DNA from: Porphyromonas pogonae | GTDB lineage: Bacteria; Bacteroidota; Bacteroidia; Bacteroidales; Porphyromonadaceae | Length of the DNA: 64,000 nucleotides | Assembly (NCBI RefSeq): GCF_036320655.1 | Contig: NZ_CP143258.1 | Location: forward strand, 1,798,001-1,862,000 | Reading direction: 5' to 3' | Shown here: positions 1-64,000 of the stretch, one piece after another | Layout: every line of letters begins with the position of its first letter | Position numbering within the stretch: the first letter of the stretch is position 1 | The notes under the pieces: generated by a model | What the model was told of the DNA's origin: nothing | Database searches by the model: none | What the model saw: the letters and a program-made list of their open reading frames with translations, nothing else | Position numbers and translations under genes: made by a program

Positions 1-382
1 TATCAAATGTACCGTCGTTGGTCATTTTGTCAATCTGAGTCATTTTCTTTACAGCCTTACGGATTGTAGGGAAGTTGGTGAGCATACCGCCCGGCCAACG
101 CTCAGTAACAAAAGGCATACCAACTGATGCTGCTAATTCTGCAACAGGGCTTTTTACTTGTTTCTTTGTGGCAACAAAAAGAATCTTTTTGCCACTCTTA
201 GCCATGTTTTTTGCAATTTCAGCCGCTTCGTCTATTTTGGCAACTGTTTTGTGTAGGTCGATAATATGTATATCGTTGCGCTCCATAAAAATGTAAGGAG
301 CCATGGCAGCGTTCCACTTTCTTGTTAAGTGTCCGAAGTGTGCACCTGCCTCTAATAATTGTTCAAAAGATACTCTTGACAT
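1..382 (-). CDS. rpsB: 30S ribosomal protein S2 (partial, 3' end outside window)
   Basis: The first 127 residues of ribosomal protein S2, a small-subunit protein needed for binding S1 and for initiation. The frame opens with ATG at 382 (MSRVSFEQLLEAGAHFGH), the typical S2 start, and continues through the conserved WPGGMLTNFPTI segment before leaving the window at base 1. It lies 131 bases downstream of rpsI on the same strand, giving the order rplM-rpsI-rpsB that is common in Bacteroidetes, where tsf usually follows. The 131-base gap shows no clear terminator, so co-transcription is likely. Assignment is secure; only the C-terminal half is unseen. Confidence 0.97.
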   Translation of the reverse strand, partial: MSRVSFEQLLEAGAHFGHLTRKWNAAMAPYIFMERNDIHIIDLHKTVAKIDEAAEIAKNMAKSGKKILFVATKKQVKSPVAELAASVGMPFVTERWPGGMLTNFPTIRKAVKKMTQIDKMTNDGTFD

Positions 383-513
383 AATTTCGTTTACGTTCTA
401 TAAATGTAATAATATTTACTTTCAATTCGCCCGGTAGATCAAATCCCTTGAGGTTGAAATCCGAGGAATTTAGATACTAAACGCGAAATAATATAAGGGA
501 TAAGTCCCAAATA

Positions 514-900
514 TTAACGCTTACTGAATTGGAATCTCTTACGAGCTTTCGGTTGACCCGGTTTCTTACGCTCAACAGTACGTGGGTCACGGGTTACGAA
601 ACCTGCTGCACGCAATGCGGGTTTGTCTTCGGGATTGATCTTAATAAGAGCGCGAGTGATAGCCAAACGAGCTGCTTCGCTCTGACCCTTAAACCCTCCA
701 CCATTCAGGTTGATTTTGATATCGTATTTTTCTACAACTTCAAGCTTGTTGAGAGGTTGACGTACGATAAACTGAAGGATAGAAGAGGGGAAATAAGTTG
801 CAATATCACGTTTGTTGATTGTAATCTTGCCGGTGCCTTCTGATACATACACACGGGCAACGGCGGCCTTACGACGGCCAATAGCATTTACTACTTCCAT
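514..900 (-). CDS. rpsI: 30S ribosomal protein S9
   Basis: Small-subunit protein S9, whose basic C-terminal tail reaches towards the P-site tRNA. The 128-residue product has the family's usual length, starts MEVVNAIGRRKAAVARVY, and ends in the diagnostic tail KARKRFQFSKR. The NLNGGGFKGQSEAARLAI segment is the conserved core. It begins 8 bases after rplM, so the two are certainly one transcription unit, as in most bacteria. Start ATG at 900 matches the usual N-terminus. No unusual features. Confidence 0.98.
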   Translation of the reverse strand: MEVVNAIGRRKAAVARVYVSEGTGKITINKRDIATYFPSSILQFIVRQPLNKLEVVEKYDIKINLNGGGFKGQSEAARLAITRALIKINPEDKPALRAAGFVTRDPRTVERKKPGQPKARKRFQFSKR

Positions 901-908
901 TGTTTGTC

Positions 909-1364
909 TTATTTAAGTGTGTTAATATCAATAAGGCGAGGCTTTTGAGCTTCTTGTTTGTGTTCTGTTCCTTCGTACACATACAAGTTGTTCAAGATCT
1001 TGTCGCCCAAACGGTTTTTAGGTAACATACCTTTTACTACCTTGCGAAAAAGACGGTCTGAACCTTTGGCCTGCAATTGGCGAGGGCTAAACTGACGTTG
1101 ACCACCTGGGTAGCCGGTAAATTTCAGATAAACACGGTCGTCCCACTTTTTACCTGTGAGAACTACTTTGTCTGCATTGATGACAATAACGTTGTCTCCA
1201 CAATCTACATGAGGAGTAAAGTTGGGCTTGTACTTTCCGCGAAGCAATTTAGCCACTTTGGCACAAATACGGCCTAATGACTGACCTTCAGCGTCAACGA
1301 TAACCCATTCTTTGGTAACAGTTGCCTTGTTTGCAGAAACGGTCTTAAAACTTAAAGTATCCAC
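909..1364 (-). CDS. rplM: 50S ribosomal protein L13
   Basis: Large-subunit protein L13, an early assembly protein that binds 23S rRNA. The 151-residue product contains the conserved GQSLGRICAKVAKLLRGK stretch near residues 27-44, the DCGDNVIVINADKV segment and the C-terminal GMLPKNRLGDK region. It is the first gene of the rplM-rpsI-rpsB unit, preceded by a roughly 170-base leader and a good Bacteroidetes-type promoter. Such leaders often carry autoregulatory binding sites for the first ribosomal protein, but I cannot demonstrate one here. Assignment is secure. Confidence 0.98.
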   Translation of the reverse strand: MDTLSFKTVSANKATVTKEWVIVDAEGQSLGRICAKVAKLLRGKYKPNFTPHVDCGDNVIVINADKVVLTGKKWDDRVYLKFTGYPGGQRQFSPRQLQAKGSDRLFRKVVKGMLPKNRLGDKILNNLYVYEGTEHKQEAQKPRLIDINTLK

Positions 1365-1542
1365 TTCTTAATTGTTTAATTTGTTAATAATAGACTTGTT
1401 AAAGATTTCAATCCTTTGCTTAGTGCTTCAGTTTTAACGTCTCGGACACAAAACATCAAAAGCCTTCCTCTAGGAAGAGAAAGTAGCATAAAAGCAATTG
1501 ATAATCAACCTTTTTTGGTACTATTTGATAAAATTAGCGTGG

Positions 1543-1573
1543 CAAAGGTACGAATAATAATTTTTATAGACAA
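1543..1573 (-). promoter_or_regulatory. Promoter of rplM-rpsI-rpsB
   Basis: Read on the minus strand, a TTG element (1571-1573) is followed after 20 bases by TACCTTTG (1543-1550), which fits the Bacteroidetes primary promoter consensus. Transcription would begin near 1536, leaving a leader of about 170 bases before rplM. That leader includes a short hairpin (CTTCCTAGAGGAAG, about 1465-1478) and a T-rich stretch. Just upstream (about 1599-1609) lies TCATTTTGTCA, an 11-base string also found inside both small-RNA-like cassettes of this window. Confidence 0.7.
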
Positions 1574-1794
1574 GTTGCAATAGATGTGTATTGCCCATTC
1601 ATTTTGTCATATTGAGTGTATTAGATCGTCGTTATAAACAGTTTTACTAAGAAGCCGGATTGTATTCTCTTTTATGTTATTCCCTCAAAAGAGGTTGAGA
1701 TTCGCTTTTTATTAATTATGATGTTTTGAGGGTTGCATTATAGGTATACAAATTCTGTCAGAGGTTTTCTTATTTTTCCTCTAGTTATACATGC

Positions 1795-2934
1795 TCATTG
1801 TAGTTGTGCTGAAGCTTTATTAAGTTCCGTGAGCATCTTCATCATAGTCTTCTTTGTAGCAGGGTCTTTCTCTGCTATAGCAGCAGCCGATAGAGCCGGT
1901 TGGAGTCGTAAATATCTGCATTTGACTATTAATTCGGCTGTACGTATCTTAACTCTTGCATCATCATCGAAAAGTAATCCTTTTATCCATTCTTTTGCAT
2001 CCCATGAAACAATTTTATCGAAATATTCCAATGCTTTCAGCTTTTCTTCTGCGTTTCCGTAGATAAGCTTTTTGTAATGTGCTTTTTCTTCTTTGAGCAT
2101 CGCTTCTGTACATATGATCTCTTTTCCATATACATTGGGAGCAACTGCTTGTGCAGAATATGGTATCAATTTCTTATTTAAGGTATACCTGATGAGGCGG
2201 GGGATTGTCCATTGCATTCCCGGAGTAGCTTCAGGATGACCGACGATAGAGATAACTTTGCCTTTGTCATAATTTGTTTTGATGATGAATGGTTTATCGG
2301 TAGTCATACCTGCCGGTGCACCTCCCTCACTATGTACATCGCTTTTCATTACGGCCATAGTTTCGTAAGGCATGCCTGAATTATGAGGAATTAATACCGG
2401 GCCTTCATAGTACATCATATATGCTATATCATTACCGGATAATTCAGGAAATATTTTTTTGCCCTCCTCAGAGAGTGCAACTTTGCACAAGCCGTGTCCT
2501 CGGTTATCATGTTCAATGTCGATAGCTTGTGCTCCTGACATAGACAAACAGGAATATTCTGGAGTGGATGATAGCATATAAGCCCCTGCACAAATACCCA
2601 TGAGTGATCCACCTTGTGAGACATAACTTTTTAGCTTATTCCTATTATATCCTCCCATATCAAGATATTGCTTGCTGCCACTTCCTCCCGGAATAATAAT
2701 TATATCATACTGTTTTATCTGTGATGTGGCCAGTTGCTCGGGTGTAATATAGTTGACTTTCATATCAGGATCAATGAGGCATGAATAATAAGCCTCTTCC
2801 ACACACTCTACTGCACCTCCAAAGCCTTTAAACACGCCCACGTTGATGGTTTTGTCCTGAGCCAAGGCTACATTGCCACATAATAATAAGGTAAGGATAA
2901 AAAGCTTTTTGATGTTCTTAGTAATGTATGTCAT
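1795..2934 (-). CDS. Secreted BPL_N / class I glutamine-amidotransferase-like protein
   Basis: The 379-residue protein has a signal peptide (hydrophobic 11-20, likely cleavage after ALA at 25), so it acts in the periplasm or outside. Residues 30-280 look like the biotin-protein-ligase N-terminal family, a class I amidotransferase/DJ-1 fold: IIIIPGGSGS (78-87) and the nucleophile elbow GICAGAY with Cys115. The C-terminal 90 residues are helical, rich in K, E and A, possibly HEAT-like. Secreted BPL_N proteins are common in Bacteroidetes but their substrate is unknown; there is no ligase domain here. It is a single gene, with a possible promoter TATCTTTA at 2958-2965 on the minus strand. Function beyond hydrolase-like fold is not established. 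Confidence 0.7.
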   Translation of the reverse strand: MTYITKNIKKLFILTLLLCGNVALAQDKTINVGVFKGFGGAVECVEEAYYSCLIDPDMKVNYITPEQLATSQIKQYDIIIIPGGSGSKQYLDMGGYNRNKLKSYVSQGGSLMGICAGAYMLSSTPEYSCLSMSGAQAIDIEHDNRGHGLCKVALSEEGKKIFPELSGNDIAYMMYYEGPVLIPHNSGMPYETMAVMKSDVHSEGGAPAGMTTDKPFIIKTNYDKGKVISIVGHPEATPGMQWTIPRLIRYTLNKKLIPYSAQAVAPNVYGKEIICTEAMLKEEKAHYKKLIYGNAEEKLKALEYFDKIVSWDAKEWIKGLLFDDDARVKIRTAELIVKCRYLRLQPALSAAAIAEKDPATKKTMMKMLTELNKASAQLQ

Positions 2935-3002
2935 AATATTAAAAATTTAAATCGGCCTAAAGATAAGGTATTTATATCAAAGTAAGCTTGCAGAAATGAA
3001 TG

Positions 3003-3041
3003 GAAATAAAAAATCCCTCAACGTGTTCAATTGAGGGATTT
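3003..3041 (-). terminator. Rho-independent terminator of the RNA candidate
   Basis: A perfect 11-bp stem (3011-3021 with 3031-3041) encloses a 9-base loop. On the minus strand the stem is followed by a run of T, the orientation needed to end a leftward transcript before the gene starting at 2934. Confidence 0.75.
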
Positions 3042-3439
3042 GCGGAGCTGAAAAGTAGGCTTTGGTTAATAGATTGTTAACGTATGCTCCGGTATCTTTA
3101 TGAGTCTGATTTGGGGCGTATATTCCTTCCTTGATGTGTAAGGTTTTATTTGTCCTAATAATCGACTCGAAAAATCAAAATTATATCATAAGTTAAAATA
3201 AATTACAACATAGACTTCCTATCCCCCCTTCGTATTTACAAAGGTGAAAAAAGCACACTAAAACTATGTAAGCGGGTTTTTTGTTTTTTTTACAATCTGA
3301 GCTTTTTCGAAATCACCATGAACGAGGTGAAAGAATTGCATAATCAGTCGTAAAAAAGATGAGTGACTGTATAAACAGCTTCGGATTTACACCGAATTCC
3401 CTTAAATGAGGTCTTGGTTAAAGGCTCATTACTTAAATA
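3003..3439 (-). ncRNA. Candidate structured RNA with cobalamin-riboswitch-like box
   Basis: No gene fits here. On the minus strand a promoter (3446-3475) is followed by GGGAA-TTCGGTG-TAAATCCGAA (3380-3401), whose small stem and GGTG..AAATCC loop resemble the P5/L5 hallmark of cobalamin riboswitches, and then CTG..CAG. The expected CCCGC of P6 is missing, so the match is partial. A second promoter-like site (TAATTTTG, 3176-3183) lies inside. The stretch ends in a strong terminator (3003-3041). Pairs such as GAGTC/GACTC and CGGAGC/GCTCCG occur in the 3' part. It may be one long RNA or two shorter ones; the next minus-strand gene starts 70 bases past the terminator. Confidence 0.35.
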
Positions 3440-3445
3440 GCACCG

Positions 3446-3475
3446 CAAAGATAATCATCTTTATTAATAAAACAA
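3446..3475 (-). promoter_or_regulatory. Promoter of the 3003-3439 RNA candidate
   Basis: On the minus strand TTG (3473-3475) and TATCTTTG (3446-3453) are separated by 19 bases, an excellent match to the Bacteroidetes promoter. No open reading frame of note follows, which is why a non-coding transcript is proposed. Confidence 0.6.
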
Positions 3476-3721
3476 GCGAAAACCCTGATAAAAAAAGGGA
3501 TCTAAGCCTTTTTTTCGACTCAAACCCCTTTTTAATATTGATATAATCTATTCTCCCGAACAAATTATTCTGAGATATATCACTTAAACGGTTACAGTAA
3601 GATTAGTCTGGCCTTGGTTGATAGGCTTTCTATTATTACTGATACAAAGGTATACCTAAATAGCATTGACTCCTATACCTATAAATATTGATATATATTT
3701 TAGGGACTACCTAATCATAAT

Positions 3722-3754
3722 GATTGCTTATAACAATCGAATAGATTATTTTTG
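3722..3754 (+). promoter_or_regulatory. Promoter and inverted repeat upstream of the hemerythrin gene
   Basis: TTG (3724-3726), 20 bases, then TATTTTTG (3747-3754) form a Bacteroidetes-type promoter 27 bases before the ATG. The -33 element sits inside an inverted repeat GATTG-N7-CAATC (3722-3738), the spacing and half-sites expected of a Crp/Fnr-type operator (TTG..CAA). That a nitrosative or redox regulator binds here is inference. Confidence 0.5.
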
Positions 3755-3780
3755 TCTTAAACAAAAATAAGTAATTAAAT

Positions 3781-4515
3781 ATGTCATCATCTTATAGTAA
3801 CACTTGTTGTAAAACTCATAAACCCATAACCGCTAAAACTAAAATGAGTGATCTGATATGTGATAACTACGGACTACTCCTTGTAATAACACGTTTCGGT
3901 ATACCGTTAGGGTTTGGTGATAGTAATTTGGAACAAGTATGTCAGAAGCACAATGTGGACAAAAATACTTTGTTACTTGTGTTGAATACTCTTATTAATA
4001 CTCATGATAAACCGAGTAATGAACAACTCAAGAAAATCTCGCTTTCAAGTCTTATAGAGTATTTAAGAAATTCTCATTCATTCTTTTTAGATTTCAGATT
4101 GCCTTATCTTAGAGAACAGCTCCTGGATGCTATCAATAAAACAGATTGCCCTGCTGAAGTCGCGTTTGTCATTAGAAAGTTTTTTGATGATTATGTGGAG
4201 GAAGTGAGAAAGCATATGAGTTATGAAGAGAAAATAGTCTTTCCTTATGCTTTGGATTTAGAAAAAAAAGGTATAGATAAGAATTATAATATCGGGATAT
4301 TTAGTAAAAGACATGATCAGATAGAGATGAAGATCACAGAGCTCAAGAATATTTTGATTAAATATTATCCGTCGCCCAGCGGGTATGAACTTAATAGCGT
4401 GTTGCACGATATATTCTCATCGGAAGAGGATTTGGCTTCACACAATTATGTTGAAGACCACATCTTTGTTCCTCTTATTGAATTGATGGAGCAACAAGAT
4501 CGCAGAGCTAATTAA
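3781..4515 (+). CDS. Hemerythrin-domain, RIC-like (ScdA/YtfE-type) protein
   Basis: The 244-residue cytoplasmic protein combines an N-terminal segment resembling ScdA_N/DUF542 (about 22-65) with a hemerythrin four-helix domain (about 85-240). Candidate di-iron ligands are H99, H145 with E149/E150, H178, H221 with E225, and H227. Proteins of this family (YtfE, ScdA, DnrN) repair iron-sulfur centres after nitric oxide or oxidative stress. Unlike typical RIC proteins, the CC pair of the N-terminal domain is absent: the equivalent reads GIPLGFG. It is followed 14 bases later by a LuxR-type regulator and is probably co-transcribed with it. Function as an iron-centre repair or di-iron sensing protein is inferred. 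Confidence 0.75.
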   Translation: MSSSYSNTCCKTHKPITAKTKMSDLICDNYGLLLVITRFGIPLGFGDSNLEQVCQKHNVDKNTLLLVLNTLINTHDKPSNEQLKKISLSSLIEYLRNSHSFFLDFRLPYLREQLLDAINKTDCPAEVAFVIRKFFDDYVEEVRKHMSYEEKIVFPYALDLEKKGIDKNYNIGIFSKRHDQIEMKITELKNILIKYYPSPSGYELNSVLHDIFSSEEDLASHNYVEDHIFVPLIELMEQQDRRAN

Positions 4516-4529
4516 TTTAAACCAAAACT

Positions 4530-5132
4530 ATGAGTGGAACAAAATATCTCAAAATAGCTATTGCCGAACCTTCAACTATAATAAGGTTAGGTATTGAAAG
4601 TATGCTAAAGAGACTCAATAATTATAAAGTACAAATCCTGTGGCTTTCCGAAGACAATGGACATGAACTTACGGAGATATCTTCGCATCTTTCGGCTGAT
4701 ATTTACATCTTGAATCCTATTATATGTGGTTTGCATCCTCGCTCGTTTAATATTCCTGAGGAATCTAAGACGGTAGCCATAATATCTACTTTCATTCATA
4801 AATGCTTGCTCAAAGAATATGATGATGTTTTGGAACTTGACAGTTCCCTTGAAAATGTTCAGGATATCATAGGTAAGCTTATGGATGAAGAAAAGAGCAG
4901 TACTCCTGTGATGGATACTCAAACATTGACTAATCGTGAGAAGGAAATTGTAGTATGTGTAGTAAAAGGTATGACAAACAAGGAGATAGCAGATGCGTTG
5001 TTTTTGTCCACACACACAGTTATTACGCACAGACGTAATATTTCTAAGAAACTTCAGATTCATAGCCCGAGTGGATTGACTATTTATGCTATTATGAACA
5101 AGTTGGTACAACTCGATGAGATAAACTCCTAA
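4530..5132 (+). CDS. LuxR-family transcriptional regulator with degenerate receiver
   Basis: The 200-residue protein has a C-terminal LuxR/FixJ helix-turn-helix (about 130-195: LTNREKEIVVCVVKGMTNKE, then the recognition helix LFLSTHTVITHRRNI). The N-terminal 120 residues have the size of a response-regulator receiver but lack the acidic pocket and the phospho-acceptor (an SADIYILNP segment stands where D is expected), so it is probably not phosphorylated by a kinase. It follows the hemerythrin gene by 14 bases and precedes fabK by 12. It resembles the orphan LuxR regulators of Porphyromonas such as CdhR, linked to haemin response, but I cannot prove orthology. It may act on its own operon. 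Confidence 0.75.
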   Translation: MSGTKYLKIAIAEPSTIIRLGIESMLKRLNNYKVQILWLSEDNGHELTEISSHLSADIYILNPIICGLHPRSFNIPEESKTVAIISTFIHKCLLKEYDDVLELDSSLENVQDIIGKLMDEEKSSTPVMDTQTLTNREKEIVVCVVKGMTNKEIADALFLSTHTVITHRRNISKKLQIHSPSGLTIYAIMNKLVQLDEINS

Positions 5133-5144
5133 AAAAAAATATTG

Positions 5145-6086
5145 ATGAATAAATTATGTGAACTGCTTGGGATACAATATCCAATTATTTCAGGCGGTAT
5201 GGTATGGTGTAGTGGCTGGCGTTTGGCTTCTGCTGTAAGTGAACAAGGTGGATTGGGGCTTATTGGAGCAGGTTCTATGCACCCGGAAACTTTGAGGGAA
5301 CACATCAGAAAGTGTAAGCTTGCTACCGAAAAGCCTTTTGGAGTAAATGTACCTATGTTATATCCCGAATTGGATAGCATCATAGACCTTATTATAGATG
5401 AGAAGGTGCCTATTGTAGTTACTTCCGCCGGTAATCCCAAGACATATACCGGAAAGTTGCACGAACACGGCATAAAAGTATTGCACGTGGTAAGTAGTGC
5501 AAAATTTGCTTTAAAAAGCCAGGAAGCAGGTGTTGATGCCGTAATTGCAGAAGGTTTTGAAGCCGGAGGTCACAATGGACGTGATGAAACTACTACCATG
5601 TGTCTTATTCCGTCTATTGCCCCCAATCTTTCTATTCCTCTGATTGCTGCTGGTGGTATATATGATGGTCGTAGCATTGCTGCTGCTTTAGCTTTGGGGG
5701 CTCAAGGAGTACAGATAGGATCCAGGTTTGCCGTGTCAGAAGAAAGTTCTGCATCTGATGCATTCAAGGACCTGTGTTATAAAGCGCAAGAGGGTGATAC
5801 TAAATTGGTATTGAAGCAACTTGCTCCTGTAAGATTATTGAAAAACAGTTTTTATGAGAAAGTGGTGGCTCTGGAAAGTCGTGCTGCTTCGGCGGATGAG
5901 TTGAAAGCTCTCCTGGGTAAAGGTCGTGCCAAGAAAGGTATTTTTGAAGGAGATATGATTGAGGGGGAACTCGAAATAGGCCAGATATGCTCTCTTACTA
6001 ATAAACCCGAAACCGTAGCTCAGATATTTGATGATCTAATTCATGGCTATCAAGCTGTTGTAAAAAGATTACCCTGCTCATTATAA
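5145..6086 (+). CDS. fabK: Enoyl-ACP reductase FabK-like / nitronate monooxygenase family flavoprotein
   Basis: A 313-residue FMN-binding TIM barrel. FabK performs the last reduction of each fatty-acid elongation cycle, and the relatives in this family oxidise nitronates. The N-terminus (CELLGIQYPIISGGMVWCSG), the EGFEAGGHNG motif and the IAAGGIYDGRSIAAAL phosphate-binding segment favour FabK, and the length equals that of the characterised Porphyromonas FabK as I know it. A TTG at 5142 precedes the ATG at 5145; the ATG is preferred. It follows the LuxR gene by 12 bases, so it may be co-transcribed, and ends at a strong terminator (6126-6168). The specific substrate is not proven from sequence. 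Confidence 0.75.
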   Translation: MNKLCELLGIQYPIISGGMVWCSGWRLASAVSEQGGLGLIGAGSMHPETLREHIRKCKLATEKPFGVNVPMLYPELDSIIDLIIDEKVPIVVTSAGNPKTYTGKLHEHGIKVLHVVSSAKFALKSQEAGVDAVIAEGFEAGGHNGRDETTTMCLIPSIAPNLSIPLIAAGGIYDGRSIAAALALGAQGVQIGSRFAVSEESSASDAFKDLCYKAQEGDTKLVLKQLAPVRLLKNSFYEKVVALESRAASADELKALLGKGRAKKGIFEGDMIEGELEIGQICSLTNKPETVAQIFDDLIHGYQAVVKRLPCSL

Positions 6087-6125
6087 ATTTGATATTATAT
6101 TTATAACACGAAGGATATCATGTAT

Positions 6126-6168
6126 AACAAAAAAGTCCTCACAGGTGCCTGTGAGGACTTTTTTGTTA
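6126..6168. terminator. Bidirectional terminator between convergent genes
   Basis: An almost continuous stem of about 20 bp flanked by A-run on the left and T-run on the right (core GTCCTCACAGG/CCTGTGAGGAC) lies between fabK and the membrane-protein gene at 6179. It can end transcripts from both directions. Confidence 0.85.
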
Positions 6169-6178
6169 TTTAGCTATG

Positions 6179-7024
6179 TCATTTGCATTTCCTATTATTA
6201 TAATACCAGTATGCTATTCCAAAACCAAATAAGATGGAAATAAGTATGATTGTCATATTTTCCACACCGGAAAACCTGAACGATAGCTTGAGTAGCACTG
6301 TGGAAATAATATATGATGTATTCCTTACAATTATAGGAAATGATTCATCTCTTAGAAGTGAAAATAATAACATCAAAACTTCCAAAATAATAAGTAATGT
6401 GAAGAAGTTGATAAAAGTGCTATTGCTTAGCCAGTTTACAGAATAAAATACCGTAATATCAGAAAGCCTTAAAAGTTCTTGAATAATTATATACAAATCT
6501 GTTGCCAGATTATACAGCAAAAAAAGCATCAAGCCTATAGAAGCAATGCGCTTGAAAAGAGAAGGTGTATGATCTTGATTAATGACTTCATTTTTGATAA
6601 TGATACGTTTATAGAACAAGTTGACCAATAGTATTACGATGAACAAGCCAAATAATAGAACTGTAGTTTCTGAAATGAACTTGAAGTTATCTACACTTTT
6701 ATAGTTCGTTTTAGACAGGTATCCCAGAATGCCCCTCACAAATACCAATGTGATAATCTCATATTGCATAAAAATGTAATATGATGTGGATTTGCGAAAA
6801 TAATATGCTATCAGGTAGAGCTCGTATGCAAGGATAATGGTAAAGGGAGTGTAGATGGCTCGTAAGATGGCATCAGTCCAATCACGGTTGCCTGCAAAGA
6901 AGAATACGGAGATGATATGTAAGGTATAAAGTAATATGGCGGATATTACAGTGATCTTATTTAATACCGTTTTACTTTTCTGCGAGAAAAATAGATTCTC
7001 TGTAATTGATACAAGCCTTGTCAT
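6179..7024 (-). CDS. Polytopic membrane protein of unknown function
   Basis: The 281-residue product is dominated by hydrophobic helices, with about seven to eight predicted membrane spans (for example around 24-46, 54-74, 84-104, 118-140, 160-182, 200-222, 232-250 and 254-272). It has a short cytoplasmic-looking N-terminus and a KCK tail. I recognise no family motif or conserved charged residues within the spans. It stands alone, convergent with fabK and separated from queE by a 94-base gap. Function unknown; the call as a real gene rests on length, regular codon use and membrane topology. Confidence 0.6.
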   Translation of the reverse strand: MTRLVSITENLFFSQKSKTVLNKITVISAILLYTLHIISVFFFAGNRDWTDAILRAIYTPFTIILAYELYLIAYYFRKSTSYYIFMQYEIITLVFVRGILGYLSKTNYKSVDNFKFISETTVLLFGLFIVILLVNLFYKRIIIKNEVINQDHTPSLFKRIASIGLMLFLLYNLATDLYIIIQELLRLSDITVFYSVNWLSNSTFINFFTLLIILEVLMLLFSLLRDESFPIIVRNTSYIISTVLLKLSFRFSGVENMTIILISILFGFGIAYWYYNNRKCK

Positions 7025-7118
7025 AAATAATTCATTTAATTGGATAGAATAGGGGAGCTGTAAGCTACATTGGTGAATTATAAATATACAAAAGCTTTAG
7101 AATTCAAAGGTCGGTTGA

Positions 7119-7712
7119 CTATCGAAAACCTAATATCTTATGCATTTGTATACTGAGTCTCCATTCAGGATTAGCTTTGACAAACTCAACGCATCTTTCC
7201 AGGGCTTCTTTGTCAAGTTCTATAGCTTCTCTTCCTATAAATACCGGGCTTACAAGGTAGTTATCCGCATGTGGGAGTTCTGTTACAGGAGGAGGTAAAG
7301 ACCCTTTTGATTGTATCGGATACCTAAACTCATTTATCCCGTTTGGGAAGTTATCATGAAGTAATTGTATTGCCTCAGGTTTGGGACTACATGTTATATA
7401 ATCAATACCTTCTGGAACAGCCTGTGTGCCATTAGTCTCAATAGCTTGATAATATCCTTTTTCTTTGAAAAACATCACTGTCTGCAGTCGCAATTGCAAT
7501 GTAGGCTCCCCACCTGTCCAAATAATAAATTTACCGGGATATTGGGATATTGCGTTCAAAATATCCTCATCAGACATTTTGCTCCCTGTATCAAATTCTG
7601 TGTCACAGAAATGACATCTCAGATTACAACCGGTGAGACGAATAAAGATGGCTGCTTTACCCCAATTAGCTCCTTCACCTTGCAGGCTGTAAAATATTTC
7701 ATTGATAATCAT
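7119..7712 (-). CDS. queE: 7-carboxy-7-deazaguanine synthase
   Basis: A radical-SAM enzyme that converts 6-carboxytetrahydropterin to 7-carboxy-7-deazaguanine in queuosine synthesis. The 197-residue product starts MIINEIFYSLQGEGANWGKA and carries the CX3CX2C cluster motif (CNLRCHFC) followed by DTEFDTG, and a TGGEPTLQ segment. A longer frame starting at 7772 would overlap queD by 52 bases; the ATG at 7712, 8 bases after the queD stop, matches the family N-terminus and is preferred. It is co-transcribed with queD, which supplies its substrate. Confidence 0.93.
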   Translation of the reverse strand: MIINEIFYSLQGEGANWGKAAIFIRLTGCNLRCHFCDTEFDTGSKMSDEDILNAISQYPGKFIIWTGGEPTLQLRLQTVMFFKEKGYYQAIETNGTQAVPEGIDYITCSPKPEAIQLLHDNFPNGINEFRYPIQSKGSLPPPVTELPHADNYLVSPVFIGREAIELDKEALERCVEFVKANPEWRLSIQMHKILGFR

Positions 7713-7720
7713 ATATTCTA

Positions 7721-8143
7721 TCAATCGGTGTGATATGTGGCAGAACACTTTCTTGTTTCTTCCACTCGACATTCTATCAAAGTAACCCCGGTATCACCCA
7801 ATTGTTCAGGTCCCACATTGTTTACCAAATACATAGCAATATTTTCAGCAGTGGGGTTGAACGGCACTTCTATAATATCCTCAGGAATCAATTGTTTCAA
7901 GTCTTTGAGTAAGGGGTCTTTTTCCCATAGTATCATTTTATGATCCCATTGGTTTTCCAGCCACATGCATAGCTTTTCTTTGATCACGGCAAAGTCTATG
8001 ACCCTCCCAAGTTCGTCGAGTTGATCACTAGTGCATTTAAAAAATATTCTGTAATTATGCCCATGGAGGTGTCGGCATTTGTTTTCGTGTCCGACAACTC
8101 TATGTCCCATACATATATCGTGATATCTTTCTGCAGTAACCAT
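7721..8143 (-). CDS. queD: 6-carboxytetrahydropterin synthase
   Basis: QueD turns dihydroneopterin triphosphate into 6-carboxytetrahydropterin, the step before QueE. The 140-residue protein has the zinc-ligand pattern of the family: H near residue 14 (GHRVVGHENKC) and the CRHLHGHNY motif with two histidines, plus the FNPTAENIA segment and C-terminal VEETRKCSATY with the Glu expected in the active site. It is first in a two-gene unit with queE, under a clear promoter (8172-8203). Other queuosine genes are not in this window. Confidence 0.95.
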   Translation of the reverse strand: MVTAERYHDICMGHRVVGHENKCRHLHGHNYRIFFKCTSDQLDELGRVIDFAVIKEKLCMWLENQWDHKMILWEKDPLLKDLKQLIPEDIIEVPFNPTAENIAMYLVNNVGPEQLGDTGVTLIECRVEETRKCSATYHTD

Positions 8144-8171
8144 ATTTTAGTTTTTGCCCCTTTATTTTTGT

Positions 8172-8203
8172 CAAAGATACGAGTTTATACGTTGTTCTTC
8201 CAA
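8172..8203 (-). promoter_or_regulatory. Promoter of queD-queE
   Basis: On the minus strand TTG (8201-8203), a 21-base spacer and TATCTTTG (8172-8179) match the Bacteroidetes promoter. The start of transcription would lie near 8165, about 22 bases before the queD ATG. Confidence 0.7.
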
Positions 8204-8430
8204 CTTTCAAGCAATTTATTGTAAACGACACATGAAATAAACGCTCAGTATCAGCTTGTTATTTAATGGCTGAGAGTTATATGATTGAGCATTAAATTGT
8301 GATAAATTATCCTGTTAAAAGTGTAAAAAAAGCTTGACAATATGCCATCTTACTGATTTTTCAAGTATAATGATCCTAAAATAGCAGCCTAAAGGCTCTC
8401 AATATTTCTATAACTTGGTTGTATTATTTT

Positions 8431-8533
8431 CTTAGTTAGGTTGTCTTATTTTTGTAACTAAGAAAATGCAAACACTTAGTTAGGAAAATATTAGAATGTA
8501 GTTAGAAAAATTATGAAACATAGTTAGGAAAAA
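8431..8533. repeat. CTTAGTTAGGAAAAAT repeat cluster R1
   Basis: Within the gene-free stretch 8224-8952 there are five copies of a short element based on CTTAGTTAG(G/A)AAAAAT: an inverted pair CTTAGTTA (8431-8438) and TAACTAAG (8455-8462), then direct copies near 8474, 8498 and 8520. Related clusters lie at 37047-38296 and 57313-57420. No coding frame crosses it. A TTGACAA string sits upstream at 8334-8340 but has no TAnnTTTG partner. Confidence 0.75.
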
Positions 8534-8550
8534 CCGGATTAACCTCCAAA

Positions 8551-8737
8551 GAGACCGTTGCATAGCAGGCAAATTGCTTCGTTGCTTGCGAGATTCGCGC
8601 TTGGTCATTTACCTGAAGTAAACACCCTGTGCACTCACTCTTAGCGCCTTGCACTTTACCCTCTCTGCCCGGTCAAAGTGTCTTTTGTCGGCTTTGCCTC
8701 CAAAATCCACAAGACTGTTGACTTTTGCAACAGTCTC
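8551..8737. mobile_element. MITE-like element with GAGACYGTTGCA ends
   Basis: The 187-base segment begins GAGACCGTTGCA and ends TGCAACAGTCTC, an imperfect 12-bp terminal inverted repeat with one mismatch. Near the right end AGACTGTTG and CAACAGTCT (8712-8736) form a perfect 9-bp hairpin. It contains no open frame and is more GC-rich than its surroundings. Its first 67 bases recur at 45786-45852 in the opposite orientation with one mismatch, which shows it is mobile or derived from a mobile element. Similar GAGACTGTTGC ends occur on insertion sequences of oral Bacteroidetes. I found no convincing target duplication. Confidence 0.6.
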
Positions 8738-8952
8738 CCCAAATAAAAAGACAGCATTAAGGAGCGACTATCTTCTATACGGCTTTTAGTTTGCTATCAG
8801 ATATATTTTTATGTTTTTAGAATTTGATATTACAACCTTTTGTCATTTGCAAAATTTGGGAATAAATAACCTGCTGAAATTATCCGTCTGCCGGGAACTA
8901 CAATCCGGTTAGAGAATCATTTGATAGGTTATTTGCGAGATCGAATAAAATA

Positions 8953-11583
8953 TTAGAGTCTAAAAGCCATTCGCAACAGTATTTGTCTACAGCGTAATTG
9001 ATTGATCTGATTCGTTTCAGAGGCTCCTGAGTAATAATGGCGATAGAACACTTTGTTGTTCAATATATTGTTTACATCCAATCCCCATTCGATATTCTTG
9101 ACATTGTATATCACTCGCATATCAGCGAAGAATGGGGTACTTACTATTGATTTATCTCCATGTATAAGCTTGAAAAGTTGTGTTATCGTAAGATTATCTG
9201 ATAATTGCAGATTTATTTCTGCTTGATGGATGTAATTATAAATTTTAGAGGATGGGGTCACTGAAGAGTTCTTGATCTGAGAACAATACAATGCCGATGA
9301 TAATTCATAATTGATAAAGCGGGACGGTTGCATGGAAAGAGATAGTATTGCATTTATGTCATTAACTTTCAAAGACGTTAAGCTTGTCTCATTCAATCCA
9401 AATATCTGCCCATCTACTGTTTGTGTTGCTGATAAATGTAATTTCATAAACGTTTTATTCCAATCCCAAAGTTTACTCACTATTCCATTTACTCCGACCA
9501 ACCGCCTATGCGAGGGAATATCAATCTGAACAAACTTTACAAAGTCTTCATCAACATCTATTCGAGTAGTTTTTTCCCTGTATTCTTTATCATAGGTAGA
9601 ACCAAATCTCATGGTAAATCCATGCAAGGGATTATTGTAGTTCAGCCATGCATATACAAACAATTTACGAAGATAATTGAGTTTGTTGCTGTAGCCCGAT
9701 ATACTCCTTGGACTTTTGAGAATAGGTGCAATGTATAGCTCATGAATATCAGGCTCAATATTGTCATATTTCCCTGATGTAGTCAGTGTCCAATAACCTG
9801 ACAGTTTGTATTGCATATTCAAGGATGGAGACCATAGTAGCATATTTTTTGATGTGCTATGACTTTCCGGTTTGGTATAGGTGAGGTTGAAATATTTTAG
9901 CTGAATAGGACTTTGCGCAGTAAAATCCAGCCTATCGGAGTGAATATTGATAGAAGGTGATAGATACAAGGTTGCATTTTTGATTTTTAAATCATTAGAA
10001 AGGCGGAGTGTTGTTGATGGTTCATTTCCAAGCCTATTATCATAGTCCGATGTCAGCATTTTGCTTTTTAAATTCAAACCTGCTTCATAATTAACATATA
10101 TACCCAATATTTTGTGTCGGTATTTCAAGGCAGATGTATTTTCGACACTTGTGAGATATATCTGTTGATGTAGGTCTTTATGGTTAATGTGTAACCTTTC
10201 GGGTAATGATGTGTAAGCAGTGATATTCTTGAATTCAAAGATATTGTCTTTTATGGCTTTGATATATCTAAAATCATTGTTCATTGTATATCGATTGATC
10301 TTTTTATGAAAAGAAAGATCTTGTCCTCGAGAGAGTAGGGAGACATCTGATCGATAATTATGAATATCGATTGAAAGGTTGTTTTTGAAGTATTTATTAT
10401 TACTGTTGAACTCGTAATTGATATTTGTTCTGTATTTGAAGTTGTAGGTGTGCCCGTATTCTTGATTATCGAATACCACAATATGATCACCTGAGAAGTA
10501 AGAAGTATTCGCTGTTTCTTCATATTTGTTCTGATCTTTCATGAAATCGAACAATAGTCGCAGAGAACCGTCTTTATTTATATTCCACAAATGATTGGTG
10601 CTGATATAATGGCTTTGATTATTCCGTTGGATTTGAGACTCTAAGGGTATCATAGGGTTATCCTCTGAAAGTATACTCGATTCTTCTGGATCATGATACA
10701 GTGAGTGTATGTCAGAAATAAGATTTACGGTATTGCTCTCTTGTAAATAGTCTTTACCGGTATTGTTTGTTTTGTATATACTAAGATTTTGCATTTTTTT
10801 GGCAAATAGATACCCCATGATATTTTCGTCATAAAGTAAATCGGAGGGTTTATGACTGATACCTCCTGAAAGGTCAAAAAAGCTGACTATCCTCCCTTTT
10901 GCAGTTCCTTTGAGCTTAAGGTTGATTGCAGCCTGATCACTGGCAATTTTGTGATTGAGACTTTTTATAGGCTGATGGTTCTGCAAAATTTCTATATCCT
11001 TTACATCCTGAGGGCTGATATTGTTACTGGCAAGAGTGTATCTATTACCCAAAAGGTCATTGCCTTCAATATAAAATCGGTTGATAGGTTTGTTCATGTA
11101 TGATATTTGCCCCGTCTTCCCAATTTCAATCCCCGGTATTTTTTTCAGTACATCTGCTATGGTTTTGTCCTGTTTCACCCTCATTGCCACTACATTATAT
11201 ATGATAGTATCGTTGCGTTGTTTGATCCTTTGAGTGGTTACCTCTACAGCTTTCAGTTTTATATCGCTTGGCACTAAGCTGATATTAGGATTTTGGGAAA
11301 GTTGGTGCAGTGGTAAAGTAAGTACCGTAAATCCCATGCAACGGAAGCTTATTTGAGCATTGATTTTTGGGTCATAGACTTTGTTGAGCCGAAAGTTTCC
11401 ATTGTTGTCAGAGAAAGTAAATTCCAACACTTTTTGTCCGTCCAACACTGTTACCGAAACATCAGATATGGGATGATAATCCTTTTTATTTACTATTTTG
11501 CCATGGATTGGGGATTGAGCATGGCACAAGCATCCATGCAAAATAATAAAACTTAGTAGAATATAAAAGCGAGAAAATATCAT
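8953..11583 (-). CDS. Outer-membrane beta-barrel protein with carboxypeptidase-regulatory-like domain
   Basis: An 876-residue TonB-receptor-like protein. It has a signal peptide (1-22, ending CHAQ), a carboxypeptidase-regulatory-like beta domain (about 26-110: GKIVNKKDYHPISDVSV), a plug-like region (about 115-215, with IADVLKKIPGIEI and QDVKDIEILQNH) and a long C-terminal barrel rich in alternating aromatic residues. This matches the OMP_b-brl_3 family, which lacks some classical TonB-receptor features. It starts 10 bases after the GLPGLI gene on the same strand, a pairing seen repeatedly in Bacteroidetes. The cargo is unknown; peptide or protein transport is only a guess. Confidence 0.75.
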   Translation of the reverse strand: MIFSRFYILLSFIILHGCLCHAQSPIHGKIVNKKDYHPISDVSVTVLDGQKVLEFTFSDNNGNFRLNKVYDPKINAQISFRCMGFTVLTLPLHQLSQNPNISLVPSDIKLKAVEVTTQRIKQRNDTIIYNVVAMRVKQDKTIADVLKKIPGIEIGKTGQISYMNKPINRFYIEGNDLLGNRYTLASNNISPQDVKDIEILQNHQPIKSLNHKIASDQAAINLKLKGTAKGRIVSFFDLSGGISHKPSDLLYDENIMGYLFAKKMQNLSIYKTNNTGKDYLQESNTVNLISDIHSLYHDPEESSILSEDNPMIPLESQIQRNNQSHYISTNHLWNINKDGSLRLLFDFMKDQNKYEETANTSYFSGDHIVVFDNQEYGHTYNFKYRTNINYEFNSNNKYFKNNLSIDIHNYRSDVSLLSRGQDLSFHKKINRYTMNNDFRYIKAIKDNIFEFKNITAYTSLPERLHINHKDLHQQIYLTSVENTSALKYRHKILGIYVNYEAGLNLKSKMLTSDYDNRLGNEPSTTLRLSNDLKIKNATLYLSPSINIHSDRLDFTAQSPIQLKYFNLTYTKPESHSTSKNMLLWSPSLNMQYKLSGYWTLTTSGKYDNIEPDIHELYIAPILKSPRSISGYSNKLNYLRKLFVYAWLNYNNPLHGFTMRFGSTYDKEYREKTTRIDVDEDFVKFVQIDIPSHRRLVGVNGIVSKLWDWNKTFMKLHLSATQTVDGQIFGLNETSLTSLKVNDINAILSLSMQPSRFINYELSSALYCSQIKNSSVTPSSKIYNYIHQAEINLQLSDNLTITQLFKLIHGDKSIVSTPFFADMRVIYNVKNIEWGLDVNNILNNKVFYRHYYSGASETNQINQLRCRQILLRMAFRL

Positions 11584-11593
11584 GAGATAAAAT

Positions 11594-12439
11594 TCAGGGC
11601 ATTAGTTCTATAAAATTGCTTTTTCTTTTTATTTGCTTCAATGGTCTGCCATCTGCTCCTACACCTTGATCATAGTACTGACCCAATAATTGCATATAGG
11701 TCTTGGTGTCCTCCCAAAATAGTTTTCTTATTTTGTTGTATTCTTTGTGTGATATGGTTTTTAGCGGCTTTTTGAGTAATTGTACATTCTCTTTCTGTGA
11801 AAATTCGGTTTCGATACCAGAGCAAACATAGATGTAATGTTCTTGTGAATCATAAGCTTTGAGAATGAGTCCCGGCAATCCCCCTAACATGCGTGGTCCA
11901 TTGGGCACAGGAATATCAGGAGCATACCATGCTATCCATTTCCTGCCTGATGTGGAGCCAATGGCTTTATTACAATGGTAACCGGCTATTGTAAGTGTAT
12001 CTGTGGGTATTATATCCCATTGGATTTTTACTTCTTTGTCTGAGTATTTTATATTAGCCAAGCTTTCCTCAATTACAGTGATCATACCTTTTTGCGGTAA
12101 GCCCTTATAGAATATTTCAGAATTTTGGCTTTTAGGGTAAGGCAGTTGCTCACGAGCTTTGATTGCATCGGCAAGCGTACCTCCTTTATCAAATATTTTT
12201 TTGTCGGAAGCATCATAACTCCTCTTCCATAAACTGTAAAATTCGGAGCTTGTAGGAGTGATATCAAGTATCATTTCATCAGCTTTGTACTTGCATATTT
12301 TGTCTTCAATATATACATCTTGGTATTTCGTCTCATAGTGTATCCTAAGATTGATCGGTGCTTGAGCTTGTAGTGAGTTGATACTCAATAGCGAAAGGAT
12401 GAGTGTTTTAAATATGTCTTTCATTATAGGCATTCTCAT
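11594..12439 (-). CDS. GLPGLI family protein
   Basis: The 281-residue exported protein carries the family-defining motif GLPGLI at residues 187-192, after WYAPDIPVPNGP. A signal peptide ends near SLQAQ (25). ATG codons at 12439, 12433 and 12424 are all possible starts; the last gives the more usual MKDIFKTLI leader and the signal peptide is intact in every case. GLPGLI proteins are restricted to Bacteroidetes, have no established function, and are often encoded next to outer-membrane barrels, as here (10-base gap). The pair is very likely an operon whose products work together at the outer membrane. Confidence 0.85.
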   Translation of the reverse strand: MRMPIMKDIFKTLILSLLSINSLQAQAPINLRIHYETKYQDVYIEDKICKYKADEMILDITPTSSEFYSLWKRSYDASDKKIFDKGGTLADAIKAREQLPYPKSQNSEIFYKGLPQKGMITVIEESLANIKYSDKEVKIQWDIIPTDTLTIAGYHCNKAIGSTSGRKWIAWYAPDIPVPNGPRMLGGLPGLILKAYDSQEHYIYVCSGIETEFSQKENVQLLKKPLKTISHKEYNKIRKLFWEDTKTYMQLLGQYYDQGVGADGRPLKQIKRKSNFIELMP

Positions 12440-12628
12440 AGGTTTTAAATCAAGTTAATAGCTCTCTTATCTCAAATTCTTTTTAATGATAGCTTATTCA
12501 AGTATAGTATTTAATTTTGAAATATTCAATAATCAGATTGTTAAATGTGATGAATGATTAAGTATTTTGAGAGATATGAGGTCAATTTCAATTATGGAAA
12601 TAGGTCGAGGATACTTGCTACATGTGAC
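12440..12628. other. Gap without recognisable gene
   Basis: An AT-rich upstream region of the GLPGLI gene. I see no small gene and no exact TAnnTTTG promoter; TATACTTG near 12490-12500 on the minus strand is the closest match. Confidence 0.3.
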
Positions 12629-12663
12629 AAAAAACATCCGGCAAGAAACTTTCTTGCCGGATG
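12629..12663 (-). terminator. Terminator of gcvT
   Basis: CATCCGGCAAGAAA and TTTCTTGCCGGATG form a 14-bp perfect stem (12635-12663). On the minus strand a TTTTTT run follows, so it ends the leftward gcvT transcript. Confidence 0.85.
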
Positions 12664-12758
12664 AGATATAACTCGACTTGATTATATCTTATACTCCAAT
12701 GGTGCCATTTGTATCTACCTCTCTGAAGTATTAAGTGTATAATAAGTCTGTCAATAGT

Positions 12759-13844
12759 TTATTTCCTGAATGGGCCTTTTACTACCTCTGCAGCTAAGCC
12801 CCTGCCTCTGACCATGATCTTTAAAGGGGTACCTACTTTGGCATATTCTTTAGCCACGTAACCCATACCAATGCCTTTCTTGAGATAGGGTGACATTGTT
12901 CCCGATGTTACCTCTCCAATAATCTCACCATTCTCATTGGCTATTTCATAGTGCTGACGAGGAATTCCTTTGTCTTTGAGTTCAAATGGCACAAGCTTTC
13001 TTGTAAGTGAGCCTGCTTTTTGATCTTCCATTAGTTTACGGCTGGGAAATTCTTTGCCGTCAACGAATTTGGTGATCCATCCTAAACCGGCTTCAATGGG
13101 CGAAGTAGTATCGCAAATATCATTGCCATAAAGGCAGAAACACATTTCAAGACGGAGTGTATCACGTGCTCCTAAGCCTATGGACTTTATGCCCTCTTCT
13201 TTGCCGGCTTCAAAAATAGCATTCCATATTTTCTCCCCATATTCCGGATAGAAGTATAATTCAAATCCACCCGCACCGGTATAACCCGTATTGGAGATAA
13301 TAACTTCATCGCATCCGGCAAATTTGCCTACTTTGAATGTGTAATAAGGGATGTCTGACAGGTCTACATCTGTTAGTTTTTGTAATACAGCCACAGTTTT
13401 GGGCCCTTGTACAGCTAACTGGGCTGTACGATCAGAGCCGTTTTCCAACTCTGCTCCCACCTTATTCATTTTTTGACACCACTCCCAATCCTTTTCAATA
13501 TTGGAAGCATTTACTACCATAAGGTATTTTTCATCCTCATAATGGTAGAGAAGGAAATCATCTACAATGCCTCCTTTATCATTGGGGTAGCATGTATATT
13601 GTATATCGCCAACCTTCAGCTTTGAAGCATCATTGCTGGAGACGTTTTGGAGGAATTCGAGAGCATGTGGGCCTTTGACCCAAATTTCACCCATATGAGA
13701 TACATCGAAAACGCCTACGCCGTTAACAACTGTCATATGTTCCTCTATAATTCCCGAATATTCAATGGGCATATTAAAACCTGCAAATTCGTGCATTTTT
13801 GCACCTAGATTAATATGAATGTCTGTAAAAGGAGTTTTTTTCAT
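12759..13844 (-). CDS. gcvT: Aminomethyltransferase (glycine cleavage system T protein)
   Basis: GcvT transfers the aminomethyl group from lipoyl-GcvH to tetrahydrofolate, releasing ammonia. The 361-residue protein has the usual length and motifs: [17 protein letters not shown] near 50, the [16 protein letters not shown] segment, [11 protein letters not shown] and the C-terminal [16 protein letters not shown]. No other glycine cleavage gene is adjacent, so GcvH and GcvP must lie elsewhere. It is transcribed alone, divergent from the 2-oxoacid dehydrogenase operon, with TATCTTTA (13879-13886, minus strand) as likely promoter. Both systems depend on lipoate, a thematic link to the neighbouring operon and lplA. 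Confidence 0.95.
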
Positions 13845-13878
13845 TACAACATGTATTAGTAATTTATTAACACTGTTG

Positions 13879-13886
13879 TAAAGATA
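13879..13886 (-). promoter_or_regulatory. Likely -7 element of gcvT
   Basis: TATCTTTA on the minus strand, 35 bases before the gcvT start, differs from TAnnTTTG only in the last base. I see no good TTG partner, so confidence is limited. Confidence 0.4.
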
Positions 13887-14191
13887 GGCATAATCTTAAC
13901 ATCACCAATAGCCCCGCTTCAATAATTTAAAAGGTTTTCCTTCTCCCCAAATCTATAATTGCCTTATCCGGGAATGTTATTTGATAAGTAGAGAATATCT
14001 CAAAAGCTCAGATCTATATTCATGAATCATATCACATCTTTATTATAGATGTATTGGGTGTATTTCTTATGAAAAGAAGATGCGAAGTCTATTGTTTTAA
14101 AGGCCGAATTAGGCCCTTAATTGATAAAATTAATACAGCGATTGATATAATTTAATAAAATTCTATTCCAAAAACTGTAAGTTTAGGCGCT

Positions 14192-14215
14192 TTTTGCTAA
14201 TCTTATTTAGCAAAA
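14192..14215 (+). promoter_or_regulatory. Inverted repeat upstream of the 2-oxoacid dehydrogenase operon
   Basis: TTTTGCTAA-TCTTA-TTTAGCAAAA is a near-perfect inverted repeat with 9-bp arms, 49 bases before the first gene of the operon. The rest of the gap 13887-14191 shows no gene. Its position suits an operator or an RNA hairpin; which regulator would bind is unknown. Confidence 0.45.
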
Positions 14216-14263
14216 TAGGTGTTATAAGATAGAATGCAATTAACATAATTATTCAAAGTAAAG

Positions 14264-15232
14264 ATGAAAGATTTAAATAAAGAAGATCACTTGAAGATGT
14301 ATCGTCAGATGCTTGATATCAGGCATTTTGATCTCAGGGTGAACCAGATGGTGAGAAAGGGTAAAGTGCCGGGAATGACACACTTTTCGGTAGGAGAAGA
14401 GGCAGCAAATGTAGGAGCAGTGGCTGTACTGGACAAAGGTGATTTAATAACATCTAATCACCGAGGTCATGGACAAAGCATTGCCATGGGTATCAATCTG
14501 AATGAAATGATGGCTGAAATCATGGGTAAAGCTACCGGTACTTGTAAAGGTAAAGGTGGTTCAATGCACATTGCGGATCTTGACAATGGTAATCTTGGCG
14601 CCAATGGTATTGTTGGCGGAGGAATGGGGATAGCCATTGGTGCTGCTCTTACGCAAAAGCTCAAGAAGACAGGCAAGATAGTTCTTTGCTGCTTTGGAGA
14701 TGGAGCTTGTAATGAAGGTACGTTCCATGAGACTGTCAATATGGCTTCAGTGTGGAAACTTCCTGTAATCTTCTATTCTATCAATAATCTTTACGCTATC
14801 AGTACACCTATAAAAAGTGTGATCAATGTGGATTACAATTACCAGAGAGCGGAAGCTTACGGCATTCCCGGACATTTGGTGGAAGATGGTAATGATGTTT
14901 TGGCAGTAAGAAAAAAGATGGAAGAGGCTGCCGAGTATGTACGCGCAGGTAATGGCCCTATATTTATAGAAAGCCTTACTTATCGTTGGTTTGGGCATTC
15001 TACATCTGACCCCGGCAAATATAGAACAAAAGAAGAAGTGGATAACTGGAAAGCCAAAGATCCTATAATTGCTTACCAAAAACACCTGATCGAGAATAAT
15101 ATTGCTACGCCTGAAGAGCTTGAGAAGATCGATGCAGATTCGCAGAATGCTATAGAAGAAGCGGTGAAATTCGGTATCGAAAGCCCGGAACCATCTCTCG
15201 ACAGTCTATATGAAGACATATTCGCAGATTAA
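14264..15232 (+). CDS. 2-oxoacid (pyruvate/acetoin) dehydrogenase E1 component, alpha subunit
   Basis: The 322-residue protein binds thiamine diphosphate through GDGACNEG...NN (about 145-174) and has the RGHGQSIAMG and GHSTSDPGKYR segments of heterotetrameric E1 alpha chains. With the beta chain it decarboxylates a 2-oxoacid and hands the acyl group to a lipoyl domain. It is the first gene of a four-gene operon (E1a, E1b, E2, E3) with 16-30-base gaps. The sequence is closest in style to PdhA/AcoA; pyruvate is the likeliest substrate, with acetoin or branched-chain acids as alternatives. Start ATG at 14264 gives the usual short N-terminus. Confidence 0.88.
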   Translation: MKDLNKEDHLKMYRQMLDIRHFDLRVNQMVRKGKVPGMTHFSVGEEAANVGAVAVLDKGDLITSNHRGHGQSIAMGINLNEMMAEIMGKATGTCKGKGGSMHIADLDNGNLGANGIVGGGMGIAIGAALTQKLKKTGKIVLCCFGDGACNEGTFHETVNMASVWKLPVIFYSINNLYAISTPIKSVINVDYNYQRAEAYGIPGHLVEDGNDVLAVRKKMEEAAEYVRAGNGPIFIESLTYRWFGHSTSDPGKYRTKEEVDNWKAKDPIIAYQKHLIENNIATPEELEKIDADSQNAIEEAVKFGIESPEPSLDSLYEDIFAD

Positions 15233-15262
15233 TCATTGAAAATAAAAACGACTATTATATAA

Positions 15263-16264
15263 ATGGAAAATAATACAAAACTGATGACAACGCGTGATGC
15301 TATTATCATGGCAATGTCAGAAGAAATGAGAAGAGATGAGAATGTGTTTCTCATGGGCGAAGATGTAGGCATCTACGGAGGTGACTTCGGTACATCTGTA
15401 GGTATGTTAGAAGAATTTGGGAAAGATAGGGTAAGAGATACACCTATATCAGAGAATGCTATATCAGGTTGTGCTATTGGTGCTGCAATGACAGGCTTGC
15501 GTCCCATTGTAGATGTTACGTTTATGGATTTTGCTGTATATATGATGGACAATATTGTCAATCAGGCAGCGAAGACTCGTTATATGTACGGTGGTAAAGG
15601 TACTATCCCTGTAGTATTTCGCTGTGCAGCAGGGTCCGGAGTAGGATCGGCTGCTCAACATTCCCAATCACTGGAATCTTGGTTCTGTCATATTCCGGGT
15701 CTTAAAGTAGTAGCTCCTGGCACACCTGCTGATGTAAAAGGAATCTTGAAAGCAGCTATACGAGATAATAATCCCGTGGTATTTCTTGAATATAAAGCTT
15801 TATTTAATCAAAAAGGAGAAGTACCATTGGATCCCGACTTCGTATTGCCTTTGGGCAAAGCCGATATTAAGAGGCAAGGTACCGATCTGACTATCGTCAC
15901 TTATGGCCGAATGCTTGAGCGAGTGCTTCAAGCTGTAGATCAAGTGAAAGAATCTGACGGTGTGAGCGTGGAAGTTATAGACTTACTTACACTGATACCT
16001 TTGGATAAAGAAGCTATTATAGAATCAGTGAAGAAGACAGGGCACTTGATGCTTGTAAATGATGCTCACAAAACAAATGGTTTCATTGGCGAAGTTGCTG
16101 CTATGATAGCTGAGAGCGAAGCTTTTGACTATCTTGATAATAGGATTATACGATTAGCTGCTGAAGATGTACCCGTACCATATAACCATACTTTGGAAAC
16201 AGCTATGTTGCCCAATGTTGAGAAGATCAAACAAGAGATTCTTCACTTGGTAAACAAAAGATAA
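15263..16264 (+). CDS. 2-oxoacid (pyruvate/acetoin) dehydrogenase E1 component, beta subunit
   Basis: A 333-residue transketolase-like beta chain, partner of the preceding alpha chain. Recognisable segments are MTTRDAIIMAMSEEMRRDE, GEDVGIYGGDFG, DTPISENAISGCAIGAAM and the C-terminal transketolase domain with LLTLIPLDKEAI and the AAEDVPVPYNHTLE tail typical of PdhB/AcoB. Length is normal. It follows the alpha gene by 30 bases and precedes E2 by 16. The pair forms the alpha2-beta2 E1 that supplies acyl groups to the lipoyl arm. Substrate specificity cannot be fixed from sequence alone. Confidence 0.9.
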   Translation: MENNTKLMTTRDAIIMAMSEEMRRDENVFLMGEDVGIYGGDFGTSVGMLEEFGKDRVRDTPISENAISGCAIGAAMTGLRPIVDVTFMDFAVYMMDNIVNQAAKTRYMYGGKGTIPVVFRCAAGSGVGSAAQHSQSLESWFCHIPGLKVVAPGTPADVKGILKAAIRDNNPVVFLEYKALFNQKGEVPLDPDFVLPLGKADIKRQGTDLTIVTYGRMLERVLQAVDQVKESDGVSVEVIDLLTLIPLDKEAIIESVKKTGHLMLVNDAHKTNGFIGEVAAMIAESEAFDYLDNRIIRLAAEDVPVPYNHTLETAMLPNVEKIKQEILHLVNKR

Positions 16265-16280
16265 GAGGGGAGAGTACAAA

Positions 16281-17390
16281 ATGAACACAGAAAGAATAAA
16301 AGCTACTCCTGCAGCACGTACTTTGGCAAAAAGGTTGGGTGTAAACCTGATTGATGTCAAGGGTACGGGACTGAAAGGACGTATACACAAAGATGATGTT
16401 GCAGGATTCAATTATGTTGACAAGGTAGCTATATCTCCCCTTGCTCTCAGCATTGCGGAGGTTCATGGTATAGATTGGAAGAATGGGATCAAGGGCACGG
16501 GCTACCGTGGTAAGATTATGAAAGACGATATTGTGAATCTTATTCCGGATGAAGCAGCCAAGAGGAAGCTTTCGCTGGATATTTTTGCTGAGTCTCTCAA
16601 ACCTACTCACAAGGCTTCCGAAAACATGTCGAATAAGCCTGTGGCTTCTTCATCTGCACCTGCTCCTGCTGTAACTTCTCCTTCCGTTGTTGCCGATACG
16701 GAAGAGGTGCCTATGAATATGATGCGGAAGATCATCGCCAAAAGAATGTCTGAGAGTTACTTCTCTGCTCCAACTTTCATAGTAACCTATGAAGTGGATA
16801 TGACTGAGAGTTTAGCTCTTCGCAAGAAGTTGATAGATCCTATCATGGAACGTATAGGCAAGAAGCTTACTGTAACAGATATTATCTCTGCAGCAGTAGT
16901 AAAATTGCTGATGAAGCACAGAGCTATCAACGCATCATTGTCAGAGGATGGTACCAAAGTTATTTACCATAATTATGTAAATCTGGCAATGGCAGTAGGT
17001 CTACCCGAAGGACTTGTTGTTCCCGTAGTGAAAAATGCGGAAAAAATGTCCCTGAGCGAGTTGGTGGCTTCACTCAAAGATCTTACAGAGCGTACTATGT
17101 CCAAAAAACTGCTTCCTGAAGAACAGAGCGGCAGTACGTTTACAATCAGCAACTTGGGTATGTATGGTGTAGACACCTTTACCTCTATTATAAATCAGCC
17201 CAATAGTGCCATACTTAGTGTAGCCGGCACCAAGGATACTGCTGTGGTTAGAGATGGACAGGTTGTAATCAAACCTATCATGAAAGTAAGTCTTACCAGT
17301 GATCACAGGGTGATAGACGGCCTCGCTGCAGCTAAATTTATGCAAGATCTCAAGTCAGTTCTTGAGAATCCTTTATCATTATTAATATAA
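16281..17390 (+). CDS. 2-oxoacid dehydrogenase E2 (acyltransferase) lacking a lipoyl domain
   Basis: The 369-residue protein should transfer the acyl group from lipoate to CoA. The catalytic domain (about 140-369) is complete, with SDHRVIDG carrying His342 and Asp346. Instead of an N-terminal lipoyl domain the protein begins directly with two peripheral-subunit-binding domains (about 4-40, ATPAARTLAKRLGVNL; and about 48-84, ISPLALSIAEVHGI), joined to the core by an Ala/Pro/Ser linker. There is no lipoylation motif (DKxx in a beta turn) anywhere. The start is firm because the gene lies only 16 bases after E1 beta. The lipoyl arm of this complex is therefore supplied in trans by the N-terminal domain of the next gene. 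Confidence 0.88.
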   Translation: MNTERIKATPAARTLAKRLGVNLIDVKGTGLKGRIHKDDVAGFNYVDKVAISPLALSIAEVHGIDWKNGIKGTGYRGKIMKDDIVNLIPDEAAKRKLSLDIFAESLKPTHKASENMSNKPVASSSAPAPAVTSPSVVADTEEVPMNMMRKIIAKRMSESYFSAPTFIVTYEVDMTESLALRKKLIDPIMERIGKKLTVTDIISAAVVKLLMKHRAINASLSEDGTKVIYHNYVNLAMAVGLPEGLVVPVVKNAEKMSLSELVASLKDLTERTMSKKLLPEEQSGSTFTISNLGMYGVDTFTSIINQPNSAILSVAGTKDTAVVRDGQVVIKPIMKVSLTSDHRVIDGLAAAKFMQDLKSVLENPLSLLI

Positions 17391-17403
17391 AAGTACTACA
17401 ACG

Positions 17404-19119
17404 ATGATATCAGAAGTAATTATGCCTAAGGCCGGTATTGACATGACTGAAGGCGAAATTGTTAAATGGCTAAAGAAGGAAGGTGATAAAGTAGAGGAAG
17501 GAGAGATCATCCTTGAAATCATGACTGACAAGACAAGCATGGAAATAGAAGCAGAAGCCTCCGGTTATCTACTCAAAATATTACATCATGAAGGTGAGAC
17601 TGTACCTATTGCGGAAGTGATCGCATACATCGGAGACCAAGGAGAGTCTATTGAAGGAGTTAAGAGTAAGTCAATAGAAGACCAAGAGCCTGTAAAAAAA
17701 GTGGAAGATGCCGCAGACCTTCCTTCTATGGAGGATTCATATCATGTGGCGGTAATCGGTGGTGGCCCTGCCGGATATGTTGCTGCCATAAAAGCTGCTC
17801 AACTGCGAGCCAAAGTGGCTATTGTGGAAAAATCAGAGTTAGGAGGCACATGCCTCAACAAAGGCTGTATTCCTACTAAAACATATCTCAAAAATGCTGA
17901 AATCATAGAAGGTCTTACCATAGCCGCTATGAGAGGCATCAATATTGAAAGTCCTAAGTTTAGTGTAGATATGCCCAAAGTGGTGAAGTATAAAGACGGT
18001 ATTGTCAAAAAGCTCACCGGAGGTGTAGCTTCGCTTCTCAAGGGCAATGGCGTGGATATCTACAAGGGAGTTGCAAAGATCAATAAGAACAAGGATATTG
18101 TGATCGATGGTAAGCAGATCATCAAAGCTGATAAAATCATCATCGCCGGAGGATCCAAAGTAACTAAGATCAATATTCCTGGAATAGATAATCCTAATGT
18201 GCTTACAAGTGATGATATCTTATCTCTCCAGGAATTGCCCTCATCTTTGGTTGTTATTGGTGGAGGCGTTATAGGGGTAGAGATGGCTCAGGCATATGAA
18301 GCTTTGGGTACCAAAGTTACCATTGTGGAAATGGCGGATCGCATTATACCTGCTCTTGACGGTGAACTGTCACAAACCCTTGCCGATCTTCTGCGCAAAA
18401 AAGGAATAGAGATCCTTACATCATCAGGAGTTTCTGAGCTTTTGGACAAAGGTGGCAAGGTCGGTGTAAAACTTAATGATGGTAAGATCATAGAAGCTGA
18501 TAAGGTATTGGTGTCTATAGGTCGTATTCCGGATCTTGAGGGCATTGGTGAGATAGACTTTGAAATCGAAAAAGGAAAGATCAAAGTGGACAAATACATG
18601 GAAACCAGTGTCAAGGGTATTTACGCTCCTGGCGATATCAATGGTATAAAGATGTTAGCCCACGTAGCATTCCGCATGGGTGAGGTAGCAGCCGAAAATG
18701 CTGTAAAAGGTAATACCGAAGTAATCAAGTTGATCTCAGCTCCTTCAGTAGTGTATACACAGCCGGAGGTTGCTATGGTAGGACTTTCTGAAGAAAAAGC
18801 CCGAGAGCTTTATAATGATGATATCCGCATTGGAAAATTCCATTTTGCAGCTAACGGACGTGCCTTGGCTTCCAATGAAGGACATGGTTTTGTCAAAGTC
18901 ATAGCTGATAATAAGTATGGCGAGATATTGGGTATACATATCATAGGCCCGGCTGCTGCAGAAATTATCAATCAGGCTTCACTTATCATGGAGTTGGAGA
19001 TTACGGTGAATGAGGTTATCAAAACGATCTATGGCCACCCTACGTTTTCCGAAGCTTTATATGAAGCTTGTGCTGATACTTTGGGAATGGCAATACACCT
19101 TCCTCCTAAGAAGAAATAA
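17404..19119 (+). CDS. lpdA: Dihydrolipoamide dehydrogenase E3 with N-terminal lipoyl domain
   Basis: A 571-residue flavoprotein that reoxidises dihydrolipoamide with NAD. Residues 1-80 are a lipoyl domain with the modified lysine expected at K43 in MTDKTSME. After a linker, the E3 core begins at about 112: FAD site VIGGGPAGY, redox disulfide C150/C155 in GGTCLNKGC, NAD-binding GGGVIGVEMAQ, second FAD segment YAPGDI and the catalytic GHPTFSEAL near the C-terminus. It is 14 bases after E2 and ends the operon. E3 proteins with a lipoyl domain are known in several bacteria, but here it seems to be the only lipoyl domain in the complex. Confidence 0.92.
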   Translation: MISEVIMPKAGIDMTEGEIVKWLKKEGDKVEEGEIILEIMTDKTSMEIEAEASGYLLKILHHEGETVPIAEVIAYIGDQGESIEGVKSKSIEDQEPVKKVEDAADLPSMEDSYHVAVIGGGPAGYVAAIKAAQLRAKVAIVEKSELGGTCLNKGCIPTKTYLKNAEIIEGLTIAAMRGINIESPKFSVDMPKVVKYKDGIVKKLTGGVASLLKGNGVDIYKGVAKINKNKDIVIDGKQIIKADKIIIAGGSKVTKINIPGIDNPNVLTSDDILSLQELPSSLVVIGGGVIGVEMAQAYEALGTKVTIVEMADRIIPALDGELSQTLADLLRKKGIEILTSSGVSELLDKGGKVGVKLNDGKIIEADKVLVSIGRIPDLEGIGEIDFEIEKGKIKVDKYMETSVKGIYAPGDINGIKMLAHVAFRMGEVAAENAVKGNTEVIKLISAPSVVYTQPEVAMVGLSEEKARELYNDDIRIGKFHFAANGRALASNEGHGFVKVIADNKYGEILGIHIIGPAAAEIINQASLIMELEITVNEVIKTIYGHPTFSEALYEACADTLGMAIHLPPKKK

Positions 19120-19139
19120 ACTGCTATAATGTTAAAGAT

Positions 19140-19199
19140 AAGCATCGCAAAAGACCAATACTTATATAATATTGACTTCTTGCGATGCTTTCTTTCTTA
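19140..19199 (+). terminator. Terminator of the 2-oxoacid dehydrogenase operon
   Basis: AAGCATCGCAA (19140-19150) pairs with TTGCGATGCTT (19180-19190) around a long AT-rich loop, followed by TTCTTTCTT. The stem is perfect though the loop is large. Confidence 0.6.
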
Positions 19200-19236
19200 T
19201 TTATAATGATGAGTCGTAATCCCATACTTTTGTTTT

Positions 19237-20115
19237 ATGTTTTATTTTCTTAGTCCATCCACTGATCCGTATTATAATCTCAGCATTGAAGAGTTACTTT
19301 ATAAAAAGTACACGCATGTCGATGTGATTGTGATATTATGGATCAACAGTCCATCAGTTATTATAGGTAAATATCAAAATCCGTGGAGTGAGGTCAATTT
19401 GTGCTTCACTGAGGATAAAGGGATACCTGTAATAAGAAGAATTTCCGGCGGAGGCACAGTATACCATGATCTTAATAATCTGAATTTCACTGTCATCAAG
19501 AATCAGATTGATAACGAGCCTTTGGATCTCAAAGAATTTACTACCCCAATACATACATTACTCCACAAGTTAGGAGTACACTCTACTCGAAGTGAACGAG
19601 GAGATATTCTCATTGATGGAAAGAAGATCTGTGGTACCGCACAAGCTTTTAAGAAGAAAAGAATGCTCTATCATGGTTGTCTATTGTTCGATTCTGTTTT
19701 GGATGACCTCAGACAAGCACTCAAACCATCAATTATACCTACAGCTTCCAAAGCGGTAAGCTCTGTAAAAAGCCCTGTCGATAATATCTTACCGCATCTT
19801 AAATCTCACATGACAATATCTGCTTTTAGAGATCTGTTATTAGACGAATATCAGTCTTTTTACGGAGCTTTGTCATCATACCATCCTTCAGAAGAAGAGA
19901 ATGATGAGATCAAAGATAAACTCTCGAGCAGGTATAAATCTTGGGAATGGAATTTTGGACAGACTCCGACCTTTACAGCTCAATTTGAAAATGCTACAAA
20001 TATTGCCGTAACGTTAGAAATAAGAAATGGACTTGTAAAAAATCAGGAGTATGATGCGGGCAATGGGGTAGAACTCATCGGTCGTAAATTTACCCCCGAA
20101 TTATTATGCTTATAG
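19237..20115 (+). CDS. lplA: Lipoate-protein ligase A
   Basis: LplA attaches free or scavenged lipoate to lipoyl domains through lipoyl-AMP. The 292-residue protein has the RISGGGTVYHDLNNLNF motif (about 67-83), the catalytic-lysine segment KICGTAQAF and a HGCLLFD strand, and the C-terminal accessory domain with WEWNFGQTPTF (about 231-241). It lies 117 bases after the E3 gene on the same strand beyond a terminator. TACTTTTG at 19225-19232, only 4 bases before the ATG, could be its -7 element and would give an almost leaderless mRNA. Its natural targets are the E3 lipoyl domain next door and GcvH. Confidence 0.93.
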   Translation: MFYFLSPSTDPYYNLSIEELLYKKYTHVDVIVILWINSPSVIIGKYQNPWSEVNLCFTEDKGIPVIRRISGGGTVYHDLNNLNFTVIKNQIDNEPLDLKEFTTPIHTLLHKLGVHSTRSERGDILIDGKKICGTAQAFKKKRMLYHGCLLFDSVLDDLRQALKPSIIPTASKAVSSVKSPVDNILPHLKSHMTISAFRDLLLDEYQSFYGALSSYHPSEEENDEIKDKLSSRYKSWEWNFGQTPTFTAQFENATNIAVTLEIRNGLVKNQEYDAGNGVELIGRKFTPELLCL

Positions 20116-20273
20116 GTAAAGGTGTCATTCCTTTTTCATTCTTTCTATATTTATGATAATTCCTAACCTTAAATTCTTCTTTTTAAAAGTCCTTGTAGGA
20201 TGCTGATAGGGCATCCTCAATTCTTATATGATGTGCTGAAGATCTTATCATAATAGGATGATTGTCTGTGTAC

Positions 20274-20361
20274 GATAAAACGTTCGACTTATTAGGATAA
20301 AACGTTCGACCTATTAGGATAAAATCGTTGACTTTGTATGATAGAATTTCAGCGCCCGTTA
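20274..20361. repeat. Tandem 22-base repeat
   Basis: Four consecutive 22-base units starting GATAAAA lie at 20274, 20296, 20318 and 20340. The first two differ at one position (GATAAAACGTTCGACYTATTAG); the third and fourth are progressively diverged. The surrounding gap 20116-20497 has no gene. The exact phase suggests replication slippage or a protein-binding array. Confidence 0.75.
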
Positions 20362-20497
20362 TCAAGCCGAAACATTTATTATTTGTACCCGCAGATGTGA
20401 TTAATATACAATCATTAGTGTCAGGCTATTAATGATTATCTTATATAAAAAAGGCTGAAGTTGGGATTTTATATTCGTTTTTATTACAACAAAAATG

Positions 20498-20505
20498 TAT
20501 CTTTG
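20498..20505 (+). promoter_or_regulatory. -7 element of tRNA-Arg
   Basis: TATCTTTG ends 9 bases before the first base of the tRNA, the exact placement expected for the Bacteroidetes -7 element. Confidence 0.65.
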
Positions 20506-20514
20506 CATCCGATT

Positions 20515-20588
20515 GGCTCGGTAGCTTAGTTGAATAGAGCGTCAGATTCCGGTTCTGAAGGTCGTGGGTTTGAGTCCCACCCGAGTCA
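20515..20588 (+). tRNA. tRNA-Arg (anticodon CCG)
   Basis: The 74-base sequence folds as a full cloverleaf: acceptor GGCTCGG with CCGAGTC (one G-U pair), a D-arm with GCT/AGC, anticodon stem TCAGA/TCTGA around the loop TTCCGGT, and T-stem GTGGG/CCCAC around TTTGAGT. Anticodon CCG reads CGG, so it is tRNA-Arg. The 3' CCA is not encoded. It is a single tRNA gene. Confidence 0.95.
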
Positions 20589-20646
20589 CTTACATATCAT
20601 GAATCCATTTTTCACACCACTTTAAATCACTATATTCTTATTTTAT

Positions 20647-20657
20647 CCCCCCCCCCC
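20647..20657. repeat. Poly(C)11 tract
   Basis: A run of eleven C in an otherwise AT-rich gap, 59 bases after the tRNA and 307 bases before the lipoprotein gene. Homopolymer runs of this length are prone to slippage. It lies outside any reading frame; the rest of the gap 20658-20963 shows no clear promoter. Confidence 0.8.
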
Positions 20658-20963
20658 TTGTATTTTAAGGTAAATTGTGTCATGACAATGAATATATTGT
20701 ATGTATAAGAATTCTGGTTTCAATTAAAATTTTCTTATAAATCATTCATTAATCAATGTATACCATTGAAAAAATTAATCGATCCATTAACTGAATCATA
20801 GATATTAATTGTATATTCGTGTATATGTATGAATAAGGAGAATTTTACATTTTTGTGAAAATAGAGTAAGTATATCAAACACTCTATTATATATTAATAG
20901 TCCGTGTATATGCTTATTCTATATAATCAAAAACTTTTTATTAATTTTTAAAACCAAAACGAG

Positions 20964-22430
20964 ATGAAATTAGAATTGAAATTTATACGTTTGTTTTTCA
21001 TTCTCTTACCCTTATTGAGTATTGGCTGTAGCCAACAAGAGGATGACTTTGTTTTAGGTAAAAACTCAAAAGAAGATGCAAGTAATCACTCGTTTCTGAA
21101 AACTCAAAGTAATACTATAAAAGTAGCTACCTATAATCTTCATATGTTTCTGGAGCCCGTTCTTTTTGAAGACGGAATGAGGCAAAAAGCGATTGTAGAC
21201 TTTGTAAGAAAAGACCTGCGCTCCAATGACGTTTTGTTTTTTTCTGAAGTATGGAGTGACTATGTTAAGAATGAAATGGCTGAATCCCTGAAGGATATTT
21301 ATCCTTATTCTATACATTCCAATGCTGTAAATATAAATCAGGGAGATGGCTTGCTGATCCTCTCAAAATTTCCAATTATGGAAAATCATTTTAGTGTATT
21401 TCGTAAGGGAAAGGGCTTTGATTGGTTTACTCCCAAAGGGTTTCACAAAACTCGTTTTTCTACTCCTTACGGTGACTTTTACTCCTTTTTTACCCATACT
21501 CAAGCTGATGAGGATAAAGCAGGAACCCGCAAAATGCAGTTTGAACAGATGAAACAGTCTATGCAGGATCTCAATGGTGTACCTGCTATGATTGTAGGAG
21601 ATTTGAATGTCATAGGCGATGTATCTGCCGAATATAAGGATATTGTAAAAGGCTTTTTCTCGAATTTTAAAGACTCATATAGAGAGACAAATCCTGATAC
21701 TACAAAATCACCGGGTTTCTCATATGACAATACTATCAATGATTTGGCTGATTACTTTTTCCCCGTAAAGAAATATGGTGCATCACGTCAACGCCTCGAC
21801 TATTTCTTGGTTTCTGATGGATTAGAACCTGTATCCGCAGCAATTAACAATCGCTGTATGTATAATTCTCCTTCACTCCATAAAGAAGCTCCGTGTTCTG
21901 ATCATTATGCTTTGGAAGCAACATTGCTTTTGAAGAAAAAAATACAATTGGATAATAAATACACCGCGAATAACTATGAGGAGGCCAAAAGAAATATTGA
22001 TGGTTTCCTGTCTTCATACGGGACCGGTTCTACTGCACGTATCATTGTTCATAATAAAACAAAAGAGGATCTTTTATTTAAAAATAAAACCTCATGGTAC
22101 AACAGTACTTTCTATACCTCACCCACATCGATACCTGCGGGTAAATACGGAGTAGTACTGGCTACACACAATACTGGGCAAGCTACCGGAGTCTTCAATC
22201 AGCTTTCATATCTAATTAGAGGTAAAAATATAAGCTTTGGTACCTACGTTCCATGGTCTTGGGCGTATACCAATAATATTTTGGTTGAGTTCGGTGAAAT
22301 CACCCAACAAAATTTGGAGCATAATAGTACTCGTCCTGAAATCAAAAAAACAAAAGATAACATCAGGCTGACGGGTAAAACGTCCAAAGGCGACAGTCCT
22401 TTGATTGAGTTTACCGTTGAGGAAATATAG
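20964..22430 (+). CDS. Sphingomyelinase-like endonuclease/exonuclease/phosphatase lipoprotein
   Basis: The 488-residue protein has a lipoprotein signal (LLSIGC, Cys22) and so is membrane-anchored. Residues about 50-315 form an EEP-fold phosphodiesterase: VATYNLHMF, FFSEVW with the metal Glu, GDGLLILSKFP, the HTQAD segment, GDLNV and the terminal SDHYALEATL. This arrangement is that of neutral sphingomyelinase/phospholipase C. Residues about 345-488 form an extra beta-rich domain (HNKTKEDLLFKNKTSWYN) that may bind membranes. It is a single gene closed by a strong terminator. Host sphingomyelin or the bacterium's own sphingolipids could be substrates; activity is inferred. Confidence 0.75.
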   Translation: MKLELKFIRLFFILLPLLSIGCSQQEDDFVLGKNSKEDASNHSFLKTQSNTIKVATYNLHMFLEPVLFEDGMRQKAIVDFVRKDLRSNDVLFFSEVWSDYVKNEMAESLKDIYPYSIHSNAVNINQGDGLLILSKFPIMENHFSVFRKGKGFDWFTPKGFHKTRFSTPYGDFYSFFTHTQADEDKAGTRKMQFEQMKQSMQDLNGVPAMIVGDLNVIGDVSAEYKDIVKGFFSNFKDSYRETNPDTTKSPGFSYDNTINDLADYFFPVKKYGASRQRLDYFLVSDGLEPVSAAINNRCMYNSPSLHKEAPCSDHYALEATLLLKKKIQLDNKYTANNYEEAKRNIDGFLSSYGTGSTARIIVHNKTKEDLLFKNKTSWYNSTFYTSPTSIPAGKYGVVLATHNTGQATGVFNQLSYLIRGKNISFGTYVPWSWAYTNNILVEFGEITQQNLEHNSTRPEIKKTKDNIRLTGKTSKGDSPLIEFTVEEI

Positions 22431-22453
22431 TCCTATGTTTTTCACGTCATTTG

Positions 22454-22486
22454 ATAGCCATCCATATATATGGATGGCTATTTCAT
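22454..22486 (+). terminator. Terminator after the sphingomyelinase-like gene
   Basis: ATAGCCATCCA (22454-22464) pairs with TGGATGGCTAT (22471-22481) around a TATATA loop, with T-rich sequence after it. Confidence 0.8.
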
Positions 22487-22542
22487 TTTAAAATTTTATG
22501 AATCAAGAGATGAATTTTATTTGTGTATGAAATAGTTTATTG

Positions 22543-22574
22543 TTTGCCCGACTAAAAAGAATACTCTAACTTTG
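22543..22574 (+). promoter_or_regulatory. Promoter of the chromate-transporter pair
   Basis: TTTG (22543-22546), a 20-base spacer and TAACTTTG (22567-22574) are a textbook Bacteroidetes promoter. Transcription would begin near 22581, leaving about 180 bases before the first transporter gene, more than usual here. Confidence 0.65.
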
Positions 22575-22577
22575 AGC

Positions 22578-22676
22578 ATGTACCAGAATATGTGTATTGA
22601 CAACAAAAAAACAATCTCTCATTACTCTCAATCTAACTTGTTATCAGTAAACACATGGCTTGTACGTATGTTGTAA
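22578..22676 (+). CDS. Possible 32-residue upstream peptide
   Basis: An ATG that almost coincides with the predicted transcription start opens a 32-codon frame ending TAA at 22676. The peptide begins MYQNMCIDNKKTISHY and resembles nothing I know. It would sit in the leader of the chromate-transporter genes. It may be chance; only the placement against a strong promoter argues for it. Confidence 0.2.
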   Translation: MYQNMCIDNKKTISHYSQSNLLSVNTWLVRML

Positions 22677-22763
22677 GCAGTGCAAGGATTCGGTTGGGTC
22701 TTTGTATTGATGTTGTATATAAAATGAAGGATATGCCTTGATTTTATTTTAAAAACTTCATTA

Positions 22764-23327
22764 TTGATGAACGAAAGTGTACCTTATTTCAAATTATTTA
22801 CCACTTTTTTCAAAATAGGTGGTTTTACCTTTGGCGGAGGTTATGCTATGCTTCCCCTTATACAGGTGGAAATTGTCGATAAGCATCATTGGATGGAGCA
22901 GAAGGATTTTTTGGATCTCTTTGCCATGTCACAGTCATTGCCGGGGGTATTTGCCGTAAATATTTCCATATTCACAGGATATAAACTAAGGGGCTTCAAA
23001 GGAGCTTTTCTGGCTGCACTAGGCACAACATTGCCTTCTTTTCTGATTATTCTTTCTATCGCCATCTTTTTTGCCCAATTCAATCAGAATCCTGTGGTCG
23101 AAAGGATATTTAAGGGCATTAGACCGGTAGTTATTGCTATGATAGCAGCTCCGGTATTTGTGATGTGGAAAACAATGAAAATGAAAAAAACGGCTGTATG
23201 GATCCCCGCCTTGTCGGCATTGCTTGTATGGTTATTAGGCATTTCGCCTATTATCATCATTATTGCAGGAGCAATAGGTGGACTCATTTATACATTTTAT
23301 ATTCAACACAAAATCAATAGGGTATAG
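22764..23327 (+). CDS. Chromate transporter, first half-protein (CHR domain)
   Basis: The 187-residue membrane protein is one short-chain CHR domain. It shows the typical FFKIGGFTFGGGYAMLPLIQ start (about 11-30), the DLFAMSQSLPGVFAVNIS segment and an alternation of about six hydrophobic spans. Short-chain CHR proteins are encoded as adjacent pairs that assemble with opposite membrane orientation. Here the second gene begins 2 bases after this stop, so the two are translated together. Despite the family name, export of chromate is shown only for some members; the natural substrate in an anaerobe may be another anion. Confidence 0.88.
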   Translation: MMNESVPYFKLFTTFFKIGGFTFGGGYAMLPLIQVEIVDKHHWMEQKDFLDLFAMSQSLPGVFAVNISIFTGYKLRGFKGAFLAALGTTLPSFLIILSIAIFFAQFNQNPVVERIFKGIRPVVIAMIAAPVFVMWKTMKMKKTAVWIPALSALLVWLLGISPIIIIIAGAIGGLIYTFYIQHKINRV

Positions 23328-23329
23328 TT

Positions 23330-23920
23330 ATGATTTATTTGCAATTGATCTGGGTTTATATAAAGATAGGTTTGTTTGGCTTCGGTGGAGGCTATGCTAT
23401 GCTTTCTCTAATCCAAGATGATGTCGTCAATAATTACCACTGGATTACTCCACAGCAATTTACTGATATTGTTGCTATAAGTCAAATGACTCCCGGCCCT
23501 ATCGGAATCAATAGTGCTACTTATATAGGGTATACTGTTACAGGAAACGTATGGGGAGCTATGGCTGCTACCTTAGCTGTCATGTTACCGTCATTTATTT
23601 TAGTCTTGGTAATCTCATATTTCTTTTCCAAATTCCAAAATAATAAGTATGTTGAAGCCGTTTTTGTGGGTGTAAGGCCTACAACTATAGGCCTGGTAGC
23701 TTCTGCTGCTCTATTGCTTTCGTTCAACGCTCAAGCTTTGCTCACTTATATCGCTCATCCCGGTGAGATTTCTCTGAGAAGCATAGTGGTTACTGAGAAT
23801 TTTGTTGACACCAAAAGTCTTATCTTTTTTGTTCTTGCATTTATAGCTACAATAAAGAAAATGATTCACCCTATACTGCTCATTGTAATAGCCGGAATTT
23901 TAGGACTCGTGTTTTATTGA
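23330..23920 (+). CDS. Chromate transporter, second half-protein (CHR domain)
   Basis: The 196-residue partner repeats the CHR signature (IKIGLFGFGGGYAMLSLIQD, then VAISQMTPGPIGINSATYIG). The PGPIGIN version in place of PGVFAVN is the usual difference between the two halves. About six spans are predicted, with a soluble loop near 143-160. It is co-transcribed with the preceding gene (2-base gap). The pair equals one long-chain ChrA split into two proteins. No ChrB-type regulator is present. Confidence 0.88.
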   Translation: MIYLQLIWVYIKIGLFGFGGGYAMLSLIQDDVVNNYHWITPQQFTDIVAISQMTPGPIGINSATYIGYTVTGNVWGAMAATLAVMLPSFILVLVISYFFSKFQNNKYVEAVFVGVRPTTIGLVASAALLLSFNAQALLTYIAHPGEISLRSIVVTENFVDTKSLIFFVLAFIATIKKMIHPILLIVIAGILGLVFY

Positions 23921-24160
23921 TATATAGACCAGAAGTTTATTTTGAAATACATTTTACATTCCACCTTATAAACTTAAGAATAAAACCTATATTTAAATAC
24001 AATCATTATATATCGACAAAAATTTACATTTAAAATGCTATATATTTAATAAGTAAGTCTTATCTTTATGCTTATAAATAAAATTTAGAAAAGACTAAAG
24101 AAAAATAACCTGTTGGTTCTAATAATTTGGTATTCATGATGCTACAATTATGATTTATTT

Positions 24161-24168
24161 TAACTTTG
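24161..24168 (+). promoter_or_regulatory. Likely -7 element of the V-ATPase operon
   Basis: TAACTTTG lies 49 bases before the first V-ATPase gene. A good TTG partner at the right distance is not seen, although the 297-base gap is otherwise empty and AT-rich. Confidence 0.45.
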
Positions 24169-24217
24169 TGCTGTTAAAAAATAATCAAGGATCAATACTA
24201 TTAATTACATCTATCAT

Positions 24218-24808
24218 ATGGACTCTAAAATCCAAGAATTAACCCAAAAGATTTACAACGAAGGTGTTCAAAAAGGAAATGCTGAGGCTGAAAAGATAAT
24301 AGCCCAAGCGCAGTCGCAACACGATGCCATTGTAAAGGATGCGGAGGGTAAAGCATCGCAAATAATCAAAGATGCTGAGAAGCAAGCTCAGACTTTGCGC
24401 TCCAATACGGAATCGGAACTAAAGCTTTACGCTGATCAGGTAGTAGAATCAGTGAAAAGTGCTATTGCAGATCAAATCTCAGGTGATATTGTATCACAAA
24501 ATGTAAAAGCTGCTGTATCCGATAAAGATTTTATGCAAAAAGTAATCCTTGAATTAGTAAAAAACTGGGACCTTTCACAAGGAGTTGAGATCAAAGCTCC
24601 GGAAGCCGACTCTTTACGCTCTTATTTCGAGTCAAATGCCAAGGATTTACTGGACAAAGGAGTTGAAATAAAAGAAGTAGGTGGGCATGCTACATCATTC
24701 CAGATCTCCCCTAAAGACGGTTCGTATAAAATTGTCTTTGGTGAAAATGAGTTTGTCGAACTATTCAAAAGTTTCCTGAGACCACAATTGTCCAAAATGT
24801 TATTCTGA
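24218..24808 (+). CDS. atpE: V-type ATPase subunit E
   Basis: The 196-residue protein is the peripheral-stalk subunit E. Residues about 5-85 form a charged, heptad-rich coiled coil (QKGNAEAEKIIAQAQSQHDA) and the C-terminal part is the globular head that binds the A3B3 catalytic ring. It is the first gene of the seven-gene operon E-DUF2764-A-B-D-I-K typical of Bacteroidetes. No subunit G/H partner for the stalk is encoded nearby. Sequence conservation is low in this subunit, so the call rests on both coiled coil and position. Confidence 0.85.
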   Translation: MDSKIQELTQKIYNEGVQKGNAEAEKIIAQAQSQHDAIVKDAEGKASQIIKDAEKQAQTLRSNTESELKLYADQVVESVKSAIADQISGDIVSQNVKAAVSDKDFMQKVILELVKNWDLSQGVEIKAPEADSLRSYFESNAKDLLDKGVEIKEVGGHATSFQISPKDGSYKIVFGENEFVELFKSFLRPQLSKMLF

Positions 24809-24820
24809 AATTAAGATCTT

Positions 24821-25765
24821 ATGGCTAATTACTATGCGTTAGTTTCCGGTCTTCCAGATATTTCAGTAGAACAAAGAAAGATGCCTTTTTCTCAAAAGGA
24901 TTTCGGTGAGGAGCTCAAAGATGTTCTGACGAGTTATGATTATAAAAGCTTTAGACTTCTTGAGCTGGAGCAATTCAATAGACACTTGTTGAAGATACTG
25001 CCGGATAAGGAAAAGAATATAGATTTAGACGCTATACAAACAACCACGCAAGAATCTGTACCTCACTCTGATGAAGATTCTGAACAAGATGTTTATTTTG
25101 ATTCTAATCAAATCAATACCATAATATCTTTCTATATGCAAGGGATGAAACCTCCTTTGTATAAAAACCTGCCCTCTTACGTGTATACTTTCTTAGATTA
25201 TGAGTACTCTGAAAAAGAAGACGGAGAGAGAGAGCATGATCCCCTTAAAGTCCTTTCTCCTGAAGATAGGCTTTCCATGCTATACTATGAATACGCCATT
25301 AAACAATCCAATGATTTTGTTTCAGATTGGTTCAAACTCAATCTCAATATAAAAAACATATTGGCTGTTTATACTTGTCGTAAGTTAGGGTGGGATCCCA
25401 ATCAATTTATTATAGGAGATTCGCACATTGAAAAACAATTGAGAACATCTTCTTCCAAAGATTTTGGGTTGAGTGAAGAGCTTGATTATTTGCCTTCTAT
25501 AATACAGATTGCAGAGGAGACGGATATTACTCGCCGCGAAAGAATGCTAGATTTATTTAGATGGAATTGGATTGAGGAAAAATACTTCAGAAATGTATTT
25601 GGTATAGAGCATGTGTTGGGGTATTATTTGCAGCTTGGTATTATTGAGAGGTGGGTTAATCTCAATGAAGTTAAGGGAGAAGAAACTTTTAGAAAAATAG
25701 TTTACTCTCTGAAACAGGAAAGTCGCAAGTCCTTAGATGAATTTAAACGTAAACAACAGAAATAA
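24821..25765 (+). CDS. DUF2764 family protein of the V-ATPase operon
   Basis: The 314-residue protein starts MANYYALVSGLPDISVEQ, the conserved opening of DUF2764 proteins that sit between subunits E and A in Bacteroidetes V-ATPase operons. It is mostly helical and acidic, without signal peptide or membrane span. Its place in the operon and size suggest it replaces subunit C (the d-type socket that links the rotor to the membrane ring), for which no other candidate exists here. That role is inference. It lies 12 bases after the E gene and 7 bases before the A gene. Confidence 0.75.
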   Translation: MANYYALVSGLPDISVEQRKMPFSQKDFGEELKDVLTSYDYKSFRLLELEQFNRHLLKILPDKEKNIDLDAIQTTTQESVPHSDEDSEQDVYFDSNQINTIISFYMQGMKPPLYKNLPSYVYTFLDYEYSEKEDGEREHDPLKVLSPEDRLSMLYYEYAIKQSNDFVSDWFKLNLNIKNILAVYTCRKLGWDPNQFIIGDSHIEKQLRTSSSKDFGLSEELDYLPSIIQIAEETDITRRERMLDLFRWNWIEEKYFRNVFGIEHVLGYYLQLGIIERWVNLNEVKGEETFRKIVYSLKQESRKSLDEFKRKQQK

Positions 25766-25772
25766 TACTATA

Positions 25773-27533
25773 ATGGCTACAAAAGGAATTGTTAAAGGAA
25801 TTGTCTCCAACTTGGTGACAATTGAAGTTGACGGGCCTGTTTCTCAGAATGAGATTTGTTACATCACAGTCAATGGTATTGCCTTGATGAGTGAAGTAAT
25901 TAAGGTGATAGGTTCCTCTGCATATGCTCAGGTTTTTGAGAGTACGCGCGGTATGCGTATCAATGACCCGGTAGAATTTACAGGACATATGCTTGAGGTT
26001 ACTCTGGGTCCGGGTATGCTCTCCAAAAATTATGATGGTTTGCAACATGATTTGGATAAGATGGATGGGGTATTCCTTAAACGAGGAGAATATACTTACC
26101 CCTTGGACGATGATAAAGAGTGGGAGTTTAAGCCCCTTGCGAAAGTGGGCGATAAAGTACAATGTGGAGCTTGGCTTGGACAAGTGGATGAAAACTTCCA
26201 ACCACATAAAATTATGGTTCCCTTTACTTTTCAAGGGAGTTATACTGTAAAAAGTCTATCGCCCGAAGGCTCATATAAGGTAAATGATACTATAGCTGTT
26301 ATTACAGACAGCGAGGGCAATGACCATGATATCTCTATGGTTCAGAAATGGCCTGTAAAAAAAGCTATAACATGCTATAGAGAAAAGCCCAGGCCGCACA
26401 AACTTCTTGAAACAGGAGTACGTGTTATTGATACTATCAATCCTATTGTAGAAGGTGGTACGGGGTTTATCCCAGGACCTTTCGGTACTGGTAAAACAGT
26501 GCTACAGCATGCCATATCTAAGCAAGCCGAGGCTGATATTGTGATTATAGCAGCATGTGGTGAGCGTGCCAATGAGGTTGTGGAGATCTTTGCCGAGTTC
26601 CCCCACTTGATTGACCCGCATACAGGACGTAAATTGATGGAACGTACCATCATTATTGCCAATACCTCTAACATGCCTGTTGCGGCTCGTGAAGCGTCAG
26701 TATACACGGCTATGACCATCGCCGAATATTATAGAAGCATGGGACTCAAAGTCCTTTTGATGGCCGACTCTACTTCTCGTTGGGCTCAGGCTTTGAGAGA
26801 GATGTCCAACCGTCTTGAGGAACTTCCCGGGCCTGATGCTTTCCCCATGGACTTATCTGCAATCATCGCCAATTTCTATGCCCGAGCTGGTTTTGTGCAT
26901 TTGAATAATGATGCTACAGGTTCGGTAACCTTTATCGGAACAGTATCTCCTGCGGGAGGTAACCTGAAAGAGCCAGTTACTGAAAATACCAAGAAGGTAG
27001 CACGCTGTTTTTATGCATTGGAACAAGAACGTGCTGATAGGAAGAGATATCCTGCTGTAAATCCTATTGATAGTTACTCAAAGTACTTGGAATATCCCGA
27101 GTTTGAGCAATATATTGCTGAGAAGGTAGGAAACAAATGGATTGAGATGGTAAATGAAGTGAAAATGAGACTTCACCAGGGTAAAGAAATTTCAGAGCAA
27201 ATCAATATCCTCGGGGATGATGGTGTGCCTTTGGAATATCACGTAGTCTTTTGGAAGGCTGAATTGATAGATTTTGTTATCCTTCAACAAGATGCTTTCG
27301 ATGATGTAGACTGTAATACCTCCCTTGAACGTCAAGAATATATGCTCAAAAAGGTCATGGAGCTTTGTCACTCCAATTTTACTTTTGACACATTTGTTGA
27401 TGTCAGCGAGTACTTCAAGCAAATGATCAATATATTTAAGCAAATGAATTATTCGGAGTTTAACAGCGAAGAATTCAAGAAGTTTGAATCACAACTTCAA
27501 GAGCTTGTAAATAAACGTTTAAGTACTAAATAA
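25773..27533 (+). CDS. atpA: V-type ATPase catalytic subunit A
   Basis: Catalytic subunit of the A3B3 ring, 586 residues. It has the Walker A motif GPFGTGKT in IPGPFGTGKTVLQH (about 230), the A-subunit-specific non-homologous insertion (about 115-190), and MADSTSRWAQALREMSNRLE. An in-frame ATG at 25737 lies inside the previous gene; the ATG at 25773 (MATKGIVKGIVSNLV) matches the family start. It is followed by subunit B after 13 bases. All catalytic elements seem intact. Confidence 0.96.
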   Translation: MATKGIVKGIVSNLVTIEVDGPVSQNEICYITVNGIALMSEVIKVIGSSAYAQVFESTRGMRINDPVEFTGHMLEVTLGPGMLSKNYDGLQHDLDKMDGVFLKRGEYTYPLDDDKEWEFKPLAKVGDKVQCGAWLGQVDENFQPHKIMVPFTFQGSYTVKSLSPEGSYKVNDTIAVITDSEGNDHDISMVQKWPVKKAITCYREKPRPHKLLETGVRVIDTINPIVEGGTGFIPGPFGTGKTVLQHAISKQAEADIVIIAACGERANEVVEIFAEFPHLIDPHTGRKLMERTIIIANTSNMPVAAREASVYTAMTIAEYYRSMGLKVLLMADSTSRWAQALREMSNRLEELPGPDAFPMDLSAIIANFYARAGFVHLNNDATGSVTFIGTVSPAGGNLKEPVTENTKKVARCFYALEQERADRKRYPAVNPIDSYSKYLEYPEFEQYIAEKVGNKWIEMVNEVKMRLHQGKEISEQINILGDDGVPLEYHVVFWKAELIDFVILQQDAFDDVDCNTSLERQEYMLKKVMELCHSNFTFDTFVDVSEYFKQMINIFKQMNYSEFNSEEFKKFESQLQELVNKRLSTK

Positions 27534-27546
27534 GATAAATATAGAT

Positions 27547-28872
27547 ATGGCTACAAAAGCGTTTCAAAAGATATATACCAAAATCACCAATATTACCAAG
27601 GCTACTTGTATGCTCAAGGCTACCGGCGTTGGTAATGAAGAGCTTGCTACAATCAATGGCCGTTTGGCACAGGTAGTAAAGATTATGGGGGATGAGGTAA
27701 CTTTGCAGGTATTTGGTGGTACTGAAGCTATCCCTACGAATGCCGAAGTTATTTTTATGGGGAAAGCTCCTTCACTCAAAGTTGGTGATCAGTTGGCCGG
27801 TCGTTTCTTCAATGCATATGGAGATCCTATTGATGGCGGCCCAGCTGTTGATGGTAATGAAGTAGAAATCGGAGGTCCTTCAGTAAACCCTGTCCGACGT
27901 AAACAACCTTCAGAGCTTATTGCTACAGGTATTGCGGGTATTGACCTGAACAATACATTGGTTACCGGTCAGAAAATACCTTTCTTTGCCGATCCTGACC
28001 AGCCTTTCAATGAGGTAATGGCCATGGTAGCATTGAGAGCTCAGAGTGATAAGATCATTCTTGGTGGTATGGGTATGACCAATGATGATTATCTATTTTT
28101 CAAAAATACATTTAGTAATGCCGGAGCTCTGGATCGTATTGTAAGTTTTATCAATACTACAGAACAACCATCCGTTGAGCGATTACTTATCCCTGACATG
28201 GCACTTACTGCAGCAGAGTACTTTGCTGTGGAGAAAAATGAGAAGGTGCTTGTGTTACTAACAGACATGACCAACTATGCCGATGCTTTAGCAATCGTAT
28301 CCAATAGAATGGATCAAATTCCATCTAAAGACTCTATGCCGGGTTCTCTTTATTCTGACTTGGCCAAGATTTATGAAAAGGCTGTACAGTTTCCTGAAGG
28401 CGGCTCTATTACTATTATTGCAGTTACTACACTTTCAGGAGGGGATATTACCCATGCTGTTCCTGATAATACCGGTTACATCACAGAAGGACAGTTGTAT
28501 CTAAGACGTGATGCTAATGTGGGTAAAGTTATTGTGGATCCGTTCAGAAGTTTGTCTCGTCTCAAACAACTTGTAATTGGTAAGAAAACAAGAGAAGATC
28601 ATCCGCAGGTTATGAATGCCGCTGTACGTTTGTTCTCTGATGCTGCCAATGCTCAAACAAAGATGGAGAATGGTTTCGATTTGACAGACTATGACAACAG
28701 AACATTGAAATTTGCCGATGACTATGCAACAGAGTTGCTCGCTATCGACGTCAATCTGAATACCACCGAAATGTTGGATACAGCTTGGGATCTGTTCTCA
28801 AAGTATTTCAAACCCACAGAAGTCAATATCAAGCAGCAGCTTGTAGATAAATACTGGAAAGAAAACGCTTGA
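27547..28872 (+). CDS. atpB: V-type ATPase subunit B
   Basis: Non-catalytic nucleotide-binding-type subunit of the A3B3 ring, 441 residues. As usual for B chains there is no Walker A lysine; the corresponding region reads VTGQKIPFFADPDQPFNEV (about 138-156). The DMTNYADALAIVSNRMDQIP stretch and C-terminal helical domain are conserved. It lies between A and D with 13-base gaps on both sides. No anomalies. Confidence 0.95.
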   Translation: MATKAFQKIYTKITNITKATCMLKATGVGNEELATINGRLAQVVKIMGDEVTLQVFGGTEAIPTNAEVIFMGKAPSLKVGDQLAGRFFNAYGDPIDGGPAVDGNEVEIGGPSVNPVRRKQPSELIATGIAGIDLNNTLVTGQKIPFFADPDQPFNEVMAMVALRAQSDKIILGGMGMTNDDYLFFKNTFSNAGALDRIVSFINTTEQPSVERLLIPDMALTAAEYFAVEKNEKVLVLLTDMTNYADALAIVSNRMDQIPSKDSMPGSLYSDLAKIYEKAVQFPEGGSITIIAVTTLSGGDITHAVPDNTGYITEGQLYLRRDANVGKVIVDPFRSLSRLKQLVIGKKTREDHPQVMNAAVRLFSDAANAQTKMENGFDLTDYDNRTLKFADDYATELLAIDVNLNTTEMLDTAWDLFSKYFKPTEVNIKQQLVDKYWKENA

Positions 28873-28885
28873 TAAATAATTCAAA

Positions 28886-29503
28886 ATGGCGATAAAGTTT
28901 CAATATAATAAAACATCTCTTCAGCAACAGGAAAAGAACCTGAAAATGCGTGTGCGAACCCTGCCTACAATCAAGAGCAAGGAGAGTGCTTTGCGTGTTC
29001 AGGTGAAGCAGACCAAAAGAGAGGTTGACCGATTGGAACAGCAGCTTGAGCAGGAAATTCAAGGTTACCAAAGCATGGTGAGTTTGTGGGATGAGTTTAA
29101 TCCGGAGCTTATATCAGTCAATAGTGTAGATTTGTCTACAAAGAAGATTGCCGGAGTGGTCATTCCTGTTTTGGATCATATACATTATGATGTAAAGCCT
29201 TTTAGCCTTTTCAACTCACCTTCGTGGTATGCAGAGGGGATTGATCTCCTCAAGAGTTTGGCCACTACAGGTGTTGAGGCTGAGTTTTTGCGACTAAAGC
29301 TGGAGTTTCTGGAGCATGCACGTAAGAAAACTACTCAAAAGGTCAATCTTTTTGAGAAAGTGCAGATTCCCGGTTACCAAGATGCTATTCGAAAGATCAA
29401 GCGTTTCCTTGAAGATGAAGAGAGTCTTTCCAAATCAGCTCAAAAGATTATGAGGGCAAATTTGGAAAAGAAATACGAAAAAATTGAGGAGGCTTCATTA
29501 TGA
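28886..29503 (+). CDS. atpD: V-type ATPase subunit D
   Basis: Central-rotor subunit D, 205 residues. Long N- and C-terminal helices (about 1-75 and 130-200, the first with KFQYNKTSLQQQEKNLKMRV) would form the antiparallel coiled coil that turns inside A3B3. Its stop codon overlaps the start of subunit I (ATGA). Subunit F, which normally caps D, is not encoded in this operon. Confidence 0.9.
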   Translation: MAIKFQYNKTSLQQQEKNLKMRVRTLPTIKSKESALRVQVKQTKREVDRLEQQLEQEIQGYQSMVSLWDEFNPELISVNSVDLSTKKIAGVVIPVLDHIHYDVKPFSLFNSPSWYAEGIDLLKSLATTGVEAEFLRLKLEFLEHARKKTTQKVNLFEKVQIPGYQDAIRKIKRFLEDEESLSKSAQKIMRANLEKKYEKIEEASL

Positions 29504-31329
29504 TAACTACAATGAACAAATACTCTTTTGTAATTTTCCATAAAGAGTATCATGACTTTTTATTAAAGCTTCGGAGTTTAGGCGTAGTGCATATTCAGGA
29601 GTCTAAGAACCCTAAAGAAATTAAAGAATTACAGGATCTGCTCAATCTTCGTAAGGAGATTACCCAAGTCAGGCATAATGTTGCTTCTTTCGGAACCGAC
29701 GTTAAACTTGAAGAGGAAAAAGTAGAACTTTCTGATGACTTTACAGAGGAAATAGGCCAAAAGGTCTTAGCCGAGGCTAAAGAATTGCTCGATAAAAAGA
29801 ATCGTTTGGATCAGGAGTTCCTTGCCAAGAACAAAGAATATACAGATGTTGAGGTATGGGGAGACTATGATGTAGAGCAAGTATCAAAACTTCGTAAAGC
29901 AGGGTATGTCATTGACTTTTATGTGACATCCAAATCAAATTATTCCCCTGATTGGGTCAATGAGTTCAATGCTATAGAGGTAACTAGCGATAAGTCTCAG
30001 GTACACTTCATCACCATCAATAAATTTGATGATGACTATGAACGTCCCAAGGCTGATATTGTGAAAGCTCCTGTCAAAAGTCTTTCTACTCTTGACCATG
30101 AGCAAAAGGTAATTATTGAGGAGCAAAAAGAAGTCGTTGGGCAGCTTAAGCAATTTGCTGATCATAAAGCCAATCTCTTAGCTCAGTATGATATTTACCT
30201 CGATAATAAATTTTCTTTCAGCAATGCTATCTTACAGGCTGATCTTCAAGCAGAAAATGCGTTGATGGTTCTGGAAGGTTGGGTGCCTGAGGATAAAGCC
30301 TTATCAATGGAGAATGCATTGAGCCAAAATAATTATTATTTCCATAAAATGGAGATAATAGAGGGGGAAAAAGTGCCTATTAAACTCAAAAATAATAAGG
30401 TTACAAAGCTCTTTGAACCTCTAACCAAGATGTTCTCTTTGCCTAATTATTATGAGTTGGATCCCACCCCTTTATTTGCGCCTTTCTTTATGCTTTTCTT
30501 TGGTATGTGCTTTGGTGATGGCGGATATGGACTGTTTGTATTAGTTCTCTGCACATTACTCAAAATCAAGGCTAAACCTGATAAAAAGCCTATTTTGGGA
30601 CTTATGCAATGGTTGGGCGGTTCTGCCTTTGTGGTGGGTATGCTTATGGGATCCTTTTTTGGTGTCACATTGGGATATGCCAAACCGGAAGACTATTTCC
30701 TCAATCAGAACAATCTGATGATTCTGTCCCTTATAATAGGACTTATTCAGATATTGTACGGAAAAGTTCTTGCTGCCATCAAGGTAAAAAAACAGAAGGG
30801 TATCAAATACAGCCTTTCTCGTTTTGCTTGGGTGGTTGTAATTCTATGTTCTTTACTTGCTTTGGCTTTCCCAAAGCTTGCCCCTACAGCTCCTTCTATG
30901 ATAGGAAATGTATTGTGGGGAGTAGCATTAGCAGGTTTGTTAGTGGCTTATTTTTACAATACACCCGGAAAAAACATATTTATCAATTTCGGCACAGGGC
31001 TTTGGGATACTTACAACAATGCATCCGGATTATTGGGCGATACCTTATCTTACATCCGATTGTTTGCTATCGGCCTTACCGGCTCTATTCTTGGGGGGGT
31101 ATTTAATCAGTTGGCAGTCGTACAAACGGAGTCGATGCCTATTCTTGCCCGCATACCTGTGATGCTTATTATCCTTGTTGTGGGGCATGCTATAAATTTT
31201 GGTTTAGCTATGATCGGATCTTTGGTACACCCGCTTCGTCTTACCTATGTAGAGTTTTACAAGAATAGTGAGTTTGAGGGTGGGGGTAATCAATACGAAC
31301 CTTTTAGAAATAAAAAAACAAATAATTAA
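29500..31329 (+). CDS. atpI: V-type ATPase subunit I (a)
   Basis: The stator membrane subunit, 609 residues. A soluble N-terminal half (about 1-310) with coiled-coil arms that contact the peripheral stalks is followed by about seven to eight membrane spans (about 318-590). The conserved ion-path arginine sits in TLSYIRLFAIGLTGSI. ATG at 29500 overlaps the D stop; a second ATG at 29512 (MNKYSFVIF) is equally plausible. It is followed by the rotor-ring gene after 32 bases. Normal length. Confidence 0.92.
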   Translation: MITTMNKYSFVIFHKEYHDFLLKLRSLGVVHIQESKNPKEIKELQDLLNLRKEITQVRHNVASFGTDVKLEEEKVELSDDFTEEIGQKVLAEAKELLDKKNRLDQEFLAKNKEYTDVEVWGDYDVEQVSKLRKAGYVIDFYVTSKSNYSPDWVNEFNAIEVTSDKSQVHFITINKFDDDYERPKADIVKAPVKSLSTLDHEQKVIIEEQKEVVGQLKQFADHKANLLAQYDIYLDNKFSFSNAILQADLQAENALMVLEGWVPEDKALSMENALSQNNYYFHKMEIIEGEKVPIKLKNNKVTKLFEPLTKMFSLPNYYELDPTPLFAPFFMLFFGMCFGDGGYGLFVLVLCTLLKIKAKPDKKPILGLMQWLGGSAFVVGMLMGSFFGVTLGYAKPEDYFLNQNNLMILSLIIGLIQILYGKVLAAIKVKKQKGIKYSLSRFAWVVVILCSLLALAFPKLAPTAPSMIGNVLWGVALAGLLVAYFYNTPGKNIFINFGTGLWDTYNNASGLLGDTLSYIRLFAIGLTGSILGGVFNQLAVVQTESMPILARIPVMLIILVVGHAINFGLAMIGSLVHPLRLTYVEFYKNSEFEGGGNQYEPFRNKKTNN

Positions 31330-31361
31330 AAGTATAATTAATATCAAATCATTGAATTGTT

Positions 31362-31841
31362 ATGAACGAAATGTTGGCTTATTTAGGAGTTGCACTTATG
31401 GTCGGACTTACCGGTATAGGTAGTAGTATTGGTGTAACTATCTGCGGTAACTCTGTTGTTGGTGCTATGAGAAAGAATCCTGATTCTTTGGGTCTTTACA
31501 TTGCTTTGAGCGCATTACCAAGTTCTCAGGGTCTTTATGGTTTCGTTGGTTTCTTTATGGCTTCATCGCTGATCGGTAAGTTGGTTGCTGCTCAAGCACT
31601 GGGAGCTGTGGCTGCATGGGCAATTTTCGGAGCCGGTTTGGCTTTGGGTGTTGTTGGCCTTTTCTCAGCCATTCGCCAGTCTCAGGTTTGTGCCAATGGT
31701 ATTCAGGCTATCGGATCAGGACACAATGTCTTCTCTGCTACAATGGTGATGGCCGTATTCCCTGAGCTGTATGCTATTTTGGCTTTGCTTGTGTCTATCC
31801 TTATCTTCAACTCTGTACCGGGTATGGTCGGTATGGCATAA
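31362..31841 (+). CDS. atpK: V-type ATPase subunit K (proteolipid ring), probable Na+ type
   Basis: The 159-residue protein has two hairpins (four membrane helices) that form the rotor ring. The ion carboxylate is E135 (AVFPELYAIL), only in the second hairpin. By comparison with the sodium-binding NtpK of Enterococcus hirae, L52, S55, Q56, Y59, Q106 and E135 stand where L61, T64, Q65, Y68, Q110 and E139 form the sodium site, so sodium coupling is probable. It is the last gene of the operon and is followed by a strong terminator. Confidence 0.92.
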   Translation: MNEMLAYLGVALMVGLTGIGSSIGVTICGNSVVGAMRKNPDSLGLYIALSALPSSQGLYGFVGFFMASSLIGKLVAAQALGAVAAWAIFGAGLALGVVGLFSAIRQSQVCANGIQAIGSGHNVFSATMVMAVFPELYAILALLVSILIFNSVPGMVGMA

Positions 31842-31893
31842 TAATGCCTTCAAAGATATTGTAAGGAAACTTTAAAGGTTTTATTTAATACAT

Positions 31894-31926
31894 AAAGAGC
31901 TGTCATATATGGCAGCTCTTTTTGTT
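31894..31926 (+). terminator. Terminator of the V-ATPase operon
   Basis: AAAGAGCTGTCA pairs with TGGCAGCTCTTT (31894-31905 with 31910-31921, one G-U) around TATA and is followed by TTTTTG. Confidence 0.88.
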
Positions 31927-31968
31927 TAGCAATAATTCAAAAAATCTTAATAGTTCGATAAAAACAGC

Positions 31969-31976
31969 TAAATTTG
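31969..31976 (+). promoter_or_regulatory. Likely -7 element of pheS
   Basis: TAAATTTG, 28 bases before the pheS ATG and just past the V-ATPase terminator, fits TAnnTTTG. The upstream TTG element is not clear. Confidence 0.45.
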
Positions 31977-32004
31977 TAATCTGGCATGGTGAAATTATAA
32001 GAAT

Positions 32005-33024
32005 ATGCAAAATAGAATCAAGGCGCTGTTAGAAGAGATAGCAAATCTTACAGCCGTAACCACGGAAGAGGTAGAAGCTCTCCGTATCAAATATCTTAGT
32101 AAAAAAGGAGAAGTTGCCAAATTATTTGATGACTTCAAAACGGTTTCAGCGGAAGAGAAGAGGGCTTTGGGGCAACAGTTGAATCAGCTCAAGAACAAAG
32201 CTACCGATACCATCAATCAATTACGGGAAAACCTTTCTTTACAGCATAGTGAGGTTGATAGTATTGATTGGTCGCGTACTGCGTATCCCCATAGGCTTGG
32301 TACCAGACATCCTTTGACTTTGGTAAAAGAGGAAATATGTGAGATTTTTGCTCGTATGGGTTTTAGCATTGCAGAAGGTCCTGAGATTGAAGATGACTGG
32401 CATGTGTTTTCATCTTTAAATTTTGCAGAGGATCATCCCGCCCGTGACATGCAGGATACCTTTTTTATTCAGCATCAGCCCGATGTAGTATTGCGTACAC
32501 ACACTTCCTCAGTCCAAAGCCGTGTAATGGAAGAGACACAACCTCCTATTCGTATCATTTGTCCGGGTAGAGTATATCGTAATGAGGTGATTTCATACCG
32601 TGCACATTGTTTCTTTCACCAAGTAGAAGCTTTGTATGTAGATAAGAATGTATCATTTGCTGATCTTAAGCAAGTTTTATTGTATTTTGCCCAAGAGATG
32701 TTTGGCCCTGATACAAAAATAAGATTACGTCCTTCTTACTTTCCTTTTACCGAACCTTCAGCGGAAATGGACATCTCATGTAATATCTGTGGAGGCGAAG
32801 GATGTGCATTCTGTAAATATACAGGTTGGGTAGAGATTTTGGGATGCGGTATGGTAGACCCTAATGTTTTGGAAAATTGTGGTATCGACAGTTCTATATA
32901 TTCAGGCTATGCTTTGGGTATGGGGATAGAACGTATTACCAATCTTAAATATAGAGTAAAGGATTTACGCTTATTCTCTGAAAATGATCAGAGATTCTTG
33001 GAGCAGTTCAAGAGCGTGCACTAA
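32005..33024 (+). CDS. pheS: Phenylalanine-tRNA ligase alpha subunit
   Basis: Class II synthetase alpha chain, 339 residues, which with PheT charges tRNA-Phe. The N-terminal coiled coil (about 1-80) binds tRNA; HPLTLVKEEICEIFARMGF opens the catalytic core; motif 2 includes GRVYRNE and FHQVEALYVD, and motif 3 is ALGMGIERITNLKY. Length is normal. pheT is not adjacent, which is common in Bacteroidetes. It is followed by nth after 4 bases, so the two are co-transcribed. Confidence 0.96.
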   Translation: MQNRIKALLEEIANLTAVTTEEVEALRIKYLSKKGEVAKLFDDFKTVSAEEKRALGQQLNQLKNKATDTINQLRENLSLQHSEVDSIDWSRTAYPHRLGTRHPLTLVKEEICEIFARMGFSIAEGPEIEDDWHVFSSLNFAEDHPARDMQDTFFIQHQPDVVLRTHTSSVQSRVMEETQPPIRIICPGRVYRNEVISYRAHCFFHQVEALYVDKNVSFADLKQVLLYFAQEMFGPDTKIRLRPSYFPFTEPSAEMDISCNICGGEGCAFCKYTGWVEILGCGMVDPNVLENCGIDSSIYSGYALGMGIERITNLKYRVKDLRLFSENDQRFLEQFKSVH

Positions 33025-33028
33025 TATT

Positions 33029-33694
33029 ATGACAAAAGCGGAGCGTTTTAGACACGTAATTCAATGGTTTGAAGAAAACAGACCTATTGCAGAAACAGAG
33101 CTTCATTATACTACTCCATTTGAATTGCTGGTAGCAGTAATCTTGTCAGCTCAATGTACTGATAAACGTGTTAATATGATTACGCCTGCATTACTTATGC
33201 AATATCCAAATCCTCAGGCTATGGCTAAAGCCGAACCTGAGGATATTTTTCCTTATATCAGAAGTGTCAGTTACCCTAATAATAAAGCCAAGCATCTTAG
33301 CAACATGGCTAAAATGTTGGTTTCGGAATTCCACTCTGAAGTTCCCGATGAAGTGAGTGATCTTATAAAGCTTCCGGGAGTAGGTCGCAAAACAGCCAAT
33401 GTGATTGCATCAGTCATATTTGACAAGCCTGCTATGGCTGTCGATACTCACGTATTTAGAGTATCCAATCGAATAGGACTTACTACTAACTCCAAATCTC
33501 CTTTACAGACAGAATTAGAGTTGATCAAGTATATTCCCGAGCCTCTCATCGCCAAGGCTCATCATTGGCTTATATTACATGGCAGATATGTCTGCTTGGC
33601 TCGGAAGCCCAAATGTAATGAGTGTGGGCTTACACCATATTGTCGTTACTATCAGACGATGCAAAAAAAGGCTTCAGATACTATCAAAAAATAA
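33029..33694 (+). CDS. nth: Endonuclease III
   Basis: Base-excision glycosylase/AP lyase for oxidised pyrimidines, 221 residues. The helix-hairpin-helix LPGVGRKTANV carries catalytic K121, and D139 follows in AVDTHVFRV. The C-terminus has the 4Fe-4S pattern C-X6-C-X2-C-X5-C (CLARKPKCNECGLTPYC). An upstream frame extension to 32984 overlaps pheS; ATG at 33029, 4 bases after the pheS stop, gives the standard N-terminus. Assignment is secure. Confidence 0.96.
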   Translation: MTKAERFRHVIQWFEENRPIAETELHYTTPFELLVAVILSAQCTDKRVNMITPALLMQYPNPQAMAKAEPEDIFPYIRSVSYPNNKAKHLSNMAKMLVSEFHSEVPDEVSDLIKLPGVGRKTANVIASVIFDKPAMAVDTHVFRVSNRIGLTTNSKSPLQTELELIKYIPEPLIAKAHHWLILHGRYVCLARKPKCNECGLTPYCRYYQTMQKKASDTIKK

Positions 33695-33786
33695 TAAGAT
33701 AATATCTATTGCTGGGTAGACATTACCTTATCTTTTGAGTACAAATACCTGATAAATGTATTAAAATCAACAGTATTTGCTATTGC

Positions 33787-36522
33787 TTAATCCTTAGTGT
33801 TAAATTCAATATCAAACATGATATCATCGTAAAATTCTTTTTCGATAGGATTTGATGAGCTACCCAATTCTTTTATTAATTCTTTCACCATAGATTCTTC
33901 CAAATCTCCGGTACATGCTATTCGTTTTAGAAATAATACCGCAGCTTGTTGTCGGGCATCGGTGAAGTCAGTGGTAGATGGTTTATGGAGATCCAGCATT
34001 ATATCATAAGTCCTGAAAAGCAATTTTTTTAGTAAAATATGATTTAGACTCAATCCTTTCCTTGCCATCCGAGCTAATAATATCAATGCAACCATAGAGA
34101 GCTTTTCACGCTTATTTTCATTGAGATGCGGGTCTCCTTTGCTCAATAGCCACGCTGCAGCCCAAAGAGGGCTTTCTTTGCATCTGCTCAAGAGATTCAT
34201 GGTGAGCTGCTCTCTGAGTTCTACATGTTGTGATGCTGTTACAGCCATCTCTGTTGCTTCCTCATAGAAAAGCTTATCATCAGGGAAAATCATAGTCGCT
34301 ATTATCTTCAGCTCCCTTACATCTCTGTGCCATAAATAACGAGCCAATTCAAGATCATGGGGTAGGGTTGCTGCCAATTTGGTAATATACTCACGTGTGA
34401 GGCCGAAGTTTATACCGTAGCTGAGCCCTTTTTCCCGCATCATGGTAGATACTACACCATCCATACTGATACGTAATTTCTTTCTCAATTCATTGGCGAT
34501 ATCCAGCGTACGCTTGCTGATATGTTTATCTTCCTTTATACGGGCGCTGAGGGTGGGGTTGAGTGACATATAGCTGTAGTCACGGCTATATCTTAGCATT
34601 TGTTCGGCGTATCTTTCTCCATAAGATATAGTAATATCTATTATATTGCCTACAGTATCATACACAGGAGTAAGCCTGGGATTTACAAAACCTTTATATG
34701 GGGCTATATTAAGCTTCTCATATTTGTCCAATACTTGTTTATGAAGTTTTTTATCTACATCTATGGCATATTTCTCAATCAATTTACCGGCTGCATCAAA
34801 GTCTCCTTCACTTTTTATTCTTTGCACCTCTGCTAGCAGTTCTGCTATTATTCCTCTTATACCTCCATAATTACTGATTGTGAGAGAAGTATTTTCAAGC
34901 TTCAGATAGCCCGCCAAAGTACCCTTGTGCAAAATATATCGGGCGATAAGAGCCCTGTTTTTCATGTGAGCTTCTTCAAGCTTTTCTCCAGGTTTGATAC
35001 GGCACAATTGTAATATGAGACCATTGAGGATATATTGATAGTAACAAGCTTTGTAGGCTTCGGGATCGTCCAAAAGATCTATTTCTAGAATCTTGGGATC
35101 AGCTATGAAGTAGAGAGCAAAAAGATCTGCTCTGGCTTCTTCCAATGTGGAGCCGTGTTGTCCCAGGGAATCGGGAGAAGTATCATCCAGTAGTTTACCT
35201 GATCCATGTCCCAGACATTCATGCAGATCTGTATGAAGACGATCCGTTATTGGTCCGTATTGCTTGATTTTGGATATCATATCCGCATCTGTCACAAAAG
35301 CTTCAAGTAATCCATTGTTTTGAGAAGCTATATTATATGCTTGCTGTATATTTTCTATCGTAATAGACTTTGAGCCGTAAGCTGCTCTTATCCAGTCAGC
35401 ATTTGGGAGATTAATCCCAATGGGAGTAGCAGGATATGAATCTCCGGCCAACATCACTACGTTTACGGCATGGGCAATGACTCCCACAGCATTTTCTTTC
35501 TTGAATCTGTGATCAATAGGTGCGTGATCCTCAAACCATTGGGCATTTTGGCTGATTTTTTGTGTTCTTTCTGTTGCTTCAATATCTCTGATATGTACCA
35601 ATCCTTCCCAGCTACCTTTGAGCCCTATGGGATCTGAGTATGTTTCAGTAAAACCATTGATATAATCGACGGTGCTTACTGTGTCTCTCAGCCATGAGAT
35701 GCAATAGTCATTGTATAGCTGGAGATCTCCTGTATTGTAGTAGTCGATCAGTGATTTCATGGCTCGGCTTTGCTCTTCAGTTTGGCAATAATGAAGAGCT
35801 TGTCCCAAATGCACTGTTATTCGACTAAGAGCCTTGCTATAAAGCCCTCCTATTTGATAAGTACGCTCGAATAGATTTTCGTTTTCATCCTTTTCCAACC
35901 TGCTGTTGAGCCCATAAGAAGAAGGTGTATCTTTTGTTTCAGGTTGTGGATGTAATCGTTGGTAATTATAAAACTCTTCGGCTTCCTTTTGGGTGATAGA
36001 ATGGTCGTAAAAATTGACACATGAACTCTGTAACAAGTCAGCATTTCCGCTCTGCTCCGTTTTATTGGGTGCTATAGAAGGATCAAAAATAACATCAAGT
36101 AGGGGAGTGATTTCACGAGGAGTAAAAGCGGGTAATTGTCCTTTGTTCTGAATCTGCTTGATCATATCAAGCAAAAAATTCCTTGGAAAGGAGGGCTTGA
36201 ACTTTTTATTACTGTAATGGTGATGGATCCCTGATGAAAACCAAACCCTGAATAGATATTCCTCGAAATCTTTGAATTCTTTTGTAGACTTATCCCCTGA
36301 ATATAGTGTGTATACAGATTCTAATAAATTTCTTATTCTAAGGTTGAAGCTAAAGTTTTGATCAAAGATAATATCACGACCGGACAAAGCTGCCTGAGAT
36401 AAATGAAATATCAATATCTTGTGTTCCAGCGGTAAGGTCTCAAAATCGCTCACATGATAGCGAAGTATCTCAATATCTGAAAAACGCGCTACACTATTAT
36501 AATTATCAATAATATTATCCAT
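33787..36522 (-). CDS. Dipeptidyl peptidase III-like zinc peptidase (M49) with C-terminal extension
   Basis: A 911-residue peptidase that should remove dipeptides from the N-terminus of peptides. The M49 zinc motif HECLGH is at about 433-438 and EEARAD with the third ligand about 25 residues later. No signal peptide is seen, so it is cytoplasmic or exported by another route. The family core ends near 690; the last ~220 residues (armadillo-like helices, e.g. ATLPHDLELARYLWHRDVRE) match the extension described for the P. gingivalis enzyme. Databases sometimes mislabel this family as dihydrofolate reductase. It is transcribed alone, convergent with nth. Confidence 0.88.
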   Translation of the reverse strand: MDNIIDNYNSVARFSDIEILRYHVSDFETLPLEHKILIFHLSQAALSGRDIIFDQNFSFNLRIRNLLESVYTLYSGDKSTKEFKDFEEYLFRVWFSSGIHHHYSNKKFKPSFPRNFLLDMIKQIQNKGQLPAFTPREITPLLDVIFDPSIAPNKTEQSGNADLLQSSCVNFYDHSITQKEAEEFYNYQRLHPQPETKDTPSSYGLNSRLEKDENENLFERTYQIGGLYSKALSRITVHLGQALHYCQTEEQSRAMKSLIDYYNTGDLQLYNDYCISWLRDTVSTVDYINGFTETYSDPIGLKGSWEGLVHIRDIEATERTQKISQNAQWFEDHAPIDHRFKKENAVGVIAHAVNVVMLAGDSYPATPIGINLPNADWIRAAYGSKSITIENIQQAYNIASQNNGLLEAFVTDADMISKIKQYGPITDRLHTDLHECLGHGSGKLLDDTSPDSLGQHGSTLEEARADLFALYFIADPKILEIDLLDDPEAYKACYYQYILNGLILQLCRIKPGEKLEEAHMKNRALIARYILHKGTLAGYLKLENTSLTISNYGGIRGIIAELLAEVQRIKSEGDFDAAGKLIEKYAIDVDKKLHKQVLDKYEKLNIAPYKGFVNPRLTPVYDTVGNIIDITISYGERYAEQMLRYSRDYSYMSLNPTLSARIKEDKHISKRTLDIANELRKKLRISMDGVVSTMMREKGLSYGINFGLTREYITKLAATLPHDLELARYLWHRDVRELKIIATMIFPDDKLFYEEATEMAVTASQHVELREQLTMNLLSRCKESPLWAAAWLLSKGDPHLNENKREKLSMVALILLARMARKGLSLNHILLKKLLFRTYDIMLDLHKPSTTDFTDARQQAAVLFLKRIACTGDLEESMVKELIKELGSSSNPIEKEFYDDIMFDIEFNTKD

Positions 36523-36545
36523 CTTTAATTATTTATCTTTTTATA

Positions 36546-36553
36546 CAAAGATA
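36546..36553 (-). promoter_or_regulatory. -7 element of the M49 peptidase gene
   Basis: TATCTTTG on the minus strand, 24 bases before the ATG, fits the consensus. No strong TTG partner is visible. Confidence 0.5.
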
Positions 36554-36729
36554 AAAATCTTGCAATCATTTTCTAAGAAGGATCCATATAAATTGATATT
36601 TTATTATTCTAAGCTTATACTCCATATAAATGGATTACTATTAGTCGTAATTTATGTATATTAAGAGACCAAACACCATTCTGTTTTGCATATGCGTGGA
36701 GGACTTATATCATAAAAAACAGTGAGCTC

Positions 36730-36761
36730 TTGACAACAGGAGGGAGGATGTTGTATCTTTG
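36730..36761 (+). promoter_or_regulatory. Promoter of small-RNA-like cassette A
   Basis: TTGACAA (36730-36736) and TATCTTTG (36754-36761) with 21 bases between TTG and TATCTTTG. The segment CTCTTGACAA...GATGTTGTATCTTTGT is shared with cassette B at 57012-57045, including the exact spacing. Confidence 0.7.
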
Positions 36762-36767
36762 TCCATA

Positions 36768-37020
36768 TCCAAATTTATACTAACGAAATCATGATATCAA
36801 CTATAATCAAATCTAAGTGTATTATAAACTCAAAAGTGAGACCTGTGAAGAGAGTAAAACTTAATAAAGTAATCGAAGTATCCTAACTATAGCTAAACTA
36901 TCATTTTGTCAAAACAAGGTAATGAGAAATAAATATCAAATTGTCAGAATGTAAAAAGGCACCTGACGTTAACAATAAAAGCCGTAATGGGGATGTATAC
37001 ACCTCTTTACGGCTTTTTTT
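36768..37020 (+). ncRNA. Small-RNA-like cassette A
   Basis: A transcript of about 250 bases is predicted between the strong promoter at 36730 and the terminator at 36977. It shares with cassette B the promoter, the 16-base string TATCATTTTGTCAAAA (36899-36914) and a GCCGTAA-stem terminator, while the rest differs. It holds a possible 31-codon frame (36791-36886, MISTIIKSKCIINSKVRPVK), which has no counterpart in B, so an RNA function is preferred. It is followed directly by repeat cluster R2. Family unknown. Confidence 0.5.
36977..37020 (+). terminator. Terminator of cassette A
   Basis: A perfect 11-bp stem AAAAGCCGTAA (36977-36987) with TTACGGCTTTT (37007-37017), followed by T residues. Confidence 0.85.
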
Positions 37021-37046
37021 GTTTTTGAGCTCTATGATACTTTTTT

Positions 37047-37120
37047 CTTAGTTAGGTGGAGCTATTTTTCTAACTGTCTTATGCTATTTTCCTAACTACG
37101 TGTTTGGATTTTTCTAACTA
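37047..37120. repeat. TTTTTCTAACTAAG repeat cluster R2, left part
   Basis: Four copies in alternating orientation: CTTAGTTAGG (37047 on), then ATTTTTCTAACT, ATTTTCCTAACTA and ATTTTTCTAACTA, the last interrupted by the IS982-family element at 37121. Removing the element and one 6-base duplication restores a perfect TTTTTCTAACTAAG unit. Confidence 0.75.
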
Positions 37121-38197
37121 ACGTGAGTTCGATATAAGGGATAATAGGAATAATAGAGTTTAGAAAGTGTTGTAAATCAGTGTAATTTCTTATGTATTTC
37201 ATTGCAAAAGTGGTGAATTATTTGTATCTTAGTAGTTGATAATCAATAAGATATAAACAAACAAAACACCACTTTATGAAAACAAATATAGTTGAAATTT
37301 TCTGTCTTACCGATGATTTTTCCAAACTTTTCGATACCTTGATTCAGCAAAGAACCCTTTGCGAAGGAAACAAAAAGCGAAGAAATCGCAAGTTTAGGAT
37401 GTCCGATGCTGAAATCATGACTATTCTGATTCTTTTCCATCATTCGAGGTATCGCGATTTTAAGTCCTTTTATCTTCAATATATTACGCAACAATGTCAT
37501 TCGGATTTTCCTTCGTTGGTCTCTTACAATCGTTTTGTGGAATTACAAAGCAAGGTGGCATTCAAACTAATTTCATTTCTCAATATGTGTTGTTTGGGCG
37601 AATGCACCGGTATCTCATTCATTGATTCCACACCTTTACGCACCTGCCATATCAAGCGGGCACACGGGCATAAGACCATGAAAGGATGGGCCCAAAAGGG
37701 CAAATGCAGTATGGGATGGTTCTATGGTTTCAAACTGCATATTGTGATTAACGACCGGGGTGAAATCATTCAATATCAAATCACACCGGGGAATACGGAT
37801 GACCGTGCTCCACTTAAAGGCGGAACCTTCACGAAGAAACTATTCGGCAAACTTGTTGGCGACAGAGGATACATCTCACAAAGTCTTTTCGATAAGCTCT
37901 TCATTGACGACATACACATGATTACGAAGATAAAGAAAAACATGAAAAACACACTGATGAGCCTGTATGATAGGATATTACTCAGAAAAAGAGCACTTGT
38001 GGAAACCGTTAATGACCTACTCAAAAACGTTTGTCAAATAGAGCATACACGACATAGAAGCGTCAATAATTTCGCCATTAATTTGATTGCCGGCATAATT
38101 GCCTACAATCTGCTACCCAAAAAGCCGGAATTAAACCTAGAAATCATACACAATCCATCAACCCTCTTAGTACACCACGCTTAGACCGAACTCACGT
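37121..38197 (+). mobile_element. IS982-family insertion sequence, copy 1
   Basis: A 1077-base element. Its ends ACGTGAGTTCGATATAAGGG and (reverse complement) ACGTGAGTTCGGTCTAAGCG match at 17 of 20 positions. It is flanked by the 6-base duplication TAACTA (37115-37120 and 38198-38203), which lies inside repeat cluster R2. It carries one transposase gene and is almost identical to copy 2 at 44633-45709, so both moved recently. Confidence 0.92.
37276..38184 (+). CDS. IS982-family transposase (copy 1)
   Basis: The 302-residue DDE transposase fills the element. Catalytic residues are D117 (SFIDSTPL), D196 (LVGDRGYIS) and E243 (ALVETVNDLLKN), the spacing expected of IS982. The N-terminal region (RMSDAEIMTILILFHHSRYR) is the family's helix-rich domain. 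The frame is intact, so the element is probably active. It differs from copy 2 by one silent change that I can see (CTA versus CTT near 37846). It catalyses cut-and-paste transposition. Confidence 0.95.
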   Translation: MKTNIVEIFCLTDDFSKLFDTLIQQRTLCEGNKKRRNRKFRMSDAEIMTILILFHHSRYRDFKSFYLQYITQQCHSDFPSLVSYNRFVELQSKVAFKLISFLNMCCLGECTGISFIDSTPLRTCHIKRAHGHKTMKGWAQKGKCSMGWFYGFKLHIVINDRGEIIQYQITPGNTDDRAPLKGGTFTKKLFGKLVGDRGYISQSLFDKLFIDDIHMITKIKKNMKNTLMSLYDRILLRKRALVETVNDLLKNVCQIEHTRHRSVNNFAINLIAGIIAYNLLPKKPELNLEIIHNPSTLLVHHA

Positions 38198-38296
38198 TAA
38201 CTAAGAATTTATTTTTTTCTAACTAAGAAAATCTAAAAGCGTAGTTAGAAAAATAATAGAACCTAACTAAGAATCTGAAAAAGCCTAGTTAGATTT
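38198..38296. repeat. TTTTTCTAACTAAG repeat cluster R2, right part
   Basis: Five copies on the far side of the insertion: TAACTAAG, TTTTTTTCTAACTAAG, GTAGTTAGAAAAATA, CCTAACTAAG and CCTAGTTAGA. The string TAAAAGCGTAGTTA also occurs in cluster R3 at about 57378-57391. The gap from 38297 to 38827 is very AT-rich and shows no gene or clear promoter. Confidence 0.75.
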
Positions 38297-38827
38297 ATAT
38301 GGCGTATCAACATCGGTTTATTTTTCCCTTCTTTTATGGATAAATGTACAGTCCTGAGATATTAAAAAAAACTATAATGTTGGCGTATTGTGTTTTTTTG
38401 TTTTTATTTCGTTTGATTTTGTGTTAATATGATTTTTTCGCTTGTTGTGATTTATGGAGATCGATTCTTTCTTTTTGTCATAAATACTCAATGCTTTTTA
38501 TGACGTTTAGCTCAATAAGTTTTTTGTTGATTTTTGTATTCTTTTTCATTCTCAAATAAATATTGATATATCTTTTAATAATCTGATTTATGTAAATATC
38601 TTCCTGAAATATTTACGTTGTTATACCCCTGATGTTAAGTGTATTTTGAAAGATAATAGGTATAATGGTACTTTTGTAAAGTTAAATTTTTCAGAATAAA
38701 ATTTTATCTGAATAAAATATGTAACTTGAGAGGGATTTTTTGCTTTAAAAATAGGTAGTATAAAAGCCAAATTTATTAATTTTACATCTTAGTTGCTATT
38801 AAACATTAACCCGTTTCACTGTAAAGT

Positions 38828-39751
38828 ATGACTTCTACCCAAAATATAACTTCACCGGTTGACATAGATGCAGATCTTATGTTCTCGGACAACTCCCTTA
38901 CGCATACTGTTGCCAACTCTGTAGTAGATATACCTTTGCTTTTGGAACTTGGCAAAGATGAGCCTTATTTTATTGAGACTAAGGGGGATTATGCTTTTGT
39001 CTTTTTAATATCGGGATCCCTCAAAATTACTTCTATGGGTGAGAAGATTGTGGACTTCTTTCATGATCACGTTTATCTCATTCCCATGGGTAAGCTTTTC
39101 GAGGTTCATGCTCAGGAGAGAGCTAAATTCTTGCTTTTTCACTTTTCGCCCAGTATCAATCTTTGCTTGGGCAAATGCCCCCATGATCTTAATCGCCATT
39201 TAGGGAAGCATAATTTTTGCCACACTTCATCAGGCAGACGAGATGGTAGAATAACTAATTTACAATTTAAAGGAGCTATGGTTTCTTGGTTAAACTCCGT
39301 ATTGTTTTACCTTGAGAATGATACAAAGAATATCTCCGTCTATGAGATTAAGCTACGTGAGTTTTTCTACGTGTTACGCTTATCCCTTACAACAATTGAG
39401 TTGGACGAATTCCTTGTGTCATATCATTGTCGTAATGTTGGTTTTCGGTCATTTGTCTTCAGGCATCACCTGGAATGTAAAACGGTCGAGGAGCTTTCAG
39501 AGATGATAGGTATTTCTTCGAGTAGTGCCAAAAGGATGTTTTTGGAAGAATTTGGTATTCCTCCTCTGAAATGGATGCACGAACAAAGAGCCAAATATAT
39601 CTACCGAGATCTTGCGGAACAAAAAATGACTCTACAGGAAATAGCGGACAGGTATCACTTTTCGTCTATTAGTTACCTGTGTGTATTTTCACGTAAAATG
39701 TTTGGAGCTACACCACTAAAGACCAGAAAGATTATTAATAACGAGAAATAA
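38828..39751 (+). CDS. AraC-family transcriptional regulator
   Basis: The 307-residue protein has an N-terminal cupin-like sensing region (about 45-130, with LLFHFSPSINLCLGKCP) and a C-terminal AraC DNA-binding domain with two helix-turn-helix units (about 210-305): VEELSEMIGISSSSAKRMFL, GIPPLKWMHEQRAKYIYRDL, then LQEIADRYHFSSISYLCVFS. It stands alone in a region bracketed by two IS982 copies, upstream of efp, with a 126-base gap. The ligand and targets are unknown. Confidence 0.88.
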   Translation: MTSTQNITSPVDIDADLMFSDNSLTHTVANSVVDIPLLLELGKDEPYFIETKGDYAFVFLISGSLKITSMGEKIVDFFHDHVYLIPMGKLFEVHAQERAKFLLFHFSPSINLCLGKCPHDLNRHLGKHNFCHTSSGRRDGRITNLQFKGAMVSWLNSVLFYLENDTKNISVYEIKLREFFYVLRLSLTTIELDEFLVSYHCRNVGFRSFVFRHHLECKTVEELSEMIGISSSSAKRMFLEEFGIPPLKWMHEQRAKYIYRDLAEQKMTLQEIADRYHFSSISYLCVFSRKMFGATPLKTRKIINNEK

Positions 39752-39825
39752 TACCATTAGGTAAGCTATATTCTTCTATGGCAAGCATTGTCATGAAGGA
39801 TTCTTTATTATTCGGATTGTTTCAT

Positions 39826-39833
39826 TATTTTTG
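39826..39833 (+). promoter_or_regulatory. Likely -7 element of efp
   Basis: TATTTTTG, 45 bases before the efp start, fits TAnnTTTG. The TTG partner is not clear. Confidence 0.4.
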
Positions 39834-39877
39834 TAATCTCCAAAATATAAACAAATACATACAAGAATAATTTATTT

Positions 39878-40444
39878 ATGGCTAGTACAGCAGATTTTCG
39901 CAATGGTATGTGTCTTGATATCGACGGACAATACTATTTCATTGTTGAATTCCTCCATGTTAAACCCGGTAAAGGTCCCGCTTTTGTTCGCTCTAAATTG
40001 AAGAATGTTACTACAGGCAGGGTGATTGACAAAACTTGGAATAGTGGTGTAAAGGTGGATGAAGTACGCATAGAACGTCGTCCATATCAATTCCTCTACA
40101 AGGATGATATGGGACTCAATTTCATGCATCCTGAAACCTTTGATCAAATTTCTATTCCTGAAGCTGCTATCGATGGTGTACAGTTCCTGAAGGAAGGTGA
40201 TATGGTAGAAGCTATGGTACATGCCGAGTCTGAAAGCATTCTCACTTGCGAACTTCCTGCTCATGTTATATTGAGAGTAACTTATACAGAGCCCGGACTT
40301 AAGGGCGATACTGCTACTAACACCCTCAAACCTGCTACTGTAGAAACAGGAGCTGAGGTACGTGTGCCTTTGTTTATTACTGAAGGTGAGCTCATCGAAA
40401 TAGATACTCGCGATGGGTCTTATATAGGCCGTGTAAAAGAATAA
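39878..40444 (+). CDS. efp: Elongation factor P
   Basis: EF-P enters stalled ribosomes and promotes peptide-bond formation at proline runs. The 188-residue protein has three beta-barrel domains; the tip loop [16 protein letters not shown] carries Lys32, the residue modified in many bacteria. The C-terminal signature lies in [20 protein letters not shown]. Length is normal. I see no modification enzyme nearby. It ends at a clear terminator (40468-40511). Confidence 0.97.
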
Positions 40445-40467
40445 ACACGTTATAGAGTGGATACCTC

Positions 40468-40511
40468 AAAGGCTATGTTCTATAATTTTTATAGGAGCAT
40501 AGCCTTTTTAT
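40468..40511 (+). terminator. Terminator of efp
   Basis: AAAGGCTATG (40468-40477) pairs with CATAGCCTTT (40498-40507), with further CTATA/TATAG pairing inside and a T-run after. Confidence 0.85.
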
Positions 40512-40554
40512 TTATATTGTATCACCTCCCAAATAAAGAGATTCCCATATTGAT

Positions 40555-41073
40555 ATGAAAGACTTTGTCGCTATAGATTTTGAAACAGCCAATTTCAAAC
40601 GATCAAGTATTTGTAGTGCGGGTTTGGTTATTGTAAGAGATGGTATTATCCAAGACAAAATATATAGCCTCATACATCCTATACCCAATTATTACTCGCC
40701 GGGCAATACAGCCATACATGGGCTCTCCAAGATAGATACTGATCCGGCACCGTATTTTTATGAATTTTGGGATTATGTCAAGGAGCAAGTGGAGGGTTTG
40801 CCTTTTGTAGCACATAATAGTCCTTTCGATGAAAGTTGCCTCAGAGCTATACATCAATATTTTAACCTTGAATATCCGGAAAGTTATAAGTTCTATTGTA
40901 CCTGCAAAACTTCTCGAAGAATTTTTGGGAAAGAATTACCGAATCACCAACTCCATACTGTTTCTTATAGATGTGGCTTTGACTTAAGCCACCACCACCA
41001 TGCTATGGCAGATGCAGAGGCTTGCTGTGCCATTACCTTATTTTTGGATCAAAATGGGATAGATCTCCTTTAA
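40555..41073 (+). CDS. DnaQ-like 3'-5' exonuclease (DEDDh)
   Basis: The 172-residue protein is a single exonuclease domain of the DNA polymerase III epsilon type. It has Exo I (VAIDFETAN, D8 and E10), Exo II (AHNSPFDESCL) and Exo III with HHAMADAEAC (the DEDDh His-Asp pair). Such small stand-alone exonucleases degrade single-stranded DNA or RNA, or proofread. It follows efp by 110 bases beyond the terminator. Whether it serves as the proofreading subunit or in repair cannot be told. Confidence 0.88.
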   Translation: MKDFVAIDFETANFKRSSICSAGLVIVRDGIIQDKIYSLIHPIPNYYSPGNTAIHGLSKIDTDPAPYFYEFWDYVKEQVEGLPFVAHNSPFDESCLRAIHQYFNLEYPESYKFYCTCKTSRRIFGKELPNHQLHTVSYRCGFDLSHHHHAMADAEACCAITLFLDQNGIDLL

Positions 41074-41440
41074 GTCTATCAGCTTTTGTAGATATATTCA
41101 TTTTTCTATTGTATAGGTGCGATGTCTACAGATTACATTTTGTTTTTTGATGATACCGATTTGTGACTATGTGAAAAAAGGGGGGGCATAAGAATTTATC
41201 AAAATAATTTATTCATTTTTTTCTTTTAGCATACTGCTATATTTATTTCTTGGATTAATAAGTGTTGTATTATATCATTGGTTTTTTATGTGCAAAATAT
41301 TGATATTGTTTTGTAATATGAACAGGTTATTTCATGTTAAAAAAATAATATTCCAAGATCGTGAGATTATTCTTTAATGTTTTTTTCTACAATATTTCTA
41401 CCTATTTAGTGCTATTTTTATAATTAGCAATCTCTAAATA
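41074..41440. other. Gap without recognisable gene
   Basis: An AT-rich intergenic stretch upstream of pflB. The only notable item is a G7 run near 41180-41186. I see no terminator or RNA gene in it. Confidence 0.4.
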
Positions 41441-41497
41441 TTTCTGTATTTCAATAATTGTCTTATTTTTGTGGTCGAAACGCAAACTGTAGTTTGC
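41441..41497 (+). promoter_or_regulatory. pflB promoter and downstream inverted repeat
   Basis: TATTTTTG (41464-41471) with TTTCTG about 20 bases upstream is the likely promoter. Ten bases later lies GCAAACT-GT-AGTTTGC (41482-41497), a perfect inverted repeat with 7-bp arms at the predicted transcription start, 39 bases before the pflB ATG. It may be an operator for oxygen or redox control; no regulator is identified. Confidence 0.5.
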
Positions 41498-41535
41498 AAA
41501 ATAGCCTATTATAAACCTAATAGATCATACTTTTA

Positions 41536-43767
41536 ATGGAAGAAGCAATGAACTTCAAAAGCGGAGTTTGGGAAAAAGAAATAAACGTCCGCGATTTCGT
41601 GATGAAAAATGTGACTCCTTATGATGGAGATGCCTCTTTTCTAAAGCCTGCTACGGAAAAAACCAAAGCTGTATGGGCAAAATGTTTAGTAGCCCTAAAA
41701 GAAGAGCGTGACAACAATGGTGTTCGTTCAATAGACACTAAGACAATTTCCTCTATTACTTCATTCAAACCCGGATACATAGATAAAGACAACGAAGTTG
41801 TTGTAGGTCTTCAGACCGACGAAGTACTGCGCAGAGCGATGAAACCTCTGGGTGGATACAAAGTCGTGGAAAAAGCCGTAAAAGAGAATGGTCTTGAGGT
41901 GGATGAGAGAGTGACCGATATCTTTACACACTATAGAAAAACTCATAATGACGGAGTTTTTGATGCTTATACCGATGAGATTCGTTCGTTCCGTTCATTA
42001 GGCTTTCTTACCGGTTTGCCTGACAATTATGCTCGAGGCAGAGTGATCGGAGACTATCGCAGACTTGCTCTATATGGTATCGATAGGCTTATTGAGGCAA
42101 AAAAAGAAGATCTTAAGAACCTTGTGGGCCCGATGACCGAAGATCGTATTCGCTTACGTGAAGAAGTGAGCGAGCAGATCAAAGCCCTCAAAGAAATAGC
42201 TGTAATGGGTGAGATGTATGGTTTTGATTTACATCGCCCTGCATTGAATGCTCAGGAAGCTGTTCAGTGGGTTTATTTTGCTTACCTTGCCGCTGTAAAA
42301 GATCAGGATGGTGCAGCCATGTCTATGGGTAATGTTTCATCTTTCCTAGATATCTATATCCAATACGATATGGATCATAAAGGCCTTACAGAAGAGTTGG
42401 CTCAGGAATTGATCGACCAATTTGTAATGAAACTTCGTATGGTTCGTCACTTGAGAATGAATTCATACAACGAAATATTTGCCGGAGACCCTACTTGGGT
42501 AACAGAGTCTATAGGAGGAAGCTTAGCTGATGGCCGTCACAAAGTGACTAAGACCTCATTCCGCTTTTTGCAGACTCTTTATAACCTTGGAGCAAGTCCG
42601 GAACCTAACCTAACTGTACTGTGGGGACAATCTCTGCCACAAGGATTCAAAGATTTTTGTGCTCAGGTCTCCATTGATACTTCATCTATTCAGTATGAGA
42701 ATGATGATTTGATGAGAGAAACCAGATGCAGTGATGATTATGGTATTGCCTGCTGTGTGTCTTTCCAAGAAATAGGAAAACAGATACAATTCTTCGGAGC
42801 ACGTACCAATTTGGCAAAAGCTTTACTTTTAGCCATGAATGCCGGACGTTGCGAGTTTACCGGAACAACTATGATTGAAGGTATTCCTGCTCTGAAGAGT
42901 GATGTATTGGATTTTGATGAAATATGGGCCAACTACTTGCTCGTACTCAAACAAGTTGCTCGTGTATACAATGAGTCTATGAACATCATTCATTTCATGC
43001 ATGACAAATACTATTATGAACGCGCCCAAATGGCATTTATTGACACCAATCCCAGAATCAACCTTGCATACGGAGTGGCAGGACTTTCTATCGCTACAGA
43101 CTCGCTTTCGGCTATCAAGCATGCCAAAGTAACTGCTCGCAGAAATGAGCAAGGACTTACTGTCGGATTTGATACGGAAGGTGAATTCCCATGCTATGGT
43201 AATGATGATGACCAAGTGGATGTAATAGCCAAAAACATTACCCATACCTTCAGCCAAATGCTCAAGGAACTTGCTATTTATAAAAATGCACAGCCTACTT
43301 TGTCAGTCCTTACCATTACAAGTAATGTAATGTATGGAAAGAAAACAGGAGCTACTCCTGATGGACGTGAAAAAGGGGTAGCTTTTGCTCCGGGTGCTAA
43401 TCCTATGCACGGACGTGACAATCACGGTGCAATTGCTTCACTTACATCTGTTGCTAAACTTGACTACACAGATGCAGAAGATGGTATCAGCAATACTTTC
43501 TCAATCATACCTCATTCATTGGGCTCCGATAAAGGTGAACAAGTAGAGAATCTTACGGGTATGATGGATGGTTACTTTAGCAAAGGTGCTCACCACTTGA
43601 ATGTAAATGTGCTCAATAGAGAAATGTTGGAAGACGCTATGGAGCATCCTGAGAATTATCCTCAGCTTACCATACGTGTATCCGGCTATGCTGTAAACTT
43701 CACGAAACTCAGTCGTGAACACCAGCTTGAGGTGATATCTCGTTCTTTCCACAAACGTATGCGATAA
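41536..43767 (+). CDS. pflB: Formate acetyltransferase (pyruvate formate-lyase)
   Basis: PFL splits pyruvate with CoA into acetyl-CoA and formate under anaerobic conditions through a glycyl radical. The 743-residue protein has the adjacent active-site cysteines in [13 protein letters not shown] (about 406-407) and the radical glycine in [19 protein letters not shown] (near residue 716). Length matches the family. pflA follows after 5 bases. The unit is one of two routes from pyruvate to acetyl-CoA in this window, the other being the 2-oxoacid dehydrogenase. Start ATG at 41536 or at 41548 ([11 protein letters not shown]) are both possible. Confidence 0.97.
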
Positions 43768-43772
43768 CTGTA

Positions 43773-44510
43773 ATGAATCTTCCTGTAAGAGTTCATTCTT
43801 TCGAATCAATGGGAACTTTTGACGGGCCGGGTCTCCGGCTCGTCATCTTCTTGCAAGGATGTAACTTCAAGTGTCTTTATTGTGCAAACCCTGATACGAT
43901 AAATTGTAATCAGGGGGGACAGTTTGTATCTCCTGAAGAGATTGTAAGGAGAGCCGTGAGTGAAAAACCTTTTTTTGGACGCAGAGGCGGCGTTACTTTT
44001 AGTGGAGGAGAGCCTACACTTCAGGCAAAAGCTTTGATCCCTTTATGTCGCATGCTCAAAGAAAATGGCATACATATCTGTATAGATACCAATGGCAGCA
44101 TTATGAATGATGATGTGAAAGAGCTGTTTGGTATTGTGGATATGGTGTTGCTCGACTGCAAAGAAATCAATTCTGAAAGACATCTCGCAATCACAGGACG
44201 TGACAATAAGCAGACTCTGGCTACAGCTCATTATTTGTCTGTAATAAATAAGCCTATACGCTTGAGGTATGTATTAGTTCCGGGGTATACAGATGATGTA
44301 AATGATTTGGAAGCTTTAGGGAGGCATTTCGGATCATATTCCAATATTGAAAGGGTAGAGGTATTGCCGTACCATACGTATGGTAAGCACAAATACGAAT
44401 CACTTGGAGAGAAATATCAACTTGATGGAGTTGTGGAGCCTACTCAAGCTCAGGTTCAATCGGTAAAAGCCATCTTTTCAAAGTATTTTGCTAATGTATG
44501 GTCACAATGA
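43773..44510 (+). CDS. pflA: Pyruvate formate-lyase-activating enzyme
   Basis: A radical-SAM enzyme that installs the glycyl radical on PFL. The 245-residue protein starts with VHSFESMGTFDGPGLR, then the cluster motif CNFKCLYC (C30, C34, C37), the FSGGEPTLQ motif and the LLDCKEIN segment, all typical of PflA. It is co-transcribed with pflB (5-base gap). No terminator is seen before the IS982 copy that starts 123 bases downstream, so read-through into the element's antisense strand is possible. Confidence 0.96.
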   Translation: MNLPVRVHSFESMGTFDGPGLRLVIFLQGCNFKCLYCANPDTINCNQGGQFVSPEEIVRRAVSEKPFFGRRGGVTFSGGEPTLQAKALIPLCRMLKENGIHICIDTNGSIMNDDVKELFGIVDMVLLDCKEINSERHLAITGRDNKQTLATAHYLSVINKPIRLRYVLVPGYTDDVNDLEALGRHFGSYSNIERVEVLPYHTYGKHKYESLGEKYQLDGVVEPTQAQVQSVKAIFSKYFANVWSQ

Positions 44511-44632
44511 TAAAAACCGAGCAAGCGATATGTTTTGTGATGGATTCTGTTTTAAAGCGAATAAAGGAATAAGATAAAAAGCAAATAACTACCCATACGA
44601 TCCTTAGTATTAGGGAGGGGAAATCGATGTTA

Positions 44633-45709
44633 ACGTGAGTTCGGTCTAAGCGTGGTGTACTAAGAGGGTTGATGGATTGTGTATGATTTCTAGGTTTAAT
44701 TCCGGCTTTTTGGGTAGCAGATTGTAGGCAATTATGCCGGCAATCAAATTAATGGCGAAATTATTGACGCTTCTATGTCGTGTATGCTCTATTTGACAAA
44801 CGTTTTTGAGTAGGTCATTAACGGTTTCCACAAGTGCTCTTTTTCTGAGTAATATCCTATCATACAGGCTCATCAGTGTGTTTTTCATGTTTTTCTTTAT
44901 CTTCGTAATCATGTGTATGTCGTCAATGAAGAGCTTATCGAAAAGACTTTGTGAGATGTATCCTCTGTCGCCAACAAGTTTGCCGAAAAGTTTCTTCGTG
45001 AAGGTTCCGCCTTTAAGTGGAGCACGGTCATCCGTATTCCCCGGTGTGATTTGATATTGAATGATTTCACCCCGGTCGTTAATCACAATATGCAGTTTGA
45101 AACCATAGAACCATCCCATACTGCATTTGCCCTTTTGGGCCCATCCTTTCATGGTCTTATGCCCGTGTGCCCGCTTGATATGGCAGGTGCGTAAAGGTGT
45201 GGAATCAATGAATGAGATACCGGTGCATTCGCCCAAACAACACATATTGAGAAATGAAATTAGTTTGAATGCCACCTTGCTTTGTAATTCCACAAAACGA
45301 TTGTAAGAGACCAACGAAGGAAAATCCGAATGACATTGTTGCGTAATATATTGAAGATAAAAGGACTTAAAATCGCGATACCTCGAATGATGGAAAAGAA
45401 TCAGAATAGTCATGATTTCAGCATCGGACATCCTAAACTTGCGATTTCTTCGCTTTTTGTTTCCTTCGCAAAGGGTTCTTTGCTGAATCAAGGTATCGAA
45501 AAGTTTGGAAAAATCATCGGTAAGACAGAAAATTTCAACTATATTTGTTTTCATAAAGTGGTGTTTTGTTTGTTTATATCTTATTGATTATCAACTACTA
45601 AGATACAAATAATTCACCACTTTTGCAATGAAATACATAAGAAATTACACTGATTTACAACACTTTCTAAACTCTATTATTCCTATTATCCCTTATATCG
45701 AACTCACGT
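44633..45709 (-). mobile_element. IS982-family insertion sequence, copy 2
   Basis: A 1077-base element identical in layout to copy 1 but in the opposite orientation. It is flanked by the 7-base duplication GATGTTA (44626-44632 and 45710-45716). The terminal repeats begin ACGTGAGTTCG at both ends. The duplications of the two copies differ and each is matched on both of its own sides, so each copy arose from a separate insertion and the 6.4-kb segment between them has not been inverted since. Confidence 0.92.
44646..45554 (-). CDS. IS982-family transposase (copy 2)
   Basis: The 302-residue DDE transposase is identical in protein sequence to copy 1, with D117, D196 and E243 intact. It is read towards pflA. 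Function and family are as for copy 1; the only visible nucleotide difference is silent. Confidence 0.95.
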   Translation of the reverse strand: MKTNIVEIFCLTDDFSKLFDTLIQQRTLCEGNKKRRNRKFRMSDAEIMTILILFHHSRYRDFKSFYLQYITQQCHSDFPSLVSYNRFVELQSKVAFKLISFLNMCCLGECTGISFIDSTPLRTCHIKRAHGHKTMKGWAQKGKCSMGWFYGFKLHIVINDRGEIIQYQITPGNTDDRAPLKGGTFTKKLFGKLVGDRGYISQSLFDKLFIDDIHMITKIKKNMKNTLMSLYDRILLRKRALVETVNDLLKNVCQIEHTRHRSVNNFAINLIAGIIAYNLLPKKPELNLEIIHNPSTLLVHHA

Positions 45710-45785
45710 GATGTTAATATAACCAAACAGCTCTACATGGCCTAGGCGTTGTATCGGTGTCGCTTTATAGACAAGAGCTTATTGT

Positions 45786-45852
45786 TTCAGGTAAATGACC
45801 AAGCGCGAATCTCGCAAGCAACGAAGCAATTTGCCTGCTATACAACGGTCTC
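45786..45852. mobile_element. Fragment of the GAGACCGTTG MITE-like element
   Basis: The 67 bases are the reverse complement of 8551-8617 with one mismatch and stop abruptly at TTCAG, so this is one end of the element only. It lies 77 bases from IS982 copy 2 and ends just before the terminator hairpin at 45862. Confidence 0.75.
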
Positions 45853-45902
45853 AAAAAAGCTGAGGGTGTGTCAAAGAGAAATACTTCTCTTGACACACCC
45901 TC
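45853..45902 (-). terminator. Terminator of the sigma/DUF4252 operon
   Basis: GAGGGTGTGTCAA pairs with TTGACACACCCTC, extended by AGAGAA/TTCTCT, giving a stem of about 18 bp (45862-45902). On the minus strand AGCTTTTTT follows, suited to end the leftward operon. Confidence 0.88.
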
Positions 45903-45948
45903 CTGCAAAATAGAGATTATGCTATCTTTCTATCACTTATTTTCCATT

Positions 45949-46437
45949 TTATTTTGAGAAGTTTTTGATGGACTCTTTCGAGAAGTTTCCAAGCATGCTC
46001 ACGATATTCATAGTACTATCGGCCTCGTTAATGATGTAAATAGTATTATAGCCTCCTTTATTGTTCTTATAGCCAATAATCCTATTCTCATTGTTACCAT
46101 TCTTAGAGATCATTAATACCTCTGCTTTCTTATCCTTGCCACTCATTATGGGTTCGAATTCTTGCTTGAGAACTTGTTTATTTTTATCTCCTTGAGCAGT
46201 GAAGACGTACATTTGTTCTGTACTTTTCACCATATCTCCCATCATTTTATTATCAGAGCCGGCCTCCTGTCCTATCATTCCTGATGCATTTTTGAGCATG
46301 GCTTCCGTGATATACACAGTGTTTATTTCCTTAATATTCATTAATTTCTGAAAATTAACACCCTGTGCCTTGCTCGCATATGATATTAAGATCAATAATA
46401 TCACTAATAATGCGGATTTGAAGCTAATTTTTTTCAT
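45949..46437 (-). CDS. DUF4252 domain-containing exported protein
   Basis: The 162-residue protein has a signal peptide (ending SYASKAQ at about 25) and a small domain with the MLKNASGM...EQMYVFTAQGD pattern of DUF4252, a Bacteroidetes family of unknown function. It is the third gene of a unit with an ECF sigma factor and an anti-sigma-like protein, overlapping the latter by 14 bases. DUF4252 genes are typically found in just this setting, which suggests a role in an envelope response controlled by the sigma factor, but no biochemical function is known. Confidence 0.8.
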   Translation of the reverse strand: MKKISFKSALLVILLILISYASKAQGVNFQKLMNIKEINTVYITEAMLKNASGMIGQEAGSDNKMMGDMVKSTEQMYVFTAQGDKNKQVLKQEFEPIMSGKDKKAEVLMISKNGNNENRIIGYKNNKGGYNTIYIINEADSTMNIVSMLGNFSKESIKNFSK

Positions 46438-47008
46438 TGTCGTTTTTTATTTGAGGATTAAATATTGACAAATAGTTATTTAATTTTTGATCAATTTGCA
46501 TCAATTGATATTGTACTTGCTTCTGCGCATCACGGCTTATTTGCAGTGTACTTGATATGATTGTCATGGCTTGCAGGGCTTCTCTATTGGCTTCCTCTTT
46601 AGTGAGGGGAATCCCGTTTTTGGTAGATACATCATTATGGAGAATATTTATTTTATATACAGTAATTCCTACTAAGGATATAACCAATAGTGCCACGGCT
46701 GCATATTTTAAAGAAGCTTTGAATAATAATGATATATTTCTTTTACGAGTAATCGGCTGTGCTTTTAGAGAAGTGGAGTTACTCTCCAACATCGTTTTTA
46801 ATTTTATATCTTCATCTTCTAATACATGAAGGGTAGCTTCGTCATTTTCGAAGTGTGAGCGAATAATTAAAGCATCATCATGATAGGGCGAATTTTCATC
46901 CGCATCCATCAACAAAAGGTATAATTTTAGTTCATCCTCTCTGCTGGATGTCCCTTCATAATATCTTTCGAGGAGTTCTTTGATCTTATTATTATCTAAA
47001 ACATTCAT
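46424..47008 (-). CDS. Anti-sigma-factor-like membrane protein
   Basis: The 194-residue protein has a cytoplasmic N-terminal part (about 1-95, starting MNVLDNNKIKELLERYYEG, similar to the start of Bacteroidetes anti-sigma-like proteins), one membrane span (about 100-120) and an extracytoplasmic helical tail. It lies between the sigma factor (10-base gap) and the DUF4252 gene. Position, topology and length suit an anti-sigma factor that holds the sigma factor at the membrane, but no zinc-binding anti-sigma motif is seen. Function is inferred. Confidence 0.65.
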   Translation of the reverse strand: MNVLDNNKIKELLERYYEGTSSREDELKLYLLLMDADENSPYHDDALIIRSHFENDEATLHVLEDEDIKLKTMLESNSTSLKAQPITRKRNISLLFKASLKYAAVALLVISLVGITVYKINILHNDVSTKNGIPLTKEEANREALQAMTIISSTLQISRDAQKQVQYQLMQIDQKLNNYLSIFNPQIKNDNEKN

Positions 47009-47018
47009 GACTTTTATA

Positions 47019-47525
47019 TCAATAGTTTTTTCCTATTATTGTTTTTATTTCTTTTCTTAGTCTCGAGAGTATTACTCTCACATTTCCTTCTGAGATAGAG
47101 AGCCTTTCGGCAACCTCTTTATTGGATATCTGTTCTATGTGAGTCAGTTTTATTATAGATCTATGAGGCTCTTTGAGATCATGGATCCATTGACTTACCA
47201 TATGCAGATTTTCTTTTGCTATTAGGTGTTCAGCAGCATCCTTAGCTTGAGCAGGAATATCAATATCGAAATCATCAATTCTTACTGATGTATCATTTTT
47301 TTGTTTCCGCAACTTATCTAAGCAATAATTCTTTGCTATTCTTATCATAAAAGCCTTAGGATAAACCACCTCATCAAGCTCCGATCTATTCTCCCAGATT
47401 TTCAAGAAGATGTCTTGAGTAGCATCTTTTGCTTCCTCATCATCATTCAATATTATCATGCAAGTCTGTTGTACAGAACTCCTGAAAGGGATGAAAGTAT
47501 TTAGAAATTCCTGATCAGTATACAT
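47019..47525 (-). CDS. RNA polymerase ECF sigma factor
   Basis: A 168-residue sigma-70-family factor of the ECF type. Region 2 (about 10-75) includes DATQDIFLKIWENRSELDEV, and region 4 (about 110-165) has HIEQISNKEVAERLSISEGN and the helix RVILSRLRKEI. It heads the unit sigma-anti-sigma-DUF4252. A perfect palindrome ATGCCC-A-GGGCAT (47571-47583) lies 45 bases upstream. The adjacent TonB receptor gene is separated by a terminator, so regulation of that gene by this sigma is possible but not shown. Confidence 0.9.
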   Translation of the reverse strand: MYTDQEFLNTFIPFRSSVQQTCMIILNDDEEAKDATQDIFLKIWENRSELDEVVYPKAFMIRIAKNYCLDKLRKQKNDTSVRIDDFDIDIPAQAKDAAEHLIAKENLHMVSQWIHDLKEPHRSIIKLTHIEQISNKEVAERLSISEGNVRVILSRLRKEIKTIIGKNY

Positions 47526-47570
47526 AGTATTCGGTTTACACTATACAGCTAAATTGATATTATAGTTACT

Positions 47571-47583
47571 ATGCCCAGGGCAT
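47571..47583. promoter_or_regulatory. Palindrome upstream of the ECF sigma gene
   Basis: ATGCCCAGGGCAT is a perfect 13-base palindrome (6-bp arms). It is GC-rich in an AT-rich gap, so it stands out as a possible operator; nothing else supports this. Confidence 0.3.
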
Positions 47584-47729
47584 ATATACTTGCTTTATTA
47601 TGTTGAGGGTTATTATTTTCATCATTCTTCAATACTTTAAAAAAAAGCGTCTTTATCTCTATGACGTATTCCGAAATGATTTGTTACAAATTTAATTTTC
47701 TTTTTGATGCATTATAGGAGGTAATAAGA

Positions 47730-47764
47730 AAGAAAAAGGTCGCCCTTTCATAAAGAGCGACCTT
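47730..47764 (-). terminator. Terminator of the TonB-dependent receptor gene
   Basis: AAGGTCGC (47736-47743) pairs with GCGACCTT (47757-47764), extended by CCTTT/AAAG. On the minus strand it is followed by TTTTTC, 22 bases after the receptor stop codon. Confidence 0.85.
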
Positions 47765-47786
47765 GTAATGGGGTGAAAATCCGGAA

Positions 47787-50285
47787 TTAGAAGGAAACCT
47801 TTGTTCCAACGAATATTCGACGAGGCTGCATTGGCCCGTAAATATATGCTGAAGCTCTTCCGGGTCCTTTATCCATGTCATTTTGATAAGCATTGAAGAT
47901 GTTTTGAACACCTGCATTGAGTTCCAAATTCATGGTGGAACTCAAATGGAACTCATAAGTAGTTTTGAAATCCATTTCAAAGAATGATTTTGTTTTTTTG
48001 AGATAAGCAAAACCCGGTGCTACACCTTTGAATCTTTGTCCATCCATTTCATAATCAAAAAAGCCGTCTTTGTCTATTTTGCTTTTTTCTATGTCTCCCT
48101 CATAAGCTTCATGCAAGGCTTTCATAGAACCGGTGAATGTACCACTCAAGTTAAAGCTCAGATTGTGAGTAGGGCGAAGAGTAGTAACAAAATAGCTGTA
48201 GAAATTAGGTGTTCTTTCAAAGTCTTTAGTTGTTATAGCCTTTTGACCTGTTTCTTTATCCTCATCTACCAAGTCTTTCTCTACACCATAGCGGCTTCTC
48301 TGCATGGTAGCTCCTAATTGGATGTCAAAAAGTCTACCGTATGCAAGTCTACCTTCAAGATTAACTCCAAACACTTTGCTGGTACCTTCTTTTTGGTTGA
48401 TCACAGTGCGGATAGATATTCCGTTCTCTTCTTTTTCCACAGGAGAGGTGGTAAACTGATCATTGATAAATGTAGCAAACCCCTCAAGCATCAAGTTATA
48501 CTGCCATTTATCCGACTTGCCGTACCAGTCAATAGATCCGCTTAAGCTTCTTGAACGTTCTTCTTTCAGATCCTTATCCAAAACACGCGCAACAGGAGTA
48601 CCTCCGGCAAGTTCTACGTGCATCTCTTCATCAAAATATTGAGGAGCTCTAAAGCCTTCGCTATATGAAAGTCTTACAGAAAGGTCTTCAATAGGGTTGT
48701 ATCTAACGTTTGCTCTGGGACTGAAAATAAATAGTGAGTTGATATCTTTCTTACCATTTTGTTTCAATGTAACATAGTCAAAGCGGCCACCTACAAGTAA
48801 GCTCAATTTATCAGTTTTGTATTCGATCTGATCAAACTGGCTAAAAGTAAGATTCTCTTGATCTATGGCTTTGGATCTGAAACCGCTTTGATCCTTAAGA
48901 CTACCACTAGTGAGTTCGGCTCCCGCAGTAATTTCCCAGCGATCAGCGATGTTATGATTGTATGATGCACCTCCTTGTATATCCAATCCTTTTGTGGTAC
49001 CATATGATGTCAAAGAGTTACGTACTTCTTCACGTGTCTTTTCATCTGTAATGCTTTTTAGCAACTCATCTACAAAGTCACCTCCGCCATAGTAGCTATT
49101 ACGTCTTACATTTTGAGCAGAGAAATAAAGGCTCAGTCTATTTTTACCTTCATTAAAGCCCTGATCGAATTTAAGACTACCACCATTGATATAGTGTTGT
49201 AGATATTCAGCTATTCGAGCTTCGAAAGGGGGAAGATCCAATCGATCCCCACCACGGCGATACTCTTGCATAGAGTGGAACTCAGCTGTAAGTTTGCTGT
49301 AAAGTCCGGTTTTGTAGAATGAGCGGAAGCCCAACCCTCTATTGCGAAGTACCGGTAGTTCTGTGAAAGAATCCTCATTATAATCGAATCCCGGACGATA
49401 GCTATGCTGCCCAAAAACAGTGACACCGCCTTTTTGATCTTCTGTGATCATTGATGCGTTGAAATTGGTTACAGTCTGTATTTTCCTAAATCCATCCTTC
49501 TCTCTGTTGAATGATGTAAGCGTAGAACTGATCTCACCACTGTTTCTCACAGGCTCTTTGGTGATAATATTGATTACTCCACCTACAGCGTTAGAGCCGA
49601 AAAGAGCGGAACCTCCACCACGAAGTACCTCTACTCGGTCAATCATATTTGCAGGGATCTGCTCTAAGCCATAAACACCGGCTAGGGCACTAAACATAGG
49701 GCGACTATCTATAAGGATTTGTGAGTATGCGCCCTCAAGGCCGTTGATGCGTACTTGGTTGAAACCACAATTCTGACAATTGTTTTCAACACGTAGACCC
49801 GGTTGGAATTTAAGACCTTGACTGAGATTGCTGGCGTTGGTTTTGATAAATATATCTGATGGAATCACAGTAACCAATGTGGAAGCCTTACGTCTCAAAG
49901 TTTCATTTCTATTGGAAGTTACTACAACCCCATCCAGAGATATTGCTTCCTCCTTCATATAAAGGTCAATATGTCTTTTTGACCCTTCATGAATTGTTAC
50001 GTTCTCCATGACGTCACCATAACCCATGTTGCGAGCAATGAGCTTTACTGTGCCTACCGGTATGCCTTTGATTGAGAAGTTACCGTTTGAGTCAGTTGTT
50101 GTTCCCAAAGTAGTTCCTTTAATCAGAACTTGTACATACGGCAATGCCTCTCGGGTACGCGCATCAACCACTGTACCTGTTACCGATCCGGTGGTTTTGC
50201 CTTTCTGTTGGGCAGAAAGATCATGACTAACAATTCCGGCAAAAATGCATAACATGCACATCAAGCGAGTAATTTGTTGTTTCAT
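47787..50285 (-). CDS. TonB-dependent outer-membrane receptor
   Basis: An 832-residue receptor for energy-dependent uptake. It has a signal peptide (1-25, ending DLSAQ), a carboxypeptidase-regulatory-like domain (about 35-115: GTVVDARTREALPYVQV), a plug (about 125-245, with the segment NNCQNCGFNQVRINGLEGAY and VEVLRGGGSALFGSNAVGGV) and a barrel ending in VGTKVSF, the usual terminal aromatic strand. The NCxxC pair in the plug is a feature of a receptor subgroup often tied to metals or metal chelates. The substrate is unknown. It is transcribed alone, with TAACTTTG (50349-50356, minus strand) as likely -7 element. Confidence 0.9.
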   Translation of the reverse strand: MKQQITRLMCMLCIFAGIVSHDLSAQQKGKTTGSVTGTVVDARTREALPYVQVLIKGTTLGTTTDSNGNFSIKGIPVGTVKLIARNMGYGDVMENVTIHEGSKRHIDLYMKEEAISLDGVVVTSNRNETLRRKASTLVTVIPSDIFIKTNASNLSQGLKFQPGLRVENNCQNCGFNQVRINGLEGAYSQILIDSRPMFSALAGVYGLEQIPANMIDRVEVLRGGGSALFGSNAVGGVINIITKEPVRNSGEISSTLTSFNREKDGFRKIQTVTNFNASMITEDQKGGVTVFGQHSYRPGFDYNEDSFTELPVLRNRGLGFRSFYKTGLYSKLTAEFHSMQEYRRGGDRLDLPPFEARIAEYLQHYINGGSLKFDQGFNEGKNRLSLYFSAQNVRRNSYYGGGDFVDELLKSITDEKTREEVRNSLTSYGTTKGLDIQGGASYNHNIADRWEITAGAELTSGSLKDQSGFRSKAIDQENLTFSQFDQIEYKTDKLSLLVGGRFDYVTLKQNGKKDINSLFIFSPRANVRYNPIEDLSVRLSYSEGFRAPQYFDEEMHVELAGGTPVARVLDKDLKEERSRSLSGSIDWYGKSDKWQYNLMLEGFATFINDQFTTSPVEKEENGISIRTVINQKEGTSKVFGVNLEGRLAYGRLFDIQLGATMQRSRYGVEKDLVDEDKETGQKAITTKDFERTPNFYSYFVTTLRPTHNLSFNLSGTFTGSMKALHEAYEGDIEKSKIDKDGFFDYEMDGQRFKGVAPGFAYLKKTKSFFEMDFKTTYEFHLSSTMNLELNAGVQNIFNAYQNDMDKGPGRASAYIYGPMQPRRIFVGTKVSF

Positions 50286-50348
50286 AAATTTTTATTTTTA
50301 TTATGATTATAATATAAATTTCATTTGATTCTAACATTGGAAAACAGT

Positions 50349-50356
50349 CAAAGTTA
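50349..50356 (-). promoter_or_regulatory. Likely -7 element of the TonB-dependent receptor gene
   Basis: TAACTTTG on the minus strand lies 64 bases before the receptor ATG. It fits TAnnTTTG; no clear TTG partner. Confidence 0.4.
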
Positions 50357-50556
50357 GGTTGTTTGTTTACGTAGATTGCCCTATACAAAATAAAATACCC
50401 AATAATAGGTATACGTAAAAGAGGAATTCGGATATATTTCACTTTATTAGGTACAATCTAAGGTGAGTACCTTTGGATTATTTTTGATTATAAAGCCAAA
50501 TAGCACTTTCTCAAAACGTTGAAGGATTGCCGGGAAAATATAGAAGATATAAACAA

Positions 50557-51558
50557 CTATCTGAAAATAACGGCAAGTAATTCTTTCATGATATCTGCAT
50601 TGGATGCATTAGAGTCTATTCCTTTAGATGCGGCATCTGACAGTCTGATTTGTCTGATTATATTAAACACATGTCCTAAACTGTAAAACCTCATTCCGGT
50701 AATATAATCTCTTACTTGAAACTTATTCCTGAAGCCAAGCATGCTCATGATTGTTTGTTCATCTTTGCGAGGGGGATATAGCACAATCAGGAGGTTGGTA
50801 AAGTAGTTAAACAACACTGCCAATGTAGACTGTATCGGATTGGCTTGTTCATTCTTAGCAAAATGTGACGCAATGAGATAAGCTTTACTTACATCTTTTT
50901 CTATCACAGCTTTGAGAAACTCAAAATTGTTGAAATCCTTACTTATACCAATATTACGTTCTATAAGTTCTGAGGTAATCACTTTATCATTATTGCCCAG
51001 TGAAATAGCCAATTTGTCCAGTTCCGAGGATATCTTTTCCAGATCATTTCCCAGAAAATCTGCCAGCATATTGGCACTTCGAGGGTCTATCATAAGATTC
51101 TTTCCTGCAGCCATAGAACTTATGGTATCAGGAATTTTATAATCGGGTATTTTTACCGACTCAAATACACTCCCCAATTCTTCTCCTATTTTATATAGAG
51201 CCTTTCTTTTGTCCGGCTTTTTCTTGATGCATAGTACAAGTATGGTGGTGGTAGGTATGGATTCAATATATTTAGCTATAGTATCTACATCTTTTACTTG
51301 TTGGGCTTCATGTACTACAACGAGTTGGTAATCTGACATCATGGGGAAGCGCATGGCTTCATTGATGATATCTTTGGCCGATACGCTATCTCCATAAAGG
51401 ATTGTTTGATTGAAATCTTTCTCAGCTTCAGAGATCACCAATGTTTCAAAATATTCACAAAGCTTATCAATGTAGTAAGGCTCTTCCCCCACAAGTAAAT
51501 ACAGCTTACTGAAATTGCGCTTTTTGAGACTTCTTATAACTTGCTCGTAAGTAATCAT
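50557..51558 (-). CDS. holA: DNA polymerase III subunit delta
   Basis: The clamp-loader subunit that opens the beta clamp, 333 residues. It starts MITYEQVIRSLKKRNFSKLY, with LLVGEEPYYIDKLCEYF typical of delta domain I, and a C-terminal helical collar domain ending DIMKELLAVIF. A TTG two codons upstream is less likely than ATG at 51558. Delta is poorly conserved, yet length and the GEEPYYID start are convincing. It lies 60 bases after amn and is probably co-transcribed with it. Confidence 0.88.
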   Translation of the reverse strand: MITYEQVIRSLKKRNFSKLYLLVGEEPYYIDKLCEYFETLVISEAEKDFNQTILYGDSVSAKDIINEAMRFPMMSDYQLVVVHEAQQVKDVDTIAKYIESIPTTTILVLCIKKKPDKRKALYKIGEELGSVFESVKIPDYKIPDTISSMAAGKNLMIDPRSANMLADFLGNDLEKISSELDKLAISLGNNDKVITSELIERNIGISKDFNNFEFLKAVIEKDVSKAYLIASHFAKNEQANPIQSTLAVLFNYFTNLLIVLYPPRKDEQTIMSMLGFRNKFQVRDYITGMRFYSLGHVFNIIRQIRLSDAASKGIDSNASNADIMKELLAVIFR

Positions 51559-51618
51559 AGTCAATAATATATAATGTAAACAATAGCCCTCTGATTAGAT
51601 GGGATAAATTATGAATTA

Positions 51619-52395
51619 TCACCAAGAAAACTTAATATGCTTCACGGTGGATTTATTCTCTTTTATCTTGTTCAGAGCATCCACTCCCAGCATCAAGTGC
51701 TCTTCAGCGAATTGTTTGGTTACGGCCATATCGCTCTTTTCGGTTTTGACTCCGTCAGGATCCATGGGTTTGTCTGATATCATCAATAGAGCTCCTGTAG
51801 GTATTTTGTTGGCAAAACCAACCATTAGTAAAGTTGCCGTTTCCATATCTATACCGGTAGCATGAGTCTTACGCAAATAGTCTTTGAAAGCATCATCGTG
51901 CTCCCATACCCTTCTGTTTGTGGTATAAACAGTACCTGTCCAATAATCCCGGCCTTTTTCATGAATGGAAGAAGAAATTGCACGCAATAAGCTGAATGCT
52001 GGGAGTGAAGGAATTTCAGGAGCAAAATAATCATTCGATGTCCCCTCTCCACGTATTGCAGCAATAGGCAAAAGGTAGTCACCCAAGGAAGGCGTATTTT
52101 TGAGACCACCGCATTTCCCTAAGAACAAGACCGCTTTAGGCTTTATGGCTGATAGTAAATCCATAATCGTAGCAGCATTGGGACTTCCCATCCCAAAGTT
52201 GATAATGGTTATATCTTTAGCAATAGCTGTTTTCATTACAGTACCTTGTCCCATAACCGGTACATCAAAATGCCTTGCGAAAGTTTCCACATAATCCGTA
52301 AAATTGGTAAGTAATATATACGGAGTGAATTCTTCAAGCGTTCTGTGCGTATAACGTGGTAGCCAGTTTTTGACAATCTCTTCTTTTGTTCTCAT
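51619..52395 (-). CDS. amn: AMP nucleosidase
   Basis: The 258-residue protein belongs to the short Bacteroidetes AMP nucleosidases, which hydrolyse AMP to adenine and ribose 5-phosphate. It shows the nucleoside-phosphorylase fold motifs INFGMGSPNAATIMDLL, LFLGKCGGLK, the GEGTSNDYFAPEIPSLPAF segment and GIDMETATLLMVG with the substrate Glu. It lacks the extra N-terminal domain of the long enterobacterial enzyme. It is divergent from the nuclease-domain gene and is first in a unit with holA. Confidence 0.9.
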   Translation of the reverse strand: MRTKEEIVKNWLPRYTHRTLEEFTPYILLTNFTDYVETFARHFDVPVMGQGTVMKTAIAKDITIINFGMGSPNAATIMDLLSAIKPKAVLFLGKCGGLKNTPSLGDYLLPIAAIRGEGTSNDYFAPEIPSLPAFSLLRAISSSIHEKGRDYWTGTVYTTNRRVWEHDDAFKDYLRKTHATGIDMETATLLMVGFANKIPTGALLMISDKPMDPDGVKTEKSDMAVTKQFAEEHLMLGVDALNKIKENKSTVKHIKFSW

Positions 52396-52405
52396 AAATT
52401 GTAAC

Positions 52406-52441
52406 TATATTTGCCTTTAAAGGTATAGTTCCACAAAGATA
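52406..52441. promoter_or_regulatory. Divergent promoters for amn and the nuclease-domain gene
   Basis: On the plus strand TATATTTG (52406-52413) lies 29 bases before the ATG at 52443, with TTTG at 52385-52388. On the minus strand TATCTTTG (52434-52441) serves amn. The two face outwards across a 47-base gap. Confidence 0.5.
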
Positions 52442-52442
52442 G

Positions 52443-52904
52443 ATGATTCAGCTAAATCTCCCGTCTTTCCCCTATAAGTTAAAGACGGAAAAAGAAAAGA
52501 TTTTCATACACGACTCCATACGTAAAAAGTTTGTTAGGCTTACTCCGGAAGAGTGGGTACGTCAGCATTTCGTTCATTATCTTTTGGCTCATCTGGGATA
52601 TCCGGCAGGATTGACCATGAATGAGGCTACCATACAAGTTGCGACCTTGAAAAAAAGATGTGATACTGTAATATACTCCAAGACTTTGGCTCCTATGGTA
52701 TTAGTGGAGTATAAGTCTCCACAGGTGGCACTCTCACAGAAAACTATTGACCAGATCATGCGTTACAATATTACTCTCCGTGTACCTTATTTATATGTAA
52801 GTAATGGTCTGGATCATGTTGCATGTCACATTGATTATAGCAATAATTCTTATTCTTTTTTGGAACATATTCCCTCTTACAATGAAATTGTCGAATCAAT
52901 ATAA
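52443..52904 (+). CDS. Stand-alone HsdR-N-type PD-(D/E)XK nuclease-fold protein
   Basis: The 153-residue protein matches the type I restriction enzyme R N-terminal (HSDR_N_2) domain found alone in many Bacteroidetes. The nuclease-type residues are D74 (KKRCDTVIY), E89 and K91 (LVEYKSP), with E36/E37 in the first helix (LTPEEWVRQHFVHYL). There is no helicase, specificity or methylase gene near it, so it is not a restriction system as such. It is 21 bases upstream of the ABC-transporter gene. Role unknown. Confidence 0.8.
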   Translation: MIQLNLPSFPYKLKTEKEKIFIHDSIRKKFVRLTPEEWVRQHFVHYLLAHLGYPAGLTMNEATIQVATLKKRCDTVIYSKTLAPMVLVEYKSPQVALSQKTIDQIMRYNITLRVPYLYVSNGLDHVACHIDYSNNSYSFLEHIPSYNEIVESI

Positions 52905-52925
52905 TTACTTATAAACAAATTAATT

Positions 52926-53843
52926 ATGGCATTTTTAGAGATACGTCATGTCTCCAAACATTATGCTCAACACACAGCTCTGGATGATGTGAGTCTAAGC
53001 ATTGATCGAGGCAAAGTATTTGGCTTACTTGGCCCCAATGGTGCCGGCAAAACATCATTGATACGCATTATCAATAGAATCACAGCACCCGACACTGGAG
53101 AGGTGTTGATGGATGGCGGTCACATTATGCAGAAGGATGTAGAGAAAATAGGTTATCTGCCGGAAGAAAGAGGCTTGTACAGAAAAATGAAAGTAGGAGA
53201 GCACGCAATCTATTTGGCTAGACTCAAGGGAATTCCTCGCGCAGAAGCAGTGGAGCGTCTCAAAACTTGGTTTGAGAAATTTGATATCATGCCTTGGTGG
53301 GATAAGAAAGTAGAGGAGTTATCTAAGGGTATGCAGCAAAAAGTACAGTTTGTATGTACTGTAATACATGATCCGGATCTACTTATCTTTGACGAGCCGT
53401 TTAGCGGATTTGACCCTGTCAATGCCGACTTACTCAAAAATGAAATATTAGAGCTTAGAGATAAAGGTAAAACTGTAATTTTCTCTACCCATAATATGCA
53501 ATCGGTAGAAGAAGTATGTGATCACATAGCTCTTATCAATAAATCCAGAGTAGTGCTCAAAGGAGCTGTTGCCGATATACGCCAAGCCAACAAAACGGAT
53601 ATCGTGAATATTTCTTATGAAGGGACATTGGCAGCAGAAAGCTTGGCTCACTTTAATATCCTCTCTATCAATACAAGTGGGACAGGAGGTTATCTGAGAA
53701 TCCAAAAGGATAAACATCAGTCAAATCGCAATATTCTTAATGCTCTCCCTTTGGATATCATCATTACATCTTTCAATGAAGAGATACCCAGTATGCATGA
53801 TATTTTTGTCAACACCGTAAAAAACAACTTGACTCATGAGTAA
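52926..53843 (+). CDS. ABC transporter ATP-binding protein (NatA-like)
   Basis: The 305-residue ATPase has Walker A GPNGAGKTS (about 35-43), the signature LSKGMQQKV, Walker B LLIFDEPFSGFD and the switch His in IFSTHNM. A C-terminal extension of about 80 residues (DUF4162-like) is as in NatA. It overlaps the permease gene by 8 bases (53836-53843), so the two are translated together. The pair resembles NatAB sodium exporters or lipid/drug exporters; the substrate is not known. Confidence 0.9.
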   Translation: MAFLEIRHVSKHYAQHTALDDVSLSIDRGKVFGLLGPNGAGKTSLIRIINRITAPDTGEVLMDGGHIMQKDVEKIGYLPEERGLYRKMKVGEHAIYLARLKGIPRAEAVERLKTWFEKFDIMPWWDKKVEELSKGMQQKVQFVCTVIHDPDLLIFDEPFSGFDPVNADLLKNEILELRDKGKTVIFSTHNMQSVEEVCDHIALINKSRVVLKGAVADIRQANKTDIVNISYEGTLAAESLAHFNILSINTSGTGGYLRIQKDKHQSNRNILNALPLDIIITSFNEEIPSMHDIFVNTVKNNLTHE

Positions 53844-55161
53844 AATAGGAATCATCATCAATAGGGAGTATATGGTAAGGGTGCGGAAGAAATCGTTTCT
53901 CCTTACTACCTTGATTGCTCCCGTATTCTTTGTTGTCATTATAGCTTTGCCCATATTACTAGCGACCTTGGGTGGTGACAAACAGCAGGTCGCTGTCATT
54001 GACCGCACAGGTGAGTATCTGCCATTGCTCAAAGACACGGACAACTATACTTTCGTCAAAACAAACAAATCAATAGATGAGCTTCGTAAAGGCGAAATGG
54101 GTGATAGCATAACTGCTGTACTGGAAATACGACAAGATTTGCTAGAAGACAGGCAGGCTATCAGTCTATATTCCTTCAAGCAGTTACCTTCCGGTCTGGA
54201 AGAGTATATCAATAAAACTCTTTCTGACTACCTCTCGGATAAGAAATTGAGTTCTTATAATATAGAAGGTCTCAAAGACATTGTACGTGACAGTAAGATT
54301 AATATCAAGACTAGTACATATAAGTGGGGAGAGAACGGTGCCGAGAATAAAACGTCCGGTGGGGTAGCCAGCATGATAGGCATAGCCTTGACAATGATGA
54401 GTTATATGTTTATCATGATGTATGGATCCATGGTGCTACAAGGTGTCTTGGAAGAAAAGAAAAGCCGTATCATGGAAGTTATGGTTTCTTCTGTAAAACC
54501 CTTTGATATGATGATGGGTAAGATCATAGGTATAGGTCTTGTAGGTATCACCCAATTGGCTATTTGGGCTGTACTTACATGGATACTCTTTATCATAGCT
54601 CAGTTTACATTACTGGGAAGCTTGTATGATGCGAGCACTATTGCTTCTTTACAAGCAAGCCAAGTAAATGGATTGGCAGCCGGATTCTCCGCAGATGATT
54701 TCAGTGATATGAAAGAAGTATTCAGCATTATCCAAGGGATCAATTTTGGAGAGATCATTACGCTATTTATTATCTTCTTTATCGGAGGATATCTATTATA
54801 CTCTTCTATTTTTGCAGCTATAGGCTCTGCTGTTTCCAGTGATGAAGATACTAACCAACTTATGGTGCCTGTGACTATACTAATGGTATTTTCATTTTAT
54901 GCAGGATTTGCATCAATGAACAATCCTGAAGGACCTCTAGCCTTTTGGTGTTCACTCATTCCATTTACTTCACCTATCGTAATGATGGTGAGATTACCCT
55001 ATGATGTGCCTATATGGCAAGAGATATTGAGTGTTATCCTCCTTTTTGCAACATTTGTAGGTGTTACTTGGATCGGGGCTAAGATCTATCGTGTAGGGGT
55101 TCTTATGTATGGCAAGAAGCCTTCTCTCAAGGAGATGTGGAAGTGGACAAAATATAAATAA
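53836..55161 (+). CDS. ABC transporter permease (NatB-like, ABC-2 type)
   Basis: The 441-residue membrane protein has the NatB arrangement: one N-terminal span (about 23-45), a large extracytoplasmic domain (about 46-175) and five to six spans in the C-terminal half, with the VLEEKKSRIMEVMVSSVKPF coupling helix before the bundle. With the overlapping ATPase gene it forms a complete exporter. Sodium export is one possibility, of interest beside the likely sodium-type V-ATPase. A terminator follows at 55181. Confidence 0.88.
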   Translation: MSKIGIIINREYMVRVRKKSFLLTTLIAPVFFVVIIALPILLATLGGDKQQVAVIDRTGEYLPLLKDTDNYTFVKTNKSIDELRKGEMGDSITAVLEIRQDLLEDRQAISLYSFKQLPSGLEEYINKTLSDYLSDKKLSSYNIEGLKDIVRDSKINIKTSTYKWGENGAENKTSGGVASMIGIALTMMSYMFIMMYGSMVLQGVLEEKKSRIMEVMVSSVKPFDMMMGKIIGIGLVGITQLAIWAVLTWILFIIAQFTLLGSLYDASTIASLQASQVNGLAAGFSADDFSDMKEVFSIIQGINFGEIITLFIIFFIGGYLLYSSIFAAIGSAVSSDEDTNQLMVPVTILMVFSFYAGFASMNNPEGPLAFWCSLIPFTSPIVMMVRLPYDVPIWQEILSVILLFATFVGVTWIGAKIYRVGVLMYGKKPSLKEMWKWTKYK

Positions 55162-55180
55162 CCGATTTTCTGACATAATT

Positions 55181-55216
55181 AAGCTGCTGCAGTTTTTCTT
55201 CGGCAGCTTTTTTATT
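55181..55216 (+). terminator. Terminator of the ABC-transporter operon
   Basis: AAGCTGC (55181-55187) pairs with GCAGCTT (55203-55209), followed by TTTTTTATTTT. The following stretch 55217-55470 is AT-rich and contains no gene that I can see. Confidence 0.75.
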
Positions 55217-55480
55217 TTGAGATATTAGACCGATAAAATTATAAAGGGGAGATGCCTTAATATTTATAAGAGTTTTAACTCTATGTTTTAGACAAACAAG
55301 ATTTGTAGTACATCATGTTGTATAGAGCTATTTAGAAGTTTCAATTATTATCAAGATTTCCAAACATAAACATTTAGGAATAATTATTTGCTGAAAATTT
55401 CATGGTAATTGATAATAATGATTTAATGCTCGTTTTTAGGTGATATGGTAAAATAAATCTATCGCTACCTCTTGACAAAG

Positions 55481-57011
55481 CTAATCTATACACATATCTC
55501 AACGATTTAACATACTTTTATTCAATTTATTGCATTGTATCCTCGTTGTTTTTTTCGTATCTTTATATATGTAACTTAACATTTTCAGGCGTCATAAAAG
55601 ATGCACGTATCGCTAAGCGATTATATTTCGTCTTGGCAGCAATGACACGTCGTGTGGACGGGGTCATGAACAGTTGTTTTAAGAATCATGCAGAAAGGCA
55701 GGGGGCTTATCGACTCCTAAATAATAAAAGATGGAAAATGGATCAGTTTTTGGACTGCGTTACCGCAAATAGCGCACAATGTTGCAAAGATCTTAAGCAT
55801 GTGCTTTGCATTCAGGATACTACAGAGTTTACTTTTGATAATATCAGTGGCCGATTAAACCCTAATGACGAAGATTATGGGTATGGAACCAACAAGAGTT
55901 CGGAGTACAGCATCTTTGCTCATCCTTGCTTGCTCTTTGACCCTGAGACGGAAACCCCTATGGGTTATAGTTCGATTGAGTTGTATAACAGAGATCGCAA
56001 AGACGCACGCCAGAAGAAACAGCTGCGTAAAAAAATTGGATTTAATGAGAAAGAATCGTCTCGTTGGGCTGCATCGGCTAAAATGGCAAACGCGAATTTG
56101 CCAGAAAATTTACGTAAAACCATGGTGGGTGATCGTGAGAATGATATCTACACCGTCATGAGTAAGACGTTGGAAGAAGGATGTGATTTTCTGATTCGCT
56201 CCATTCACAATCGGCTTCTCGAGGGAGATTCAAAATCTAAAAAAGAACGTATCATCGAATGGTTGGATAAACAACCGGTTAGTTTCAGTTGCACATCCCA
56301 GATCACTAGGCAAAATAGGCGTAAACCTCGCAAGGCGTTGTTCGACGTCAAATATGCACCAGTCACTTTCGGCAACACAGGTAATGGTAAAGACGATGTT
56401 TCAAAGAGTATTAGCTGCCACTACGTTCATGTCAGAGAAGATGCCGGTAGCGTTCCCGAGGGTGAAAAGCCTATCGAATGGCGTTTGCTCACCTCGCACG
56501 AAGTAAAGAGTAAGGAAGATGCACTCCGGATTATACAGTGGTACAAGTATCGATGGCATATCGAAGAAGTCTTTAGATTAATGAAAACCAAAGGCTTGGG
56601 TATTACCTCTGCCCAATTAGAAAACGGTATGGCGATGAAAAAGCTTATGGCAATGGGGTTCTATGTTGTGCTAAAGTGTATGACTCTAAAGAAAAAATAT
56701 GACACTGCCAATGAGAGCGTTTCATGTAATCGACTCTTTACAGAGGAAGAGTGCGAGATGCTGCATCTAGAGATGGAAATGCTACATAAAGAGTCTCCTC
56801 GATCAAAAGATGGGAATAATCCTTTTCGGGAAGATTCGTTAGCTTGGGCTTCGTGGATAATAGCCCGACTGGGATCATGGAAAGCTTATGTAAAATCTGG
56901 CGGACCTCCAGGATATAATACCATATGCAAAGGTCTAAAGGTTTTCCATGAGCACCTCACTGTACTATCTTTCATGAAACAAAAAAATTAAAAGATGTGT
57001 ATAAAGATTAG
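55481..57011 (+). mobile_element. IS4-family (IS50/Tn5-like) insertion sequence
   Basis: A 1531-base element. The left end CTAATCTATACACATATCT and the reverse-complemented right end CTAATCTTTATACACATCTT are imperfect inverted repeats that recall the Tn5 outside end. It is flanked by the 10-base direct repeat CTTGACAAAG (55471-55480 and 57012-57021). The right-hand duplication is the -33 region of cassette B's promoter, so the element landed at that promoter's edge and left it intact. Confidence 0.9.
55546..56991 (+). CDS. IS4-family transposase (Tn5-like)
   Basis: The 481-residue DDE transposase resembles Tn5 transposase. Catalytic residues are D91 (CIQDTTEF), D196 (MVGDREND) and E340 within the Y-R-E-K signature (YKYRWHIEEVFRLMK). 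The conserved N-terminal DNA-binding part starts near residue 16 (VIKDARIAKRL). No ATG precedes this region; TTG at 55546 is the most likely start and the frame stays open to the left end of the element. Weak initiation may limit transposition. The frame is otherwise intact. Confidence 0.9.
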   Translation: MFFSYLYICNLTFSGVIKDARIAKRLYFVLAAMTRRVDGVMNSCFKNHAERQGAYRLLNNKRWKMDQFLDCVTANSAQCCKDLKHVLCIQDTTEFTFDNISGRLNPNDEDYGYGTNKSSEYSIFAHPCLLFDPETETPMGYSSIELYNRDRKDARQKKQLRKKIGFNEKESSRWAASAKMANANLPENLRKTMVGDRENDIYTVMSKTLEEGCDFLIRSIHNRLLEGDSKSKKERIIEWLDKQPVSFSCTSQITRQNRRKPRKALFDVKYAPVTFGNTGNGKDDVSKSISCHYVHVREDAGSVPEGEKPIEWRLLTSHEVKSKEDALRIIQWYKYRWHIEEVFRLMKTKGLGITSAQLENGMAMKKLMAMGFYVVLKCMTLKKKYDTANESVSCNRLFTEEECEMLHLEMEMLHKESPRSKDGNNPFREDSLAWASWIIARLGSWKAYVKSGGPPGYNTICKGLKVFHEHLTVLSFMKQKN

Positions 57012-57012
57012 C

Positions 57013-57044
57013 TTGACAAAGGGGGGTGTGATGTTGTATCTTTG
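57013..57044 (+). promoter_or_regulatory. Promoter of small-RNA-like cassette B
   Basis: TTGACAAA (57013-57020) and TATCTTTG (57037-57044) with 21 bases between TTG and TATCTTTG, as in cassette A. TTGACAAAG is part of the target duplication of the IS4-family element. Confidence 0.7.
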
Positions 57045-57050
57045 TTGACA

Positions 57051-57290
57051 TATGACAATAATATTTTATAGCCATACAATGAAAGCTCGTATAAATAGCA
57101 TACATCAAACCAATACCGATAATAACTTATTTACCGGCATATCATATGTACTTATAAATATTGTTGAACTTACATTTTGTCAGATCGGTTCGAGAAAGAT
57201 AAAATATCATTTTGTCAAAATATAAAAAGATATAACTTTTAATAAACAAAGAGCCGTAAGGAGTTTTTTTATAAGCTCTTTACGGCTTTT
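57051..57290 (+). ncRNA. Small-RNA-like cassette B
   Basis: A predicted transcript of about 240 bases between the promoter at 57013 and the terminator at 57252. It shares with cassette A the promoter, the string TATCATTTTGTCAAAA (57205-57220), a further ATTTTGTCAGA at about 57173-57183, and the GCCGTAA-stem terminator. A 48-codon frame (57079-57225, MKARINSIHQTNTDNN) has no relative in A. It is followed directly by repeat cluster R3. Family unknown. Confidence 0.5.
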
Positions 57291-57292
57291 TT
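57252..57292 (+). terminator. Terminator of cassette B
   Basis: AGCCGTAAGGAG (57252-57263) pairs with CTCTTTACGGCT (57276-57287) with one wobble pair, followed by TTTTTT. The AGCCGTAA core is shared with the terminator of cassette A. Confidence 0.85.
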
Positions 57293-57312
57293 GTTTGTGT
57301 ATTAAGACAGGC

Positions 57313-57420
57313 ATTTTTCTAACTAAGTAGTGATATTTTCTTAACCAGACAATTCAATCTTCTTAGTTAGAAAAATATAAAAGCGTAGTTAAGAAAATAT
57401 CACTACTTAGTTAGAAAAAT
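57313..57420. repeat. TTTTTCTAACTAAG repeat cluster R3 with 33-bp perfect inverted repeat
   Basis: Bases 57313-57345 and 57388-57420 are a perfect 33-bp inverted repeat separated by 42 bases. Each arm holds TTTTTCTAACTAAG and TTTTCTTAAC, and the loop holds a further CTTAGTTAGAAAAATA. The string TAAAAGCGTAGTTA links it to cluster R2. The rest of the gap to 57782 shows no convincing gene. Confidence 0.85.
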
Positions 57421-57782
57421 ATTGAGAGACAATTGTCCCATATATGAAATCCTATTATCTTGTGATTGACCTGTTCGGCGTTATCTATATGTCATTTATT
57501 AAGCATTAAGTATTCCATTGTGATTTTTAATTCGAGCAATATGTATTCATTTGACATTTTAGGAGCTTCAGGGTTTGTCAAATTATATCACTCGGAAGAT
57601 TTGATAAAGGTGAGATGTGTCGGAAGTATTCAATTTGGTGTCCTTGCCTGCCGACAAAAAAATTACAGAAAAGCAATAATTAACAGCGTAGTTTTCACTT
57701 ACATATTTTCTTTTGATGTAAAACTTATGGGCACTCTGGCTCGTTTATTCATTATAAATAATAATATTTTAATACTCTTAAT

Positions 57783-59567
57783 ATGAACAGTTATCCCAGA
57801 ATTCTTTACTTGTTATTAACCGTAGGAATTCTATCTTCATCACATAGCATCTTTGCTCAAGAAAATACGACTCATCAGTCAGGAACTAAAGAAATGAGAA
57901 TAAATCTTTTTAAGCAGAAATTCTCAGATCAGGAAGATGTAAAAATAAACTATAAGAATATAGACTCCCAGGGTGAGATCCGATTGTATCGTGAGCAAGG
58001 TGCATTCCCTCTAAAATTATCAGATACGATACGGGGAAATTCAGGATCCTTAAATCTTGGGAAGTTAAGCGCAGGCGAATATAGTGTGAAGTATTACATT
58101 GGGAATGTAGCATCACCTATATCCATTAAGTTCGAAGTAGAGCCGTCACCTTTTGTTTTAGAACCGGGAGATATAAAAATGGCAATATTTTCTGACCCGC
58201 ATGTGATGGCTCACGAAATAATCAAGAAAGAGGGTAGTCTTTCAGAACGAGAATTACGCTCGGACAGAAAACTCCTTAGAGAAAGTGAGGATATCTTGGA
58301 TGCTGTATTAAACGATATTAAGCAACAGAAACCTCGGTTAATACTCATCCCCGGTGACCTAACGAAGGATGGAGAGCTAATATCTCACAAAAGGATTATA
58401 GAAAAGTTGGAACCTCTGAGAAAAAGTGGAATCCCAATCTTAGTAATTCCCGGTAATCATGATATCAATGATCCCAATGCAGCCATATTTGATGGAGATA
58501 GTAAAGAGCAGACCCCGACTGTATCACCTCAAGAATTTGCTTCTCTATATGCACACTACGGATATGAATCAGCCTTGGTAAAAGATAAAAATTCATTGAG
58601 TTATATAGCGGAACCTATCAAAGATCTCGTCATTGTAGGTCTTGACGGTAATTTATATAAAGAAAATTTATTTACCTCCAAGGGGGATAGTCGTAACCTC
58701 AATAATTCAGGAGGCAGATTGAACGACTCTACTTTGAAATGGCTTGATCTTGAATTGGGCAAACTGGATAAGGATAAAACTATATTTGTGATGATACATC
58801 ACAATGTGATAGAGCACTTTGCACATCAAGCACAATATCTTCCGTTATATGTGCTCAAAAACAATGACGCTTTGATTGATATTCTATTTAAGCATCATGT
58901 TAAACTTTTGTTTACAGGTCACTTCCATGCCTGCGATGTGGCAGTGCTCAAAAGTAATGAGGGAAAAGTCTTGTATGAGATTGAGACGGGATCTACTATA
59001 ACTTATCCTTGCCCATACAGATTGTTAAATTATAGTCCGAACAGAGGGCTTATAGCGTATCAGACACGCCTTGTACGGGATACCCCGATGAGATATTCTC
59101 CTTCCCGCACTCTACCTTTCCAGGAGCAAATTTATAAATCACTCACCGAAACAATGCCACAAATAATCGAATGGCAAGTCATCAATATGTTTGACAAAAT
59201 TAAACAGAGAATGGCAACAGATGCAGAGGTGGCTCAGTTTTCGCAAGATGATGTGAGTAAAATAGCCCGTATATTCAAACAGAATTTAGGCGGATTGGCC
59301 GTAAAACTTATTCTCACACATTATGAGGGTAACGAGCATCTTTTATATATCCCCAACATTGAAACTGATATAGAACAAGCTATTCAAAAAAGTGTAAAGG
59401 AATATTTTCCTCAAAACAGCGATGCATACTTTGGTCTCATAATGCAAAGACTGAAAAACTCGAAAACCTACATGCAAGCTATGGAGGCACTGCATTCCAT
59501 GCTCGATAATAGGCCTAATAAAGATGCGCGTGTACTTGATGATCTCAATGGTATTATTCGATTCTAA
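57783..59567 (+). CDS. Exported calcineurin-like metallophosphoesterase
   Basis: The 594-residue protein has a signal peptide (about 1-25, ending SIFAQ), a beta-sandwich region (about 40-125) and a metallophosphoesterase domain with all five blocks: FSDPHV (about 140), GDLTKDG, GNHDIND, MIHHNVIEHF and GHFHACD. The C-terminal 170 residues are helical. Proteins of this type hydrolyse phosphomonoesters or cyclic nucleotides or act on sphingomyelin-like lipids; the substrate cannot be told. It is a single gene, convergent with the AddB-like gene with a 20-base gap. Confidence 0.85.
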   Translation: MNSYPRILYLLLTVGILSSSHSIFAQENTTHQSGTKEMRINLFKQKFSDQEDVKINYKNIDSQGEIRLYREQGAFPLKLSDTIRGNSGSLNLGKLSAGEYSVKYYIGNVASPISIKFEVEPSPFVLEPGDIKMAIFSDPHVMAHEIIKKEGSLSERELRSDRKLLRESEDILDAVLNDIKQQKPRLILIPGDLTKDGELISHKRIIEKLEPLRKSGIPILVIPGNHDINDPNAAIFDGDSKEQTPTVSPQEFASLYAHYGYESALVKDKNSLSYIAEPIKDLVIVGLDGNLYKENLFTSKGDSRNLNNSGGRLNDSTLKWLDLELGKLDKDKTIFVMIHHNVIEHFAHQAQYLPLYVLKNNDALIDILFKHHVKLLFTGHFHACDVAVLKSNEGKVLYEIETGSTITYPCPYRLLNYSPNRGLIAYQTRLVRDTPMRYSPSRTLPFQEQIYKSLTETMPQIIEWQVINMFDKIKQRMATDAEVAQFSQDDVSKIARIFKQNLGGLAVKLILTHYEGNEHLLYIPNIETDIEQAIQKSVKEYFPQNSDAYFGLIMQRLKNSKTYMQAMEALHSMLDNRPNKDARVLDDLNGIIRF

Positions 59568-59587
59568 CTCAAAATAGGATCGGGATT

Positions 59588-62500
59588 TTACTGCACCCGT
59601 CCACAACTTAGAGCAAACGGGCAAAAAGCACAATAATCAGTATCGTCCGTTTGCTCAAAATCAATATTGGGGTTGAATATTTCATCAAGTATTGTTTGTA
59701 CTTCACCCAGATAAATATCCCTGATATGTTTATAATCATCGAGTTCCTCAGGTTTTTCACCGAGAGAAAGAGGAACGGATAGATATCCATTATATAATTC
59801 CTTTTGCTTAATCATATCCCTGAGATTATAAATACAAGGTTTTATGGGTGATTTTATATTCAATTTTATATTTTCCGGAGTCATATTTTCCTTCCCTGTG
59901 AGCATAAGCTCGCAATATAGAAGAGTCTGAGCAATGGCTTTGGGTTGGTTCTTAGTTTTTGGAGGATGCATCGATATCATCTCCCAATCTCTTAGTTTAT
60001 AATCATCTTTTCCCGTCTTATAATCTACTATTCTTATAGTTCCGTTAATTTCATCAATACGATCAATAGTTCCTTTGGTTCTGAGCATTTTACCATCGGA
60101 CATTTGAATGAGGCCGTGAAACTTCTTTTCTCCTGCAATATATCTTATAGGACATAAGCTCATATCATATAATAATACCGCACGTACGTATCTCGTGATC
60201 ATCTTGCAGTATAGCTTGCCCAGCCCTCCTATATCTTTCCTGTCAGGTCTATTTAAATACTCTGATTTATATGCGTCCGTTACAGTGCGATTTATGGTAG
60301 TATTACCTTTTGTCAATAAACCACTGATAAAATCGGAAGTTATCATTCCTCCATCTTCAAAAGACATATAAATATCTTGCATAGCCTTGTGTACTACTGA
60401 ACCAAATTCAGCCGCATCCATGAGAATTTCAGGAGCTTCTGCTTCAAATAAATTCTCAATAGCTTCGTAATAGAATTTGAGAGGACAGCTAACGTAAGTA
60501 TTCAATCTACTCGGAGCAAGCTCCCTATCAATACAAAACCTGTGGAGCGAAGCCAATATTTCCGGAGTTTTCTTTATTCTGATGATAGGGGCAGGAGGGA
60601 AATAAGTATTGAGTTTTATAGTTGTGTCTATAACATTTTTATTATATAAGAACTGAAGTTGTCTGATATATCGGCTCTCTTCTCCTTGGCCATTGCCCTG
60701 TCCGTTGGCATCGTGCAAAAGATAGATATTCTCAGCATTACTGAGCAATCGATAAAAATTATAGGCTGCAGTAGCATCTTGGATATCACCTGTAGGCAAA
60801 CTATATCCATTACGTAAGGTATAAGGTATAAGTGTAGAATTGACTGATAATTTTGGCAACACTCCTTCCTTGGCCGAAAGCACGATGATGTTTTTGAAGT
60901 TTAATGCTCTTGTCTCTAACATACCCATAACTTGAAGTCCTTTTAAAGGCTCGCCTTCGAAAGGAATTGTAAATCGGCTCGCTAAACCTTCCAATAATCC
61001 CACAGTAGTATCCGTCAGTGGAGACATATGGTAATGATTCAAGAGATCTATAAGGCGACGTACAAGAGAAGCATAGTGAAATATGAACTCTGTATCAAAA
61101 GCCGTAAGACCATTATCCAACTGTTCATCTTCCGGCATAGAATTTCCCACTGAACCAGGTTCTCGTGATTTTGGATCATCACTATTTTCATTCACCAATA
61201 GATATAGAATTTCTAAAAGGGAAGATAGCAAATCCTCAGAGCTTGATATCTTTCGGAAGAGCAGTGTCAATAATGGGTCATCTGCCGAAGCAGCTTGGAG
61301 TTCTGAAAGAATTAAGAAATAACTTTTTTGTTCTCTTATAAGCCGTACAAGTCGACTTGAATCTTGAGATTTATCAGCGATAAGCCTCATATTCAGTAAA
61401 TCTAACACCTGATCGGCCGGATAGTGAAATGTATTATTAAACTTTTTGAGAGAACGCACCATTCGCATCCATTTATCTACAAATATTGCTACAGGTGTTC
61501 TGTTCAAAGGATAACCCATAGTAATATTGAGCTTCTCATATGTAGGTGGTATAGCCGAAACTACAGGCATCAGTAGTTTTTCATCCGGAAGTATAATGGC
61601 TGTATATAATAAATCATCTTCAGGAATATCTTGATCAGCAAGAAACTGCAATAATACCGACGGTAATACTTTTGCCTGAGCTATGGTTCCTCCGCATTTC
61701 ACAACTTTTATAGCCGTATCGAACTCTCCGCACTGAGAAATCCAAGATCCTTTGACTTGTCCTAAGAGATTCTTATTACGTTCCAATATTCTCTTTGCAG
61801 TATGCTTATGATCGGAAAGAACCAAAGCATTTTCATCCCAACAGAACTCAGCACAATCAGCTTTCTTCAATCGTCGCAATATTACCTCTTCTGATCTGGA
61901 GAATGCAAACAAGCCTACAAAAATATTTCTTTTGTATTTGATCCGACTCAGGATATCCTCATCATGAGCCAATTCGTTATATATCTTACCTTCATAAGCC
62001 GCATTTTTTACATCGAGAATTTTGTTGAAGGTTTTATATAGTGGAAGAAGTTTTTCCCAAAATTCAATGAAATTCTCTTGATAGTCTTCATCTCCATCAT
62101 TATTGTTGAGGTATTCCACACTCTTTAGTCTTGGACTTAGATTCTTCCAGAACGATTTTATGGCATCAATCTGATCTTGTGTCAAATGAGACAAATCGTC
62201 ATCAAGAGCTTTATATTCAGCGAGATTATTAAAAAGTAATTTAGGGTTTATAAGGTACCTGTCGATCTCATCGAAGTCATCCAAAATAATATTACCCCAG
62301 TAAAGAAACTCATCAAAAGAAGAAGGCTGGTCAACACATTCGCAATAAGCTGAATATAGATCAAAAAGGAGCTCAGTCTTGTCCAACACCTTCCTGTACC
62401 CCGCTGCCAGACCAATAATAAAATCATTGATTGTGGTAATGGCGGGTGCAAAAAAAGGTTTCTCCGATAATTCTCCTAAATATTTCCTAAAGAAGAGCCC

Positions 62501-62596
62501 GGCTCTACGAGACGGGAAAATAAACCTGATATTACTGATAGAAGTACCAAGTTCGTTGAAATAATCTTTTGCTACAAGTTTTAAGAATGGTTCCAT
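59588..62596 (-). CDS. AddB-like PD-(D/E)XK nuclease / inactivated helicase
   Basis: The 1002-residue protein resembles the AddB/RexB subunit of helicase-nucleases that process double-strand breaks. The N-terminal two thirds are helicase-like but without a Walker A motif (RFIFPSRRAGLFFRKYL at about 24-40). The C-terminal nuclease domain has the EFGSVVHKAMQD helix and VDYKTGKDDY (D..K motif). An iron-sulfur staple is suggested by CPLKFYYEAIEN and the C-terminal CAFCPFALSC (Cys near 985-995). No AddA partner is beside it; in Bacteroidetes it may lie elsewhere. A short gap (29 bases) separates it from the TPR gene upstream. Confidence 0.85.
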   Translation of the reverse strand: MEPFLKLVAKDYFNELGTSISNIRFIFPSRRAGLFFRKYLGELSEKPFFAPAITTINDFIIGLAAGYRKVLDKTELLFDLYSAYCECVDQPSSFDEFLYWGNIILDDFDEIDRYLINPKLLFNNLAEYKALDDDLSHLTQDQIDAIKSFWKNLSPRLKSVEYLNNNDGDEDYQENFIEFWEKLLPLYKTFNKILDVKNAAYEGKIYNELAHDEDILSRIKYKRNIFVGLFAFSRSEEVILRRLKKADCAEFCWDENALVLSDHKHTAKRILERNKNLLGQVKGSWISQCGEFDTAIKVVKCGGTIAQAKVLPSVLLQFLADQDIPEDDLLYTAIILPDEKLLMPVVSAIPPTYEKLNITMGYPLNRTPVAIFVDKWMRMVRSLKKFNNTFHYPADQVLDLLNMRLIADKSQDSSRLVRLIREQKSYFLILSELQAASADDPLLTLLFRKISSSEDLLSSLLEILYLLVNENSDDPKSREPGSVGNSMPEDEQLDNGLTAFDTEFIFHYASLVRRLIDLLNHYHMSPLTDTTVGLLEGLASRFTIPFEGEPLKGLQVMGMLETRALNFKNIIVLSAKEGVLPKLSVNSTLIPYTLRNGYSLPTGDIQDATAAYNFYRLLSNAENIYLLHDANGQGNGQGEESRYIRQLQFLYNKNVIDTTIKLNTYFPPAPIIRIKKTPEILASLHRFCIDRELAPSRLNTYVSCPLKFYYEAIENLFEAEAPEILMDAAEFGSVVHKAMQDIYMSFEDGGMITSDFISGLLTKGNTTINRTVTDAYKSEYLNRPDRKDIGGLGKLYCKMITRYVRAVLLYDMSLCPIRYIAGEKKFHGLIQMSDGKMLRTKGTIDRIDEINGTIRIVDYKTGKDDYKLRDWEMISMHPPKTKNQPKAIAQTLLYCELMLTGKENMTPENIKLNIKSPIKPCIYNLRDMIKQKELYNGYLSVPLSLGEKPEELDDYKHIRDIYLGEVQTILDEIFNPNIDFEQTDDTDYCAFCPFALSCGRVQ

Positions 62597-62625
62597 GAAG
62601 AAGTCCCTAAGGTGGATAGGAGAAT

Positions 62626-63495
62626 TTATTGTATTTGTGGAATTGCTACTTTGGGATCTATTTTACGTGCTACTTCAAAATCTTTGGCTGCACTTTTCTT
62701 ATCGCCAAGTTTTAAGTTGATTTCACCTCTGAGAATATACAATGTAGGAGAAACTTTGTTTCCCGACAAATCAAAAGCTTTGTTTACATCTCGCAAGGCA
62801 AAGCCATTCATATTTCTAGCAAAGTACATACGGGCTCTTCCTTCGTATACTTCAGAATTGTCCGATAATTTACTTATCAAATAGGCATACAATCGCTCTG
62901 CTGCATCATAGTTACCTCTCATTGTTTCAAGCCAAGCATATCCCATCCTGGCTCTCAATGAATTATCGTTGTTTTTGATGATTTCGTTGAGGTCTATCTC
63001 TGCAGATGTGTATTTCTTATTGGCCATATATAACATAGCTCTTTGGTAAAGATATACTTCATTTTTTGGAGCTCTGGAAATGAGAATACTATAATCAGAA
63101 ATAGCCTCCGTATCCATTCCCATCTTGGCATAGAGCAAGGCTCTATTATGTCTTATCGTTTGTTCTTCTGGCATAAGAGACAAAGCCTTTGAATAAGTAT
63201 TTATAGCTTCTTTTTCTTTACCTTCGAGTTGTTGTATCCCTGCTATATTATTCATTAACATAGAGTTGAAAGGATTATCAGGCTGTAGATTTATCGCTTC
63301 TTGTAAAAACTTTTCGGCAAGATTATATTCTCCCTTATTTCCGGCTTCAAAACTTTTCTCGATCAAAGCTTTGTAGGGATCATTTTGTAAGCTGTCCTGG
63401 GTATTCTGTGCGAAACAACCAAACATACCGCACTTAAAAACAGTTAGAAAAATAAGGACTGTTTTATGCGAAAGAAAATGTTTTATAATTTGCAT
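62626..63495 (-). CDS. Exported tetratricopeptide-repeat protein
   Basis: The 289-residue protein has an N-terminal signal (hydrophobic 12-28, ending GMFGCFAQ; the Cys could make it a lipoprotein) followed by about six to seven TPR units from residue 45 on (NKGEYNLAEKFLQEAINLQP, EKEAINTYSKALSLMPEEQT, and so on). Such proteins are scaffolds for complexes in the periplasm or outer membrane. It is upstream of, and probably co-transcribed with, the AddB-like gene. Specific role unknown. Confidence 0.85.
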   Translation of the reverse strand: MQIIKHFLSHKTVLIFLTVFKCGMFGCFAQNTQDSLQNDPYKALIEKSFEAGNKGEYNLAEKFLQEAINLQPDNPFNSMLMNNIAGIQQLEGKEKEAINTYSKALSLMPEEQTIRHNRALLYAKMGMDTEAISDYSILISRAPKNEVYLYQRAMLYMANKKYTSAEIDLNEIIKNNDNSLRARMGYAWLETMRGNYDAAERLYAYLISKLSDNSEVYEGRARMYFARNMNGFALRDVNKAFDLSGNKVSPTLYILRGEINLKLGDKKSAAKDFEVARKIDPKVAIPQIQ

Positions 63496-63590
63496 ACTGT
63501 ATATATTTGCATTCTTATCGAGCGTTTATCTGTAAAAAGATACAGCCTTTGATAATATAATTTAGCTATAAAGATATAAAGAAACATCAT

Positions 63591-64000
63591 ATGAAATTTT
63601 CATTATTAAACTTACCTGCCGTTGCGATTGACTCTGCCGATATCAAGAAATCAGATTCTTTGTTGAATCAAGTGAGTAAACCTCTTTTTGAAGACGGTTT
63701 CAATTTCAAAGCTTTTTCTTTTGACTGGCTTGCAGGCTTGCTGAATTTTGGTATCAAAGTTATTATTGCTATTATCTTATTCGTTATAGGGCGCTATCTT
63801 ATTACTTTAGCCGTAAGAGCTAATGAAAGACTCCTCAACCGTAAAAAACTTGACCCCATGGTAGCAAGTCTTCTGGGCTCTATTATTGTAGTAACGCTAT
63901 ATGTAATTCTTTTCTTGCTCATTGCTAATATATTGGGATATCAACCCGTTTCATTTGCTGCTATTTTGGCTTCTGTGGGTTTGGCAATAGGGATGGCTCT
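63591..64000 (+). CDS. Mechanosensitive ion channel, MscS family (partial, 3' end outside window)
   Basis: The first 136 residues are visible. After a short N-terminal region there are two spans (about 47-68 and 92-114) and the start of the pore helix with ASVGLAIGMAL at the right edge, the glycine-alanine pattern typical of MscS TM3. MscS channels release solutes on sudden osmotic down-shift. It is divergent from the TPR gene across a 95-base gap. TATATTTG near 63510 may be its promoter. Confidence 0.9.
   Translation, partial: MKFSLLNLPAVAIDSADIKKSDSLLNQVSKPLFEDGFNFKAFSFDWLAGLLNFGIKVIIAIILFVIGRYLITLAVRANERLLNRKKLDPMVASLLGSIIVVTLYVILFLLIANILGYQPVSFAAILASVGLAIGMA

Follow-up and report, generated by a model that had tools for sequence, protein, structure and literature searches.

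BrickBuilt of Porphyromonas gingivalis is present in 19 copies, with a 23-nt repeat and IS5-type terminal inverted repeats (TIRs), GAGACCTTTGCA (PMC4596501). FopS, described in Bacteroides, is a group of 14 paralogous sRNAs with a shared seed, for which the authors excluded short ORFs (PMC11697453). MITEs that contain ORFs or promoters are also known, and include ERIC, BOX, QMITE1, Correia and the Rickettsia RPE (PMC10969869); a further paper deals with elements of this kind (PMC2759123).

The locus considered here, A, lies in a 64,000-nucleotide stretch of the Porphyromonas pogonae genome (contig NZ_CP143258.1, positions 1,798,001 to 1,862,000; hereafter the window), together with a second locus of the same kind, B. 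Their parts, in window coordinates, are:

36730..36761, forward strand: promoter of A, TTGACA ... TATCTTTG (pattern search; spacing kept despite a varying G run)
36791..36886, forward strand: short ORF of A, from the first ATG, 31 codons plus stop (family frame test)
36899..36911, forward strand: site S1 of A, TATCATTTTGTCA (motif comparison)
36934..36946, forward strand: site S2 of A, TATCAAATTGTCA, 35 bp after S1 (motif comparison)
36971..37023, forward strand: intrinsic terminator of A (arms 36971-36992 and 37002-37023, 86% complementary)
37049..37119, no strand: 22-bp alpha array of A, cut by an IS from about 37120 (limits by eye)
57013..57044, forward strand: promoter of B (pattern search)
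57079..57225, forward strand: short ORF of B, 48 codons plus stop
57172..57182, forward strand: site S1 of B, ACATTTTGTCA (motif comparison)
57205..57217, forward strand: site S2 of B, TATCATTTTGTCA (motif comparison)
57250..57295, forward strand: terminator of B (limits by eye; consensus structure)
57313..57420, no strand: alpha array of B, with 33-nt perfect inverted arms at 57313-57345 and 57388-57420

The promoter of A is of the Bacteroidota -33/-7 form. A first-pass annotation had described TTGACA (36730-36735), TATCTTTG (36754-36761), TATCATTTTGTCAAAA (36899-36914) and the GCCGTAA terminator in A, and the same parts in B, all of which we confirm; we place B at 57013-57295. It had further presented the two loci as twins with a shared 16-base site. 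Aligned with each other, A and B agree in the promoter, the terminator and two short sites close to the end. The two sites of each locus are related and stand 35 bp apart, but the 16-mer common to both loci occupies S1 in A and S2 in B, so that the loci do not correspond part for part, and rather than forming a pair they belong to a set of 74 promoter copies in one genome. The suggestion of a family with a common promoter and terminator and a variable remainder is borne out, with far more than two members. The element also extends past the terminator into a 22-bp array, which in A is shortened by the IS. Mobility, the arrays and the copy number had all escaped the first-pass annotation.

The size of the family was established by several searches of the genome carrying A and B, a single contig of 2,916,423 bases (2.92 Mb). 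The promoter pattern TTGACA-N12-18-TTGTATCTTTG occurs at 74 places and its reversed control at none. A search with 300 bp of A, in which 40 of the 105 candidates were scored, found at least 59 matches at E<=0.001. The exact 13-mer TATCATTTTGTCA occurs 35 times (reversed control, 0): 27 occurrences lie where expected relative to promoter copies, another five fall in other copies or their tails, two in copies matched by the search with A, and one, at genome position 354486, within a called ORF. Eighty-three stretches (L021-L103) were fetched, among which the 74 promoter copies were recovered (A is L070 and B is L071). By script, at least one further landmark accompanies 69 of these 74: S1/S2-like sites are found in 31, and in 20 a TATCA-N3-TGTCA-like site precedes the promoter by 50-100 bp. 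A 22-bp array of at least 40 bp is of the alpha type in 22 and of the beta type in 25, never both, with strict seeds that overlook degenerate arrays. Five copies (L032, L060, L063, L089 and L096) have no further landmark by script, although L089 has S sites in a separate site comparison; some of the five may be ordinary promoters. Common to the copies are the promoter geometry, a copy-specific body and, where detected, the 22-bp palindrome array.

Two subtypes can be distinguished. In subtype 1, to which A and B belong, the order is promoter, body, S1, S2, terminator and alpha array; approximately 31 copies, A and B included, have two TGTCA sites about 35 bp apart together with the terminator. 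The distance from S1 to S2, taken from 22 of 25 copies, is 35 in 18, 36 in three and 34 in one, while the sequence between the sites varies. In subtype 2, TATCATTTTGTCA stands about 72 bp upstream of the promoter and is followed by the body and a beta array. A right-hand TGACA-N3-TGTCA-like site is found at +550 to +1250 in 17 of the 20 copies with the upstream site, the left-hand site being of the form TATCA-N3-TGTCA. The window also holds arrays on their own, an alpha-type array at 8403-8532 lacking a promoter and a beta-type array at 20270-20343, about 170 bp before a tRNA gene (20515-20588). At about +275, the otherwise near-identical copies L048, L057 and L079 differ in the length of a CT dinucleotide run.

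Like BrickBuilt, the cassette is dispersed, intergenic, non-autonomous and MITE-like, with a leader, a short-period tandem array and a tail, and promoter activity is described for BrickBuilt (PMC4596501). It differs in copy number (74 against 19) and in its repeat, which is unrelated to the 23-nt one (PMC4596501). The BrickBuilt repeat, AGAYCATARTATCCTCTCRTRTG, has no occurrence in the A/B genome at up to one mismatch, 208 in genome G006 and 23 in genome G008. A comparison of leaders, using a 506-bp stretch of subtype 1, gave one 25-bp match in G006 (E 0.0067); ATTTTGTCA is absent from the leaders of seven BrickBuilt stretches of G006, where the strict promoter pattern also has no occurrence. 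The left end of subtype 2 is TATCATTTTGTCA, not the IS5-type TIRs of BrickBuilt. Homology to BrickBuilt was therefore rejected on repeat, leader and subtype-2 left end; the cassette may work like BrickBuilt, without being a member of it. With FopS it shares multiple copies, a Bacteroidota-type promoter and a terminator hairpin, but FopS has a shared seed and no short ORF, and a copied unit with defined ends is not reported in the part of that account drawn on here (PMC11697453). ERIC, BOX, QMITE1, Correia and RPE are, like the cassette, small dispersed mobile repeats with promoters or ORFs of unknown function (PMC10969869). The Rickettsia RPE encode a conserved peptide, according to the same review (PMC10969869), whereas cassette bodies differ in nearly every copy, and the cassette has its own promoter and, in one subtype, a terminator. 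What is unusual is the number of copies that read as full transcription units, mostly each with its own open frame. We found no description of the A/B element in the open-licence literature searched.

Our preferred explanation, in which we have about even confidence, is that A belongs to a family of MITE-like cassettes that is multi-copy and specific to one lineage. Each cassette would be a small transcription unit, complete with a promoter of its own and a short ORF that diverges fast. The 300-base locus looks more like a mobile small-gene cassette than one of a pair of twin regulatory RNAs.

Evidence that whole units have been copied comes from pairs of related copies. L041 and L044 are 83.6% identical over 943 columns, and L099 and L100 are 97.7% identical over 1102; in both pairs the common block runs from about -77, four to six bases before TATCATTTTGTCA, to near the right-hand site, with unrelated flanks. 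On the evidence of these two pairs, subtype-2 units that have been copied elsewhere in the genome carry TATCATTTTGTCA as the mark of their left end. The right end is less regular: similarity between L041 and L044 continues about 20 bp beyond the right-hand site, and the right edge of L100 breaks within it. L048 and L079 share a left edge at TATC, but similarity on the right resumes after a 115-bp indel, near an rRNA operon, and the pair is therefore uninformative on the right end; L079 itself lies near the start of a 16S gene. No target-site duplication was seen at the two copied pairs, and no autonomous partner with ends of this type came to light in these non-systematic comparisons. In subtype 1, A shares 99.5% identity with L072 over the 211 bp that begin at S1; before S1 the two match only in the promoter stretch (-2 to 34). 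Such a junction is most simply explained by a recombination or conversion event at S1. In L038, the edge at TTGACA is that of an inserted segment, and is not taken as the left end of subtype 1. An empty-site comparison was attempted in congeners: the radical-SAM-like gene beside one copy has at most 73% protein identity there, and in 19 loci its neighbour is not beside it.

Copies are dispersed, mostly intergenic and without a transposase gene, as is general for MITEs, and lie in mixed orientation. The neighbouring ORFs (at least 90 codons, not curated genes) are oriented ++ at 20 copies, -- at 19, +- at 19 and -+ at 11, with one side unknown at five, and a called ORF overlaps the promoter in six of the 74; these mixed orientations argue against a cis regulator of neighbouring genes. 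In B and in L074, TTGACA is directly preceded by the end of an inserted segment that carries a DDE transposase gene (window 55546-56991), and another inserted segment ends there in L038, L054 and L094. Insertions have entered the arrays of A, L103, L060, L057, L067, L073, L084 and L089, and the one in A carries a DDE transposase (37276-38184). They recur at the same points, as if cassettes were preferred targets. Two MITEs of P. gingivalis, MITE464/PgRS and MITE239, are recognisable in the A/B genome by TIR-like ends, at 8548-8738 and 37124 of the window (PMC4596501, Table 2). They nest in or beside cassettes, and their ends differ from those of the cassette. The segment at 8548-8738, whose ends resemble the MITE464/PgRS TIRs, follows the lone alpha array, and a MITE464-like repeat of about 187 bp occurs in or near many cassettes, its 9-mers being found in about 20 of the 74 stretches.

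The spacer between TTGACA and TTGTATCTTTG measures 15 in 50 copies, 14 in 23 and 16 in one (12-18 permitted), although its longest G run ranges from one to nine over the 74. Where the run reaches four or more (53 copies), its length correlates with the remainder of the spacer at -0.94, and none of 10,000 permutations gave a spacer variance as small. We read this as indirect evidence that the geometry is selected, indicating that the promoter probably has a function. The promoter runs of the near-identical copies L037 and L038 differ by one G, a possible slippage event. Phase variation by slippage of the G run was considered and rejected, since run length is balanced by the spacer remainder in the 53 copies.

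Within the genus, the promoter pattern was found in two of 26 genomes, 74 times in the A/B genome and once in G018, where the match has a different spacing and precedes what reads as an ordinary gene. Searches of 25 congeners by promoter, sequence and 13-mer did not find the cassette family. The 506-bp subtype-1 stretch gave at best two 25-bp matches there (E about 0.006), and TATCATTTTGTCA occurs once each in three of the 25 (the reversed control once each in two), against 35 times in the A/B genome. Among 38 genomes of the taxonomic family, the S1-S2 pattern is confined to one, with 13 occurrences. Since the relatives are distant and non-coding sequence is not expected to align between them, it is the short patterns that carry the argument for absence. 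In a wider collection of named genomes, from which records of the own genome were possibly excluded, the promoter was found at four places, with no cassette within 700 bases. In G016, the one congener sampled for arrays, Tandem Repeats Finder detected one or more tandem arrays with a period near 22 in each of twenty 20-kb stretches (L205-L224), built from different palindromes, GAGGGATATCCCTC-like (GATATC-centred) and TTATATAAC-like. The cassette was not seen in 14 G016 array flanks, and the strict promoter is absent from that genome. It may thus be that many species of the genus have arrays of short period, whereas the promoter-ORF cassette is special to the A/B lineage.

An alternative, which we judge unlikely, is that these loci form a multicopy family of regulatory sRNAs, in which the transcript would function as RNA, with S1/S2 (UUUUGUCA) as its seed or as the binding site of a protein, and the open frame would be incidental. 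The promoter, the body of about 250 nt, the paired sites with their kept spacing and the precedent of the 14-member FopS family in Bacteroides (PMC11697453) would all suit such a family, as would a terminator with covariation. The last of these was examined through the compensatory changes that the first-pass annotation had proposed as a check. They are present in the terminator, where nine of 13 pairs have two-sided changes and 93.8% of cells are paired (0 of 500 shuffles as high), but the consensus structure of 26 subtype-1 copies consists of the terminator stem alone, with nothing before it. At the gathering score, the only Rfam match in the whole window is a tRNA elsewhere, and neither A nor B has one. 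In subtype 2 the motif falls outside the transcribed part: TATCATTTTGTCA precedes the promoter by about 72 bp, where copied units have their left edge, and so behaves as a DNA site. With covariation limited to the terminator and the motif so placed, a regulatory RNA with a 16-base functional site, as first proposed, is not supported. An RNA reading also leaves aside bodies that are unique and an openness that is specific to one frame.

When the first ATG after the promoter was taken with no further choice, in 66 of the 74 copies (eight near-duplicates or insert-bearing copies dropped), the mean ORF was 33.6 codons, compared with 16.1 +/- 1.6 in 300 rounds of dinucleotide shuffling (highest round, 21.1). 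Frames 0, +1 and +2 reach at least 30 codons in 43, 10 and 15 of the 66, and in 33, 9 and 14 of the 55 copies left when each body cluster is represented once; stops within the first 30 codons number 51, 174 and 115 in 67 copies, the +1 count being inflated by ATGA. The earlier view that A holds no convincing gene calls for some qualification: A itself has a frame of only 31 codons, but in the family as a whole the first-ATG frame is open beyond chance. Since this frame is kept open, short peptide genes fit better than a regulatory RNA.

How far the peptides themselves matter is a separate question. Changes fall evenly over the codon positions (130/169/168 in 15 gapless, partly dependent pairs with hand-chosen starts), and pN/pS over 11 pairs, with starts again hand-chosen, is 0.71 in frame, 0.74 in one wrong frame and 0.67 in the other, so that no amino-acid constraint, in the sense of purifying selection on codons, was seen in the pair comparisons. 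The first codons of 63 ORFs give a weak consensus, M-x3-[TI]-N-N-[IT]-L, with information lowest at third positions (P=0.025; 0.047 without codon 2). The frame thus seems to be held open, for about 35 codons, even as the peptide changes under little or no amino-acid constraint. The earlier proposal of short divergent peptide genes under common control stands in part: the frame is open, but the pairs show no codon-type conservation, of which the first codons give no more than a weak hint. A conserved C-terminal peptide across S1-S2 (LTFCQN...KYQIVKM) was convincing by eye; it was rejected because S1 and S2 are 34, 35 or 36 bp apart depending on the copy, and because the frame in which S1 is read differs between copies. 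The bodies are also poor candidates for captured fragments of host genes, as each of 14 tested matches only itself in the genome, apart from B, which additionally matches its paralogue L067. A stronger form of the peptide reading, in which rapidly diversifying genes are kept for secreted, toxin-like or antigenic products and duplicated, with the sites as operators of a common regulator, would account for the open frames, the common promoter and the weak N-terminal consensus. We regard it as distinctly unlikely, as there is no excess of amino-acid change over the wrong frames, the sites stand at unit ends, and ten peptides gave no match in NCBIfam and only two in PHROGs (E 0.13 and 0.24), both for the same peptide. 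Less likely still, in our estimate, is that the arrays are the functional part, as dispersed sites for a putative nucleoid- or chromosome-organising protein with the cassette as a passenger. The 22-bp pitch, the two mutually exclusive array types of the A/B genome, the arrays in all 20 G016 stretches sampled and the 23-bp arrays of P. gingivalis agree with this; however, array sequences differ between species, and the promoter geometry, terminator and open frame are left unexplained.

Returning to the MITE-like cassette, we can propose how it might operate. Each copy would be transcribed as an mRNA of about 250 nt and translated into a fast-diverging peptide of 30-50 residues. The TGTCA sites would serve as DNA sites for a trans-acting recombinase or transposase, which in subtype 2 would copy whole units through them; in subtype 1, a different body would be joined to the terminator-array module, with the junction at S1. 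The arrays might bind a dimeric protein, the least certain step. A bolder version, which we advance as a long shot, is that a mobile cassette has turned into a repertoire of around 70 expressed short genes with the same promoter and mostly a peptide of their own, the frame held open and its sequence free, in which bodies are joined to the terminator-array module at TGTCA recombination sites. It would then be a nursery of new short genes, tied to genus-wide, fast-changing arrays of 22-23-bp palindromes and to a protein that binds them.

If the copies are expressed, this bacterium would contain dozens of transcription units differing mainly in a short, freely varying frame, and would offer a natural experiment on the origin of new short genes. 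Expression would equally be a warning for the annotation of small RNAs and small proteins in this group, where a large repeat family lies ahead. More generally, palindrome arrays of short period, described in P. gingivalis as BrickBuilt, seem to be matched in other species of the genus by arrays of unrelated sequence, which would point to a common function.
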